DNA of 64,000 nucleotides, from the NCBI GenBank assembly GCA_903918375.1, contig CAIXED010000061.1, positions 39,226-103,225 of the forward strand, in the 5' to 3' direction. Below the pieces are notes generated by a model that saw only the letters and a program-made list of their open reading frames with translations, was not told where the DNA came from and made no database searches. Positions 1-64,000 of the stretch are shown piece by piece. The position numbers and the translations under genes were made by a program. Position 1 is the stretch's first letter; every line of letters starts with the position of its first letter. This DNA is from an uncultured Pseudomonadota bacterium (GTDB lineage: Bacteria > Pseudomonadota > Gammaproteobacteria > Methylococcales > Methylomonadaceae).

Positions 1-132
1 TGTGATGGTAGCCGTGCTTTGCCGGCGATTGTTGCCGAATTAGAGCAAAAGTTTGCCACTTCCGGCTTGACCAATGATGTCACCAACTTTCTTAACGTAG
101 CGTTGCAAAATGGCTGGATCCAACACGATTAA
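1..132 (+). CDS. pqqD: PqqD C-terminal part (5' truncated by window edge)
   Basis: Frame 1 reads CDGSRALPAIVAELEQKFATSGLTNDVTNFLNVALQNGWIQHD*; overlaps pqqE start as in pqqDE operons. Confidence 0.85.
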   Translation, partial: CDGSRALPAIVAELEQKFATSGLTNDVTNFLNVALQNGWIQHD

Positions 133-1234
133 CATCACTTCGCCGCGTTGGTTGCTGGCGGAATTAAGCTACAAATGTCCCTTGCAATGTCCGTATTGCT
201 CGAACCCGTTGGATTACGCCAAGTATCCCAATGAGTTAAGCACCGATGATTGGAAGCGAGTATTAAGCCAAGCGCGGAAAATGGGCGCGGTGCAGTTGGG
301 CTTTTCTGGCGGCGAGCCGTTAACCCGTCAAGATTTGCCGGAGTTAGTGGGGTATGCGCGTGAATTAGGCTATTACTCGAATTTGATTACCTCAGGTTAT
401 GGTTTAACCGAAGAAAAAATCATCGAGTTAAAGCAAGCCGGTTTGGATCATATCCAAGTCAGTATTCAAGCCAGTAGCCAAGAACTCAACGACCATTTAG
501 CTGGCACCACTACCTATCAGCATAAACAAGAAGTAGCGCGATTGGTAAAAAAACACGGTTATCCGATGGTGTTGTGTGTGGTGATTCATCGTCAAAACAT
601 TCACCAAATGTCAGAAATTTTGGCGATGGCGGAAAGTTTAGGTGCGGATTATCTGGAACTAGCCAATACCCAATATTACGGTTGGGCGCATATCAATCGT
701 GATGCTTTATTGCCGACCCGTGAACAATTTGCCGAAGCGGAAAAAATTGCCCAAGCCTTTAAAGAAAAAGTCGCTGGCAAAATGAAGATTTATTACGTGG
801 TGCCGGATTATTACGAAGATAGGCCAAAAGCGTGTATGAACGGCTGGGCGACGACGTTTTTAACGATTGCACCGGATGGCACCGCTTTACCTTGTCATTC
901 AGCCAGAGAGTTACCGGGGCTAGATTGTCCCAATGTTAACGATTTTAGTATCGAGCAAATCTGGAACGAATCGAAAGCCTTTAACTTCTTCCGTGGCACC
1001 GATTGGATGCAAGAGCCTTGCCGCAGTTGCGACGAAAAGCATAAAGACTTTGGTGGATGTCGCTGTCAGGCGTTTTTGTTCAATGGTGACGCTGCTAGCA
1101 CTGATCCTGTGTGCAGTAAATCACCAGAAAGACATCGAATTGATGCGGCGATTAATTCAGCTAGAGAGTTAGCCTTATCAGCCGATGAAAAACCCTTGGT
1201 ATTTCGCAATAGCAAAAATTCCAAGCAGTTTTAA
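110..1234 (+). CDS. pqqE: PQQ biosynthesis radical SAM protein PqqE
   Basis: Radical SAM CPLQCPYC motif near N-terminus, SPASM-type Cys-rich C-terminus (CMNGW, CRSCDEKHKDFGGCRCQAF). Confidence 0.97.
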   Translation: MAGSNTINITSPRWLLAELSYKCPLQCPYCSNPLDYAKYPNELSTDDWKRVLSQARKMGAVQLGFSGGEPLTRQDLPELVGYARELGYYSNLITSGYGLTEEKIIELKQAGLDHIQVSIQASSQELNDHLAGTTTYQHKQEVARLVKKHGYPMVLCVVIHRQNIHQMSEILAMAESLGADYLELANTQYYGWAHINRDALLPTREQFAEAEKIAQAFKEKVAGKMKIYYVVPDYYEDRPKACMNGWATTFLTIAPDGTALPCHSARELPGLDCPNVNDFSIEQIWNESKAFNFFRGTDWMQEPCRSCDEKHKDFGGCRCQAFLFNGDAASTDPVCSKSPERHRIDAAINSARELALSADEKPLVFRNSKNSKQF

Positions 1235-1245
1235 TAGATTAGAAA

Positions 1246-1803
1246 TTAGTCGAGTTCTTCAAAAAACTCGGCTAATGGAATTTCAAAACTCAAGCTGTGA
1301 AATTGGCAGCTATCGTCAGCAAAATAATCGTGCAACAGCCATTCTTGATTAGCCGCGCGGCGATAACATTCAACTCGTCGGCTATCGACATCAACGATTA
1401 AATATTCTTGAAGCGACTCAATGGTGCGATAAGCCAGAAATTTATCACCTCTACCATAAGCGGCGGTTGAATCTGATAAGACTTCAATAATCACGCTAGG
1501 ATGCGATAAAAACTGCTCGGCTTTGCGGTCATCAGCGTGGCAAGACACCATGACATCAGGATAAAAAAACGCGTTGTATTCATCAACGCGCAATTTCATA
1601 TCGGCAATATAAGGCTGGCAAGGTTTGCCTCTTAGTCGCTGTTTTAGCGCAGCAAACACATTGCCGGATACCACAACATGCTCACGTCGTGCACCGCCCA
1701 TCGCATACACCTCGCCATTCCAATACTCATGTTTCTCGGTTTGGCTGGCTTCCCAAGCTAAATAAGCATCGGGTTCAAATTGTAATTGATAGGCGACTTG
1801 CAC
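1246..1803 (-). CDS. Uma2 family (DUF820) putative endonuclease
   Basis: Typical Uma2 pattern: YLAWE..QTEKHEYWNGEVYAMGGARREH ... YPDVMVSC ... PSVIIEVLSDST..YDRGDKF-like. Confidence 0.9.
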   Translation of the reverse strand: MQVAYQLQFEPDAYLAWEASQTEKHEYWNGEVYAMGGARREHVVVSGNVFAALKQRLRGKPCQPYIADMKLRVDEYNAFFYPDVMVSCHADDRKAEQFLSHPSVIIEVLSDSTAAYGRGDKFLAYRTIESLQEYLIVDVDSRRVECYRRAANQEWLLHDYFADDSCQFHSLSFEIPLAEFFEELD

Positions 1804-1813
1804 GGTTTAGAAC

Positions 1814-2245
1814 TTACTCAATACCTGTTAAACCGACCACATTCCAGTTGTCGAAACTACCAGCACCTGATGTGTCGTCGCCGTTGTTGTATTGAATCCG
1901 GCAAACATAGTGATGAATCGCACCAGGAGCATCTTTGCCAGAAATTTCAACATCGGCATTAACGATGTATTCATAATTGCCAAGACTCCAAGCATTGGTT
2001 GCTTGGCCAGCGAAAGAGGTTGATTTTTCTTCGCCTAATTCTTCTTTGATGTAGTTATTGCAATGGGCGAAGGCCAAAGCCGTCATATCATTGCTAATTG
2101 GCATTGCATTGGCTTCATCTTTGCTTTCAACCAAAAACAAATCCGATGCCGCAATGTCATACATAAAAGGTAGGAAAAATTTGATTTGGATTGCCAATAA
2201 CGCTGCTAAAGCAATGGCAAACACGATAATTTTCTTTTTATTCAT
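1814..2245 (-). CDS. Hypothetical protein with N-terminal membrane anchor
   Basis: ORF with hydrophobic N-terminal segment; no family recognised. Confidence 0.6.
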   Translation of the reverse strand: MNKKKIIVFAIALAALLAIQIKFFLPFMYDIAASDLFLVESKDEANAMPISNDMTALAFAHCNNYIKEELGEEKSTSFAGQATNAWSLGNYEYIVNADVEISGKDAPGAIHHYVCRIQYNNGDDTSGAGSFDNWNVVGLTGIE

Positions 2246-2446
2246 AATGGTGTTGTGGATTTTATAATAATAATTACAGGTTCGATTTCAGATAATAGCA
2301 AAGATTGGTTGGCGAGAAAAACTAAAGCAAGCCATTGATAGCTTTGGATTAACGCTAATCCTGCATAAAGCAACTGGGATAAGTGATTTGGATTGGCATT
2401 AAAACGCTTGAAGAGCCTATATCCAAATCTCCCAGCTGTTACGTAG

Positions 2447-3532
<1,086 letters not shown>

Positions 3533-3546
3533 CGGAGTGCTTCATC

Positions 3547-4080
3547 ATGCAAGATCAACAATATGGCGAACATCGTCGCCGCTTTCAAATTGAAGAAGCT
3601 TTATTGATTATCTTATTAGGCTTGGCCTTATTGGGCATCAGCGTCACCGAATTTTCACCGTCCGATGGTTACGCCTATTGGTTGGGGATTGTGTTTGTAT
3701 TTGCGGTGATGGCGGTTTTGATTAGCTGGTTTAAATCTAAAAAAACCGATTTGGATTTTGGGGCGATCGTCAAAGAACAAGCCTTACATTGGCTAACCAC
3801 TTTGATAGTGGTGGGTGGTGCGTTTTTGCTACAACAATCGGGACGCTTGGATGAAAGCAGCGCCAGTTTAGTGGTGTTATTGATTTTAGCGCTGGCGACC
3901 ATGTTGGATGGGATTCGGATTGGCTGGCAAATGAGCTTGGTCGGTTTCTTTCTTGGCGCTTGTGCCGTGTTAATCGCCTATTTAGAACAATTCATGTTGG
4001 TCGCAGGTTTATTAGCGATTGTGATTATTGCCTGCACCATTATTTGGGAAATTTGGACCCATAAACGAGCTTACCGATGA
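3547..4080 (+). CDS. Small multi-pass membrane protein, unknown function
   Basis: Several hydrophobic helices; overlaps aroE start. Confidence 0.7.
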   Translation: MQDQQYGEHRRRFQIEEALLIILLGLALLGISVTEFSPSDGYAYWLGIVFVFAVMAVLISWFKSKKTDLDFGAIVKEQALHWLTTLIVVGGAFLLQQSGRLDESSASLVVLLILALATMLDGIRIGWQMSLVGFFLGACAVLIAYLEQFMLVAGLLAIVIIACTIIWEIWTHKRAYR

Positions 4081-4904
4081 CCGACCATTACGCCGTGTTT
4101 GGCGACCCGATTAAACACAGTAAATCACCGCGCATTCACACTTTATTTGCTCAGCAAAGCCAGCAAGATTTGGATTATGTCGCCCAGCAAGTGCCAGCCG
4201 AAACCTTTGTAACCGCGACCAACGACTTTTTTGCCAACGGTGGCCAAGGCTTAAATTGCACGGTGCCATTGAAAGAATTGGCTTGGCAATATGCCGATCA
4301 ACTCACCGAACGCGCACGGCTTGCTAAAGCCGTTAATACTTTAGCCAAACAAGCCGATGGCAGTATTTTGGGTGATAACACCGATGGCATTGGTTTGGTC
4401 AACGATTTAATCGGCAATCATCAGATTCAACTAGCCGGCAAACGGATTTTAATCTTGGGCGCAGGTGGCGCTACTCGCGGGATTATTTTGCCGTTACTGG
4501 ATTGTCAGCCAGCACAAATCAGCATTGCCAATCGTACTGTCAGTAAGGCAGAAGCCTTGGTTGCGGACTTCGCAGCACAAGGTAGACTGACCGCGCTGGG
4601 TTTTGAGGCACTAGCAGGACAGCAATTTGACGTGGTGTTAAATGCGACTTCGGCCAGCCTTAGTGACCAATTGCCGCCCTTGCCTGCCGATTTACTAGCC
4701 GCCAATGCCTGTTGCTACGATTTAGCCTACGGCAACCAACCAACCGCCTTTGTCAAATGGGGGCTGGCGCAGGGTGCAGCACAAAGCTTGGATGGCTTAG
4801 GCATGTTGGTTGAACAAGCTGCCGAAGCGTTTTTTATTTGGCGAGGGGTAAGTCCAGCGACAACTGATTTGATTGCTTTGCTTGATACCGAACGCCAGAA
4901 GTAG
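4077..4904 (+). CDS. aroE: Shikimate dehydrogenase
   Basis: YAVFGDPIKHSKSPRIH, NCTVPLKE, GDNTDGIGL, GAGGATRG motifs. Confidence 0.97.
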   Translation: MTDHYAVFGDPIKHSKSPRIHTLFAQQSQQDLDYVAQQVPAETFVTATNDFFANGGQGLNCTVPLKELAWQYADQLTERARLAKAVNTLAKQADGSILGDNTDGIGLVNDLIGNHQIQLAGKRILILGAGGATRGIILPLLDCQPAQISIANRTVSKAEALVADFAAQGRLTALGFEALAGQQFDVVLNATSASLSDQLPPLPADLLAANACCYDLAYGNQPTAFVKWGLAQGAAQSLDGLGMLVEQAAEAFFIWRGVSPATTDLIALLDTERQK

Positions 4905-4929
4905 GTGCATTGAATGCACCCTACAACTT
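4899..4929. repeat. Short palindrome AAGTAGGTGCATTGAATGCACCCTACAACTT at 3' end of aroE
   Basis: Inverted repeat read directly; resembles widespread GTAGGGTGC...GCACCCTAC intergenic palindromes. Confidence 0.6.
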
Positions 4930-4951
4930 AATTTTTTAAAAGGCCAAAACC

Positions 4952-6991
4952 ATGACCAATCCCTTACTCGAAATCACCGAATTACCGCAATTCTCAAAAA
5001 TCAAAGCCGAGCATGTAGTACCGGCGATTGAGCAATTGTTAGACGAGGCGCGTCAAACTATCACCAAACAATTACAAAACGGCGCACCTTACAGTTGGCA
5101 AAGCTTGGTTGAACCGATTGAAGCCGCCGAAGACCGCTTAAACAAAGCCTGGTCGCCAGTCAGTCACATGAATGCGGTGATCAATAGCGATGATATGCGC
5201 GAAGCTTACAACGCTTGTTTGCCTAAACTCAGCGAATACGCCACCGAAACCGGCCAAAACCTTGAGTTATATCAAGCTTATAAAAGCATCCATGACAGCG
5301 CTGAATTTGCCAGCTTAGATCGTGGTCAGCAAAAAATGATCAACAATGCTTTGCGCGATTTTCATTTGTCCGGTGTTGATTTGCCGGCTGATAAACAAGC
5401 CCGTTACAAGGAAATCAGCCAACAATTATCGAAACTTGCCAGCCAATTCGAAGAAAATCTGATGGACGCCACCAACGCATGGCAAAAGCTGATTACCGAT
5501 GTTGAACAATTACAAGGCTTGCCAGAATCAGCCTTAGCACAAGCCAAACAAAGTGCCGAAGCGGAAGGCAAAGACGGCTGGTTAATCAGCTTGCAATTCC
5601 CTTCATACTTAGCGGTGATGACCTATGCCGACAATCGCGAATTGCGCCGCGAACATTACCAAGCCTATTCAACCCGCGCTTCAGACCAAAGCCCTGATGC
5701 CGACAAATGGGATAACAGCGAAGCGATGGAACAAATCTTGGCCTTACGCCATGAAAAAGCCCAATTGCTAGGGTTTAACAACTACGCTGAATATTCGCTG
5801 GCTACCAAAATGGCCGACAGCACCGCTACCGTGGTCAACTTTTTAGAGGATTTGGCGGAAAAATCCTTAGCTCAAGCGCAACGTGATTTAGACGAATTAC
5901 GCCAATTTGCCGCCAGCGAACACGGTTTAGAGGATTTACAGGCTTGGGATATTGGCTATTATTCGGAAAAAATGCGCCAACATTTTTACCAACTGTCGCA
6001 AGAACAAGTAAAAGCCTATTTCCCTGTAAATCGAGTTTTGCCAGGTTTGTTTGCGATTGTTGAAAAGCTTTATGGCCTACAAATCAGCCCAATCAACCAG
6101 TTTGATAGCTGGCACCCTGACGCCCATTTCTACCAAATCATCGATAAAGACCAGCAACCTCGCGGCCGTTTTTATCTGGATTTGTACGCCCGCGCCAAAA
6201 AACGTGGCGGGGCGTGGATGGATGATTGCGTCGGACGGAAAAAAACCGCCGATGGCATTCAACATCCCGTGGCTTATTTAGTTTGCAACTTCACCCCGCC
6301 GACCGGCGATCAACCGGCTTTATTGACCCATGATGAAGTCGAGACCTTGTTCCATGAATTTGGACACGGTTTGCACCACATGTTGACCCAAATCGACCAT
6401 TTAGGTGTGTCGGGGATTAACGGCGTCGAATGGGACGCGGTCGAGTTGCCCAGTCAATTTATGGAAAACTGGTGCTGGGAAAAAGAAGCTCTGGCGTTAA
6501 TTTCTGATCATTACCAAAGCGGCGAAGCCTTGCCTGATGAATTATTCGCCAAAATGTTAGCCGCCAAAAACTTTCAAGCAGGAATGATGATGGTCAGACA
6601 ACTGGAATTTAGCTTGTTTGATTTCAAAATCCACCAAGACTACGACCCTGCCAAAGGCGGTCGAATCTATCAAACCTTGCAAAGCATTCGTGATCGGGTG
6701 GCCGTGGTTAAGCCACCGGCATTCAACCGCTTCGCCCACAGCTTCTCGCACATTTTTGCGGGTGGCTATGCAGCTGGTTATTACAGCTACAAATGGGCCG
6801 AAGTGTTATCAGCCGATGCGTTTTCTTTATTCGAAGAAAACGGCATTTTCGACCGCGCCACTGGCGAAGCGTTTTTGCATAATGTCTTGGAACAAGGCGG
6901 CAGTAGCGAAGCGATGAGTTTGTTTAAAAACTTCCGTGGCCGCGAGCCTAAGATTGATGCTTTATTGCGGCATAATGGGATTGCTGTTTAA
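4952..6991 (+). CDS. prlC: Oligopeptidase A (M3 family metallopeptidase)
   Basis: HEFGHGLHHML zinc motif; NPLLEITELPQFSKIKAEHVVPAIEQLL N-terminus. Confidence 0.96.
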   Translation: MTNPLLEITELPQFSKIKAEHVVPAIEQLLDEARQTITKQLQNGAPYSWQSLVEPIEAAEDRLNKAWSPVSHMNAVINSDDMREAYNACLPKLSEYATETGQNLELYQAYKSIHDSAEFASLDRGQQKMINNALRDFHLSGVDLPADKQARYKEISQQLSKLASQFEENLMDATNAWQKLITDVEQLQGLPESALAQAKQSAEAEGKDGWLISLQFPSYLAVMTYADNRELRREHYQAYSTRASDQSPDADKWDNSEAMEQILALRHEKAQLLGFNNYAEYSLATKMADSTATVVNFLEDLAEKSLAQAQRDLDELRQFAASEHGLEDLQAWDIGYYSEKMRQHFYQLSQEQVKAYFPVNRVLPGLFAIVEKLYGLQISPINQFDSWHPDAHFYQIIDKDQQPRGRFYLDLYARAKKRGGAWMDDCVGRKKTADGIQHPVAYLVCNFTPPTGDQPALLTHDEVETLFHEFGHGLHHMLTQIDHLGVSGINGVEWDAVELPSQFMENWCWEKEALALISDHYQSGEALPDELFAKMLAAKNFQAGMMMVRQLEFSLFDFKIHQDYDPAKGGRIYQTLQSIRDRVAVVKPPAFNRFAHSFSHIFAGGYAAGYYSYKWAEVLSADAFSLFEENGIFDRATGEAFLHNVLEQGGSSEAMSLFKNFRGREPKIDALLRHNGIAV

Positions 6992-7053
6992 TTAGCGTTT
7001 GCTGTATCGCCACTTTCACTAATCTGAAAGTGGCATTAACTGGTTTATTGAAG

Positions 7054-7338
7054 ATGAAAAATTGCCCAAAATGCGGCCAAGCCCGAGTTGGCGAAGTATT
7101 TAAATGTCCAACTTGCGATGTGTTTTATTCTCAGCTCGATGAATTGTTGTTTGAAGAGCAGCAAAAGCTAGAACGAAACACGGTTAAAGGCCAGTTAAAA
7201 CTGATTCTAGCCGCTGATGATAAATCGCAAGCGTTTAAGGCTTATTTACAATCGATTTGGCGGGAAACACCGTTAAAAACCAAAATCACCTTGTGGACGG
7301 TATTAGCGTTTGTATTTGTTTTGGTGTTTGGGGTTTAG
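7054..7338 (+). CDS. Small zinc-ribbon membrane protein
   Basis: CPKCGQ...CPTC zinc ribbon plus C-terminal TM; internal ATG 7054 preferred over 7030. Confidence 0.6.
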   Translation: MKNCPKCGQARVGEVFKCPTCDVFYSQLDELLFEEQQKLERNTVKGQLKLILAADDKSQAFKAYLQSIWRETPLKTKITLWTVLAFVFVLVFGV

Positions 7339-7359
7339 TGTTTTATTTGATTTTGTGAA

Positions 7360-7387
7360 GGGCGGGATATTTTCCCGCCCAATTTTT
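7360..7387. terminator. Rho-independent terminator between convergent genes
   Basis: GGGCGGGA-TATTT-TCCCGCCC followed by AATTTTT. Confidence 0.85.
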
Positions 7388-7400
7388 AATGGCTAGTTGA

Positions 7401-8117
7401 TTAGAATTTGTAACCAACACCAACGGTTAATGTATATGAAGATCCGCCAATATTGCCTGAATGTTGGGCACCATCACTTGTTGTGGCGTGAACAGCGCTT
7501 TTGGAATAGTCATACCAGTTGCCTTCGCCAAAACCATATAAGCCACCAGTAATAATTTGTTTGTAGCCTAAACCAAGCAAATATCCGTTCAGGTTGGCCT
7601 TTCCTACTGACTGATTGTTATCTCGTGTATCTATTGAATTAACAGTTTGCCCTGTGTAACCCGCCTTAAAGTAAACCAATTTCTCATCATCAATCACATA
7701 GCTAGGCGTAATAAAAACACTGTATCTATCCGATGTTTTTGTTGCTAATTCACTGGTTCTTAAGCTTCCGTCTTTTAAACAACTATCGTTGCTAGTGACA
7801 CAGTTAAAGGTTGATGAATTAGTGGTTCTGTTGAATGCCGACCAATCACCACCAATGCCTAATACAAATTTGGGGGTAATTGAAAAATTGTAGCCAGCGC
7901 CAAGAATCAAGGCCACGCCATCATTAGACATATCCTTAACTTGATTACCTCCATAAAGCTTTCCATCATTTTTAATTGTGGTTGCATTTTTTAAATCGGC
8001 CTGATTGCTTTCGTAGCCAGTACCAATTTGCGTATAAAACCCTTCAAACGCTGATTCAGCAACCGCTTGCCCAGAGAATACAGCAGCAATTGCCGTGATT
8101 AATAATGTGTTTTTCAT
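7401..8117 (-). CDS. Outer-membrane beta-barrel protein (porin-like)
   Basis: Signal peptide (MKNTLLITAIAAVFSGQAVA), alternating strands, terminal aromatic (GVGYKF). Confidence 0.8.
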   Translation of the reverse strand: MKNTLLITAIAAVFSGQAVAESAFEGFYTQIGTGYESNQADLKNATTIKNDGKLYGGNQVKDMSNDGVALILGAGYNFSITPKFVLGIGGDWSAFNRTTNSSTFNCVTSNDSCLKDGSLRTSELATKTSDRYSVFITPSYVIDDEKLVYFKAGYTGQTVNSIDTRDNNQSVGKANLNGYLLGLGYKQIITGGLYGFGEGNWYDYSKSAVHATTSDGAQHSGNIGGSSYTLTVGVGYKF

Positions 8118-8156
8118 AAAAGCCTCTTCAATTTATATGTCAAAAGTTGATGTAAT

Positions 8157-8169
8157 TTGTTGATAACAA
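8157..8169. promoter_or_regulatory. Palindrome TTGTT-GAT-AACAA upstream of XRE gene
   Basis: Perfect 5-3-5 inverted repeat in the divergent promoter region. Confidence 0.35.
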
Positions 8170-8209
8170 GATAGACACATAGGATTCTGTCACAGCTGTT
8201 GCTTTGAAT

Positions 8210-8224
8210 CAACAATATTTGTTG
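8210..8224. promoter_or_regulatory. Palindrome CAACAA-TAT-TTGTTG upstream of XRE gene
   Basis: Perfect 6-3-6 inverted repeat ~19 bp before ATG 8243. Confidence 0.4.
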
Positions 8225-8242
8225 TTTTATGAGGCAACATTT

Positions 8243-8638
8243 ATGGCTGATACAAGTAATTTACAATCTGTTTTTCCTAGTGAAGCCGTTGATTCTTTAG
8301 AGATTCGGTTGGCTAGAAACATATCAACTCGTCGGAAAGCTTTAGGTTTGACTCAAGCTCAGCTTGCAGAAAAACTCGGGGTTGAGACTGAAACTTTGTC
8401 TCGATTTGAGCGAGGAAAGCACTTGCCGTCTTTAGCCACGCTTGAGCGTTTGGCGGGATTGTTACAAGTGACAGTGAGTGAGTTGTTGGCCGAGCAACCT
8501 AAATTGGCGGATGATGATGCCTTGGTGATTTCGTCGTGGATTGCCCAGCTTGATGAGGAAGATAAACTTTTTGCTCGTACTATTTTGAAACAATGCTGCG
8601 AGCATTTAGAAGCAAAAGCCAAAGCACTAGAATCGTAG
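8243..8638 (+). CDS. XRE-family HTH transcriptional regulator
   Basis: RRKALGLTQAQLAEKLGVETETLSRFERGKHLPSLATLERLAGLL. Confidence 0.9.
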   Translation: MADTSNLQSVFPSEAVDSLEIRLARNISTRRKALGLTQAQLAEKLGVETETLSRFERGKHLPSLATLERLAGLLQVTVSELLAEQPKLADDDALVISSWIAQLDEEDKLFARTILKQCCEHLEAKAKALES

Positions 8639-8762
8639 ATTTATGGTGATTGATACTAATCCATCAAAATACCGTCATATTTATCATGAAAAACAAAGAC
8701 CTCAGAGACTTGAGCACCCAGCCTAGAACAGCAGGATGAATTAAAATACTGGTGGAGTGGCT

Positions 8763-9302
8763 TTAATCGTAATGCACTAAATCATAAGGCAAACTCGGCT
8801 CACGACCGTCTAACAAAGCGGTCAAAAATGCCCAAAATACATCAGCAGACGGTGGGCAGCCGGGCAAAAAGTAATCGACTTTAACCACTTCATGAATCGG
8901 TCGCACTTTGTCCAACAATAATGGCAACTCAGGATCGTTAGGAATTTGTGGATTCTCAACCCCGATGCCATCACGATAAGCTTCTAATAAACACTCTTCT
9001 AGGGGAATGTGGTTACGCAGCGCAGGCAAGCCACCGTTAATCGCACAAGCACCAACAGCCACCAAAATTTTGCAGTTTTTACGAAACTCGCGCAGGACAT
9101 GGACGTTTTCTGAATTACAGACGCCACCTTCAATTAAGCCAATATCACAAGGGTGGCAGTGTTCAATATCGGTTAACGGCGAGCGATCAAACTCGGCGAC
9201 TTCTATCAACGCCAGCAAACGCTCATCCAAATCCAAAAACGACATATGGCAACCAAAGCATCCAGCCAATGAGGTCGTCGCTACTTTTAATTTATTTGCC
9301 AT
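8763..9302 (-). CDS. hoxY: NAD-reducing [NiFe] hydrogenase small subunit HoxY
   Basis: CFGCHMS, GGVCN, GACAINGG, PGCPPSADV cluster ligand motifs; start chosen at MANKLKVATTS. Confidence 0.93.
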   Translation of the reverse strand: MANKLKVATTSLAGCFGCHMSFLDLDERLLALIEVAEFDRSPLTDIEHCHPCDIGLIEGGVCNSENVHVLREFRKNCKILVAVGACAINGGLPALRNHIPLEECLLEAYRDGIGVENPQIPNDPELPLLLDKVRPIHEVVKVDYFLPGCPPSADVFWAFLTALLDGREPSLPYDLVHYD

Positions 9303-10002
9303 GTTCTTGCTCCAAAGCGACTTCGTCAATGCTGTGATGATCATAAATCCGCTCGCCAATCGGGGCTTGATAAGCGGTATGTTTAATCAAAATAGCGCCA
9401 GTAGGACAGATATGCGCGGCACTGTCGTTCACATCAATGTCACTGTCTTTCAGTTGACCAGTAGCGGAATTGATAATTAAGCGTTTATTAATCCCGCGCC
9501 CGCTGATGCCAAATACATTTTTACCGTCTTTTTCTCGGCTGGCACGCACACATAAATTGCAGAAAATACAGCGATTGTGATCAATCAAAATCTCGGGATG
9601 CGAGGCATCGACGGCTCGGTGCGGGTAAAAGTGGGGGAAATGGTTGTCGAGCATATTTAACTGATAGCCAACCGCTTGTAATTGGCAATTGCCGCTTTTT
9701 TCGCAAGAAGGGCATAAATGATTGCCTTCCACAAACAGCATTTGGGTAATCTTGCGACGGTCTTGTTTAAGTTGTTCGGTATTATTTAAAACCGCTTGCC
9801 CTTCTGCCGCCGGAAAGGTGCAAGCCGAGCAATTGCGACCGTTGACATTCACCGTACACAATTTACAGCTGCCATGCGGGGTATAGCCGGGTTTGTGACA
9901 TAAATGAGGGATATAAACACCGGCAGCAGTGGCGGCTTCGATAATGGTTTGGCCTTCGCTAAATTCAATGCGTTGACCATCGATAGTTAAACTAGCCATC
10001 AT
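9292..10002 (-). CDS. hoxU: NAD-reducing hydrogenase diaphorase subunit HoxU
   Basis: 2Fe-2S N-terminus (HLCHKPGYTPHGSCKLCTV), NCQLQAVGYQL, CIFCNLCVRA. Confidence 0.93.
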   Translation of the reverse strand: MMASLTIDGQRIEFSEGQTIIEAATAAGVYIPHLCHKPGYTPHGSCKLCTVNVNGRNCSACTFPAAEGQAVLNNTEQLKQDRRKITQMLFVEGNHLCPSCEKSGNCQLQAVGYQLNMLDNHFPHFYPHRAVDASHPEILIDHNRCIFCNLCVRASREKDGKNVFGISGRGINKRLIINSATGQLKDSDIDVNDSAAHICPTGAILIKHTAYQAPIGERIYDHHSIDEVALEQEHGK

Positions 10003-11777
10003 TCCTCCACTTGCTGTAAATGTGCGGCGGCATCGTTGCGATGAGCCAGCTGTCGAGCGGTTTCTAAAGCAGCGTCCAAATCAAATCCCGGCTCGTAGCT
10101 AATGTTCTTGAGTTGCTGTTGATACAGTTCGGGGTAACGCTGCAAAGTCGTCAAAACCGGATTGGCGGCGGTTTGACCTAAACCGCAATGGCTGTAGTTT
10201 TTCAGCAATTGCGAAATCGCATCCAATTCCACCACATCGCCAGCAGAACCATGACCATTAGCGATTTTATCCAGCTGTTTTTTTAATAAGGAAGTACCGA
10301 CTCGGCATGGGGTACAAAAGCCGCAGCTTTCATGGGCAAAAAAGTCGGTGAAATTTTGGACGATGTCGAGAATCTTGCGTTGCTGATTGAAAACAATAAA
10401 AGAACCACCGGTAGCTAGGTCTTCAAAGGCAATTTGGCGATCAAATTCCTGATTAGAAATAAAACAACCCGACGGGCCACCAATCTGGACGCCCAACACA
10501 TTTTTAGCACCGCAATCGTTGAGTATCTGAGCAATGCTTGTACCAAAGGGATATTCATAAATTCCCGGCTTTTCACAATCGCCACTAATGCTGAGAATTT
10601 TGCTACCAGCCGATTTTTCGGTGCCGACATTAGCAAACCATGCGCCACCGTTAACCACAATCGCTGCAGCGGCTAAAAAGGTTTCGACGTTGTTGACTAC
10701 GGTGGGTTGATTCAAATAGCCGCAACTAACCGGATAGGGTGGTCGATTACGAGGAATACCCGGTTTACCTTCCAAGGATTCAATCAAGGCTGATTCTTCG
10801 CCACAAATATAAGCGCCAGCACCTAAGCGAATTTCAATATCAAACGCCAATCCTTGATTAACAATATTGTCACCCAATAAGCCTTCGTCACGACGTTGCT
10901 GCAAAACCGCGTTGAGTTGCTGGTAAAGATACAGATATTCACCACGCAGATATAAAAAACCTTGTTGAGCGCCAATAATCGCTGCACAAATCGTCATGCC
11001 TTCAAATACTTGGTCGGCATAACGATGCAATAAAACCCGATCTTTAAAGGTGCCAGGCTCGCCTTCGTCGGCATTACAAACCACATAGCGTTGCTGACTG
11101 GTTTCTTCTGCACAAAACTGCCATTTTTGGGCGGTTTTAAATCCCGCGCCGCCTCGACCGCGTAAATCTGATAAATCAATTTCTGCCAAACTGGCGGTTA
11201 AGCCTTTGGCGAACATTGCGTATAAGCCAGTCGATTTTTCAATCGGTGCACTGAGCAATAAATCCACTTTGCAGATTTGATCGGCAACGCTAAATAATTC
11301 TGGCGGCCATTCGCTGATAGGTTTTTGCGCTTCGATGAGCGCTGTAATAGCATCAATGCTGGCATAACTTAGATTTGGCAGGGCATAGCCATTGATTAAA
11401 GCCGCCGGGCCTTGATCACAAAGCCCAGTACAAGAAGTGTTATTTAAGCTGACTAAACCATCGGCACGAACTTGGCCTAACTTTAGCTGCAGTTTTTGTT
11501 CTAAATAAGTGGTTAAATCGGCCTTACCCAACATGCGATCAGTAATCGAGTCGCTGAGTAAAATCTGATAATGGCCTTGTGGTGTTAAATGAAAAAAACT
11601 GTAGAATTCGGCAACAGCGACAATTTGAGTTATGGGGATTTTTAATTCATCAGCCAAATAATCAATGGCTTGAGGAGGAATATGCTGATATTGCTGTTGT
11701 ATTTTTCGCAGTATTTCTAAAAGCCTCTGTGGTTGATAGGCTATTTCGGTTAGCGCCGCTTGCATAAAGTTTTTCAT
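9999..11777 (-). CDS. hoxF: NAD-reducing hydrogenase subunit HoxF (NuoE-like + NuoF-like domains)
   Basis: Thioredoxin-like 2Fe-2S N-domain; LRGRGGAGF, NADEGEPGTFKDR, GAGAYICGEESALIESLEG, ESCGFCTPCRVG. Confidence 0.95.
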   Translation of the reverse strand: MKNFMQAALTEIAYQPQRLLEILRKIQQQYQHIPPQAIDYLADELKIPITQIVAVAEFYSFFHLTPQGHYQILLSDSITDRMLGKADLTTYLEQKLQLKLGQVRADGLVSLNNTSCTGLCDQGPAALINGYALPNLSYASIDAITALIEAQKPISEWPPELFSVADQICKVDLLLSAPIEKSTGLYAMFAKGLTASLAEIDLSDLRGRGGAGFKTAQKWQFCAEETSQQRYVVCNADEGEPGTFKDRVLLHRYADQVFEGMTICAAIIGAQQGFLYLRGEYLYLYQQLNAVLQQRRDEGLLGDNIVNQGLAFDIEIRLGAGAYICGEESALIESLEGKPGIPRNRPPYPVSCGYLNQPTVVNNVETFLAAAAIVVNGGAWFANVGTEKSAGSKILSISGDCEKPGIYEYPFGTSIAQILNDCGAKNVLGVQIGGPSGCFISNQEFDRQIAFEDLATGGSFIVFNQQRKILDIVQNFTDFFAHESCGFCTPCRVGTSLLKKQLDKIANGHGSAGDVVELDAISQLLKNYSHCGLGQTAANPVLTTLQRYPELYQQQLKNISYEPGFDLDAALETARQLAHRNDAAAHLQQVEE

Positions 11778-11810
11778 CGCATCATTACCTGTTTAGGTTG
11801 ACTTCCTTTT

Positions 11811-12272
11811 ATGACTCATTCGAAAAAATCTGTTTTTAAGTCCGCTTTAGATTTTGACGGTCGGCAAATGGCTGTTTGTTTAGCAATGATTGCCGAACAA
11901 AATAAGTTATTAGCCATTGTTAAAACGGCTTTGCCAAGCGATATTGCTAAGTCAGTCAATCACTGCGTCCGCTCTAAGCAACGCTTGCTACTGTATACCG
12001 AATCGGCATCTTGGGCATCACAACTTCGTTTTTTCCATCAGGCCATACTAAACAAATTAGCCGAAACTGAATATAAAAATATTCAGACTTTACAGGTAAA
12101 AATTCAACCGAAATTATTTGAGCAAAAGTCAGTCCGAATTGCACAACTACCCTCTGCAGATAATATCCGCATGATTCAAGAGCAAGTTAAACACCAAGAA
12201 CAGGATGAGTTAAATCAGGCTTTATTGCGTCTAAGCAATACATTGGAAAAGCGGTTAAAAGCTAATCGCTAA
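11811..12272 (+). CDS. dciA: DUF721/DciA-like protein
   Basis: LPSDIAKSVNHCVRSKQRLLLYTESASWASQLRF resembles DciA fold; located beside lpxC as often seen. Confidence 0.6.
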   Translation: MTHSKKSVFKSALDFDGRQMAVCLAMIAEQNKLLAIVKTALPSDIAKSVNHCVRSKQRLLLYTESASWASQLRFFHQAILNKLAETEYKNIQTLQVKIQPKLFEQKSVRIAQLPSADNIRMIQEQVKHQEQDELNQALLRLSNTLEKRLKANR

Positions 12273-12292
12273 TAACCGCTTTGAGATAGGTT

Positions 12293-13216
12293 CTATGCAG
12301 CAGAAACCAGATTTTGCGCTGAACGCATAAATGAAATAGGGGATTGATTAGCATCAGTAAATGATACTTTTTCCCATGCTTCTGGATTTTCTAATAAGGC
12401 TAGCAATAATTTATTGTTAAGTGCATGACCGGATTTAAAACCTTGATATTCACCAATCAAACTGTGACCGAGCAAATAAAGATCGCCAATCGCATCAAGA
12501 ATTTTATGCTTTACGAATTCATCAGCGTAACGCAAGCCGTCTTCGTTAAGTACGCGATCTTCGTCAACCACGATAGCATTATCTAAACTACCGCCCAAAG
12601 CCAGATTGTTCTCGCGTAAGAATTCAATATCTTTCATAAAGCCGAAGGTTCTGGCGCGACTCACTTCTTTTACAAAGGTTGTCGATGAAAAATCCATCAC
12701 CGCAGTTTTAAGATGCTCAGAGAATGCGGGGTGTTCAAAATCGATAGTGAATGTCACCTTAAAACCATCAAATGGTTCAAATGCCGCCCATTTATCACCA
12801 TCTTCAACCCGAATTGGCTGTTTAATGCGAATGTAATGTTTAGGTGCATCTTGTTCAACAACACCGGCCGATTGTAATAAAAATACGAAAGGACCTGCGC
12901 TACCATCCATGATAGGCACCTCTGGCGCACTGACATCGATAATCGCATTATCAATACCCAAACCAGCAAGTGCAGATAGAAGATGTTCAACGGTAGAAAC
13001 CTTAACGCCATCGCGAACTAGCGTTGTCGATAATTTAGTTTCACCCACATTTTCAGGACGAGCTTCTATAGTAACGGGGGTTTCCAAATCGACACGACGG
13101 AAACAGATACCTGCATTGGGTTCTGCAGGATGCAAAGTTAAATACACTTTGTCACCGGTATGCAAACCAACACCTGTAGCTCTAATTGTGTTTTTTAAGG
13201 TTCTCTGTTTAATCAT
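12293..13216 (-). CDS. lpxC: UDP-3-O-acyl-N-acetylglucosamine deacetylase
   Basis: [55 protein letters not shown]. Confidence 0.98.
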
Positions 13217-13243
13217 GAATACTGATAAATAGGAATAAAGATC

Positions 13244-13278
13244 GGAAAGTCTATCATAATTTCAACGATAGACTTTCC
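13244..13278. terminator. Perfect 12-bp stem hairpin between ftsZ and lpxC
   Basis: GGAAAGTCTATC...GATAGACTTTCC; no strong T-run seen. Confidence 0.45.
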
Positions 13279-13309
13279 CACCGTGGCGATTTAGCCTGCT
13301 TTTAACAGC

Positions 13310-14470
13310 TTAATCGGCCTGACGTCTTAAGAATGCAGGCACATCTAAGTAATCCAAATCAACTTCCATTCCTCTCGGCTGAGCACCAAAGCGAGTTTCG
13401 CGTGTTGATTCTTGTTTTTGCTGACGAATCACAGTTGGTTTATCCAATTGATCGTAATTCACTTCACCAGCAACTACTTTTTTTACCAAGTTAACTGGAG
13501 CATTAACTTTGTTTTTTTCACCTATACCCGTAGCAACAACAGTAACTTTTAATTCGTTGCCCATATTTGGGTTAACCGCCATGCCGATCTTAATGTCTGC
13601 CTCATCAGATGCAAAAGAGTGCATGATGCCACCGATTTCATCAAATTCATTAAGACCCAAATCACCATTTGAAGTGACATTAACCAAAATGCCGCGCGCA
13701 CCTTGCAAGTTAATATCTTCTAACAATGGACAAGCAATCGCTTTCTCAGCCGCTAAACGCGCACGGTTTTCACCAGTTGCAACGCCTGTTCCCATAATCG
13801 CACTACCGTTGTTTGTCATGACGGTTCTAACGTCGGCAAAGTCAACGTTCATTAAACCTGGGTGAGTAATTAACTCGGTAATACCTTGGACAGCGTCCAA
13901 CAAGACATCATTAGCAACACGGAACGATTCAACTAATGAACGGTTGTTACCCAAAGTAGGCAACAACTTTTGATTTGGAATAATGATCAAAGAATCAACC
14001 AATTTTTCCAATTCACGAAGACCCGCTTCGGCAACACCTTTTTTCTTTGTGCCTTCGAAGTCAAATGGCTTAGAAACCACCGCAACCGTTAAAACACCTA
14101 ATTCTTTAGCCACTTCAGCAAATACAGTAATCGCCCCAGTACCTGTTCCACCGCCCATACCTGCGGTTAAAAACACCATATCAGCGCCATCAATCACTTC
14201 GCGAATGCGGTCACGATTTTCTTCTGCAGCCGCACGACCCACTTCAGGACGAGTGCCTGCACCCAGACCTTTAGTCAACTCGACCCCTAACTGCACAACG
14301 GTATCAACCGTCATTTGACGAAGGGCTTGAGCGTCAGTATTGGCACAAATGAATTGCACTCCCTCAATACCGCCATTAACCATGTGATTAACCGCGTTAC
14401 CGCCCCCACCGCCAACGCCAATAACCTTAATTACCGCATTGCCGCTATTATCCAATAATTCAAATTTCAT
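13310..14470 (-). CDS. ftsZ: Cell division protein FtsZ
   Basis: GGGGGNAVNHM, GGGTGTGA, C-terminal DYLDVPAFLRRQAD; ATG at 14470 chosen. Confidence 0.98.
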   Translation of the reverse strand: MKFELLDNSGNAVIKVIGVGGGGGNAVNHMVNGGIEGVQFICANTDAQALRQMTVDTVVQLGVELTKGLGAGTRPEVGRAAAEENRDRIREVIDGADMVFLTAGMGGGTGTGAITVFAEVAKELGVLTVAVVSKPFDFEGTKKKGVAEAGLRELEKLVDSLIIIPNQKLLPTLGNNRSLVESFRVANDVLLDAVQGITELITHPGLMNVDFADVRTVMTNNGSAIMGTGVATGENRARLAAEKAIACPLLEDINLQGARGILVNVTSNGDLGLNEFDEIGGIMHSFASDEADIKIGMAVNPNMGNELKVTVVATGIGEKNKVNAPVNLVKKVVAGEVNYDQLDKPTVIRQQKQESTRETRFGAQPRGMEVDLDYLDVPAFLRRQAD

Positions 14471-14496
14471 ATTCTCACCCTCTCGCACCACACGAT

Positions 14497-15735
14497 TTAA
14501 AAATTACCCTGAAACCAACTTTTGATTTTTGAAAACAGATCCGTTCCATCTTCATGAATACTCATACCTCGGCCTTTATGATCTTTTCCATATAACAATA
14601 GGCCAACAGCTGTTGAATAAATTGGGTTTTGCACTACATCAGTTAAGCCCGACACATGCAAAGGCACCCCCATACGAACAGGCATATGGAAAATTTCTTC
14701 TGCTAATTCACCCAAACCTTTAACTTGTGAACTACCACCAGTAATGACCATGCCGGCAGCTATTAAATCTTCATAGCCACTACGTCTTAATTCTGCTTGC
14801 ACCAACAACAATAATTCTTCATAACGAGGCTCAACGATTTCCGCTAAATTTTGAGCTGAAATCTTACGCGGCTCACGATCACCAATACTTGGCACATCAA
14901 TCATTTCCTGGGTATCAGCGATTTGCGTCAATGCACAGGCAAAACTACGTTTAATTTGCTCTGCATTTTTGGTCGGTGTCCGCAAAGCAACGGCAATATC
15001 ATTAGTCACTTGATCACCAGCGATGGGAATTACCGCAGTGTGCTTGATTGCACCTTCGGAAAAAATCGCTAAATCGGTGGTCCCGCCACCAATATCAATT
15101 AAGCAAACACCTAAATCTTTTTCGTCGTCAGTTAAAACAGCTGAGCATGAGGCTAATTGCTCTAAAACAATTTCATCAACATCTAAGCCGCATTTACGGA
15201 TACATTTGACGATATTTTGTTCAGCACTGACGCTACTAGTCACCATGTGAACCTTGGCTTCTAAGCGGATACCTGACATACCAATCGGCTCTTTAATACC
15301 TTCTTGCTGATCAATCACAAATTCTTGCGGCAAAATGTGCAGAATTTTTTGATCAGCTGGAATCGCTACGGCACGCGCTGAATCAATCACACGATCAATA
15401 TCGTGTTGAGTGACTTCTTGCTCTCTAATCGCGACAATACCGTGAGAATTTAAGCTCTTGATATGGCTGCCAGCAATGCCGGCAAACACGGACTTAATCT
15501 CGCATCCGGCCATCAATTCCGCTTCTTCTACCGCACGCTGAATTGAATGCACTGTAGATTCCAAATTAACCACAATGCCTCTTTTCAAACCTTTGGATGG
15601 AGCGGTTCCAATCCCAATAATTTCGATTTCATCGCCACCACGGTATTCGCCGACAATAGCCGCCACTTTGGATGTGCCTATATCCAATCCCACTAATAAA
15701 TTTCGATCTGTTTTTTTGGCCATTTCTTTGCTCAA
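14497..15735 (-). CDS. ftsA: Cell division protein FtsA
   Basis: LLVGLDIGTSKVAAIVGE; VCLIDIGGGTTDLAIF; C-terminal KIKSWFQGNF. Confidence 0.98.
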   Translation of the reverse strand: MSKEMAKKTDRNLLVGLDIGTSKVAAIVGEYRGGDEIEIIGIGTAPSKGLKRGIVVNLESTVHSIQRAVEEAELMAGCEIKSVFAGIAGSHIKSLNSHGIVAIREQEVTQHDIDRVIDSARAVAIPADQKILHILPQEFVIDQQEGIKEPIGMSGIRLEAKVHMVTSSVSAEQNIVKCIRKCGLDVDEIVLEQLASCSAVLTDDEKDLGVCLIDIGGGTTDLAIFSEGAIKHTAVIPIAGDQVTNDIAVALRTPTKNAEQIKRSFACALTQIADTQEMIDVPSIGDREPRKISAQNLAEIVEPRYEELLLLVQAELRRSGYEDLIAAGMVITGGSSQVKGLGELAEEIFHMPVRMGVPLHVSGLTDVVQNPIYSTAVGLLLYGKDHKGRGMSIHEDGTDLFSKIKSWFQGNF

Positions 15736-16481
15736 TAAGCGTTTAAATCAGGTTTAGTTTTTGCTGTGACTGCTTTCCAATCAATATTCGTTCCGGGCTT
15801 CCATGTAATCGCGTAGCCGTTGGGATAACGGGTATCGACCGTTTCTATGGCTGCCAACTGTGCCTCGCCCAACTCATCCATGGTTTTTAAAAAACGTTGC
15901 ATACTTTCTAGCGGCGCTTTTCTGCCTAACTGCATTTCCATGCCATTCGCTAATTTAATCCGCCATGCCCGACGTTCATTGACATGAAACTCGGCTAACT
16001 GCATCGATTTATCTCTTAAAACGATGTACACACCCTTCATAATTTCCAGCAATTTCTTTTCTTGTCCTTCTGGCCCTGTCACCAAAGGCAAATTTTTAAA
16101 TGGTTCAATATTGTCAGGTTTCAAAACATCGCCTTCATTATTCAACAAGGCATCTTTACCCCAACGCACCACAGGCTTTTGCTCGGTCACCTTGATATAC
16201 ACGGCATCAGGCCAAACACGTTTTACATCTACATCATCAACCAAAGCCAAATGACTAATCATTTGATGAATAACATTCATATCAGCATGATAAAAACCAC
16301 GCTTCATTTCCGGTGTTAACAACTGTTTCAGCTTATCTTTATCGATATACTGAAATGCGCCTTCAATCTTCACATAGCGAATCGGTTTACTAATCGCATC
16401 TTGACTGTTAAGCCTTGCCCAACCAAACCAAGCTGCAACCAACAACACCAAGCCAACAATGATGACGCTAAATCTCGACAC
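15732..16481 (-). CDS. ftsQ: Cell division protein FtsQ
   Basis: POTRA-type region and position between ftsA and ddl. Confidence 0.93.
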   Translation of the reverse strand: MSRFSVIIVGLVLLVAAWFGWARLNSQDAISKPIRYVKIEGAFQYIDKDKLKQLLTPEMKRGFYHADMNVIHQMISHLALVDDVDVKRVWPDAVYIKVTEQKPVVRWGKDALLNNEGDVLKPDNIEPFKNLPLVTGPEGQEKKLLEIMKGVYIVLRDKSMQLAEFHVNERRAWRIKLANGMEMQLGRKAPLESMQRFLKTMDELGEAQLAAIETVDTRYPNGYAITWKPGTNIDWKAVTAKTKPDLNAY

Positions 16482-17418
16482 CTTGCCCCGCCACGCTGGT
16501 TTCTAAAATTCGCCAGACTAATTGGTTAAACTCGATGCCAGCGGCTTTAGCCGCCATCGGCACTAAACTATGATCGGTCATGCCAGGCACTGTATTGACT
16601 TCAATCAACTGCGAGCGGTCTTGATTATCGATAAACACATCGACTCTAGCCCAACCTTTTACCTGTAAACCGCGACAGGCTTGCACGGCCAAAGCTTGCA
16701 GTTGTTGCTCGCGTTCAGCGCTCAAACCACAAGGACAATGGTACTTGGTGGTATTGGCACGATATTTAGCATCGAAATCGTAAAATTGATTCGGAGTTTC
16801 TAAGCGAATCACCGGCAGTGCTTCACCATCTAATACACCCACCGTATATTCCTGACCTTGCACCCATTGTTCGGCATACACATCGCAATTAAATTGCTTA
16901 GCCACTTGTAAAGCCTCAACCAATTCCTCGCGGTTATTGGCTTTACTCATACCAATACTAGAACCTTCTTGTGCTGGCTTAACAATCACAGGAAAACCCA
17001 GTTGTGCTATGCAAACATCAATATCATCATCAGTTTGCAAGACAAACCATTTTGGGGTTGCCAAACCTAAACCTTGCCAGCAGAGCTTGGTTCGCAATTT
17101 ATCCATGCTCAATGCCGAAGCTAAAACACCAGAACCGGTATAAGGCAATCGCAATACTCCCAAAATTGCCTGTAAAACTCCGTCTTCTCCGCCACGTCCA
17201 TGAATAATATTAAAGACGCGGTCAACTTTAATATTGGCTAATGCATCAATCGGACTGGCGGTTACATCAATCGCTACCACATCAATATCTTGTTGCTGTA
17301 AGGCCTGAAACACCGCATTTCCGCTACGCAAAGAAATCTCTCGTTCTGCGGCAGTTCCGCCCATCAATACAGCGACTTTGCCAAAGTCAGCAGGATTTTT
17401 TATCCGTAATGGTTTCAT
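16468..17418 (-). CDS. ddl: D-alanine--D-alanine ligase
   Basis: VAVLMGGTAAEREISLRSG, HGRGGEDG, EVNTVPGMTDHSLVPMAA. Confidence 0.98.
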   Translation of the reverse strand: MKPLRIKNPADFGKVAVLMGGTAAEREISLRSGNAVFQALQQQDIDVVAIDVTASPIDALANIKVDRVFNIIHGRGGEDGVLQAILGVLRLPYTGSGVLASALSMDKLRTKLCWQGLGLATPKWFVLQTDDDIDVCIAQLGFPVIVKPAQEGSSIGMSKANNREELVEALQVAKQFNCDVYAEQWVQGQEYTVGVLDGEALPVIRLETPNQFYDFDAKYRANTTKYHCPCGLSAEREQQLQALAVQACRGLQVKGWARVDVFIDNQDRSQLIEVNTVPGMTDHSLVPMAAKAAGIEFNQLVWRILETSVAGQGVEI

Positions 17419-18302
17419 GCCTCGTCACCTATCCGACAAACTTCAGTCTGCAAACTGATACCAAATTGTTGCTGCACTTGGGTTTGAATATGTTGAATCA
17501 ATGTTTCAATATCCACCGCGGTGGCATTGCCCTGATTTTCAATAAAATTAGCGTGCTTTTCAGACACCACCGCACCACCGATCCGATAACCTTTTAATCC
17601 GCAAGCTTCGATTAAACGTGCCGCATGATCACCCGCTGGATTTTTAAATACCGAACCACAAGTCGGCTTGTTGGTTGGCTGGCTAGTGTTTCTTTTTTCT
17701 AATAACGCTTTAATCTGTAATTGGCTAACTTGGCTATCACCTTTAGCCAGCTTCAATTGCGCGGCTAAAAACCATTCATCATCAATGCCTTTCACCGAAC
17801 GATAAGCCACTTCAAATTCATGCTTGTTGCGATTAAGGACTTGGCCTTGCTGATTAAGCATTTCTAACTGATCAACAATTTGCCAAGTTTCACCGCCAAA
17901 TGCGCCGGCATTCATTTTCAATGCGCCGCCCATCGTGCCAGGAATGCCAGCCAAAAATTCCGCACCGGTTAAACCTAAATCACTACAAAATCTTGCAACA
18001 TGGGCGCAAGGCACACCGACTTCGACATAAACCCGATCAGTGTCGATTAAGCGCATTTCTTTTAATCGGTTACGGGTATTAATTACCGTGCCACGAATCC
18101 CACCATCACGAACTAATAAATTACTGCCTAAACCGATCCAATAAACCGGCTCACCGTTTGGTAATCCGGCAACAAAATCGATTAAATCGGCTTTGTTTTC
18201 AGGTATATACATACGCTGAGCGGGGCCGCCAACTCGCCAACTGGTGTATTTCGCCAGTGGTTCGTTATTCAGCAATGTGCCTTTATAAGCATGACTAGCC
18301 AT
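17415..18302 (-). CDS. murB: UDP-N-acetylenolpyruvoylglucosamine reductase
   Basis: [50 protein letters not shown]. Confidence 0.97.
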
Positions 18303-19734
18303 GGCTTAATGCTTCCGCTAATTTAGTCGGCAATTCAGCGGCTATTTGCCCAACATTGCCAGCGCCCATCGTTAGAATCACATCGTCTTTATTAACAATT
18401 CCGGCCAAAATGGTTGGTAAATCGTCACGGTTTTGTACAAATACAGGATCAACTTGTCCACGAACTCGAATCGAACGACTTAAGGCTTTACCGTCAGCGC
18501 CATTAATCGGTGCTTCGCCAGCTGAATAAATATCCAACAAAATCAAGACATCAACGCTGGAAAGCACTTCAACGAAATCTTCAAACAAATCACGAGTACG
18601 GGTATAACGATGCGGTTGAAACACCACGACTTTGCGACGCTCAGGCCATGCTTGACGCAAAGCTTCTAAAGTTGCCGCTAATTCACGAGGATGATGACCA
18701 TAATCATCAACCAAAGTTAATTTGCCGCCATCAAATGCCACATCACCGTTAATTTGGAAACGACGGCCAACACCTTTAAATTCAGCCAAGCTTTTAATAA
18801 TCGCGGCATCATCAACACCCAAAGTGGTTGCAATAGTAATCGCCGCCAAGGCATTGAGCATGTTGTGCCAACCCGGTAAATTCAAAGTCACTTGTAAAGC
18901 TGGCAAAGCGCCCCAACGCAAAACAGTGAAATGGGTGCATAAACCGTCTTGTTGGATATTAATCGCCCGAACGTCAGCAGCTTCGCTGACACCATAAGTT
19001 TTAACCGGCTTGGAAATGTCCGGTAACACTTCACAAACCCCAGCATCATCAATACACATCACCGCCAAACCATAGAATGGCAATTGATGAAGGAACTTAA
19101 TAAAGGTCTCTTTCAAGCGGTTGTAACTGCCACCGTAGGTTTCCATGTGGTCTTGGTCGATGTTGGTGACAATCGCCATCATCGGTTGTAAATACAAAAA
19201 TGAGGCATCACTCTCGTCAGCCTCAGCGACCAGATATTTGCCTAAGCCCAGTTTGGCATTAGCACCCGCACTATTTAAACGACCACCAATCACGAAAGTC
19301 GGATCTAAACCACCTTCAGCTAACATCATGGTGGTTAAACTGGTGGTCGTGGTTTTGCCGTGCGTTCCGGCAACTGCAATACCAAAACGAAACCGCATTA
19401 ATTCCGCCAACATTTCGGCACGAGGAATCACGGGAATCCGGTTTTCATAAGCGGTAGTAATTTCTGGGTTAGTTCTATCAACCGCAGTTGAAGTAACCAC
19501 CACGTCAACATCAACAACATTTTCAGCATGGTGTCCAAAAAAGACTTTGACACCCATTGCTTGCAATCTATCGGTTACCGGCGAAGCTTTAATATCAGAA
19601 CCTGACACGCTATAGCCCAAGTTAGACAACACTTCAGCAATCCCGCTCATGCCGGTGCCACCAACCCCGACAAAATGGATTTTGTCTATGTCACCCAAGG
19701 CTTGATTGGCGATTTGAGTATTAGGCCGATTCAT
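18295..19734 (-). CDS. murC: UDP-N-acetylmuramate--L-alanine ligase
   Basis: [29 protein letters not shown]; start MNRPNTQ preferred. Confidence 0.97.
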
Positions 19735-20789
19735 CGTGTCGCCTCGGCAATACAAATTTCAGCAACCACTTGGGTTGCTTCAGGTTTTGACATGGTTTTT
19801 GCTGCGTAACTCATAGTGCTTAGTGAATTCATAGTTTGTTGAACAGCTTGGCGTAAGCTGTCAGCATTTAATTGGTTTTGTGGCAATAACAATGCAGCGC
19901 CAGCATCGGCTAAATAACGCGCGTTGGCGGTTTGGTGATCATCAATCGCGTTTTGTAATGGCACAAAAATCGCTGGTAAACCGGCCACGGCTACTTCGCT
20001 GACTGTCATTGCACCAGCGCGACAGATAATCAAATCGGCCCAGTTATAAGCTGCGGCCATATCCTCAATAAAAGCTAAAACCTCAGCGGTTTGTCCCAGC
20101 GCTTGATAGCGTTCTAAAACTTCGGCCTGCATCGCCGCACCGGTTTGGTGTTTGATGCTGAGATTATTCAGTCCGGCTAATGCAGCTGGTACGTTGTCAT
20201 TCAATACTTTCGCACCTTGACTGCCACCCACCACTAAAACTCTCAATTCGCGCTCAGCTGTCCATGCCGATTTTTCTGGCAAATTCTGCAAGGCTTTACG
20301 AAGCGGATTACCGGTGGCTACTGCATTAATTTGTTTAGCAAAACTGGCAGGAAAAGCTTCCAATACTTTGCTGGCCGCTAATTTGACCAATAAACGATTG
20401 GTTGTCCCAGGCACGCGATTTTGTTCGTGAATCACCACCGGAATCCCCAACCATTTGGCCATCAAGCCACCTGGGCCAGCGACAAATCCCCCCATGCCTA
20501 AAACCACATCAGGTTTTCTTTGCTTGAGGATTTTTCTAGCTTGCAAACAAGCTTGTAGCAATTTGAAACCGGCAGTTAATTTCGACATCAAGCCTTTACC
20601 GCGAATGCCTGCCACCGCCAGCCAATCAATCTCGATACCATTAGCGGGAACTACACGACTCTCTAAGCCATTGTGAGTGCCTAACCAACTGACCTGCCAA
20701 CCGCGACCTTGCAATTCTTGAGCAACCGCCAAAGCAGGGAATACATGACCACCGGTGCCGCCAGCCATAATCACGATACGCTGACTCAT
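19731..20789 (-). CDS. murG: Lipid II synthase glycosyltransferase MurG
   Basis: [38 protein letters not shown]. Confidence 0.98.
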
Positions 20790-21955
20790 GCTTCACTCCC
20801 AACGACTGATGAGCTTCTATTGTTAGCATTCAATTCATACTGAATCCGAAACAACAAAGCCATAGCGCCACACATCACAATCATACTGCCACCGCCATAG
20901 CTCATAAGCGGCAAGGTTAATCCCTTGGTGGGTAACATGCCCATGTTGACCCCCATGTTGATAAAGGCTTGAAATCCAAACCAAATACCTAAACCATAGG
21001 CCACTAAAGCGGAAAATGTTTCGTCGCGTTTTTCGGCTAATTCACCAATCGCAAACGCGCGTAAAACCAAAATGCTAAACAAACCAACGATGGTCATTAC
21101 TCCGACTAAACCTAATTCTTCGCCCAGCACTGAAAATAGAAAATCAGTATGCGCTTCCGGCAAATAGAATAATTTTTGAATTCCATTACCTAAACCAACA
21201 CCCAGAAATTCACCACGACCAAAAGAAATCAAAGCTTGAGTTAACTGAAAACCAGTGTTTCTAGCATCTGCCCAAGGGTCGCTAAAGCTAAGCACGCGAG
21301 CCAATCGATATGGAGACCAATAAACTAAAAATATCGCTGCGAAGCTTAATAACAGGGTCAATACTAAGAATTGGTAAAGACGAGCACCTGCTAAAAACAT
21401 CATGCCCATCGCAATCACCACAATCACGACGACCGAACCAAAATCCGGTTCTAACAATAACAAGCCACAAGCCAAAGAAAGCCAGCCCATAGGTCTGATC
21501 AAACCAATCCCAGAGTGTCGAACATGATCGCTATGTCGAGTGATATATCCCGCCATGTAGACCACAGAAATCAGTTTCATTACTTCAGAAACCTGAACTC
21601 TTAACCCCAAAATAGATAGCCAGCGAATACTGCCATTAACTTTGATGCCAACGCCAGGAATCAAAACAATCAACAATAAAATCACACCGACAATGAACAA
21701 AGGCTTGCCCCATTTCTCCCAAGCTTGAATCGGGGTTTTCATCACAACACCTGAAACCACTAACCCCAAAACAATATGAAAAAATTGCTTAAAGGGATAA
21801 TGCGAAGTGTCATTAGCCATTTTCACGCCTAAATGCAAAGAGGCCGAGATAACCATGACAAAACCAATAATCAACAAACTAAAACAGGCAAACATCAATA
21901 AGCCATCAACGTTTGAGCGAGTTTCGATGCTGAGTAGTTTTGTCGGGTTTAGCAT
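20786..21955 (-). CDS. ftsW: SEDS peptidoglycan glycosyltransferase FtsW
   Basis: Multi-TM; GLGLGNG-type, LPEAHTDFLFSVLGEELG, PLMSYGGGSMI. Confidence 0.97.
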   Translation of the reverse strand: MLNPTKLLSIETRSNVDGLLMFACFSLLIIGFVMVISASLHLGVKMANDTSHYPFKQFFHIVLGLVVSGVVMKTPIQAWEKWGKPLFIVGVILLLIVLIPGVGIKVNGSIRWLSILGLRVQVSEVMKLISVVYMAGYITRHSDHVRHSGIGLIRPMGWLSLACGLLLLEPDFGSVVVIVVIAMGMMFLAGARLYQFLVLTLLLSFAAIFLVYWSPYRLARVLSFSDPWADARNTGFQLTQALISFGRGEFLGVGLGNGIQKLFYLPEAHTDFLFSVLGEELGLVGVMTIVGLFSILVLRAFAIGELAEKRDETFSALVAYGLGIWFGFQAFINMGVNMGMLPTKGLTLPLMSYGGGSMIVMCGAMALLFRIQYELNANNRSSSVVGSEA

Positions 21956-23319
21956 GTCGGCAACCCCAAGACAGCTTCAGCAAATTTATTGCCGCGATCA
22001 GCATAGCTTTTGTATTGGTCCAAGCTGGCACAAGCGGGTGACAACAAAACACTATCGCCAGCAATCGCGTGTTCAGCAGCAATCGCAACCGCTTGCTTCA
22101 TATTGTCAGCAAAATAGACAGGGACACAGCCATCAATGGCAGCGCTAATTAACTCAGCATCTTTACCCATCACAATTACGGCTTTGGTTTTAGCTTGAAC
22201 CGCTGGCACTAACTCTTGCATATCAGCGCCTTTACTATCGCCACCAGCAATCAAAATCACTTTGTGTTGATAACCCTGTAAAGCCGCGACGCAAGCACCA
22301 ATATTGGTAGCTTTAGAATCATTAACCCAAGACACACCTTTAACTTCTGCTACCTTTTGCATCCGATGCGCCAAGCCTTTGAATTTAGCAAGCGCTTTGC
22401 ACATAGCGGTTAAATCTAAACCAACCGCATGACCTAAAGCTAAAGCAGCTAAGGCATTGGCAATATTATGTGTGCCTTCAAGCCGCAGTTCACTCGCATT
22501 CATTAAGGCTTGTTGGCCAAACATCAGCTGATCTTGTTCACCGCGGTGCAGATAAAAATCAGCGTTTTGCTCGGTTGAGAAACTGTAAGTGGTTCGATGT
22601 TCAGCTTGCATAACCATCACGAGCGGATCATCGGCATTTAAAATCATTGCGCCATCGCCACGGAAAATCCGTTGCTTTTCTTGAGCGTAGCCTTCCATGC
22701 CATCATGACGATCAAGGTGATCAGGCGTGACGTTTAACACGGTTGCGGCTTTGGCATTTAAAGCGGTGGTTCTTTCTAACTGGAAACTGGATAACTCCAG
22801 CACATATAAATCAGCCTCTTGCTGGAGCAAATCTAAGGCGGGCGTGCCCAAATTACCGCCAATCGCGGTTTTAACGCCTGCCGCTTGACCCATATCGCCC
22901 AACATAGTGGTAACAGTGCTTTTGCCATTGGAACCGGTAATCGCAATAATCGGTTTATCAGTCGCACAAGCGAATAAATCAATATCGCTCATCACAGTAA
23001 CGCCGGCCTGCATGGCTTTATGAATGGCTTTTTCGTTTAACGAAACACCTGGGCTAACCAATAAATGGGTTGCTACATCAAATGCCGATTGATCGAAACC
23101 ACCACAAAATACTGCGACATCAGGCATTTGCTCACGCAAGCTATCAATTAATGGCGGATGGCTACGACTATCAATCACCGCAAACTTAATTGGTGTTTTC
23201 TGAAGAAACTGCGCTGCTGAATAGCCAGTCGCGCCCAAACCGACAATCAATAGTCGAGCGTCAGCTGGGTTCAGCTTGAAATGGGTATCCAGAGAACTGA
23301 GCAGTGCGTTGGTATTCAT
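21949..23319 (-). CDS. murD: UDP-N-acetylmuramoylalanine--D-glutamate ligase
   Basis: ITGSNGKSTVTTMLG, NVTPDHLDRH, NDSKATN; start MNTNALLSS. Confidence 0.97.
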   Translation of the reverse strand: MNTNALLSSLDTHFKLNPADARLLIVGLGATGYSAAQFLQKTPIKFAVIDSRSHPPLIDSLREQMPDVAVFCGGFDQSAFDVATHLLVSPGVSLNEKAIHKAMQAGVTVMSDIDLFACATDKPIIAITGSNGKSTVTTMLGDMGQAAGVKTAIGGNLGTPALDLLQQEADLYVLELSSFQLERTTALNAKAATVLNVTPDHLDRHDGMEGYAQEKQRIFRGDGAMILNADDPLVMVMQAEHRTTYSFSTEQNADFYLHRGEQDQLMFGQQALMNASELRLEGTHNIANALAALALGHAVGLDLTAMCKALAKFKGLAHRMQKVAEVKGVSWVNDSKATNIGACVAALQGYQHKVILIAGGDSKGADMQELVPAVQAKTKAVIVMGKDAELISAAIDGCVPVYFADNMKQAVAIAAEHAIAGDSVLLSPACASLDQYKSYADRGNKFAEAVLGLPTC

Positions 23320-23321
23320 AG

Positions 23322-24404
23322 TTATCTCAGCTTTAAGGTCGATAGACCAATTAGCACTAAAATCACCGAAATAATCCAAAACCGCACAATCACTCGCGGC
23401 TCCGGCCAGCCTTTTAATTCAAAATGATGATGAATCGGTGCCATTAAAAACACACGTTTTTTGCGTATCTTGTAAGAAGCGACCTGAATAATCACCGAAA
23501 TGGTTTCCATTACAAATACACCGCCCATGACGACCAAGACAATCTCTTGTCTGACTAGCACGGCCACAATCCCTAAAGCGGCACCCAAAGCCAATGCGCC
23601 AACATCGCCCATAAAGACCATGGCAGGGTAGGTGTTAAACCATAAAAAGCCTAATCCCGCTCCAACTAGAGCCGCACAAAATACAACTAGCTCACCCGAT
23701 TTTGGGATAAAGGGAATTTGTAGGTATTGCGAGAAATTAACGTGGCCTGATAGATAAGCAAAAATCGCCAAGGCGGCTGCAATCAGTACCGTTGGCATAA
23801 TCGCCAAACCATCTAAACCATCGGTTAGATTGACCGCATTACTGGTGCCAACAATCACAAAATAAGTCAGAACCACATAACCCCAACCTAAATTAAATGT
23901 GACGTTTTTAAAGAACGGCACAATTAGCTGAGTTTCAGCGGGCACTTGAGCTGTGTTGAATAAATAAACAGCGGCACTAGCCGCAACTACTGATTGCCAA
24001 AAATATTTAGCTTTTGCTGATAGGCCATCGCTATTGCCTAACAAGACCTTTTTATAATCATCAACAAAACCAATCACACCATGCGCTAATGTCACTAATA
24101 ACACGACCCAGATATAACGATTGTTCAAATCAGCGCACAATAAGGTACTAATTGCCACCGCAAATAAAATCATGCTGCCACCCATAGTTGGGGTGCCTGA
24201 TTTTGAAAAATGGCTTTTCGGACCATCATCACGGACGCTTTGGCCAATTTTGTTGCGGGTTAATTTTCTAATCACCATCGGCCCAATTAGCAACGAAACG
24301 ACCAGCGCGATTAACACGCCTAAAATCGCTCTAAAGGTCAGGTAATGTAAAACCCTGAATCCGCTGTCGATGTTTGATAAAAAATCTGCAAGTAAAAGTA
24401 ACAT
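23322..24404 (-). CDS. mraY: Phospho-N-acetylmuramoyl-pentapeptide transferase
   Basis: [32 protein letters not shown]. Confidence 0.98.
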
Positions 24405-25780
24405 TATGCTGCTCTAAAATTGTCAACCATGGCCGCCACCACATTTTCCATTTTTTGTGATCGCGAGCCTTTCACCAATAAGGTTTCCTGACCTGTGACC
24501 GCTTCATCTAAAGCGGCAATTAATTCCTGTTGTGTTTCAAAATAGTGCCCACCGTCGCCAAATGCTTCAACGCTATATTTTGCTAATACACCCGTAGCAA
24601 ATAAACGCTGCACCGGCATCGCTTTAATACTGTCACCCATTTGTCGATGTATATCGGCACTATCAGCACCCAATTCACCGAAAGCCCCCAATATCAACCA
24701 ATTGGTTTGCTTAGGCTCCAACACTGCCAAAGCCGCATTTAGTGACGAGGGGTTGGCGTTGTAAGTGTCATCGATAATCAGATTGCCTTTTCTGCCACGA
24801 AGAGGCTGCATTCTGCCGGTAACTGGTTTTACAGTTTCCAAACCACGTTTTATATCCTGCAAATCCACATCAAATTGCAAAGTTGCGGCAATCGCAGCCA
24901 AAGCATTTTTTACATTGTGCTCACCGGCTAAATTCAGCTTGATCGCCACACCTTCACGACCAACAATTTTTAAATCAAATTCAGTCACATAACCGTTGCT
25001 TTGCAGTTCTGTACTAATGTTTTCAGCCCGTAAATCAGCTTGTTCACTAAAGCCAAAAGCAACCGTTTTGCGCGATTTAGCTAAATCACACCAAAAGCCG
25101 TAAAACGCATCATCACGATTAATCACCGCTACACCATCGGCAGCAAGATTTTCAATAATTTCACCTTTGGTTTTTGCCACACCTTGAATGTCACCAAAAC
25201 CTTCAATATGTGCCGCGCCAACATTGGTAATCACACTAACCTGTGGCTGAGCATATTGGCTGGTGTAAGCAATTTCCCTCGGATGATTGGCACCCATTTC
25301 AATCACTGCGTAGCGATGGGTGGCATTCAACTTTAATAAGGTTAAGGGCACGCCAATGTCGTTATTCAGATTGCCTTGGGTAAACAGCGTTTCGCCTTGG
25401 GTAGCTAAAATCGCCGCAATCATTTCTTTAACCGTGGTTTTACCGTTACTTCCTGTAACGCCGACCACTTTCACAGCTAATTGTTTACGCCAAAATCCAG
25501 CTAATTCGGCTAATGCCAAATGGCTGTCCTTAACAACAATTTGCGGCAACTTTGTGTTAATTCGTTGCTCAACCAAAATGGCAATGGCTCCAGCTTGCTG
25601 GGCCTTATCAACAAAATCATGACCGTCAAACTGTTTACCTTTAATCGCGACATACAGATTACCGGCTTGTAAAGTACGGGTATCAATACCAACACCATTC
25701 ACGGCAATATCAGTACCGATTAGCTTGCCTTGAACCGCGGTTGCGATGTCGCTTAATTGCAGTTTCACTGTTGTCCCCAA
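24404..25780 (-). CDS. murF: UDP-MurNAc-tripeptide--D-Ala-D-Ala ligase
   Basis: [39 protein letters not shown]. Confidence 0.97.
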
Positions 25781-27219
25781 GTTGCTAAAGCTTGTTCAAC
25801 GATTGTTTGATCACTAAACGGCCATTTAACGCCGTTGATTTCTTGATAGTCTTCATGGCCTTTACCCGCTATCACAACGCAATCACCTTGCTTCGCTTGT
25901 CGAATCGCTGTGGTGATCGCCGTTGCTCTATCATTAATCACTGTGATTTTGTCAGTCTGACAACCCGACAAAATCTGCTCAATAATCTGCTCAGCCGCTT
26001 CATAACGTGGGTTGTCATCAGTAACAATCACTTGATCCGCCCATGTTTCAGCAATTCGCCCCATTTCTGGCCGCTTGCCTTGATCACGATTACCACCACA
26101 ACCAAATACCACTGATAAACGCTGATCGGTTTTGACAACCTTCAGCACTTTTTCCAGTGCATCGGGGGTGTGGGCGTAATCGACTAAAACTGTTGGTTTG
26201 TCTCCGCCACCGAATTTTTCCATCCGTCCGGCAATCGCTTTGAGCTTGGCTAAGCTTGCTATTGCTGCTTGCAACGGTATATTCATCGCCAATAAAACCG
26301 CTAACACCGCCAAGACATTTTCGAGATTAAAGGCACCAATAATCGGTGTATGAGCAGAGGCTGTTATCTCACCAAGCCGAACCTCAAAATCTATCCCGTT
26401 ATTGCTATAGCGAATGTTCTCGGCAATCAAGCTTTGAGCATTGGCTAGGCTTTTGCCTTGTGTACTAAACGTCCAGCAATTAACTGATTCATCCAAAGCT
26501 TGCAGCACATCAAAACTTTTAGCATCATCTAAATTAACCACTGCAAACTGCAAGCTGGGCAATTTAAACAACGCGAGTTTGGCTTTTAGGTATTCCTCCA
26601 TACTGCCGTGATAGTCCAAATGGTCACGACTGATATTGGTGAATACCGCGCCAGTAAACTCAACGGCATTAACTCGACCTTGCTGCAAACCGTGCGACGA
26701 AACTTCTATAGCAACCGCTTGTTTATTCTGCTGCACAAACTGCTGCAACATTGATTGCATGGCCAAAGCATCCGGTGTGGTATTGGCAGTAGGCAGTAAT
26801 CGCCCAAACTCGCCCCAACCCAATGTCCCAATCACTCCACAATCAGGCAATGCTTGTGCAATTAACTGACTACAAGTGGTTTTGCCATTCGTACCTGTAA
26901 TACCAATGACTGCTAATTTTTCTGATGGCTTGCCATAAAATTTGGCAGCTATCGCGCCCAACAGTTCAGCTAATTGCGGCACCGGAACACACTCAACGGC
27001 TATTTCTGGCAGTTCCACAATCCCTTTTGGATCATAAATAACCGCAATCGCACCTTGTTCAACTGCCTTTGCTGTGTGTTCAAGTCCGTGTTGTTGCGCA
27101 CCATTTAAGGCAATAAACAGATCGCCAGCATTGATATAGCGACTATCCAGCGTTAAACCTGAAATGGCTAGGTCGCGATCAACAGCAACTATGTCAGCAA
27201 GCAATTCGGCAAGTGTCAT
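25765..27219 (-). CDS. murE: UDP-MurNAc-dipeptide--meso-diaminopimelate ligase
   Basis: ITGTNGKTTCSQL, VDYAHTPDALEKVL, TDDNPRYE. Confidence 0.97.
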   Translation of the reverse strand: MTLAELLADIVAVDRDLAISGLTLDSRYINAGDLFIALNGAQQHGLEHTAKAVEQGAIAVIYDPKGIVELPEIAVECVPVPQLAELLGAIAAKFYGKPSEKLAVIGITGTNGKTTCSQLIAQALPDCGVIGTLGWGEFGRLLPTANTTPDALAMQSMLQQFVQQNKQAVAIEVSSHGLQQGRVNAVEFTGAVFTNISRDHLDYHGSMEEYLKAKLALFKLPSLQFAVVNLDDAKSFDVLQALDESVNCWTFSTQGKSLANAQSLIAENIRYSNNGIDFEVRLGEITASAHTPIIGAFNLENVLAVLAVLLAMNIPLQAAIASLAKLKAIAGRMEKFGGGDKPTVLVDYAHTPDALEKVLKVVKTDQRLSVVFGCGGNRDQGKRPEMGRIAETWADQVIVTDDNPRYEAAEQIIEQILSGCQTDKITVINDRATAITTAIRQAKQGDCVVIAGKGHEDYQEINGVKWPFSDQTIVEQALATWGQQ

Positions 27220-28937
27220 TAGCGACTCAATAACAAATGCATGTTTTCAACACCATCAGGCTCAACACCGTAAATTCTTAGCGCACCAGCCATGACTTTA
27301 GAAAAAGCAGGGGCAGCAACCAAACCACCGTAATACTGACCCGAGCTAGGATCATCAACCATAATCGCGATAATGAATCGCGGATTACTCGCAGGAGCCA
27401 AACCGACAAACACTGAAAAATACTTATCTTCGGTATAACCACCGACACCGGCTTTTCTTACCGTGCCAGTTTTACCGGCTACCCGATAACCTTCAACTCG
27501 CGCTTGATAAGCCGTACCTTCTTTGCTGATCACGCGCTCCAGCATTTCTCTAACTTTTCTAGCCGTTTCAGGCTTAAACACTCGTTGAGTATCAGGGTCT
27601 TCGTCGCGCTTTAGCAAAGTCACTGAATGTATAACGCCATCATCAGCCAGTGCTGTCCATGCCCGAGCTAATTGCAATACCGATGTCGATACCCCGTAGC
27701 CGTATGACAAAGTCGCCTGATCAAACTCATGCCAACCTTGATAATCCAACAAAGAGCCACTAGCTTCACCTGGAAAACCCACTCCAGCTGAAGTACCAAA
27801 ACCTAATTTGCTATACACATTCCAAAAATATTCTGGCGGCATTGTCATACTGATTTTGACCACACCAATATTGCTAGACTTTTGCAATACATGCGCTAAA
27901 TCCAAGGTGCCATAATTGTGAACATCTTTAACAATATGACTACCAAATTGGTAAACCCCATGCGTTTCAATCATCACATTGGGATCAACGTAACCACCAT
28001 CTAACGCAGCCGCAACCACAAAGGGCTTAACCGTTGAACCGGGCTCAAAACTATCAACCATGGCTCGATTGCGATAACGACTACTATTCAATTCTTTACG
28101 GTTATTCGGATTAAATCCCGGCTGGGTAACCGCAGCCAAAACATCGCCATTTTTTGCATCTAAAACCACTAAAGAAGCTGAATGTGCTTTATTTTCAATC
28201 AACACATTTTGCAATTCTCTATACGCTAAATATTGAATTCGTTGATCAATCGTTAATACCAAATCACGACCAGCCTCAGCTGGTTCAATATTTTCCACAT
28301 CTTTAATAATGTGGCCCTTACCATCTTTTATCACCCGTTTTTTGCCGATTTTGCCGCGCAAAATATGCTCGTAACCGTGCTCCATGCCTTCTTGACCAAT
28401 ATCATCAATATTGGTAAATCCCAATAAATGACCTGACACAGCACCTGCGGGGTAATAACGTTTAAATTCTTTTTCAAAATAAACGCCGGTAATTTCTAAA
28501 GCTTTAACCTTCTCTGCAATCGCTGGATTAATTTGGCGTTTTAAATAAATAAACCGCTTGTCAGCGTCTTTCGTCAAAACCTCTCGCAATTCCTTTTCTG
28601 ACATAGACAAAATCTTTGCCATTTGGCCAATTTTTTCTGATTCCGCGTCTTTCAACTGACGCGCATTCACCCAAATTGACTGCACTGGCGTACTAATCGC
28701 CAATGGTTCACCGTTCCTATCTTTAATTTGCCCACGATAAGCCGGCACTGGTACCACACCAACATGCTGCATATCGCCTTTATCTTGCAAAAAATCCTTG
28801 TTGAAAATTTGCAAATAAAACGCTCGCCCAACCAAAATAGACATAGCGAGCATCATTGTCCCTAGCAACAAATAACGTCTAGTTGCAAAATCAGAAGCGT
28901 ATTTAGCACCTCTATTGGATCGACTCGAAATTCGCAT
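27219..28937 (-). CDS. ftsI: Peptidoglycan D,D-transpeptidase FtsI (PBP3)
   Basis: FEPGSTVKPF, SSN, GKTGTVRK penicillin-binding motifs. Confidence 0.97.
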   Translation of the reverse strand: MRISSRSNRGAKYASDFATRRYLLLGTMMLAMSILVGRAFYLQIFNKDFLQDKGDMQHVGVVPVPAYRGQIKDRNGEPLAISTPVQSIWVNARQLKDAESEKIGQMAKILSMSEKELREVLTKDADKRFIYLKRQINPAIAEKVKALEITGVYFEKEFKRYYPAGAVSGHLLGFTNIDDIGQEGMEHGYEHILRGKIGKKRVIKDGKGHIIKDVENIEPAEAGRDLVLTIDQRIQYLAYRELQNVLIENKAHSASLVVLDAKNGDVLAAVTQPGFNPNNRKELNSSRYRNRAMVDSFEPGSTVKPFVVAAALDGGYVDPNVMIETHGVYQFGSHIVKDVHNYGTLDLAHVLQKSSNIGVVKISMTMPPEYFWNVYSKLGFGTSAGVGFPGEASGSLLDYQGWHEFDQATLSYGYGVSTSVLQLARAWTALADDGVIHSVTLLKRDEDPDTQRVFKPETARKVREMLERVISKEGTAYQARVEGYRVAGKTGTVRKAGVGGYTEDKYFSVFVGLAPASNPRFIIAIMVDDPSSGQYYGGLVAAPAFSKVMAGALRIYGVEPDGVENMHLLLSR

Positions 28938-29209
28938 TAAGGCTTGATATAAATAATTTTGTCTTGTGCAGGTAAAGTCAGCATCAACCGATGTCTTGCT
29001 TCAATTTCAATGCGATTTTCTTCTGTTAGGGTGGTTAGTTCCAACTGCAACCGCCCCCATTCAACCTCGTAATCATCCAGTTCTTTTTCTTTTTTCTGGA
29101 TTTCCATAAATACTTGGCGAAATTGATATTTGCTATAAATCACGGCAATAGCCGACAACAGCAACATAATCACCAACAAAACCAATAAAACATTTCTAAC
29201 AGCAGCCAC
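28937..29209 (-). CDS. ftsL: Cell division protein FtsL
   Basis: Short bitopic coiled-coil protein between ftsI and rsmH. Confidence 0.93.
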   Translation of the reverse strand: MAAVRNVLLVLLVIMLLLSAIAVIYSKYQFRQVFMEIQKKEKELDDYEVEWGRLQLELTTLTEENRIEIEARHRLMLTLPAQDKIIYIKP

Positions 29210-30147
29210 TAAATCCTCTCCGCCACCCGCATCACAGCACTTCGCGCACGCGGATTTTGCTTTAACTCATCCGCTTGAGCCTTAATTGACTGCCCCATTT
29301 TTTTTAACAGTCCTCGCTCAATATCCTGTTCTTTAATTGGCAATTTACCCGGGTTAAATTTTTGCCCAGACTCATCGCGGATAAAGCGTTTTACGATTCG
29401 ATCTTCCAAGGAATGAAAAGAAATCACCACCAATCGCCCATGAGACCGCATAACATCGAGGGATTGGCTTAAGCCAGCCTTAACTTGCTCAAGCTCTTGA
29501 TTAACTTCAATTCTGATCGCTTGAAAAGAGCGAGTTGCAGGATGTTTATGTTTATCCCGAAACGGCACTGCGTTATCGATTAACTTAGCTAGCTGTAAAG
29601 TTGTTTGTACCGGTGCAGTTTGTCGTTGCTCGATAATTGCCCTTGCTATTCGTCGAGCAAACCGCTCATCACCATAATCAAACAGAACCTTGACTAATGC
29701 TTGTTCATCTACTTGAGCTAAATACTCAGCTGCGGAAACACCGCGAGTAGTATCCATTCGCATATCCAAAGGCCCATCACGCATAAAGCTAAAGCCACGC
29801 TCAGCAACATCCAATTGCGGTGACGAAACCCCTAAGTCCATCAATATCCCGTCAACTTTGCCTAGATAACCTAGCTGTTGAGAAACACTAGCCAATTCAT
29901 CAAAACAGCCATGATGCAAATGAAAGCGACTGTCTTGACGTAACTGCTGAGCTTCACGACTATTTATCGCGTCAATATCGCGATCAAATGCCAATAATTT
30001 GCCGTTCTGCCCTAACTGCTTAAGAATGCCACCACTGTGCCCACCGCGACCGAAGGTACAATCGATATAGATACCGTCTTCTTTTATATTCAGCGCCTGT
30101 AATGACTCTTGATACAGAACTGATTGATGCTCATTTGTCACCATCAA
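29209..30147 (-). CDS. rsmH: 16S rRNA (cytosine1402-N4)-methyltransferase
   Basis: YIDCTFGRGGHSGGIL, DLGVSSPQLD, ISFHSLEDRIVKRF. Confidence 0.98.
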   Translation of the reverse strand: MMVTNEHQSVLYQESLQALNIKEDGIYIDCTFGRGGHSGGILKQLGQNGKLLAFDRDIDAINSREAQQLRQDSRFHLHHGCFDELASVSQQLGYLGKVDGILMDLGVSSPQLDVAERGFSFMRDGPLDMRMDTTRGVSAAEYLAQVDEQALVKVLFDYGDERFARRIARAIIEQRQTAPVQTTLQLAKLIDNAVPFRDKHKHPATRSFQAIRIEVNQELEQVKAGLSQSLDVMRSHGRLVVISFHSLEDRIVKRFIRDESGQKFNPGKLPIKEQDIERGLLKKMGQSIKAQADELKQNPRARSAVMRVAERI

Positions 30148-30611
30148 AATGATAAAGAGCCAAGCTCTTCTAAGCCCTCGTTATCACTACCATCAAGCCA
30201 ATCTTGCTCTTTAGCTTGCCAAGCCGCTTCATTCCAAATTTCAAATTTATTCAATTGACCAACTAAAACGATATGTTTTTCCATTCCTGCAAATTCGCGT
30301 AATTTCTCAGGTAATAACAAGCGACCTTGACTATCCATTTCACATTCAGAGGCATTGCCGATAACAAATCGCCTTAATTTCCCAGCCATTTTGTTTAAAG
30401 TGGGTAACTTGCTAATGGTTTGCTCTAATTTTTCCCACTCAGGTAAGGGATAAAGCCATAAACAACCTGGTTCACCGACGCAACGATCATCAACAGCAAC
30501 TGTCACAACCAATTGACGGTCACAGCACTCCTGTAATTCCTCCCTATAACGGGTAGGAATTGCAACGCGTCCCTTAACGTCCAGACTGATTGAACTTATA
30601 CCTCGAAACAA
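30144..30611 (-). CDS. mraZ: Transcriptional regulator MraZ
   Basis: FRGISSISLDVKGRVAIPTRYRE and second DSQGRLLLPEKLRE repeat. Confidence 0.97.
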   Translation of the reverse strand: MFRGISSISLDVKGRVAIPTRYREELQECCDRQLVVTVAVDDRCVGEPGCLWLYPLPEWEKLEQTISKLPTLNKMAGKLRRFVIGNASECEMDSQGRLLLPEKLREFAGMEKHIVLVGQLNKFEIWNEAAWQAKEQDWLDGSDNEGLEELGSLSF

Positions 30612-30634
30612 AATAAACCCCGCTAGTCAAAATT

Positions 30635-30649
30635 TTCCATTTTTATCCA
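30635..30649 (-). promoter_or_regulatory. Candidate MraZ-binding direct repeats (TGGAT-AAAAA-TGGAA)
   Basis: 10-bp period TGGNN repeats just upstream of mraZ ATG, like known TGGGN MraZ boxes. Confidence 0.45.
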
Positions 30650-30669
30650 CTTCACATCATTTTGACGCC

Positions 30670-30698
30670 ACTATAGTTTTCAAAATGCCTTGAGTCAA
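30670..30698 (-). promoter_or_regulatory. Sigma70-type promoter for mraZ/dcw cluster
   Basis: Minus strand TTGACT-17 bp-TATAGT. Confidence 0.65.
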
Positions 30699-30995
30699 GC
30701 GGCTGCACAATCTAAATTCTTTCTTTTTCTACAATGACTTAGAGTTTTTTGACCATCTTTAGAGAAAAATAAGATCGATTAAAAATAAACTTTATTTTTA
30801 TCAAAACGTTAATGCTCTTTATTGAGGTGAAATATCACTTTTCCAACGCAATAAAAACATTCGGCATTAAAATGCAAAATATGACTAAATTTTGTAAATT
30901 TTTATAAAAAACCCCTTTATCGCATTTTTTTTGACAATCAAACATTGACTGGAAAACTGATAGCCCTTACTTGACTTTCCTATTGGAGAAAACCA

Positions 30996-31514
30996 ATGAA
31001 CTCACTACTAGCAATAAACTCCAACGCATTAATCGACCAAATAATTGATACTTGCTACGAAAAAATGATTGATGACCACCGAGTTAACCGTTTTTTTAAT
31101 GCCAGACCATTAACCGATCAAACAGCACCTCTTAAAAATTACGTTAAGGCACTGATTAGCAAATCAAAATTGAATGAAGATGAAACCCTTGAATTACTCA
31201 ATGCCTATTTTTCAGCGTCATTTGCTCGCAATAACAGCAAACCCAGCTTAGTCACTGGCTCTGATTTTGGTTTTTTATTGGATATTGTCGGCGGCCAAGA
31301 AATTCGCCCAATTACGCTATTGTGCAAAAGCCACTCGTTTTTGATGAAGTTATTACCTGATGACGATCATTACGATGTGTTTATCGAACATTTAACCGAC
31401 ACATTGACACAACTGAATGTCGCCGCAGATTTAAAAAGCCAACTATTAACACTAGCAGAGGCGGGTCGTGATGGATTTCTTGGAAGGGGCCGCACTTACA
31501 TGAAAGCGGCTTAA
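30996..31514 (+). CDS. Truncated-hemoglobin-like (group 1-like) protein, divergent
   Basis: N-term YEKMIDDHRVNRFF..PLKNYV and C-term KSHSFL..DDHYDVFIEHLTDTLTQLNV...GRDGFLGR resemble TrHb1; longer central region. Confidence 0.6.
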   Translation: MNSLLAINSNALIDQIIDTCYEKMIDDHRVNRFFNARPLTDQTAPLKNYVKALISKSKLNEDETLELLNAYFSASFARNNSKPSLVTGSDFGFLLDIVGGQEIRPITLLCKSHSFLMKLLPDDDHYDVFIEHLTDTLTQLNVAADLKSQLLTLAEAGRDGFLGRGRTYMKAA

Positions 31515-31528
31515 AACAAACGTAAAGA

Positions 31529-31553
31529 GCGGGGCCTATTAATACAGCCCCGC
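31529..31553. terminator. Rho-independent-like hairpin after globin-like gene
   Basis: GCGGGGC...GCCCCGC followed by CTTT. Confidence 0.7.
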
Positions 31554-31569
31554 CTTTAAACTTGAAGCT

Positions 31570-32988
31570 TTATTTTTTGATATACAAATCAGTAATAGTG
31601 CCTTCAATCATCTCCGCCGCAAAAGCGAAGCTTTCTGACAAGGTAGGGTGGGCATGAATAGTTAAGCTAATATCTTGAGCATCAGCGCCCATTTCCAAAG
31701 CCAACACCGCTTCAGCAATTAACTCGCCAGCACCAGGCCCAACAAAACCTGCGCCTAATAAACGACCACTGCTTTTATCAGTAATAATTTTCGTCAAACC
31801 TTCATTACGACCCAGCGCCAAAGAACGCCCACTGGCAGCCCAAGGGAATACTGCTTTTTCGTAGTCAACGCCTTGTTGTTGAGCTTGAGTTTCTGACAAG
31901 CCCATCCAAGCGACTTCGGGATCTGTATAAGCAACCGAAGGAATGGTTAAAGCATCAAAACCGGCTTTATGACCGCTGATCACTTCGGCAGCAATTTTGC
32001 CTTCATAACTGGCTTTATGTGCCAACATCGGATTGCCAACAATGTCACCAATCGCAAAAATATGAGCAACATTGGTACGCTGTTGTTTATCAACCGCAAT
32101 AAAACCAGCGTCATCAACATTTACGCCCGCTTTATCAGCATCAATCAACTTACCATTCGGTCTACGACCAACCGCGACTAAAACCGCATCAAATAATTCT
32201 GATTCCGGTGCATTTTTGCCTTCCAGAGCGACTTTCAAACCGTCATTAGTGGCTTCAATCGCTTTCACACTGGTTTGCAACCAAAGGTTATCGTATTGTT
32301 TTTTGATTCGGCGTTGTAATGGCGTAACTAAATCTTTATCGCAACCTGGAATGATTTGATCTTGTAATTCCACCACGCTGATTTTAGAACCCAAAGCGTG
32401 ATAAACCGTCGCCATTTCCAAGCCGATAATGCCACCACCGACAATCAACAATTTCTCAGGAATTGATTTTAATTCCAAAGCATCGGTCGAATTCCACAAG
32501 CGTGGATCGTCATTAGGGAAGCTTGGGATTTTGGTTGGATGAGAACCCGCCGCAATAATCGCATTATCAAAACTGACGGTTTGAGTGCCATTTGCGCCTT
32601 CAACCACCAAACTATTAGCAGAAGAAAACTTGCCAACACCTTGAATTAAAGTAATGTTGCGCTGTTTGACCAAACGCGCCAAACCTTGATTTAAACCTTG
32701 GCTAACACTTTGTTTCCACGCTCTGACTTTATCCAAATCAATACTTGGTTTACCAAAACTGACGCCGTGCTCAGCCAGCGCTTCAGATTCGTGCAAAATT
32801 TGTGCGACGTGCAATAAAGCTTTCGACGGAATACATCCGACATTTAGACAAACGCCACCTAAAACCGGATAACGCTCAACCAAAACCACTTTCTTGCCTA
32901 AATCAGCGGCGCGAAACGCAGCGGTATAGCCGCCTGGACCACCGCCCAATACTAAAACTTCAGCATGAATCTCTGCATTGTTTGTCAT
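31570..32988 (-). CDS. lpdA: Dihydrolipoyl dehydrogenase (PDH E3)
   Basis: GGGPGGYTAAFRAADLG, GGVCLNVGCIPSKALL, HAHPTLSE. Confidence 0.97.
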   Translation of the reverse strand: MTNNAEIHAEVLVLGGGPGGYTAAFRAADLGKKVVLVERYPVLGGVCLNVGCIPSKALLHVAQILHESEALAEHGVSFGKPSIDLDKVRAWKQSVSQGLNQGLARLVKQRNITLIQGVGKFSSANSLVVEGANGTQTVSFDNAIIAAGSHPTKIPSFPNDDPRLWNSTDALELKSIPEKLLIVGGGIIGLEMATVYHALGSKISVVELQDQIIPGCDKDLVTPLQRRIKKQYDNLWLQTSVKAIEATNDGLKVALEGKNAPESELFDAVLVAVGRRPNGKLIDADKAGVNVDDAGFIAVDKQQRTNVAHIFAIGDIVGNPMLAHKASYEGKIAAEVISGHKAGFDALTIPSVAYTDPEVAWMGLSETQAQQQGVDYEKAVFPWAASGRSLALGRNEGLTKIITDKSSGRLLGAGFVGPGAGELIAEAVLALEMGADAQDISLTIHAHPTLSESFAFAAEMIEGTITDLYIKK

Positions 32989-32997
32989 TCGCTTCTC

Positions 32998-34290
32998 CTA
33001 CAGCAATAAGCGACGAATATCGCCGAGATAGCTCTTCAAGGCTTCCATAAACCGCGCACCTTCAGCACCATCAATCACACGATGATCGTAGCTAATATCT
33101 AAAGGCAACATCAATTTAGGATCAAAACCCGTGCCGTTCCAAACCGGCTGCATTTTGGCGCGAGTCACGCCTAAAATCGCCACTTCAGGGGCATTCACAA
33201 TTGGGGTAAAGGCAGTTCCACCAATCCCGCCCAAGCTGGAAATGGTCATACAACCGCCTTGCATATCGGCTGGTTTTAACTTGCCTTGTCTTGCCAATTC
33301 GCTCTTTTCGGCTAATTCAGCTGACAATTGGAAAATGCCTTTTTTATCAACATCGCGAATTACAGGCACAACCAAGCCATTCGGGGTATCCACCGCAATG
33401 CCGATATGGAAGTATTTTTTGTAAATTAGTTTCTCGCCATCGGCTGACAATGAGCTGTTGAAAGCAGGGTATTTTTGCATCGCTGCAACCAACGCTTTCA
33501 TGATGAAGATCAAACCGGTGACTTTAACCGCATCTTTCGCTAAGCCAGCGTTCACCGCTTTACGGAAATCTTCCATCGCGCCAATATCAACTTCATCGTG
33601 ATAAGTGACTAATGGCAAATTCAACCAAACCCGGGTTAAATTTTGACCAGTTAAGCGTTTGATTTTGCTTAATTGTTTTTCTTCGACTTCACCAAATTGA
33701 GTGAAATCGACAGCCGGAATTGATGGAATACCAGAACCAGTTGCTGTAGCAGGGGAGGCCATCACTTGTTTAACGAAGTTTTTGACATCGTCTTTTAAAT
33801 AACGGCCTTTAGGGCCACTGCCAGCTGGGATTTTGCTTAAATCAACCCCTAATTCACGCGCAAATAAACGCACACTCGGCGTTGCATGAGGTTTTTGGCC
33901 ATTGTTATTAACAACCACTGCAGCAACCTGTGCCGGTGCTACCGCTGGTTTAGCTGCCTCAACTTTCGGTGCTTCTACAACAGGAGCAGGTTCAGCAACA
34001 GGGGCCGGAGCTGCTGCTGGCTCTGCAACCGCAGCTGCTGGTGCCGCATCACCGACTTCCAAAGTAGCAATCAAAGTACCTTCGGTGACTTTATCGCCAA
34101 CTTTGATATGCACCTGGGTAATTTTACCGGCCGCACTAGAGGGTAAATCCATCGTCGCTTTGTCGGTTTCCATCACAGCCAAAGTTTGCTCAACTGCAAC
34201 TTGGTCGCCAACGTTAACTAAGACTTCGATAATGTCGATATCAGCGACATTGCCCAAATCTGGGACTTTAATTTCGATTACAGAACTCAT
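32998..34290 (-). CDS. aceF: Pyruvate dehydrogenase E2 with one lipoyl domain
   Basis: METDKATMDLPSS lipoyl motif, Ala/Pro linker, PSVRLFARELGVDL, DISYDHRVIDGAEGARF. Confidence 0.97.
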   Translation of the reverse strand: MSSVIEIKVPDLGNVADIDIIEVLVNVGDQVAVEQTLAVMETDKATMDLPSSAAGKITQVHIKVGDKVTEGTLIATLEVGDAAPAAAVAEPAAAPAPVAEPAPVVEAPKVEAAKPAVAPAQVAAVVVNNNGQKPHATPSVRLFARELGVDLSKIPAGSGPKGRYLKDDVKNFVKQVMASPATATGSGIPSIPAVDFTQFGEVEEKQLSKIKRLTGQNLTRVWLNLPLVTYHDEVDIGAMEDFRKAVNAGLAKDAVKVTGLIFIMKALVAAMQKYPAFNSSLSADGEKLIYKKYFHIGIAVDTPNGLVVPVIRDVDKKGIFQLSAELAEKSELARQGKLKPADMQGGCMTISSLGGIGGTAFTPIVNAPEVAILGVTRAKMQPVWNGTGFDPKLMLPLDISYDHRVIDGAEGARFMEALKSYLGDIRRLLL

Positions 34291-34303
34291 TTCGCAGCTT
34301 CCG

Positions 34304-36982
34304 TTAAATCAACCAAGGTGCGGTTGTTTCTGGGTTGATGTTGTATTTAGCAATCGCCACTTCGACTTTTGCCGCATCAAATTCACCGCTTAATACCAAG
34401 CTATGCAAGGCTGCCACAGTGACATGGTAACGATCGACTTCAAAGAAGCTACGCAATTTAGCGCGGGTATCGGAACGACCGAAACCATCAGTACCTAATA
34501 CGGTATAAGACTGTTTGATGTAAGGACGAATCTGTTCAGCAAAAGCACGCATATAGTCGGTTGCGGCAATCACAGGGCCTTTGGTATCGGCTAGGCAACG
34601 CTCAACATGGGAAATACGAGCGGTTTCGGTTGGATGTAAACGATTCCAACGCTCACAGCTTTGGCCGTCACGACCTAGCTCGGTAAAGCTTGGGCAGCTC
34701 CACAAATCGGCATCAACACCCCAATCATCACGCAACAATTTCGCAGCTTCGATGACTTCGATAAAGATGGTGCCAGAACCCAACAATTGAACTCTTGGTT
34801 TTTTGCTGTTCGGGCCTTTTTTGAACAAATACATACCTTTCAGAATGTCGTCATTGACGCCTTCTGGGGTTGCAGGTTGTTCGTAGTTTTCATTCATCAG
34901 AGTGATGTAATAGAAAATATCTTCCTGCTCAACATACATGCGGCGTAAACCGTCATGGATAATAACCGCTAATTCACCTGCAAAAGTTGGATCGTAGGAA
35001 TAGCAGTTTGGCACGGTTGCTGACATCAAATGGCTATGACCATCTTCATGTTGCAAACCTTCGCCATTCAATGTGGTTCTGCCGGCTGTACCGCCCAACA
35101 AGAAGCCGCGAGTACGTTGATCAGCCGCAGCCCAAATCAAATCACCAACCCGTTGGAAACCAAACATTGAGTAATAGATGAAGAACGGAATCATCGGTAC
35201 GCCGTGTGTTGAATAGGCTGTACCAGCGGCAATCCAGTCACACAAACCACCTGCTTCGTTAATCCCTTCTTGTAAAACCTGACCGTGCTTGTCTTCTTTG
35301 TAGAACATCAACTGTTCAGCGTCTTGCGGGGTATAAAGCTGACCGACTTGCGACCAGATACCCAGCTGTCTGAACATGCCTTCCATACCAAAAGTACGCG
35401 ATTCATCAGGCACAATCGGCACAATGCGTTTACCGATTTGTTTGTCTTTAACCAGAATGTTCAAAATCCGCACGAACGCCATGGTGGTGGAGATTTCATG
35501 ACCTTCGCCAGTGCCTTCCAACATCGCTTTAAACGCTGTCAAAGCAGGGATTTCTAATGGGTAAGACTTAGCGCGTCTGGCTGGCAAATAACCACCCAAA
35601 TCAACACGACGCTGACGCATGTATTTCAATTCTTCTGAATCTTCTGGGAAACGAATATAAGGCAAGTTAACCAATTCTTCGTCAGTCACAGGCAACTGAT
35701 AACGATCACGAATCAATTTGATTGATTCCATGCTCATTTTTTTCTGTTGGTGACTGGTGTTTTGCGCTTGGCCGGAATCGCCCATGCCGTAACCTTTAAT
35801 GGTTTTCGCCAAAACTACGGTCGGTTGATTTTTATGATTTACCGCTGCATTAAACGCCGCAAAAACTTTAATCGGGTCATGGCCGCCACGGTTCAATTCC
35901 CAAATATCACGGTCGGTATAGTCTTTAACTAACTCTTGCAACTCAGGGGTATTAAAGAAATGCTCGCGAACATACGCGCCATCTTTAGATTTGAAAGTTT
36001 GATAATCACCGTCAACGCATTCCATCATACGCTTAACGACCAAGCCGTTTTTATCACGAGCTAACAGTGCATCCCAACGACGACCCCAAATCACTTTGAT
36101 GACGTTCCAGTTAGCACCGCGGAAGTTGCCTTCTAATTCTTGAATGATTTTGCCGTTACCGCGAACAGGGCCATCTAAACGCTGTAAGTTGCAGTTAACC
36201 ACGAAAATCAGATTATCTAATTTCTCACGACCGGCCATACCAATCGCGCCCAAGGTTTCTGGCTCATCGGTTTCACCGTCACCCAAAAACGCCCAAACTT
36301 TACGGCCATCGGTATTAGCGAAGCCACGATCTTGCATATAACGCATGAAACGGGCTTGGTAAATCGCCATGATTGGGCCTAAACCCATAGAAACGGTTGG
36401 GAACTGCCAGAAATCAGGCATCAACCAAGGATGCGGATAAGACGATAAGCCTTTACCACCCACTTCTTGGCGGAAGCTATCCATTTGATCATCGCTCAAA
36501 CGGCCTAATAAAAAGGCGTGAGCATAAATACCTGGCGAAGAATGGCCTTGCGAGAAAATTAAATCGCCACCGTGTTTTTCAGAAGGGGCGCTCCAGAAAT
36601 GATTTTGACCAACATCGTACAAAGTAACCGCAGAGGCGAAACTGGCGATGTGGCCACCAACGTTGGTGTATTTATTCGCACGCAACACCATCATCATGGC
36701 ATTCCAGCGTACATAAGAGCGAACGGTGCGTTCCAAATCGGTATTGCCAGGGAATTTTGGCTGTTTATCGATGGTAACGCTATTGACGTAAGGGGTGGTG
36801 GCACTGAAAGGAATGTCTAAGCCAGATTGTCTGGCAGTGCTCACTAACTTTTCAATCAGAAAGCTAGCGCGATCGCTGCCTTCTTTTTCGATAACCGATT
36901 CGAGTGCTTCCATCCACTCGCGGGTTTCTTCAGGGTCAATATCGTGTAATCCGTTAACGTCGGTGTTTAAGCTGTTATTCAT
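34304..36982 (-). CDS. aceE: Pyruvate dehydrogenase E1 component (homodimeric)
   Basis: 892 aa; DIDPEETREWMEAL, GDGETDEPETLGAI, NCNLQRLDGPVRGNGKIIQELE. Confidence 0.98.
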   Translation of the reverse strand: MNNSLNTDVNGLHDIDPEETREWMEALESVIEKEGSDRASFLIEKLVSTARQSGLDIPFSATTPYVNSVTIDKQPKFPGNTDLERTVRSYVRWNAMMMVLRANKYTNVGGHIASFASAVTLYDVGQNHFWSAPSEKHGGDLIFSQGHSSPGIYAHAFLLGRLSDDQMDSFRQEVGGKGLSSYPHPWLMPDFWQFPTVSMGLGPIMAIYQARFMRYMQDRGFANTDGRKVWAFLGDGETDEPETLGAIGMAGREKLDNLIFVVNCNLQRLDGPVRGNGKIIQELEGNFRGANWNVIKVIWGRRWDALLARDKNGLVVKRMMECVDGDYQTFKSKDGAYVREHFFNTPELQELVKDYTDRDIWELNRGGHDPIKVFAAFNAAVNHKNQPTVVLAKTIKGYGMGDSGQAQNTSHQQKKMSMESIKLIRDRYQLPVTDEELVNLPYIRFPEDSEELKYMRQRRVDLGGYLPARRAKSYPLEIPALTAFKAMLEGTGEGHEISTTMAFVRILNILVKDKQIGKRIVPIVPDESRTFGMEGMFRQLGIWSQVGQLYTPQDAEQLMFYKEDKHGQVLQEGINEAGGLCDWIAAGTAYSTHGVPMIPFFIYYSMFGFQRVGDLIWAAADQRTRGFLLGGTAGRTTLNGEGLQHEDGHSHLMSATVPNCYSYDPTFAGELAVIIHDGLRRMYVEQEDIFYYITLMNENYEQPATPEGVNDDILKGMYLFKKGPNSKKPRVQLLGSGTIFIEVIEAAKLLRDDWGVDADLWSCPSFTELGRDGQSCERWNRLHPTETARISHVERCLADTKGPVIAATDYMRAFAEQIRPYIKQSYTVLGTDGFGRSDTRAKLRSFFEVDRYHVTVAALHSLVLSGEFDAAKVEVAIAKYNINPETTAPWLI

Positions 36983-37111
36983 TACGAGGCCTGGGAAAAA
37001 TCGTTGGACTATCCCTAAAAAGGATACCCGAAAAGCCCGCTTTCAGCATGTTTTTTTCCGTTTTACACCGCTTTCATTAAGTAACAATCACCAATTGATT
37101 GATCAACAACG

Positions 37112-38707
37112 CTACGAACTGCAAGACAACATCGAACATCCCGCCCGCTGTTTAGCCCAATCAGGACGTTTTTCAGCAAATTGTTGCTTGCCTTGCTGTT
37201 CATCATAAGGCCGCCGCAATACCTCTAATAATTCACCCACACCACTAAAATCGCCTTGCTCAGCTTTATCAATCGCCTGTTGTGCTAAATAGTTTCGTAA
37301 TACAAATTTCGGATTGACCGCATTCATTGCCGCCCGTCGCTGTTGATTAGGTCGAGCATCGACTTTAAGCCGCTGTAGATAATCACTGAGCCAAGATTCA
37401 GCCATTTTTTTGACCTCATCATTTAGCGGTGCATAGCTACTGGCGTGCAAAAGCGTCTGAAAACTTGCCTCAGCATCATTCAAATCCAAATCAGCTAAAC
37501 CGCGATAAAACAACGTCATATCGGTTTCAGCCGCTTTTAACAGACTCAACAAATCCGCCACCAAGCTATCGTCAGTTTGAGGATTAAAACTCAGCAAACC
37601 CAATTTATTGGCCATATTGGTCTGCCACGCTTGCTCAAACTGTTTGCTATAAACCTGCAACGCCTGCTGCAAAGGCTCGACTTGCTCAATCAAAGGATAA
37701 ATCGCATTCGCCAATTGCACTAAATTCCAATAAGCAATCTGCGGTTGATTGCCAAAACGATAGCGGCGACCATTGGCATCGGTGGTGTTGGGCGTCCAAT
37801 CAGGATCATAATTTTCCAACCAGCCATACGGGCCATAATCAATGGTTAAGCCCAAAATCGACATATTGTCAGTATTCATCACCCCATGCACGAAGCCAAC
37901 ACGCTGCCAATGAGCGACCATTTCTGCGGTTTTGCGACAAACATCTTCAAACCACTGGCCATAAACCTCAATTGACGGTTCACCCAAGTGCGGAAAGTCG
38001 TTGCGTATCGTGAAATCAACCAAGGTTTTTAAAGTTGCCAAATCTTGTCGCGAACTAAAAATCTGAAAACTACCAAAACGCACAAACGATGGCGCAACCC
38101 GACAAACTACCGCACCCGGCTCCAACTGCGGATTACCGTCATAAAACATATCCCGCAACACCTGTTCACCGGTCAACACCAAACTTAAAGCCCGAGTGGT
38201 CGGCACACCTAAATGATGCATCGCCTCGCTACACAAAAATTCCCGCACCGAGGAACGCAATACCGCCAAACCATCAGCACCCCGAGAATAGGGCGTTGCA
38301 CCCGCGCCCTTTAACTGCAAAGCCAAACGCTGACCATGTTGACCAAGCACCTCGCCCAAATTAATCGCTCGCCCATCGCCTAATTGCCCAGCCCATTGCC
38401 CAAACTGATGACCGCCGTAACACATGGCATAAGGCTGCATCCCTTTTGCCAAACGATTGCCGACAAACACCTGCTGAAAATCATCCGATTCACAAACCTC
38501 GCTCGACAGCCCCAATTGCTCGGCGACTTCCTGCGAATAAGCGACTAACTGCGGTGCTTTTACTAGCGTTGGCGATACCAATGAATAACAAGCCTTATAA
38601 ACTTGCCGACGATAATTTTCGGTTTCTTTATCAGCGGGTAATTGCTGGATAAATCGATTATCAAAATGCAATTGTTCGAGAGAATGAATACTAGGCATGG
38701 ATGACAT
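37112..38707 (-). CDS. selO: SelO/YdiU family protein adenylyltransferase
   Basis: GGHQFGQWAGQLGDGRAINLGE, LQLKGAGATPYSRGADG; C-terminal CSS. Confidence 0.96.
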   Translation of the reverse strand: MSSMPSIHSLEQLHFDNRFIQQLPADKETENYRRQVYKACYSLVSPTLVKAPQLVAYSQEVAEQLGLSSEVCESDDFQQVFVGNRLAKGMQPYAMCYGGHQFGQWAGQLGDGRAINLGEVLGQHGQRLALQLKGAGATPYSRGADGLAVLRSSVREFLCSEAMHHLGVPTTRALSLVLTGEQVLRDMFYDGNPQLEPGAVVCRVAPSFVRFGSFQIFSSRQDLATLKTLVDFTIRNDFPHLGEPSIEVYGQWFEDVCRKTAEMVAHWQRVGFVHGVMNTDNMSILGLTIDYGPYGWLENYDPDWTPNTTDANGRRYRFGNQPQIAYWNLVQLANAIYPLIEQVEPLQQALQVYSKQFEQAWQTNMANKLGLLSFNPQTDDSLVADLLSLLKAAETDMTLFYRGLADLDLNDAEASFQTLLHASSYAPLNDEVKKMAESWLSDYLQRLKVDARPNQQRRAAMNAVNPKFVLRNYLAQQAIDKAEQGDFSGVGELLEVLRRPYDEQQGKQQFAEKRPDWAKQRAGCSMLSCSS

Positions 38708-38796
38708 AAAATCAGGTTTGGATTAGTGCTTATAAGCGGCTAAGATAGCTAACTTTAAGCAACTATGTCACAAACAATTTCCCAACAGGTTTATCA

Positions 38797-39141
38797 ATGA
38801 AAAAATCGATTACTCAATCTGCCTTAAAAGCAACAAAACTCAGTGCATTTTTGCTATTTGGCAGTATCGCTGCCAGCCAATTAACTGGCTGTTTCACCGT
38901 TGGACAAGAATTTGCCGCTCATCGCGTTACAGAAATCAAAATCGGCCAAACCAAACGCCAAGATATTAGCGAATTATTTGGCACTCCTTGGCGCACAGGA
39001 ATAGAAGACGGCCGCCCAACATGGACTTACGGCATTTACAAATACGCATTATTTGGCGGCAACGACTCACAAGATTTATTGATTCGTTTCGACCCACAAG
39101 GCGTAGTTCGTTCTTATACTTTTAACTCAACTCGTAAATAA
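38797..39141 (+). CDS. BamE/SmpA-OmlA-like lipoprotein
   Basis: Lipobox LTGC; IKIGQTKRQDISELFGTPWRTGIEDGRPTWTYG. Confidence 0.7.
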   Translation: MKKSITQSALKATKLSAFLLFGSIAASQLTGCFTVGQEFAAHRVTEIKIGQTKRQDISELFGTPWRTGIEDGRPTWTYGIYKYALFGGNDSQDLLIRFDPQGVVRSYTFNSTRK

Positions 39142-39149
39142 CAGACGAT

Positions 39150-40007
39150 TTGCCTGTTGTGCGTTCAACGCTATTCATTTCGCTGTTACTGGTTAGCTAC
39201 ACCGTAACAGCGAAAACACCACCAGAAAATCCAGTCCAACCTAAACAAGTTTTATTGCTGCAAACTGGCGATAAAACCCGACCCGAATTTTTCGTTCGCA
39301 ATCTTTATCCTTGTCCACTGGAAGTCGCGATTGATTGGGGCAAACACGATAATGTCACCGCCAACCCAGACCTACCTAATCGCTTTGTCGTCGCAAGCGG
39401 CGATTCGCCAGCCTTATTTAAAGTCAGCCCCGATCACCCCCGCAAAAGCACCCAATTCAGCCTGAGCTATCGCTATATTTTTGGCAGACCATTAACCGAT
39501 TATCAAAGCAGTTATCGTTACCAACCACCCATCCCACCTAAAGCCAGATTTCGCATTTCCCAAGCCTTCGATGGCAAATTCAGCCATACCGATGCCCAAA
39601 ATCGCTATGCCGTGGATATATCCATGCCTTTAGATACGCCAGTTTATGCCGCACGAGCTGGGATTGTGATTGATGTCAAAGACAGCTACAGCGATCACGG
39701 CAAACAAACCGAACTCGCCAGCAAAGCCAACAGCATTCGCATTTTGCATGATGACAGCTCTATGGCGGTCTATGCCCATTTGGCGCTTGAAAAAGCCCAA
39801 GTTAAAGCGGGTATGTCGGTCGCAGCGGGACAATTGATCGCTTATTCCGGTAACACCGGCTACAGCTCCGGCCCACATTTACATTTTGCGGTACAGATTA
39901 ATCAAGGGATGGAGTTGGTATCGGTGCCGTTTGAGTTTACGGATGGGGAGCAGAAGGGGGGTGAGCCGAAATTTGGGGAATGGTTGGTAGGATACGAGAA
40001 TCATTAA
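39150..40007 (+). CDS. M23 family metallopeptidase, exported (TTG start)
   Basis: RYAVDISMPLDTPVYAARAGIV, HDDSSMAVYAHL, GYSSGPHLHFAVQ. Confidence 0.88.
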   Translation: MPVVRSTLFISLLLVSYTVTAKTPPENPVQPKQVLLLQTGDKTRPEFFVRNLYPCPLEVAIDWGKHDNVTANPDLPNRFVVASGDSPALFKVSPDHPRKSTQFSLSYRYIFGRPLTDYQSSYRYQPPIPPKARFRISQAFDGKFSHTDAQNRYAVDISMPLDTPVYAARAGIVIDVKDSYSDHGKQTELASKANSIRILHDDSSMAVYAHLALEKAQVKAGMSVAAGQLIAYSGNTGYSSGPHLHFAVQINQGMELVSVPFEFTDGEQKGGEPKFGEWLVGYENH

Positions 40008-40160
40008 TGGATCAAAAGCCAAAGTAAGACTTTTAAAAGTTTTTAAAAATTATTTTTTAGTTTACACTTACCACATCCAGCCCTTAGCAGTAAGCCTATC
40101 GAATAATCCATGATATGCCGACCCTCTGGGCTTTTTTTTGCCTTTTGTTTAATATCAAAC

Positions 40161-40832
40161 ATGAAAACCGTCATCCTGATTGATGGAGCGTTCTTTATAA
40201 AACGCTTCCGAAAATTCAATCCTTTGCACGCGACTGATGCTAAAAGAGCCGCCCAACTTGCTTGTCGATTTGCGTTACTTCATTTACGAGAAAAAAGTCG
40301 CAACAACAGCAAACATGATAACGAACTCTATCGGATATTTTTCTACGACTGCCCACCGCTAGAAAAGAAAATGCACAATCCGATTGATAAAAAATGTGTC
40401 GATTTTTCAAAGTCAGATGAAGCCTTGTTTAGGCATGAATTACATAATGAATTGCGAAAAAAGCGCAAAGTTGCTTTACGACTTGGCCGCATTGCGCCTG
40501 ATGTGGCATGGGGTTTTAAACCAGCAATCACCGAAAAACTTCTAAAAGGACAATTGACCATAGCCGAGTTAACACCTGACGATGTTGTACCGAACTTTAG
40601 ACAAAAAGGCGTTGATATGCGAATTGGTTTAGATATTACATCGATCGCCCTTAAAAAACAGGCTGAGCGAATTGTCTTAATCTCTGGCGATTCTGATTTT
40701 GTACCTGCAGCAAAGTTTGCTCGAAGGGAAGGGATTGATTTTATTTTGGACCCGATGTGGCAAAGTATTCCTAGCGATTTATTTGAGCATATCGATGGTT
40801 TGAGATCGACATGTCCTCACCCTAAAAAATAG
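40161..40832 (+). CDS. NYN domain (LabA/DUF88-type) putative ribonuclease
   Basis: VILIDGAFFIKR, KGVDMRIGLDITSIA, ERIVLISGDSDFVPAAKFAR. Confidence 0.85.
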   Translation: MKTVILIDGAFFIKRFRKFNPLHATDAKRAAQLACRFALLHLREKSRNNSKHDNELYRIFFYDCPPLEKKMHNPIDKKCVDFSKSDEALFRHELHNELRKKRKVALRLGRIAPDVAWGFKPAITEKLLKGQLTIAELTPDDVVPNFRQKGVDMRIGLDITSIALKKQAERIVLISGDSDFVPAAKFARREGIDFILDPMWQSIPSDLFEHIDGLRSTCPHPKK

Positions 40833-40859
40833 CAATTACCAAAATTTCTTAACACCAAC

Positions 40860-41900
40860 TCAACAAATCCTCGGCAACTGCTCGCCAACCGGCCAATCCA
40901 CCATCCGCCGGCCGCCAAACGCGGTGGTCATTTGCACGAAACAAAGTGTGTCGGTGATGACTTCGCCAATCATCGCGGCATCTTGACCTAAAGGATGTTG
41001 GCGCATCGCATTCAGCAATCGCTCAGCCGCCGCAGCTTCGCAAATACAAACCAATTTACCTTCATTGGCGACAAATAAAGGATCAAGCCCAAGAATTTCA
41101 CAGGCGGCTTTGACTTCGGCTTTCACGGGGATTTTGGCTTCCTCAATCACCATGCCAACACCGGATTGTTGCGCTAGTTCGTTTAACACGGTCGCCAAAC
41201 CACCTCGGGTTGGATCGCGTAAACAGCGGATGGCATTGGGAGCGACTGCCAGCATATCGGCAACTAAACCATGCAAGGCTGCAGAGTCGGAAACAATCGC
41301 GGTTTCAAATTGCAGGTTTTCCCGTCCAGCCATGATGGCAATGCCATGATCGCCCAAACTGCCGCTGACTAAAATCTTACAGCCGGCTTCGGCACGTTCG
41401 GAAGAAATATCTATGTCATCAGCCACCACACCAATACCGGTAGTAGTGATAAACACGCCATCGCCTTTGCCGCGTTCAACCACTTTGGTATCGCCAGTAA
41501 TGATGGGCACACAGGCTTTATTCGAGGCTTGAGCCATACTGATAACGATTTTTTCTAAATCAGCCAGCGGTAAACCTTCTTCGAGAATAAAACCGGCAGC
41601 TAAATACAAAGGTTTGGCGCCAGACATGGCGACATCGTTGATAGTGCCGTGGACCGCTAATGAACCAATATCACCACCAGGAAAAAATAGCGGTGAAATG
41701 ACATGACCATCGGTGCTAATAACTAAGCGACCAGCAGGCGGGGTGAATAAGGCTTGGTCGTTGCGCTGATTAAGCAGCTGATTGTCGAAATGTTTGATGA
41801 ACAGGGCATCAATCAATTGCGCCATCGCTCGTCCGCCACCACCGTGGCTGAGATCGACTTTGCCGTTGATTAAATCAAGCGGGGCAGAAAAGGGATTCAC
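40860..41900 (-). CDS. hypE: Hydrogenase maturation protein HypE
   Basis: LSHGGGGRAM, DPTRGGLATVLNELA, C-terminal PRIC with terminal Cys. Confidence 0.96.
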   Translation of the reverse strand: MNPFSAPLDLINGKVDLSHGGGGRAMAQLIDALFIKHFDNQLLNQRNDQALFTPPAGRLVISTDGHVISPLFFPGGDIGSLAVHGTINDVAMSGAKPLYLAAGFILEEGLPLADLEKIVISMAQASNKACVPIITGDTKVVERGKGDGVFITTTGIGVVADDIDISSERAEAGCKILVSGSLGDHGIAIMAGRENLQFETAIVSDSAALHGLVADMLAVAPNAIRCLRDPTRGGLATVLNELAQQSGVGMVIEEAKIPVKAEVKAACEILGLDPLFVANEGKLVCICEAAAAERLLNAMRQHPLGQDAAMIGEVITDTLCFVQMTTAFGGRRMVDWPVGEQLPRIC

Positions 41901-41916
41901 GCGGGGATTTGAGAAC

Positions 41917-41945
41917 AGCCATCTTCACCGGATGTGAAGATGGCT
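41917..41945. terminator. Hairpin between phoU and hypE
   Basis: AGCCATCTTCAC...GTGAAGATGGCT. Confidence 0.65.
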
Positions 41946-41952
41946 AAATCAT

Positions 41953-42672
41953 TTAACGACTAGCGTTAACAGTTTGTTCTAATTCTTCACGGCTAAGGTG
42001 ACGAACGTCTTTGCCTTTGACCATGTAAATAACGTGCTCACAAACATTACAGCTATGGTCGCCGATACGTTCCAAAGCTCTTGCTGTCCACAACATATCC
42101 AAAGCGCGGGTGATGTTTCTTGGGTTTTCCATCATTTGGGTAATCAATTGACGGGTGATGCTGGTGTATTCACGATCAACTTTGGCATCTTGGCCGGTAA
42201 TCGCAATCACTTCGTCAATGTCAGTCCGCGCGTAAGCATCCAAAGCGCCGTTGAGCATTTCTTTAACCATTTCCAACAAATGCTCGATTTCGTAGTATTT
42301 GTCTTGGTAAAAATCCGCACCTTCTAAACGCATGGTCATTTTGGCGATTCGTGCCGCTTCATCACCAATACGCTCTAAATCGGTAATGATTTTGATGGTG
42401 GCGATTAGCATCCGTAAATCAAATGCCGCTGGCTGACGTTTCGCCATAATCTCGGTACAGTCATGGTCAATGTTTTTTTCCAAATCATTGACTAGCTGGT
42501 CTTGTTGCACCACTTTTTCGGCGCTTTCCATGTCAAAACTCATGAAGGCTTTGGTCGCCAAATCCACTTGTTGTTCGACCAAGCCACCCATCGCCAACAC
42601 TTTGTTGCGAATGTCTTCCATTTCCTCGTTGAATTGACGAGAAATGTGCTGTTTGATTTTATTGTTATCCAT
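41953..42672 (-). CDS. phoU: Phosphate signalling protein PhoU
   Basis: Tandem PhoU repeats; ALERIGDHSCNVCEHVIYMVKG; position after pstB. Confidence 0.97.
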   Translation of the reverse strand: MDNNKIKQHISRQFNEEMEDIRNKVLAMGGLVEQQVDLATKAFMSFDMESAEKVVQQDQLVNDLEKNIDHDCTEIMAKRQPAAFDLRMLIATIKIITDLERIGDEAARIAKMTMRLEGADFYQDKYYEIEHLLEMVKEMLNGALDAYARTDIDEVIAITGQDAKVDREYTSITRQLITQMMENPRNITRALDMLWTARALERIGDHSCNVCEHVIYMVKGKDVRHLSREELEQTVNASR

Positions 42673-42684
42673 CGCCTTAGCTCC

Positions 42685-43515
42685 TTAACCGTATCGACCA
42701 GTAATATAGTCTTCTGTTTGTTTTTTGGCTGGGTTGGTGAACAGCTCGCTGGTTTCACCAAACTCAATCAATTCACCCATGTACATAAAAGCGGTGTAAT
42801 CAGAAACCCGCGCCGCCTGTTGCATATTGTGGGTAACGATAACGATGGTGTATTTTTCTTTCAGTTCGTTAATCAGCTCTTCGATTTTCAAGGTTGAAAT
42901 CGGGTCTAAAGCCGAAGCCGGTTCGTCCAACAAAATCACTTCTGGCTCAATCGCGATAGCACGCGCAATCACCAAACGCTGTTGCTGACCACCTGACATC
43001 CCCAAAGCGTTGTCATTCAAACGATTTTTAACCTCTTCCCACAACGCGGCACCACGCAATGATTTTTCCACCACTTCATCGAGAATATGGCGGTCGTTAA
43101 TGCCTTGGATTCTTAAACCGTAAGCAACATTTTCATAAATGGTTTTTGGAAATGGATTTGGCTTTTGAAACACCATCCCAACTCGACGACGTAAAGCCGC
43201 AACGTTGACGGATTTGTCATAAATATCTTCGTTATCCAGCAAAATTTTGCCTTTAATCGATACACCATCCACCAAGTCATTCATGCGATTAATACAGCGC
43301 AATAAAGTCGATTTACCGCAACCACTAGGACCGATATAAGCAGTCACTTTTTTGCGAGGCATTTCCATGTTAACGCCAAACAGGGCTTGTTTTTGGCCAT
43401 AGAAAAGATCGAGATTTTCTACTTTGATACAAGTCTCAATTTGACCTTGATTTTTATCGTCTCGGTTTAAAGCACTAATGTCGATGCCGTGACTGCGTCT
43501 TTGTTCTGTTGTCAT
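42685..43515 (-). CDS. pstB: Phosphate ABC transporter ATP-binding protein
   Basis: [50 protein letters not shown]. Confidence 0.98.
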
Positions 43516-43552
43516 TGTCTTTGATCCAATCGTCTTGAAAGTGATTGCACTA

Positions 43553-45208
43553 TTAATTTTCTAAAGCTCGGTATTTTTCGCGCAGGTTATTACGGATAGC
43601 GATGGCAAACATATTCAAGCCAACAATCACCATCACCAATAATAACGAGGTTGCATAAACTAAAGGTCGAGCCGCTTCGACGTTCGGGCTTTGGAAGCCA
43701 ACATCGTAAATATGGAAGCCTAAATGCATAAACTTTCTATCTAAATGCAGATAAGGAAAGTTACCATCCAACGGCAAAGTTGGCGCCAGCTTAACCACGC
43801 CCACCAACATCAACGGCGCTACTTCGCCAGCAGCCCGCGCTACCGCCAAAATTAAACCGGTCATAATGGCAGGGCTGGCCATCGGTAACACGGTACGCCA
43901 TAAAGTTTCAGCTTTGGTCGCACCTAAAGCCAAGCTGCCTTCACGAATTGATTTAGGAATCCGCGATAAACCTTCTTCGGTCGCGACAATCACCACTGGC
44001 AAGGTCAACAAAGCCAAGGTTAGTGAAGCCCACAATAAACCCGGCGTACCAAAAACTGGCGCAGGTGCCGCTTCTGGGAAAAAGATTCGGTCGATACTGC
44101 CGCCTAAAATGTAAACAAAAAAGCCTAAACCAAATACCCCATAAACAATCGACGGTACACCGGCCAAGTTATTAACCGCGATACGAATAATGCGAGTAAT
44201 AAAACCTTGTTTCGCATATTCGCGCAGATAAACCGCCGCGATCACACCAAAGGGCGTTACCACGATTGCCATCAATAACACCATCAACACGGTACCGAAA
44301 ATCGCAGGAAAAATACCGCCTTCGGTATTAGCTTCGCGCGGCTCATCGGTAATGAAGGTGATAAAGGTACTGATATATTCGATGCTTTTATCAAACAGCC
44401 CCATCGAATTAGGTCGAGTCAACTTCACAATCCGGTTCAACGGAATGTTAATTTGTTTTTGATTGGCATCAGCCACAACCAAGGTCGCTTTTTTAATTTC
44501 GCGATTTAACTCACCTAGTTTTTGCTGAATAGCTTGATATTGTTTTTCAAGCTCTTGCTTTTGATTAGCAAAATCCAAGCGAGTTGATTCGTTCCATTGT
44601 TTTTTTAATTCCAAACTACGTTGTTTAAGGCGTAAACGCTCTAAGCTGTAGTTAATCGCACCGACATCGTGATCTTGTAAATCATCAATTTCATCGCGCA
44701 AATCCAAGGTTTTTGCCAATTTCTCTTGTGCAACCGCCCAAGCTTGATCGCCTTCTGCAATCACCGAACCGCTTTCTTTAACCGAGACTAAACGGCCATA
44801 GAAATTACCCCATTCGCGACGCTCAATGCTAATCAGATCTTGTGGCTCGGATTTTTGCTGGATGTATTGCTCCTGTATCCAACGAAAATCGCCACCCAAA
44901 ATATCGCGATTACCGGTTTTAACCAGAAATTGCACCAAATATTCGGCGTTATTGAGAACTTCGTGTCCCGCTGCTTTCGCTTGCGCTTCCGGCAATAACG
45001 AGGAGGCGACTTCTTCACCAATAATCACACTGGCTTGGCCTGTTTGGTCTTGATAGCGATATTCGACAATATCCGCCGGCCAAAAATGCCCCAAACCCCT
45101 TACCGCAATCAAGGCTAACAGTCCGACAACCAAAATCAGATTGATGCTCACTGCACCCGCTGTCAGCCATATCCACGGAGAACCGCTTTTAAACCATGCT
45201 TTCATCAT
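43553..45208 (-). CDS. pstA: Phosphate ABC transporter permease PstA (long form)
   Basis: BPD permease domain [13 protein letters not shown]; 551 aa with large coiled-coil insert. Confidence 0.95.
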
Positions 45209-47490
45209 AATGAACTGTATTTTTGTCTTAGATTTTGACGAATCATTTCCGCCAAGGTATTGACGATAAAGGTAAACATAAACAGCACCAAGGCCGCTAA
45301 GAACAACACTCGATAATGGGTACTGTTAACCTCAGACTCTGGCATCTCTACCGCGATGTTTGCTGATAGGGTACGAAGACCTTGGAAAATACTTAAATCC
45401 ATCACCGGTGTATTACCGGTTGCCATCAACACAATCATGGTTTCACCGACTGCGCGGCCAAAGCCAATCATGATTGCGGAGAAAATCCCAGGACTGGCTG
45501 TTAGTAAAACAACCTTGGTCATGGTTTGCCAAGTCGTCGCACCTAACGCTAATGAGCCTGTGGTTAAGTGTTTTGGCACGCTGAAAATCGCATCTTCGGC
45601 AATCGAGAAAATCATCGGAATTACCGCAAAACCCATCGCCAAACCAACCACTAAGGTATTACGTTGGTCATAACCGATGCCAAATTCACTGCTCATCCAA
45701 GTCCGCAAATCGCCATTAAAGCAAATCGCTTCGATAGTTGGACTAATAGCAAATGCAAACCAAGCACTGAACAAAATCACTGGAATCAGCACAATCGCAT
45801 CCCAACCTTCGGGAATGGTATGACGAACTGATTCAGGTACTTTTTGCCAGAAGAAAGCGAAAACCATCACCCCTAAAGGCACAATCATTAGTAAGGCAAA
45901 AATCCCTGCTAAATGCATTTCCACAAAAGGCGCTAACCAAAGACCAGCCAAGAAACCTAAAATCACCGTCGGCAAAGCGCCCATGATTTCAATCCCAGGT
46001 TTGACGTATTGACGCACTCTTGGGGTCATAAAGTAGCCGGTGTAAATCGCACCAAATAATGACAAAGGAATTGCCACCAACATCGCATAAAATGAGGCTT
46101 TTAAGGTACCAAACACCAACGGAATCAAGCTCATTTTTGGCTCGAAATCGTTGCTGGCTGAAGATGATTGCCAAATGTAATCAGGTTTTGGATAGCTTTC
46201 GTACCAGACTTTTTGCCAGAGTGATGAAAATGACACTTCTGGATGCTCGTTATCGATATGCCAGAAATGAATTTTGCTATCAGCACCTTGTAATAAGAAG
46301 GCATTGGCACGAGGCGATAAAGCTACTGCCGCTGGTTTGTTATTAGAAACCGGCTGTTTAACCAATTCACGTTCAGAGGTCGAATTGTAAATACCGACCG
46401 CGCCATTAGCATCGGCGACCAACATCCCTTTACGACGTTGCTCAGCGTTGATTGCAATCAACGGTGCTTTCGAGACTTTAAATGAACGCAGCTTTTCGAC
46501 ACTGAAATGATTTTTCTGGTCGCGGACCATACTCCATTGCGATAACTCGCCTTGGGTATCGCCAATCAATAAGGAAATATCACCATTTAAAAATTCGATA
46601 CTGCTAATCTCGATGCCTTGATTCATCACATTAAGCTTGTGCTTAATGGTTGGCTGAGTTTTATCGCTAACATCAAAAATCGTCAAATCGCCTTTGCGAT
46701 TAGCTAGATAAAGATTACGTTGTTCTTTATCCAACAACATAAAATCAACGTCACTACCAACGGTTTCTAACAACACATCGCTACGTTCTAGGGTGATTTC
46801 TTCATCAAATAAGGATTTTTTCTGAGTTAAACCTGCCAACACCATTCGATTATCAGCGGTTTTTGCCACCAAAGTGCCACTTTCGTCATCGACTTTAAAA
46901 GCAACCTGGCTTAACGCTTGGCCATTACTATCAACCACAACCGGTTGATTGCCTAATGGATATTGAATCGATGGCGTGATGACACGTTTGCCATCGGGAT
47001 AGCTGAGTTTGTAATCATGCTTAACAATTAACGCACGACCATCCGATAAGCCGTAAATCACTTCGGCTTTATCAAAATCACCATGTGCAAAACTGGTAAC
47101 AGTGACTTTTTCAGGTATCGGTAAATTTTCAGTGGCAATGGTTGTACCATCGGCCACCTTAAAGAAAATCGCTTTGCCAGTTTCGGTAAATCGCACCGCT
47201 ACTTCATTTTGCTCTTCCATCGCTAACAACAGCGTCGCACCTAAAGCAGGTTCTGGCGTGTCATATTGAGCAACGGACTCGGCATGAGAGGATAGCAATA
47301 GTGGAAACACCACATACAGCAAGTAAAAAAAGATCAGGACGATTGCGGCAATAATACTTAAACCACCAACAACCACCGCACGGGCAACTAATTTATCTTT
47401 AACGAGTCTCCAGCGTTGATAACGATCACTAGCCATCATATCTAGCTGGGAAGAGTGGGGCTGGGTTGAATTAACTTCAGACATAACCAA
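45205..47490 (-). CDS. pstC: Phosphate ABC transporter permease PstC (long form)
   Basis: Permease C-terminus GFGRAVGETMIVLMATGNTP; large periplasmic propeller-like N-terminal region. Confidence 0.94.
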   Translation of the reverse strand: MVMSEVNSTQPHSSQLDMMASDRYQRWRLVKDKLVARAVVVGGLSIIAAIVLIFFYLLYVVFPLLLSSHAESVAQYDTPEPALGATLLLAMEEQNEVAVRFTETGKAIFFKVADGTTIATENLPIPEKVTVTSFAHGDFDKAEVIYGLSDGRALIVKHDYKLSYPDGKRVITPSIQYPLGNQPVVVDSNGQALSQVAFKVDDESGTLVAKTADNRMVLAGLTQKKSLFDEEITLERSDVLLETVGSDVDFMLLDKEQRNLYLANRKGDLTIFDVSDKTQPTIKHKLNVMNQGIEISSIEFLNGDISLLIGDTQGELSQWSMVRDQKNHFSVEKLRSFKVSKAPLIAINAEQRRKGMLVADANGAVGIYNSTSERELVKQPVSNNKPAAVALSPRANAFLLQGADSKIHFWHIDNEHPEVSFSSLWQKVWYESYPKPDYIWQSSSASNDFEPKMSLIPLVFGTLKASFYAMLVAIPLSLFGAIYTGYFMTPRVRQYVKPGIEIMGALPTVILGFLAGLWLAPFVEMHLAGIFALLMIVPLGVMVFAFFWQKVPESVRHTIPEGWDAIVLIPVILFSAWFAFAISPTIEAICFNGDLRTWMSSEFGIGYDQRNTLVVGLAMGFAVIPMIFSIAEDAIFSVPKHLTTGSLALGATTWQTMTKVVLLTASPGIFSAIMIGFGRAVGETMIVLMATGNTPVMDLSIFQGLRTLSANIAVEMPESEVNSTHYRVLFLAALVLFMFTFIVNTLAEMIRQNLRQKYSSL

Positions 47491-47685
47491 GTATCAGTAG
47501 TAAACATCCTGCCATTTTGACATAGCACGACCGTTTTAAATAGAAAAGCCGACAACTGCTTTAGCAATCATCGGCTCTAAATAAGCACGCAAAATCCGAA
47601 CCATTAAGATTTAGACCCAATTTTGCTCTGCCATCCATAGCCGCATCCTTGCGCCATCATCCATTTTTAGACTTCCATGACAATC

Positions 47686-48675
47686 TTATTTCACTAAACC
47701 TAAAGCTTTTTCTGCTGCTTTAGCTGGCAATGGAATGTAACCATCTTTCACAACAACTTGTTGACCAGATTTAGATAAAACCATTTTGATGAACTCTCTT
47801 TCTAATGGTGCCAATGGCTCATTAGGTTTTTTGTTCACGTAGATGTACAAGAAACGAGTCAAAGGATAAGCACCAGAAATTGCGTTTTCAGGTGTTGGAT
47901 CAACAAACGCACCGCCATCTTTCTTAGTTAAAGGCACTGCTTTAACGCCAGAAGTTGAATAACCGATACCTGAGTAACCGATACCGTTAGCAGAAGTTGT
48001 TACAGACTGTACAACTGACGCTGAACCTGGTTGTTCGTTGACGTTGCTTTTGAAATCGCCTTTGCACAATGCTTCGTCTTTGAAGAAGCCATAAGTACCC
48101 GATACTGAGTTACGACCGTAAAGCTGGATTGATTTACCTGCCCAACCGCCGGTTAAGCCCGCTTCACCCCAAGTGGTGATGTCAGAAGCGTGACCACATT
48201 TACGAGTAGAAGACATGATCGCATCTACTTGTGAAATGCTTAAGCCTTTAACTGGGTTGTCTTTGTTAACAAATACCGCCAAAGCGTCAATCGCAACTGG
48301 AATCTTGGTAGGTTTGTAACCGTATTTGCTTTCGAAATCGTCGATTTCGTTGTCTTTCATTTCACGGCTCATTGGACCTAAGTTAGCAGTACCTTCGGTC
48401 AATGCTGGTGGCGCAGTTGATGAACCAGCCGCTTGAATTTGAATATTTACGTTTGGATAAATTTTGCCAAACTCTTCTGCCCACAAGGTCATCAAGTTAG
48501 CCAAGGTATCAGAACCAACACTAGAAATGTTGCCTGAAACGCCGCTTGCTTGTGCGTATTCTGGAAGAGCAGGATCAACAGCAGCAGGCGCTGCAGCCGC
48601 TTGTCCGCTGAACAATGCAGCAGAAGCAAAGCCAAATCCCAAAATCAATGATTTCAGTTGAAAGGTATTTTTCAT
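47686..48675 (-). CDS. pstS: Phosphate-binding periplasmic protein PstS
   Basis: Signal peptide; [43 protein letters not shown]. Confidence 0.95.
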
Positions 48676-48737
48676 ATTTTTTCTCATTTCGAGTGTTAAA
48701 ACTGGATTCTATACTGCCAGTTAGGCGTGACAATAGT

Positions 48738-48766
48738 ATGAACCTTTTATGACAGTTTTGTGACAA
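48738..48766 (-). promoter_or_regulatory. Triple Pho box upstream of pstS
   Basis: Minus strand TTGTCAC-AAAA-CTGTCAT-AAAA-GGTTCAT, 11-bp period. Confidence 0.88.
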
Positions 48767-48809
48767 CGGCAAGATTGTAAGCGCGGCTTATGGTTTTTAC
48801 CATTATTCA

Positions 48810-49313
48810 CTATTTGATAGGCGTCGGTTGTTGCTGGGCTAGTTTCAAAAAGCTGTAACAAAAGTCAACGCTAGCATCATTATTGATATCGATACGCTCC
48901 AACTCTTGCCAAGCTTGACGATCAAAATCAGGGAACAAAGTATCCGCCTCGAATGCTTGATGAATTTCGGTCAGATACAGGTAATCGGCATGAGGCAACA
49001 AAGCCTGATACAAAGTCGCACCACCAATAATAAACACCTCGGACACATCGCCACAAGCTTGTAAGGTACTATTGATATCGGCAAACACCTCACAACCCAT
49101 TGGTTGATAATCAGGATTACGACTGATCACCAAATTCCGCCGCCCAGGCAAAGGCCGCCCAATCGCATCAAAGGTTTTTCTACCCATAACAATCGGCGCA
49201 CCCATGGTAATTTTCTTAAAATGCTTTAAATCAGCCGACAAATGCCAAGGCATCTGCCCATCCAAGCCAATCGCCCGATTACTTGCCATTGCTACGATCA
49301 ATGAAATTTTCAT
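48810..49313 (-). CDS. folA: Dihydrofolate reductase
   Basis: ISLIVAMASNRAIGLDGQMPWHLSADLKHFK, PIVMGRKTFDAIGRPLPGRRN. Confidence 0.97.
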   Translation of the reverse strand: MKISLIVAMASNRAIGLDGQMPWHLSADLKHFKKITMGAPIVMGRKTFDAIGRPLPGRRNLVISRNPDYQPMGCEVFADINSTLQACGDVSEVFIIGGATLYQALLPHADYLYLTEIHQAFEADTLFPDFDRQAWQELERIDINNDASVDFCYSFLKLAQQQPTPIK

Positions 49314-49360
49314 GGTTTATGTTTAAGATGCCAAGATTCTAAATTTGCGGCACATGATAT

Positions 49361-50380
49361 ATGAAGACATCGATTTTACTGGTTTTTACTGGTGGCACCA
49401 TTGGCTCCCAAGCCGAAAACGGCAACATCGACCTCAATCCCAATGCCGGTTTTAAATTACTGCAATTATTCAAGCAGCGTTTTGCCACCGCCGAACAAAT
49501 CAGTTTTAAAACTTTACAGCCGCTGCAAATTCTCAGCGAAAACCTGCATCCGCAGCATTGGACAACCATCATCAACGCCATCGAAGCCGAAGATTTAAGC
49601 CAATTCGACGGCATTATCGTCACTCACGGCACCGATACCTTGGCGTTCAGCGCCTCGGCTTTAGGCTTGTACTTCAATCAACTATCGATACCTTTATTAA
49701 TGGTATCCAGCGATTTACCGCTCGATAATCCGCAAGCCAACGGCATTCCTAATCTGATCGGCGCCGTCGAATTTATTCGCCAAATTGCCGAAGCGGGCGT
49801 GTTTGTCGCCTATCAAAACCCACAACAAATCCTACAAATCCACCAAGCCACTCGCTTGGCGCAATGCTTAGCGCTCAGCAGCGATTTCATCAGCGCCCAA
49901 TCAAAAGCCTATATGAATTTTACCGAGCAAGGTTTTCAACGCTTATCCGATAAGGCGGCAACCACGCTTAAGCCGATAAAACTAAAAGCCGACTTTTCAG
50001 CACGCATTTTGCTAATCAAACCTTACCCCGGCTTGAATTACGATCAATTTAATCTCGATCAAGCCGATGCGGTTTTGCATGATTTGTACCACTCCGGCAC
50101 CGCTTGCAGCAGCGACGCGTATGGTCAACAACATGATTTAGTGGCTTTCATTAAACGCTGCCGCCAACAAAATATAAATATCTATCTAGCGCCAGCGATT
50201 CATTCCGACAGTGCCTACAGCTCCACCCGCGAACTACTCGCCCACGGCGGCGAAATGATTTGGAATTTGTCACTAGAAGCCGCTTACGCCAAGCTATTAC
50301 TGGCTTATAGCAACTTCAATACTTCGCAGGCGATTAGTGAGTTTTTGGCGGGGGATATTGCAGATGAGCATATTGGCTAA
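49361..50380 (+). CDS. Asparaginase
   Basis: LLVFTGGTIGS, IIVTHGTDTLAFSASAL. Confidence 0.93.
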   Translation: MKTSILLVFTGGTIGSQAENGNIDLNPNAGFKLLQLFKQRFATAEQISFKTLQPLQILSENLHPQHWTTIINAIEAEDLSQFDGIIVTHGTDTLAFSASALGLYFNQLSIPLLMVSSDLPLDNPQANGIPNLIGAVEFIRQIAEAGVFVAYQNPQQILQIHQATRLAQCLALSSDFISAQSKAYMNFTEQGFQRLSDKAATTLKPIKLKADFSARILLIKPYPGLNYDQFNLDQADAVLHDLYHSGTACSSDAYGQQHDLVAFIKRCRQQNINIYLAPAIHSDSAYSSTRELLAHGGEMIWNLSLEAAYAKLLLAYSNFNTSQAISEFLAGDIADEHIG

Positions 50381-50400
50381 TCCGATATTCTTTTTTATCA

Positions 50401-52287
50401 CTACCAATGCAACGCCCGTAACCTCGGAAATTTTTTATATTGATGCTCTTCCATTCGCGTCATAACATTCAGCAAAGCCTCAAGTGCATCAACGATATAA
50501 GGGCCTTTATTCAACATCACACATTCGGCTCTAACTGCCATTGCTGCATCAGTAAATTCCGCTAGGGATTTAGTCCCTTTTTTTGCGATAGATTCCAGTA
50601 CCTGCGTAGCCCAAATCACCGGCACATGAGCGGCTTCACATAACCACAACAATTCTTCCTGGATTTCAGCTAAACGCGCACTGCCTAATTCAACCGCCAA
50701 ATCGCCACGAGCGATCATAATCCCTAAGCTATGGCGTCCTATAGTGCCTAAGATAATTTCCGGTAAGTTTTTAACCGCTCGGTTAGTTTCAATTTTGGCG
50801 ATGATCGGTAAATCACCGGCATCGCGAGCCGCCAATTCTTGCATCAAACATTCCATGTCGGCTAACGACTCGACAAAAGAAAAACCGATTAAATCAGCGT
50901 GAGTACAGGCAAAATCTAAATCTTGGAAATCTTTTTTGCTCAGTGGTGACAGCTCTAAATCGGTTTCAGGAAAATTAATACCTTTATCGTTTAATAAAGA
51001 AACGCCATTGCTACGAACTTTGGTGACTTTTAACAACGCACCTTGATCACTAATCGACTCGACTTCGGCGCCTATCTTGCCGTCATCAAGCCATACTGGA
51101 TCGCCGACTTTAAGCTTGTTGATTGCATCTGCCAAGGTACACCCAATTTGCGCGGGTTTGATTGGCTTGCCATTGTCATCGCAAACCGCGGGTGCGCCGA
51201 GAATGGCATGATCAGTAAGCAATAACTGATCGCCCTTAAACAACATTATCTTTTTCGGCTTACCAGTAAATCGACCCAATTGACTGCTTAATAGCTCGTC
51301 GCCATTCTGCATCAAGCTTAAGTCACAGCCAGCGGCGATATAACTGCTTTTATCGCATTTAACTTGCCATTGATGAGCTGATAATACTTTTTCAACGATC
51401 AGTGTTCTGGCTTTGTCGCGAGTATCGATAAACTTGATTTCACTGCCTTCAGTTAAGCTTTTAAAAAACTCATGAGCGACAGGTATAGAGAACAAGCCGG
51501 ATTGATCCTGAGTTAAAGCCTCGTCAGGCACACTCGCATCAAACAAAACCAATCGCCCCGGCGTGACGCAATGACCGAATTCATCACGCTTCACTTTTAA
51601 ATGATAAATGGCAGGACCTAGCTCAATATCACCGGTTCTAATTTTATGCCCAGCCAAGTCCATCAAAATCCGACAATTGAAACCGGTTTCAGCTTCTGCA
51701 CGACGAATATTACGAATCATGGCTCGCCACAAATTAGGATTGTCATGAGCACAATTAATCCTCGCACAAGTCATGCCTTTATTAAGCAATGCGTTGATTA
51801 ACTCATAATCCCAAGCGGCATCAGTAGCCAAAGTCACCATGACATGGCCTTTTTTATCTTGGAAATGCTGACCAAATAACTGAATCGTGTGCTGTTCTAG
51901 CAACTGGTGGCCGCGATTAAAGCCGTTTTCGCTGGGATTTTTGGCTTCGATGTTACAACTATTATTGGTTGCTCGATTCAAAACATCCAACACCGCATCC
52001 AGCGTTGATAACACTGAGGATTCAGCTCGCCCCAAGGATGACAAACCCGCTTGCGCCAAACGCAGTTGCAAATGTCTAAGGTCAAACTGTCTTAAGGCAA
52101 GATAGGCGGCGAGATTGATGGCGCTTTTGGTGAAAACCCCAGCCGGAAAATAGGGCGTATATTGTTTTAGCCTAAGCTCAGCGTGACTAATCACTTGAAC
52201 TCGGATGTCACTAACATCTAAGCGCAGCTGTTCCAATATATCTAAATAAAAATCTTGACCAGTCTGGGTTAAATTCTCACTCGCCAT
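50401..52287 (-). CDS. Divergent pyruvate kinase-like protein with N-terminal extension
   Basis: PIIAKIETNRAVKNLPEI, GIMIARGDLAVELG, PVIWATQVLESIAKKG; ~150 aa extra N-terminal region. Confidence 0.85.
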   Translation of the reverse strand: MASENLTQTGQDFYLDILEQLRLDVSDIRVQVISHAELRLKQYTPYFPAGVFTKSAINLAAYLALRQFDLRHLQLRLAQAGLSSLGRAESSVLSTLDAVLDVLNRATNNSCNIEAKNPSENGFNRGHQLLEQHTIQLFGQHFQDKKGHVMVTLATDAAWDYELINALLNKGMTCARINCAHDNPNLWRAMIRNIRRAEAETGFNCRILMDLAGHKIRTGDIELGPAIYHLKVKRDEFGHCVTPGRLVLFDASVPDEALTQDQSGLFSIPVAHEFFKSLTEGSEIKFIDTRDKARTLIVEKVLSAHQWQVKCDKSSYIAAGCDLSLMQNGDELLSSQLGRFTGKPKKIMLFKGDQLLLTDHAILGAPAVCDDNGKPIKPAQIGCTLADAINKLKVGDPVWLDDGKIGAEVESISDQGALLKVTKVRSNGVSLLNDKGINFPETDLELSPLSKKDFQDLDFACTHADLIGFSFVESLADMECLMQELAARDAGDLPIIAKIETNRAVKNLPEIILGTIGRHSLGIMIARGDLAVELGSARLAEIQEELLWLCEAAHVPVIWATQVLESIAKKGTKSLAEFTDAAMAVRAECVMLNKGPYIVDALEALLNVMTRMEEHQYKKFPRLRALHW

Positions 52288-52335
52288 CCTCGAATCTCCA
52301 TCAATTGAGAGGCTTTAAAAATCAATAATCAAAAA

Positions 52336-53865
52336 CTATGACCATTCCAGCCGATAAATATCATTGCGTCGATTAGCCAGATTGCGAGTTGCGCCACGGG
52401 TTCTGACTTGTCGCAATAGCTCCAAATTCACATCAGCAATTAAGGTCATTTCTGTATTCGGCGTCGCTTCCGCCAAGATAGCATCGTGTGGAAACGAGAA
52501 ATCACTCGGGCTAAAAATAGCGGCTTGCGCATATTGAATATCCATATTCTCGGCGTCCGGCAAATTGCCAACACTGCCGGCTATCGCCACAAAACATTCA
52601 TTTTCAATTGCCCGAGCGTGTGAACAATAACGCACCCGTTGATAAGCATTTTTGGTATCAGTCCAAAATGGCACAAACATGATTTGCGCACCTTCCATCG
52701 CCGCGAGTCGCGCCAATTCTGGAAATTCGGAGTCGTAACAAATCAGCACCGCTATTTTGCCGCAGTCGGTATCAAATACTTTCAGCGCATCGCCACCTTT
52801 AACCCCCCAATAACTCACTTCGTCTGGGGTGACATGGATTTTGTATTGGGCTTCAAAAGTGCCGTCACGGCGTAATAACCAAGACACATTGTAAAGTTCA
52901 TGAGCGCTGTATTCCGGCATTGAACCAGCGATAATATTGATGTTGTAAGACATCGCCATTTGTAACAAGCCATTTCGAATTTCACTGCTATAGCCAGCCA
53001 ACATCCGAATCGCGTCCGCTGGACTTTTGTCGTTGAACAAGCCCATTAACGGTGCGCTCATGTATTCGGGGAACAGCACGAAATCAGCGTGATAACCGGC
53101 CACGGCGTCGATAAAAAATTCGGCGTGCTGTAGTAATTCTTCAACACTTTTTAAAGTCCGCATCTGCCATTGCACCACGCCCAAACGAATCACGTTTTTC
53201 GGACTGCCGAGGGAGGGCAAGGTATCAACATAATCCAAGTTGACCCATTCCAGCAGCGTTGCGTAACCGTGTGAGTCAGCATCACCCGGCAAGTATCCCG
53301 TCAAAAGTTTGCGAACATGAAAACCATTGGCTAATTGAAATGACAAGACGGGATCAAAAATCTCACGATTTTTAACCTCTTCAATATATTTAACCGGCGT
53401 TAGGGTATTGGCATAGCGGGTGTAACCGGGAATACGACCACCCGCAATGAAGCGTTTAAGATTGAGGTTTTGACACAATTCTTTTCGCGCGTCATAAAGT
53501 CGTCGTCCTAAGCGCAGGCCGCGAAATTTTGGGTGAACAAAAATATCGACACCATACAGGGTGTCGCCATCATCCGTGTGATGAGTTAGATAACCGTCAC
53601 CAGTGATTTGATTATAGGTATGAACATCACCAAAGCGGTTGTAATCAACCACCATACTGAAAGAGGCCGCTACTAACAGGCCGTTATCTTCAATGCCGAT
53701 TTGACCTTTTGGAAAGCGAGTGATTTGTGAAATGTATTGATCTTGTTTCCAAGCACCGCCCAAGTTATCGTAGACATGCCCCATCAACTCAGCGATTTGT
53801 TGATAATCATCTAAGCCAAGATGCCTTAAAAGCAGTTTGTGTTTTTTTAATTTGTTCTTCTTCAT
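52336..53865 (-). CDS. Bifunctional GNAT acetyltransferase / carbon-nitrogen hydrolase (nitrilase) protein
   Basis: N-terminal GNAT (HPKFRGLRLGRRLYDARKEL); C-terminal nitrilase E-K-C (FPEYMS, KIHVTPDE, AVLICYDSEFPE); start moved to MKKNKLKK because ORF N-term overlaps Pho box. Confidence 0.88.
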   Translation of the reverse strand: MKKNKLKKHKLLLRHLGLDDYQQIAELMGHVYDNLGGAWKQDQYISQITRFPKGQIGIEDNGLLVAASFSMVVDYNRFGDVHTYNQITGDGYLTHHTDDGDTLYGVDIFVHPKFRGLRLGRRLYDARKELCQNLNLKRFIAGGRIPGYTRYANTLTPVKYIEEVKNREIFDPVLSFQLANGFHVRKLLTGYLPGDADSHGYATLLEWVNLDYVDTLPSLGSPKNVIRLGVVQWQMRTLKSVEELLQHAEFFIDAVAGYHADFVLFPEYMSAPLMGLFNDKSPADAIRMLAGYSSEIRNGLLQMAMSYNINIIAGSMPEYSAHELYNVSWLLRRDGTFEAQYKIHVTPDEVSYWGVKGGDALKVFDTDCGKIAVLICYDSEFPELARLAAMEGAQIMFVPFWTDTKNAYQRVRYCSHARAIENECFVAIAGSVGNLPDAENMDIQYAQAAIFSPSDFSFPHDAILAEATPNTEMTLIADVNLELLRQVRTRGATRNLANRRNDIYRLEWS

Positions 53866-53888
53866 CTTCTTATTATTACCAAAGCCGA

Positions 53889-53906
53889 GTGACAAACGTG
53901 TGACAG
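53889..53906 (-). promoter_or_regulatory. Pho box upstream of GNAT-nitrilase gene
   Basis: Minus strand CTGTCAC-ACGT-TTGTCAC, 24-41 bp before ATG 53865. Confidence 0.75.
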
Positions 53907-54185
53907 CATTCAATCTAACGGATGATTATTAACCATTCATATCAGCAAGGTAGCTAGAAAAAACGCCTTATGTTATTAACTGGTTTTACGCAGCGCTTGT
54001 ATGTTCAACAGCGAATTAGCGTTAAAGAAGGCGGGAATGACGAAGCTAACAATAATAACCAAGTCAATGATATTGAAGCTAACTCCCTGTAGCTTTGGTG
54101 ACTGGAGTTTTAGGGCGGGGTAACATCGGTGATTAACTAATTTTGTTACTTAAACCAACTAATTAAGATTTAAAAAGGATTAAAC

Positions 54186-54620
54186 GTGATAGCACAATTG
54201 GAAGGTATCTTAAATTTAGTTACTGGTTCCTTGGTTCTGTTTTCCAGTATCGGGATTTTTGTTTTAACCTTAAACGCCCGTTACACCCATGCCATAGCCA
54301 GAGTTAGAGAGCTTTATGATGAAATAAAAGCGGGGCATCAGGATGCTGAAAAACTCGAAAAAGAACTGGATTTAATGGTATTTCGCTGCCATTTATTGAA
54401 ATGGAGTTTTGCGCTGCTTTTATCTAGCGCCATCAGTAGCGGGACTTTTTTACTGTGTTCGATTTTTTCAAAATTCCTTAGTTACATAGGCCCTGAAATC
54501 CTTTTAAGCTGTTTAATTTTCAGCGTTTTATTTATTTTCAGCTCAATGGTGTTTTTGTTTCGCGATGTCTTGGTGTCATTAAAAGCCACCCTAATTCATA
54601 TTGAACGCCTACAGGATTAA
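54186..54620 (+). CDS. DUF2721 family membrane protein
   Basis: NLVTGSLVLFSSIGIFVLTLNARYTHAIARVREL with 3 TM helices. Confidence 0.75.
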   Translation: MIAQLEGILNLVTGSLVLFSSIGIFVLTLNARYTHAIARVRELYDEIKAGHQDAEKLEKELDLMVFRCHLLKWSFALLLSSAISSGTFLLCSIFSKFLSYIGPEILLSCLIFSVLFIFSSMVFLFRDVLVSLKATLIHIERLQD

Positions 54621-54624
54621 ACCT

Positions 54625-54653
54625 TTGTCACAGAAGCTTAATAAGTCTGCCGT
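54625..54653 (+). promoter_or_regulatory. Degenerate Pho-box candidate upstream of eutB
   Basis: TTGTCAC-AGAA-GCTTAAT-AAGT-CTGCCGT, 11-bp phased; middle repeat poor. Confidence 0.3.
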
Positions 54654-54689
54654 AAAGTAATCGGGTTTTGTCGCATTTTAAACTTCAAT

Positions 54690-56072
54690 ATGATTTACAC
54701 CGCATTCATCAAAGGCAAAAACTACCGCTTTCCAGACTTAGCGACTTTATTAGCTAAGGCATCGCCGCGTCGTTCAGCGGATGAACTGGCTGGGATTGCT
54801 GCTGAATCGGAACTTGAGCGAGCAGTCGCCCAAAAAATCCTCGCTGATGTGCCCCTCCAACACTTTCTTGATCAACCACTGATTGCGCCTGAAGTTGATG
54901 AAGTCTCGAAATTAATTTTAGAGCAACACGACGCCCAAGCATTTACCGCTATCCAATCATTAACCGTTGGTGAATTCAGAGAATGGTTATTGGCTGGCGA
55001 ACACGATTTATCAGCAATGGCTTTTGCCTTTACCCCAGAAATGGTGGCTGCGGTGAGCAAAATCATGCGCAATCAAGAATTGATTGCCGTTGCCAGTCGT
55101 TGCCAAGTGATTAGCCAATTCCGTAACACTATCGGTTTACCGGGGCGGCTTTCAACCCGCTTACAACCCAACCACCCTACCGATAATCCTCGCGCAATTG
55201 CCGCCAGTATTCTGGATGGTTTGCTTTATGGCTCCGGTGATGCGGTGATCGGCATCAATCCCGCCACGGATAATCTCGACAACGTTCACACTTTATTGAA
55301 TTTACTCGATGAAGTGATCAATCAACATCAGATTCCCACTCAATCCTGTGTTTTGTCACACGTCACCACCAGCATGGAACTGATGCAAAGAGGCGCTCCG
55401 ATTGATTTGGTGTTTCAGTCGATTGCTGGCACAGAAGCTGCAAATCGTAGCTTTGGGATTGATTTAGCCATGCTAGCCGAAGCGAAAGCGATGGCAGAAG
55501 ATTTAGGGCGCGGCAGTGTTGGCCAACAAGTAATGTACTTTGAAACCGGCCAAGGCAGTGCGCTATCGGCCAACGCGCATCATGGCATTGATGCTCAAAC
55601 TTGTGAGGCCAGAGCTTATGCCGTCGCCCGCGCTTTTTCGCCGTTACTGGTCAATAGCGTGGTTGGTTTCATCGGCCCCGAATATTTATACGATGCCAAA
55701 CAAATCATTCGCGCTGGTTTAGAAGATCATTTTTGTGGCAAGCTTTTAGGCTTACCGATGGGCTGTGATATTTGCTATACCAATCATGCCGAAGCCGATC
55801 AAAACGATATGGATAATTTGCTGACCCTGTTAGGCGTGGCAGGTTGCAATTACATCATGGGCATTCCCGGCTCAGACGACATTATGCTGGCTTACCAAAG
55901 CACATCATTTCATGATGCGCTGTATTTGCGGCAATTATTGAATCTACGCCCCGCCCCTGAATTTGAAGCATGGTTGAATAAGATGGGGATTTTTAATGGC
56001 CATAATTGCTTAGCCAATGACCAATCTAAGCAACGATTTTTAAATCAATTTAAATCACTACCGCAGTTTTAA
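54690..56072 (+). CDS. eutB: Ethanolamine ammonia-lyase large subunit
   Basis: GDAVIGINPATDN, TQSCVLSHVTTSMELMQRGAPIDLVFQSIAGTEAAN, GLPMGCDICYTNHAEADQNDMDNLL. Confidence 0.97.
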   Translation: MIYTAFIKGKNYRFPDLATLLAKASPRRSADELAGIAAESELERAVAQKILADVPLQHFLDQPLIAPEVDEVSKLILEQHDAQAFTAIQSLTVGEFREWLLAGEHDLSAMAFAFTPEMVAAVSKIMRNQELIAVASRCQVISQFRNTIGLPGRLSTRLQPNHPTDNPRAIAASILDGLLYGSGDAVIGINPATDNLDNVHTLLNLLDEVINQHQIPTQSCVLSHVTTSMELMQRGAPIDLVFQSIAGTEAANRSFGIDLAMLAEAKAMAEDLGRGSVGQQVMYFETGQGSALSANAHHGIDAQTCEARAYAVARAFSPLLVNSVVGFIGPEYLYDAKQIIRAGLEDHFCGKLLGLPMGCDICYTNHAEADQNDMDNLLTLLGVAGCNYIMGIPGSDDIMLAYQSTSFHDALYLRQLLNLRPAPEFEAWLNKMGIFNGHNCLANDQSKQRFLNQFKSLPQF

Positions 56073-56074
56073 CC

Positions 56075-56833
56075 ATGAAAGACGCCTGGCACAGCTTAAC
56101 TGAATTTACTCCCGCTAGAATTGCTCAAGGTAGAGCAGGATTTAGCTTACCGACCGAAGCAATCCTTGAGTTCCAACTCGCCCACGCTGCCGCTCGCGAC
56201 GCTGTTCAGCAAAACTGGCAAGTCGAGCAATTTAATCAAAGCTTAATAGCGTCGGGCTTTGAAACCATTCAACTCAACACATTAGTCAGCAATCGCGTCC
56301 AATATTTACAACGGCCTGACTTAGGCCGCCAACTCGATCAAAGTTCTAAAGACCTGCTTCAGTCTTATTCAGACAGTAATTACGATCTGGTGATGATTGT
56401 CAGCAATGGTTTATCGTCGTTAGCCATCGATCAACATGGTCTTAACTTGCTGAAAAGCATTGATCTCGCTTTTCAAAATAGCCCGTTAAAACTGGCTCCG
56501 ATTTGCTTGGTCGCAAACGCTAGAGTGGCCTTGGCTGATGAAATTGGTTCTTTACTAGGCGCTAAATCCGCCGTGATTTTAGTCGGCGAACGCCCAGGAC
56601 TCAGTGTGGCAGATAGTATTGGCGCTTATTTAACCTATGCCCCCAAGCTTGGCAATACTGATGCCGAACGCAATTGTATTTCCAACATTCACTCGCCAGA
56701 CGGTTTAAGTTACAGCTTAGCCGCGCAAAAACTGGCTTATTTAACCTCGCAAGCGCGATTGAAAGGATACTCAGGTGTGTTATTGAAAGATGATGATGTT
56801 TCAAGCACCTATATTCAACAAAACTTCGCATAA
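56075..56833 (+). CDS. eutC: Ethanolamine ammonia-lyase small subunit
   Basis: TPARIAQGRAGFSLPTEAILEFQLAHAAARDAV, VGERPGLSVADSIGAYLTYAPK. Confidence 0.96.
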   Translation: MKDAWHSLTEFTPARIAQGRAGFSLPTEAILEFQLAHAAARDAVQQNWQVEQFNQSLIASGFETIQLNTLVSNRVQYLQRPDLGRQLDQSSKDLLQSYSDSNYDLVMIVSNGLSSLAIDQHGLNLLKSIDLAFQNSPLKLAPICLVANARVALADEIGSLLGAKSAVILVGERPGLSVADSIGAYLTYAPKLGNTDAERNCISNIHSPDGLSYSLAAQKLAYLTSQARLKGYSGVLLKDDDVSSTYIQQNFA

Positions 56834-56989
56834 CTGGATTTATTGATTAATAACAAAGCCTAGTGACAAGCGTGACACAGGTGGGGCAATTAAATAAAAG
56901 ACTGATTTTTTAAAGCCCTATGGTTTTAAACCAAAATAGTCATCTATAAAGCCATAGGCTTTACCTTCAACATGATTGACTATTGGCTT

Positions 56990-57062
56990 CGTCATTCCCG
57001 CGAAGGCGGGAATCTAGGTGGTTGGCTTCGAGGTCTGGATTCCCGCCTTCGCGGGAATGACG
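56990..57062. repeat. REP-like element: 25-bp perfect inverted repeat CGTCATTCCCGCGAAGGCGGGAATC
   Basis: Arms 56990-57014 and 57038-57062 exact reverse complements; each arm internally palindromic. Confidence 0.9.
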
Positions 57063-57177
57063 GCTATATCCGAGAATGACTGAAACTCCTGCGTAACATC
57101 AGTTAAATCACACTAACCAGTAATGAACGGTAGAATCACCGATAATCGTTAATTCAATGGATTACACAAGGTGAAAC

Positions 57178-57960
57178 ATGAGCAAAAATAATTCCGATAA
57201 AGAAACCAAACACGCTTATAAAGAAAACCTTAAATTGCTACAAATTGAATTGGTTAAATTGCAGAAACATATTATTAAGCATAATGACAAAATTCTAATC
57301 GTCTTTGAAGGTCGTGATACCGGCGGCAAAGACGGTACTATCAAGCGGATTATTCAACATTTAAGCCCTCGCGAAGTGCGAGTAGTTGCTTTAGGTAAAC
57401 CATCTACTCGTGATTTAAGTTCTTGGTATTTTCAGCGTTACACGGCACATTTACCCGCTAGTCAAGAAATGGTACTTTTCAATCGCAGTTGGTATAACCG
57501 AGCTGGCGTTGAACGAGTGATGGGATTTTGCAGCGATGCTGAATATCAAGAATTTATGGAAACCGTGGTTGATTACGAGCAATTATTGGTACGCTCAGGT
57601 ATTAAACTGCTGAAATATTATTTAGATATTAGTAAAGATGAACAGAAAAAACGCTTAAAAGAGCGCAAAGAAAATCCATTAAAACAGTGGAAAATCAGTC
57701 CGATTGATAAAGCGGCTCAAAAACAATGGCATCAATACAGTGAAGCGCGAAATATCATGTTGGCCAGAACCCATCATCTAGTCGCACCGTGGACTGTGGT
57801 TAGAGCCGATGACAAACCCGCTACCCATATCAATGTCATTAAAGACATGCTGTTGCGATTGGATTACAAAGATAAAGATCACAGCTTGGTTTTACCCGAT
57901 ACCCAAATTGTTTTTAATTACGAAGAAGCCTGTTTGCACAATGGCATGATCGCGCCTTAG
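57178..57960 (+). CDS. ppk2: Polyphosphate kinase 2 family protein
   Basis: ILIVFEGRDTGGKDGTIKRI, FNRSWYNRAGVERVMGFC, HYLDISKDEQKKRLKER-like, WKISPIDKAAQKQW. Confidence 0.96.
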   Translation: MSKNNSDKETKHAYKENLKLLQIELVKLQKHIIKHNDKILIVFEGRDTGGKDGTIKRIIQHLSPREVRVVALGKPSTRDLSSWYFQRYTAHLPASQEMVLFNRSWYNRAGVERVMGFCSDAEYQEFMETVVDYEQLLVRSGIKLLKYYLDISKDEQKKRLKERKENPLKQWKISPIDKAAQKQWHQYSEARNIMLARTHHLVAPWTVVRADDKPATHINVIKDMLLRLDYKDKDHSLVLPDTQIVFNYEEACLHNGMIAP

Positions 57961-57999
57961 AACGGCGTTAATAATCCCGAAACTACCCGCTAATTTCTG

Positions 58000-58620
58000 A
58001 TGAATCTAAAATACAAAGTCCATCCTTGGCATGGCATATTTCCCGGCCCCAAAGCACCAGAAACCGTGACTGCCTTTATCGAGATTGTGCCTTCCGATAC
58101 CGTCAAATATGAAATAGACAAAGAAACCGGCTATTTGAAAATTGATAGGCCGCAAAAGTTTTCCAACATGATTCCAACCCTTTACGGTTTTATCCCGCAA
58201 ACCCTGTGCGGCGAAAAAATAGCCAATAATGCTACGTCAAAATCCGACGGCAAAGTAATACGCGGTGATGGCGACCCACTCGATATTTGCGTGTTGTGTG
58301 AACGCAGCGTGACCCATGGCGATATTCTTTTACAAGCGATACCCGTCGGTGGCTTTCGGCTGTTAGACGGTGATGAGGCTGATGACAAAATCATCGCTGT
58401 AATGAAAGGCGATGAGTTTTATCATCAATGGCGCGACATTAGCGATTGCCCCGAATCCTATATCAACCGCTTAAAACACTACTTTTTGACTTACAAAAAT
58501 CTGCCACATGAGGAAAGCGTCTGCAAAATCACCGAAGTCTATGGCCGCGAAGAAGCCCACAGAGTCATCAATTTAGCCTTGGCCGATTATCAGGATGAAT
58601 ACGGCGAGTTCCACGAATAG
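58000..58620 (+). CDS. ppa: Inorganic pyrophosphatase (family I)
   Basis: VKYEIDKETGYLKIDRPQKFSNMIPTLYGFIPQT, GDGDPLDICVL, DGDEADDKIIAV. Confidence 0.93.
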   Translation: MNLKYKVHPWHGIFPGPKAPETVTAFIEIVPSDTVKYEIDKETGYLKIDRPQKFSNMIPTLYGFIPQTLCGEKIANNATSKSDGKVIRGDGDPLDICVLCERSVTHGDILLQAIPVGGFRLLDGDEADDKIIAVMKGDEFYHQWRDISDCPESYINRLKHYFLTYKNLPHEESVCKITEVYGREEAHRVINLALADYQDEYGEFHE

Positions 58621-58627
58621 TGTTTGA

Positions 58628-59290
58628 TTAATGACGATGAATGCCTTTAATTTTATGCGCCATGGTTTTGATAAATTCATCGTCTTCTTTATCGCCAATA
58701 TCGGCAAAATCAATCACCTGATAATTTCGACTGCGTTGATACGGCCAGGGCGATTCAGCTAAGGGATACAAAGCAGTCAAACGAGTCGTCTGAGTATAGT
58801 TTTGCTGGCTGCGTTTGATGAAGGCCGGAATCTGATCATTACTTAACCAAGTCATTTCCAGCAAACCATCAGCGCTTTGTTGCTGATAATCAATGGCTTT
58901 TTGCTTGAACAGCATTTGTTCGCCAGTTACCTGAAAAGCTTGCATATCAATTAAACAGGCAATGCCTCGCCAATTCAGCGTAAGGCCAATGGCATCCAAA
59001 TCAGCGGGTAAGTAATCGAGTATTTGTTGTGATGAATGAGAAATTTGCTGGTAACTAATCAAGCCATTAGCCGACTTTGTCCACGCTTCGCCACTATGCT
59101 CGTTCAAATTCTCAGTTTCAACGAAATTATCACCGCGCCAAAAATGCCATTGATAAGTTTGTTGCTGATTGCCCGTGATAACCACGGTTTCAAAATCAGC
59201 GGCAATCTTTGGTAACTGCGCTTCTGCAACTAACACTGGCGTATAAAACACCATTACCAACAACCAATAACACCACCGTAATGACATCAT
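58628..59290 (-). CDS. Exported hypothetical protein, translationally coupled to alkaline phosphatase
   Basis: Signal peptide; start overlaps stop of upstream phosphatase gene. Confidence 0.6.
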   Translation of the reverse strand: MMSLRWCYWLLVMVFYTPVLVAEAQLPKIAADFETVVITGNQQQTYQWHFWRGDNFVETENLNEHSGEAWTKSANGLISYQQISHSSQQILDYLPADLDAIGLTLNWRGIACLIDMQAFQVTGEQMLFKQKAIDYQQQSADGLLEMTWLSNDQIPAFIKRSQQNYTQTTRLTALYPLAESPWPYQRSRNYQVIDFADIGDKEDDEFIKTMAHKIKGIHRH

Positions 59291-60783
59291 TGCCCAGCTT
59301 TAAAATTTAAAGCTTTCGCCATCACTTGATAGATATAGCTTTGCTCTTGGATACCGTGAAATAAATGCGCTTTTGGACCACTAGCAAAAATCGCTACATC
59401 TTCGGCGGCATGGGTTTCGCTTTCTAAAGGCACCATGGCTTCTTGTAAAAAATCAGGATGGGATGTGTCAACATGGCTCAAATCCTGACGCCCCGTTGCA
59501 CCGCGATAACCTGGACCATTGGCATAACCTAAAGTGGTATAGGGCAAGCCATTTTTATCAGTGGATGGCGTAGCTTTACCGGTTTCTTTCACTAAACCCA
59601 AAATCGGATTGCCACGTTGCGGATAGCCAGCAATGGTAAAAGTATGACTGTGATCAGCAGTGACAATCAGCAGCGTGTCTTTAGGATTAGTCTTTTGCTG
59701 GGCTTGGCGAACCGCATTGGATAATTCTATGGTATCGGTCAAAGCACGAAAGGCATTGCCAGCATGATGGGCTTGGTCAATCCGTCCCGCTTCCACTACC
59801 AACACATAGCCTTTTTTATTTTTCGATAACAAATCAATCGCTTTGGCGGTCATCTCGGTCAGCGATGGCTCACCGGCTGTGTCGTTAGGGCGGTCATGTT
59901 CATATTCCAGGTGCGAACGCTCGAACAAACCGAGTAAGTGATCAGTTTGTTTAGGGTCAATCGCGTCAAAACCCGCGCGATCATAGACATAAGCTGCTTT
60001 CGGATAATTGGTTAACCATTGTTGGGTTAAATCCTGACCATCTTTGCGGCTACCAAACTTACCGGCATCTTCTGGATCAGGCATAGTGCTAGGTAAAAAC
60101 ATACTGCGACCACCACCTAATGCCACTTCCAAGCCATTGCCATAGCTAAAATTGATGAGTTGCTTGGCAATATCGGTGACAGTGGCATCGGCTGGGATTT
60201 GTGCATCGGATTCCCAATCACGCTCGGAAGTATGGGCATAACAAGCGGCGGGGGTGGCGTGGGTAATTCTGGCGGTGGAAATAATCCCAGTTGATAAACC
60301 GTGTTGTTCAGCTTGCTCGATGATGGTTTTGACTTGTTGGGCGTTAACGATGTCAGCGTTTTTCTCTTTGCGATTGACGGCACTGCTAACTGATAACTGA
60401 CCATCATTGGTTTTAACCCCGCTGATAATCGCAGTCATGGTCGGTGCTGAATCCGAAGTTTGTTGATTTACGCTATAGGTTTTCGATAAGGCCAGATACG
60501 GCAGCTTTTCAAAACTCAATGAATGCTCTTCGCCACCACGATTATTCGCTTGCGCCTGACCTTCTAAAATCCGCGCGGCGGTAATCGTCGAAATCCCCAT
60601 GCCATCGCCGACAAACAAAATCACATTTTTAGCCACGCCCTTTTGCGGCTTTAACTGCTCGCTATCGGCAATCGCCAGTTGGCCGTTTTGTAGCCAGAAT
60701 TCGGTAGTTTCAATGGTGTTATCTGCCCAAGAAGAGGTGGCAGAGATGAGTAAGAAAGCAGAGATAAATCGACGGTATTTCAT
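59287..60783 (-). CDS. phoA: Alkaline phosphatase
   Basis: NVILFVGDGMGISTITAARILEGQ, SDSAPTMTAI, VEAGRIDQAHHAGNA, TADHSHT; start MKYRRFIS. Confidence 0.93.
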   Translation of the reverse strand: MKYRRFISAFLLISATSSWADNTIETTEFWLQNGQLAIADSEQLKPQKGVAKNVILFVGDGMGISTITAARILEGQAQANNRGGEEHSLSFEKLPYLALSKTYSVNQQTSDSAPTMTAIISGVKTNDGQLSVSSAVNRKEKNADIVNAQQVKTIIEQAEQHGLSTGIISTARITHATPAACYAHTSERDWESDAQIPADATVTDIAKQLINFSYGNGLEVALGGGRSMFLPSTMPDPEDAGKFGSRKDGQDLTQQWLTNYPKAAYVYDRAGFDAIDPKQTDHLLGLFERSHLEYEHDRPNDTAGEPSLTEMTAKAIDLLSKNKKGYVLVVEAGRIDQAHHAGNAFRALTDTIELSNAVRQAQQKTNPKDTLLIVTADHSHTFTIAGYPQRGNPILGLVKETGKATPSTDKNGLPYTTLGYANGPGYRGATGRQDLSHVDTSHPDFLQEAMVPLESETHAAEDVAIFASGPKAHLFHGIQEQSYIYQVMAKALNFKAGQ

Positions 60784-60852
60784 AATTAATACTTGAACCA
60801 AAATAAATGGATAATTTAAACGGTGTTTTTGGTTAGTTTACCAACCAGTTAA

Positions 60853-60899
60853 GGCTTTTCCGTTCGTCCTGAGCCTGTCGAAGGATGAACGGAAAAGCC
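60853..60899. repeat. REP-like hairpin GGCTTTTCCGTTCGTCC...GGATGAACGGAAAAGCC
   Basis: 17-bp arms, one mismatch. Confidence 0.85.
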
Positions 60900-60904
60900 G
60901 AATT

Positions 60905-61002
60905 CATCGCCGCTCATGCTTCGACAAGCTCAGCACGAACGGCTTAAGTGGCAAGCAAGATTGATGAGCTGAAATTCCTGTTTACTTTTATTTAACTACT
61001 TA
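60905..61002 (+). repeat. Left copy of ~97-bp inverted repeat pair
   Basis: ~90% identical to reverse complement of 62626-62722. Confidence 0.9.
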
Positions 61003-61025
61003 AGCCAATTAAAATAATAAATAGC

Positions 61026-61475
61026 CTAAAACTCCAAAATCATTAAATATCTGTCATTTATTTCACTGACAATTTTAAAATCCCAACGCTCAAAACGCTT
61101 TTTATGTTTGGTGCTAACCAGACACCGTCCATGAGAAAAATGATCCCGCATCCATTGAATCCGCGCCGCTTCCAAACCAGAGCCGACGCCTTTGCCGCGA
61201 TGCTCTACCTCGACCGCCATCATATAAAGTATATGGGTATCCGAAGCCCAATCAGCGGCTTTAATACCACCCACTGCAATCAACGAACCTTCAAGATCAT
61301 AAGCTGCGAAAAACTTTTTATAAAACGGTTGTTCCTCAACCGAGTTTATCTCAGTCACCAATCGAGCTCTCTCATAGCGTTCAGATTCACTGGGGCAATT
61401 AGAGCTCAGCAAATTGACGGCAGCAGCTAATGCCTCCGGCGTGTTATCTAAAGGACGGATGGTGTAAGTTTTCAT
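61026..61475 (-). CDS. GNAT family N-acetyltransferase
   Basis: LYMMAVEVEHRGKGVGSGLEAARIQWMRDHFSHGRCLVST. Confidence 0.8.
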   Translation of the reverse strand: MKTYTIRPLDNTPEALAAAVNLLSSNCPSESERYERARLVTEINSVEEQPFYKKFFAAYDLEGSLIAVGGIKAADWASDTHILYMMAVEVEHRGKGVGSGLEAARIQWMRDHFSHGRCLVSTKHKKRFERWDFKIVSEINDRYLMILEF

Positions 61476-61600
61476 TGATAATCAGTGGAAGTGCTACCCA
61501 AGCCAAGTCATTGCTGCTTTAACAAGCCTCAAAATCTTGGTTTAGGGCAAAAATGGTCGGCAAAGTGCCGTTGAAGATTAGTAAATGTTGCTAACCGGAC

Positions 61601-61789
61601 TTAATGTGACGCCCAGCTTTGACGCATCATGTCGGCATGAGCCATCAAATCATTGAACGCCTGAACGCTATCGCGATGATAAGGGTGTCTGGTGTTGTGT
61701 AAAGGGTGACTTAAATCTTCGGCCAAATCACTAATGACTCGTTCGATTTCTAAAAGCTCTTTGGGTTTTCTAGTAATTACTTCCATCAT
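61601..61789 (-). CDS. 62-aa protein of unknown function behind a Pho box
   Basis: Short ORF MMEVITRKPKELLEIERVISDLAEDLSHPLHNTRHPYHRDSVQAFNDLMAHADMMRQSWASH; Pho box 49 bp upstream. Confidence 0.6.
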   Translation of the reverse strand: MMEVITRKPKELLEIERVISDLAEDLSHPLHNTRHPYHRDSVQAFNDLMAHADMMRQSWASH

Positions 61790-61837
61790 CTTCTCTCATA
61801 TTTTCACTTATTTGAGCCTTTAGATTACAAGCGTTCT

Positions 61838-61855
61838 GTGACAAAAATATGACAG
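61838..61855 (-). promoter_or_regulatory. Pho box upstream of 62-aa ORF
   Basis: Minus strand CTGTCAT-ATTT-TTGTCAC. Confidence 0.75.
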
Positions 61856-61953
61856 CAAAAATCAATCTAGCCATCGACAAGGTAGCGCCAAAAAAATCAT
61901 TATGTTATTAATCTAAACTTAAATTAACTTAGCAAAATAAGGAGAGATTATTT

Positions 61954-62196
61954 ATGGCAAAGTCAGCAAAAAAAGACGACAGAAAGAAAGTCGCGTTGGA
62001 TTTAGATGTTTACGAAACCCTGAAAAATTTTTCAAGACACAAGGGTTTAAAACTAAGACACCTGATTGCCGCAATGACCGATATAACGCTATCGAATGAG
62101 ACCATTAACAATCAAATTGTTGATTTGGCGACAATCAAAGGTATAGAAGAACCGAATTTAAAAGCAGAAATATCGGATCAAAATCCTCCGATTTAA
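61954..62196 (+). CDS. Small ribbon-helix-helix-like protein
   Basis: DDRKKVALDLDVYETLKNFSRHKGLKLRHLIAAMTD; GGAGAG ribosome-binding site upstream. Confidence 0.5.
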   Translation: MAKSAKKDDRKKVALDLDVYETLKNFSRHKGLKLRHLIAAMTDITLSNETINNQIVDLATIKGIEEPNLKAEISDQNPPI

Positions 62197-62248
62197 ACCA
62201 AACTGGGCAAAGGCGGCAAAGTTTAATCTGCCGCCTAACGCTGGCCAT

Positions 62249-62608
62249 TTATAACAAAATCAAAGCCCAAGTCGCCGCCGCCCAGATTAGCGACAACATC
62301 ACCGCTGCAGAACCAATATCTTTGGCACGACCCGACAATTCGTGATGCTCCAATCCAACCCGATCAACCACCGCTTCCACGGCTGAATTCAACAACTCAA
62401 CCACTAACACCAGTACCACGCTGCCAATCAACAACACTTTTTCAATCGCACTAGTGTCGAAATAAAAAGCCAGTGGCGTACTGACCAGTAACAAAAGCAC
62501 TTCTTGCCGAAACGCTTCCTCATGCTGCCAAGTAGCTTTAAAACCTGCGATTGAAAAAATACAGGCGTTGATTAAACGCTTTAAGCCTTTTGCATTTTGA
62601 TTAGCCAT
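62249..62608 (-). CDS. dgkA: Diacylglycerol kinase (DgkA family)
   Basis: GLKRLINACIFSIAGFKATWQHEEAFRQE, LVVELLNSAVEAVVDR, KDIGSAAVML. Confidence 0.95.
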   Translation of the reverse strand: MANQNAKGLKRLINACIFSIAGFKATWQHEEAFRQEVLLLLVSTPLAFYFDTSAIEKVLLIGSVVLVLVVELLNSAVEAVVDRVGLEHHELSGRAKDIGSAAVMLSLIWAAATWALILL

Positions 62609-62625
62609 CTTGGGTCCTTTAATAG

Positions 62626-62722
62626 TAAGTAGTTAAATAAAAGTAAACAGAAATGTCAGCGTATAAATCTTGCTTGCCACTTAAGCCGTTCGTGCTGAGC
62701 CTGCGAAGCATGAGCGGCGATG
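62626..62722 (-). repeat. Right copy of ~97-bp inverted repeat pair
   Basis: Reverse complement matches 60905-61002 with scattered mismatches and a 2-nt gap. Confidence 0.9.
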
Positions 62723-62823
62723 GTTGGGATAGCCTTAACTTACTTGCCAAACGATCAAGATTTTATTTGCGTAATTGCCGATTTACTTTTGTTGTAGTGC
62801 TTATTTATTTTTGACTAGCGTTG

Positions 62824-63597
62824 TTAGGCCGCAGGTAGCGCCAGCGGTGAAGAGCGATCAAGCCAATTGATTAACTCCAACCGCCCGTCGTGATGCTCGA
62901 CAATTGCGGTGCAGCTTTCGACAAAATCACCAGTGTTGACGTACAAAAACTGGTCGATGGTTTTAATTTCCGCATGATGAATATGACCACAAATCACTCC
63001 ATCTAAACCTTCGTGTCTTAGGGTGTGAACAATATTTTCTTCATAATCAGAAATAAACTGCACCACGTTTTTAACTTTGTATTTGATATAAGCCGCCAAG
63101 GAAAACTGCGACTGCAAGCCAATCCAACGCCGAATCGGCCTTAAAAAGCGATTGATTTCAATCAGCCAGTCGTAACCGACACTGCCGACTTTCGCCACCC
63201 ATTGATGATGTCTGGCAATCGCATCGTATTCATCACCATGCACTACCAAAAACCGTTTGCCTTCCGCTGTGGTGTGAATTGCCGAGTTTCTAACCTCAAT
63301 ATCACCAAACACATAGTGGTCATAATCCCTGACGTTTTCATCATGGTTACCAGGAATATAAAAAATCTGGGTGCCATGACGAGCTTTACGGAGAATTTTT
63401 TGAATCACGGTATTGTGATCGCGCGGCCAATACATCTTTTTCGACAACGACCAAAAATCAATAATATCGCCAACCAAATACAAGGTTTCGCTGTCGTTAT
63501 GCTTTAGAAAATCCAGCAACACATCGGCTTGGCATTGGGTAGAACCGATGTGTAAATCGGAAATCCAGATAGTTCGGTAAAGATTGCTATTCATCAA
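62824..63597 (-). CDS. Calcineurin-like metallophosphoesterase, LpxH/PlcP-like (candidate phospholipase C PlcP)
   Basis: ISDLHIGS, LVGDIIDFW, YIPGNHDENVRDY, VVHGDEYD, GHIHHAEI, NTGDFVESCTA; Pho box upstream. Confidence 0.85.
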   Translation of the reverse strand: MMNSNLYRTIWISDLHIGSTQCQADVLLDFLKHNDSETLYLVGDIIDFWSLSKKMYWPRDHNTVIQKILRKARHGTQIFYIPGNHDENVRDYDHYVFGDIEVRNSAIHTTAEGKRFLVVHGDEYDAIARHHQWVAKVGSVGYDWLIEINRFLRPIRRWIGLQSQFSLAAYIKYKVKNVVQFISDYEENIVHTLRHEGLDGVICGHIHHAEIKTIDQFLYVNTGDFVESCTAIVEHHDGRLELINWLDRSSPLALPAA

Positions 63598-63648
63598 TAA
63601 ACGCTAATTGCGGGTATTTTTAAGACCAGCAGATTGTCGTTTGGATTT

Positions 63649-63666
63649 GTGACAGTAGAATGACAG
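63649..63666 (-). promoter_or_regulatory. Pho box upstream of PlcP-like gene
   Basis: Minus strand CTGTCAT-TCTA-CTGTCAC. Confidence 0.8.
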
Positions 63667-63706
63667 GGGAGATTGTTTTGACAGACTTAGGACGAGGAAA
63701 CCGCGA

Positions 63707-63874
63707 ATGATTGATACAGTTTTAAAAAATTTAACCCCGCAAAATCAAAAAATCGCTTCACCAGATTGGCATCAAGATTTATTACTAGAGCGAGACAAGG
63801 CTTTGAAAAATCAACAGGATCATTTTATTGATTGGGCTGATGCAAAATTGCAGATTCTCAGAGGGTATAAATAA
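63707..63874 (+). CDS. 55-aa putative addiction-module component (antitoxin-like), possibly truncated by IS
   Basis: MIDTVLKNLTPQNQKIASPDWHQDLLLERDKALKNQQDHFIDWADAKLQILRGYK*; ends at IS boundary. Confidence 0.45.
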   Translation: MIDTVLKNLTPQNQKIASPDWHQDLLLERDKALKNQQDHFIDWADAKLQILRGYK

Positions 63875-64000
63875 TTTTGTGTAAACGGTCACTTGGCAGG
63901 AAACTGTCGTTACTTTGCGAGGAATAGAAATGACCGACACAAAATCAATCCCGACCGACCTGATAGATGCCTTATTGTCAGGTTATAAAAAACCCGAAGA
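63875..64000 (+). mobile_element. Left end of IS256-family (mutator-type) insertion sequence, cut by window edge
   Basis: ATTTTGTGTAAACGGTCAC end-like sequence followed by transposase N-terminus. Confidence 0.75.
63930..64000 (+). CDS. IS256-family transposase N-terminus (partial)
   Basis: MTDTKSIPTDLIDALLSGYKKPE matches the typical LIDxLLxxYKKPEDLIGENG start. Confidence 0.82.
   Translation, partial: MTDTKSIPTDLIDALLSGYKKPE

Follow-up and report, generated by a model that had tools for sequence, protein, structure and literature searches.

The hoxFUY operon in the window (the whole stretch of 64,000 nucleotides analysed here) is, with a probability of about 0.93, the diaphorase and small-subunit half of a complete and ordinary group 3d NAD-linked [NiFe]-hydrogenase from a small-genome Methylomonas, in which an ancestral hoxFUYHW operon was broken between hoxY and hoxH by a chromosome rearrangement. 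The original prediction had noted that no hoxH adjoins hoxY and had proposed that this gene lies elsewhere or was deleted, or that HoxFUY acts as a diaphorase for some other partner. The same genome has hoxH and hoxW intact and side by side on another contig (C19), so that the first of these proposals holds and a deletion of hoxH is refuted; with this separate intact hoxH the surprising reading, in which the hydrogenase would lack its catalytic subunit, also falls.

The hoxFUY operon

The three genes form a tight operon on the minus strand (window positions 8763-11777), and all of them are open and full length. hoxF (9999-11777) codes for the NAD(H)/FMN diaphorase subunit with an N-terminal NuoE-like domain (Pfam Complex1_51K, 2Fe-2S_thioredx and NADH_4Fe-4S). 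Its product has 5XF9_A as best PDB match (E 9e-148), in an alignment that takes in the ESCGFCTPCRVGT stretch, and both Pfam and this alignment place an FMN/NAD domain, the NuoE-like domain and a 4Fe-4S site in the protein. hoxU (9292-10002) encodes the diaphorase Fe-S subunit (Fer2_4, NADH-G_4Fe-4S_3 and Fer4_15), which contains 2Fe-2S and 4Fe-4S sites and matches 5XF9_B best (E 1e-72); its hit to the NCBIfam HoxU model (E 4.9e-53) lies under the model's own cut-off. hoxY (8763-9302), which overlaps the end of hoxU, codes for the hydrogenase small subunit (Pfam Oxidored_q6; best PDB match 5XF9_C, E 5e-72), and its proximal-cluster cysteines, in the CFGC, GAC and PGCPP motifs, align with those of this chain. 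The three subunits are intact, as originally predicted, and their cysteine motifs align with chains A, B and C of 5XF9.

Divergent from hoxF lies a dciA-like gene (11811-12272, plus strand; Pfam DciA), part of an ancestral ftsZ-lpxC-dciA-hoxF neighbourhood. At the other end, hoxY now adjoins a convergent XRE/HTH_3 regulator gene (8204-8638, plus strand). As this gene ends at 8638, the distance to hoxY, first estimated at some 124 bp, is exactly 124 bp (8639-8762), and this gap would be the breakpoint and the former site of hoxH. No piece of hoxH or hoxW, whole or broken, was found in the window (best tblastn E 0.31 and 0.099), and the gap has no similarity to the hoxHW region, so that it holds no hoxH remnant, in agreement with the original prediction that neither a HoxH start nor a remnant stands beside hoxY. 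The junction is far from the contig ends: the contig of the window (C61) continues for ~48 kb past hoxY on one side and for ~55 kb on the opposite side.

hoxH, hoxW and the maturation genes

The genome of the window (2.79 Mb in 82 contigs, 99.79% complete, with a contamination estimate of 0.36%) contains exactly one [NiFe] large subunit in a PF00374 search, the hoxH gene on C19. Its product of 499 aa is intact, carries the CxxC motifs LCGICPVSHH and DPCLSCATH, with a C-terminal extension of 35 residues past the DPCLSCATH processing site, and has 5XF9_D as best PDB match (E 4e-176). Directly after it, and overlapping its end, lies an intact hoxW, the gene of the maturation protease. The hyp genes are complete from hypA to hypF, although scattered over three separate places: hypABCD on the window's own contig (C61:11062-13472), hypE inside the window (40863-41861, minus strand; TIGR02124, 466 bits against a cut-off of 251.6) at 29 kb from hoxF, and hypF on another contig (C35:29771-31975). 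The genome-wide search that the original prediction had recommended thus recovered an intact hoxH and hoxW and all the hyp genes, and because of this the enzyme is complete in genes; by every sequence criterion tested, the set is that predicted for a single, complete NAD-linked [NiFe]-hydrogenase of group 3d. The one-operon arrangement is usual in group 3d, although not defining for it, and here the genes are divided between C61 (hoxFUY) and C19 (hoxHW). As hoxH is absent from C61, a distance of no less than 48 kb would separate it from hoxY on a shared chromosome; C19 itself is a contig of 5 kb.

We infer expression, formation of the HoxFUYH complex and reaction direction from the genes. Two transcripts would supply one complex: HypA-F would build the NiFe site, HoxW would trim HoxH, and HoxH would then join HoxY and HoxFU, allowing electrons to be exchanged between H2 and NAD(H).

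Ancestral order and rearrangement

Four genomes of the same genus (G094, G126, G169 and G154) carry ftsZ-lpxC-dciA-hoxFUYHW in one piece, and the dciA-hoxF neighbourhood is also common to G120 and G110. hoxH directly follows hoxY in these near relatives, e.g., in G169 (L228) and G154 (L229), and in G169 the operon is followed by a pentapeptide-repeat gene and a permease, the same two genes that come after hoxW on C19. Because undivided relatives show both contexts, it can be deduced that hoxFUY stayed with dciA and that hoxHW kept its old downstream neighbours. The synteny comparison suggested with the original prediction therefore shows the undivided order in relatives and the split in sisters. 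According to the proposed scheme, a chromosome rearrangement would have broken hoxFUYHW between hoxY and hoxH, leaving hoxFUY beside dciA-lpxC-ftsZ, while hoxHW, together with its former downstream neighbours (the pentapeptide-repeat gene and the amino-acid permease), would have landed behind an rRNA operon of the same orientation, immediately after its 5S gene and terminator.

The sequence that now follows hoxY differs even between close sisters, being XRE in the window genome and G174, DUF4389-DUF2333 in G153 and G164, and dinB-DUF4389 in G172, which implies that this spot was rearranged more than once. The XRE gene beside hoxY is probably a later arrival, because the sister G153 has DUF4389-DUF2333 in its place. 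The variation among very close sisters can be followed at L219:3073-8503, L225:1-2341 and L223:1-1285 in comparison with window positions 7401-8638, with XRE plus an outer-membrane-like gene, DUF4389 or dinB after hoxY. A single inversion between the hoxY/hoxH junction and a site behind the 5S gene (5S/X) was also considered and rejected: it predicts an rRNA operon beside the dinB-DUF4389-DUF2333-ycgL-guaB block in undivided relatives, and none was found there. A blastn search with 5S against that block in 16 further Methylomonas regions gave no match in any of them, and an Rfam search of seven block regions (six relatives and the window genome) detected no rRNA; more than one rearrangement is therefore needed.

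Alternative explanations

The absence of hoxH from the window would also be expected if the gene had been lost and HoxFUY were a stand-alone diaphorase or paired with another partner, as the original prediction had contemplated, but we consider this very improbable. Besides the intact hoxH and hoxW on C19 and the full hyp set, both halves of the system (hoxFUY and hoxHW) are under strong purifying selection, with dN/dS values between the window genome and its sister G153 of 0.011 for hoxH, 0.018 for hoxY, 0.041 for hoxU and 0.111 for hoxF. Moreover, in a survey of 151 Methylomonadaceae genomes, a full hoxY was found in 108, always with hoxH (108/108), and none of the 151 had a full hoxY without hoxH. 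The converse, hoxH without a detected hoxY, occurs in 7 of the 151, six of which are 73-88% complete; G013 and G059, with hoxY fragments only and no full hoxH, were left out of the carrier count. The low dN/dS and the co-occurrence of hoxY and hoxH favour a working HoxFUYH over a free HoxFUY diaphorase.

An error of assembly or binning, by which the true genome would have hoxFUYHW together or C19 would be a contaminant, is similarly hard to credit. C19 is a short contig that stops in rRNA, where assemblies typically break, and a misassembly at 8.6-8.8 kb had been considered at the outset; nevertheless, two separately assembled sisters, G153 and G174, also carry the halves on different contigs, G174 with hoxY-XRE as in the window and G153 with hoxY-DUF4389 and 23S-5S-hoxHW, and tens of kb of other sequence follow hoxY. 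Because sister assemblies show the same split, misassembly is strongly argued against. Contamination fits poorly with the GC content of C19 (0.454, versus 0.442 for the window), with the low contamination estimate given above and with the grouping of HoxH and HoxFUY in one and the same genus clade. The different places of hoxFUY and hoxHW could also reflect a horizontal transfer that restored hoxHW after loss of the original hoxH, the least probable of the alternatives: the HoxH and HoxFUY trees both put the window genome inside Methylomonas, and in G169 hoxHW belongs to an undivided operon and is followed by these same neighbours, the pentapeptide-repeat and permease genes. A split of the ancestral operon, with both halves retained, remains the preferred explanation.

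Recurrence of the split in Methylomonadaceae

The statement that hoxH follows hoxY in known clusters holds for 78 of the 108 relatives with a full hoxY, in which the two genes are within 5 kb, but splits are frequent in Methylomonadaceae: in 4 genomes they share a contig but lie 71 to 755 kb from each other, and in 26 they are on different contigs, although some of these 26 are uninformative owing to contig ends and the term split rests partly on draft assemblies. In most of 20 split genomes that were fetched, the several kb that come after hoxY contain no hoxH. Mapping of split versus adjacent states on trees gave 9 changes, or 10 with more Methylomonas included, in counts that take related genomes as data points. 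Recurrence is thus well supported, with about ten changes, a number that is not firm. Every split case checked breaks between hoxY and hoxH, and hoxF, hoxU and hoxY stay together. The recurrent break separates the two members of the catalytic HoxYH pair, rather than the diaphorase module from the hydrogenase module. In methanotrophs, a hoxH 'missing' from beside hoxFUY does not show that the hydrogenase was lost, and searches for gene clusters will overlook complete enzymes because splitting of the operon is frequent. Recurrence of the break at a single junction also offers a natural series for testing the weight of operon linkage in the assembly of a multi-subunit metalloenzyme.

Another Methylomonas genome, G173 (L226, L227), has a mirror-image split, with hoxHW directly after lpxC and dciA-hoxFUY together on another contig, and represents an independent break within the same genus. 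In undivided operons of Methylomonadaceae, the hoxY-hoxH gap stands out as loose, with a median of 80 bp, an upper quartile of 499 and a maximum of 2413, against medians of 5-7 bp at the other three junctions; outside the family, the median hoxY-hoxH gap is 47 bp. Inserts often occupy the space between hoxY and hoxH in undivided operons of the family (L118, L121, L122, L150, L153 and others). Among them are toxin-antitoxin genes, e.g., a YoeB-type toxin accompanied by an antitoxin-like gene, as well as a component of an addiction module, a PIN-domain gene, an aminotransferase-like gene and a HicB/HNH-like pair. In some genomes (L088, L100-L106 and L148, including Methylotuvimicrobium buryatense and the fetched g22 genomes), hoxH has no recognizable adjoining hoxW, which may be elsewhere or replaced. 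G089 contains two short hoxH-like pieces (L107:7514-7694) ~1.7 kb upstream of its intact hoxH, which may be what is left of another copy of the gene.

The rRNA operon beside hoxHW

On C19, a 5S rRNA gene is followed by a terminator-like hairpin and then by hoxH in the same direction (L003:4741-5057). The sister G153, whose HoxH is 99% identical to that of the window genome, has 23S-5S-terminator-hoxH-hoxW on one contig, and 5S likewise adjoins hoxH in the more distant Methylomonas G172 and G164, which brings to four the genomes with hoxHW directly behind 5S in the same orientation (the loci besides that on C19 are L218:1-776, L222:7666-7863 and L224:1-178). A four-gene tree unites these four genomes in one well-supported clade with G174, whose hoxH contig starts within the gene. 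Across the four 5S-hoxH spacers, no conserved promoter motif was found beyond the terminator, and scans for consensus promoters near hoxF and near hoxH did not exceed the matches expected by chance.

A speculative and rather doubtful idea is that the hoxY/hoxH junction is a recurrent point of fission and insertion in Methylomonadaceae because hoxHW is transcribed on its own there, or easily comes to be, and that in this Methylomonas clade hoxHW might be partly expressed by read-through from the rRNA operon. If read-through were true, the supply of the catalytic subunit would be tied to ribosome synthesis and hence to growth rate, and the clade allows a test of whether a hydrogenase subunit is expressed in step with growth.

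Relation to known systems

The four chains of the NAD-reducing soluble [NiFe]-hydrogenase of Hydrogenophilus thermoluteolus SH (group 3d, HoxFUYH; PDB 5XF9/5XFA) are the best PDB matches of all four subunits. The likeness extends to the conserved Fe-S and NiFe cysteines, and the window genome has the HoxW protease and the Hyp set; in contrast, the genes described here lie at two loci, hoxFUY and hoxHW. A split at the same hoxY/hoxH breakpoint has been described in cyanobacteria, where the Hox organization named Group 3, found in two genomes, keeps hoxE, hoxF, hoxU and hoxY together, away from hoxH and hoxW (PMC5186783). It differs in its separate hoxE, whereas the methanotroph split recurs in several lineages, one of them a clade with hoxHW after an rRNA operon. 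Within a partial coverage of the open literature, no paper on split hox operons in methanotrophs was found, and a search for hox genes of Methylotuvimicrobium gave nothing. The novelty is modest, and consists of the frequency of the split in Methylomonadaceae and of one Methylomonas clade with hoxHW directly behind an rRNA operon. For lacustrine Crenothrix, of the same methanotroph family, the presence of the same enzyme (hoxFUYH), and no split, has been reported, and a role in fermentative H2 production was proposed for it (PMC5563964).
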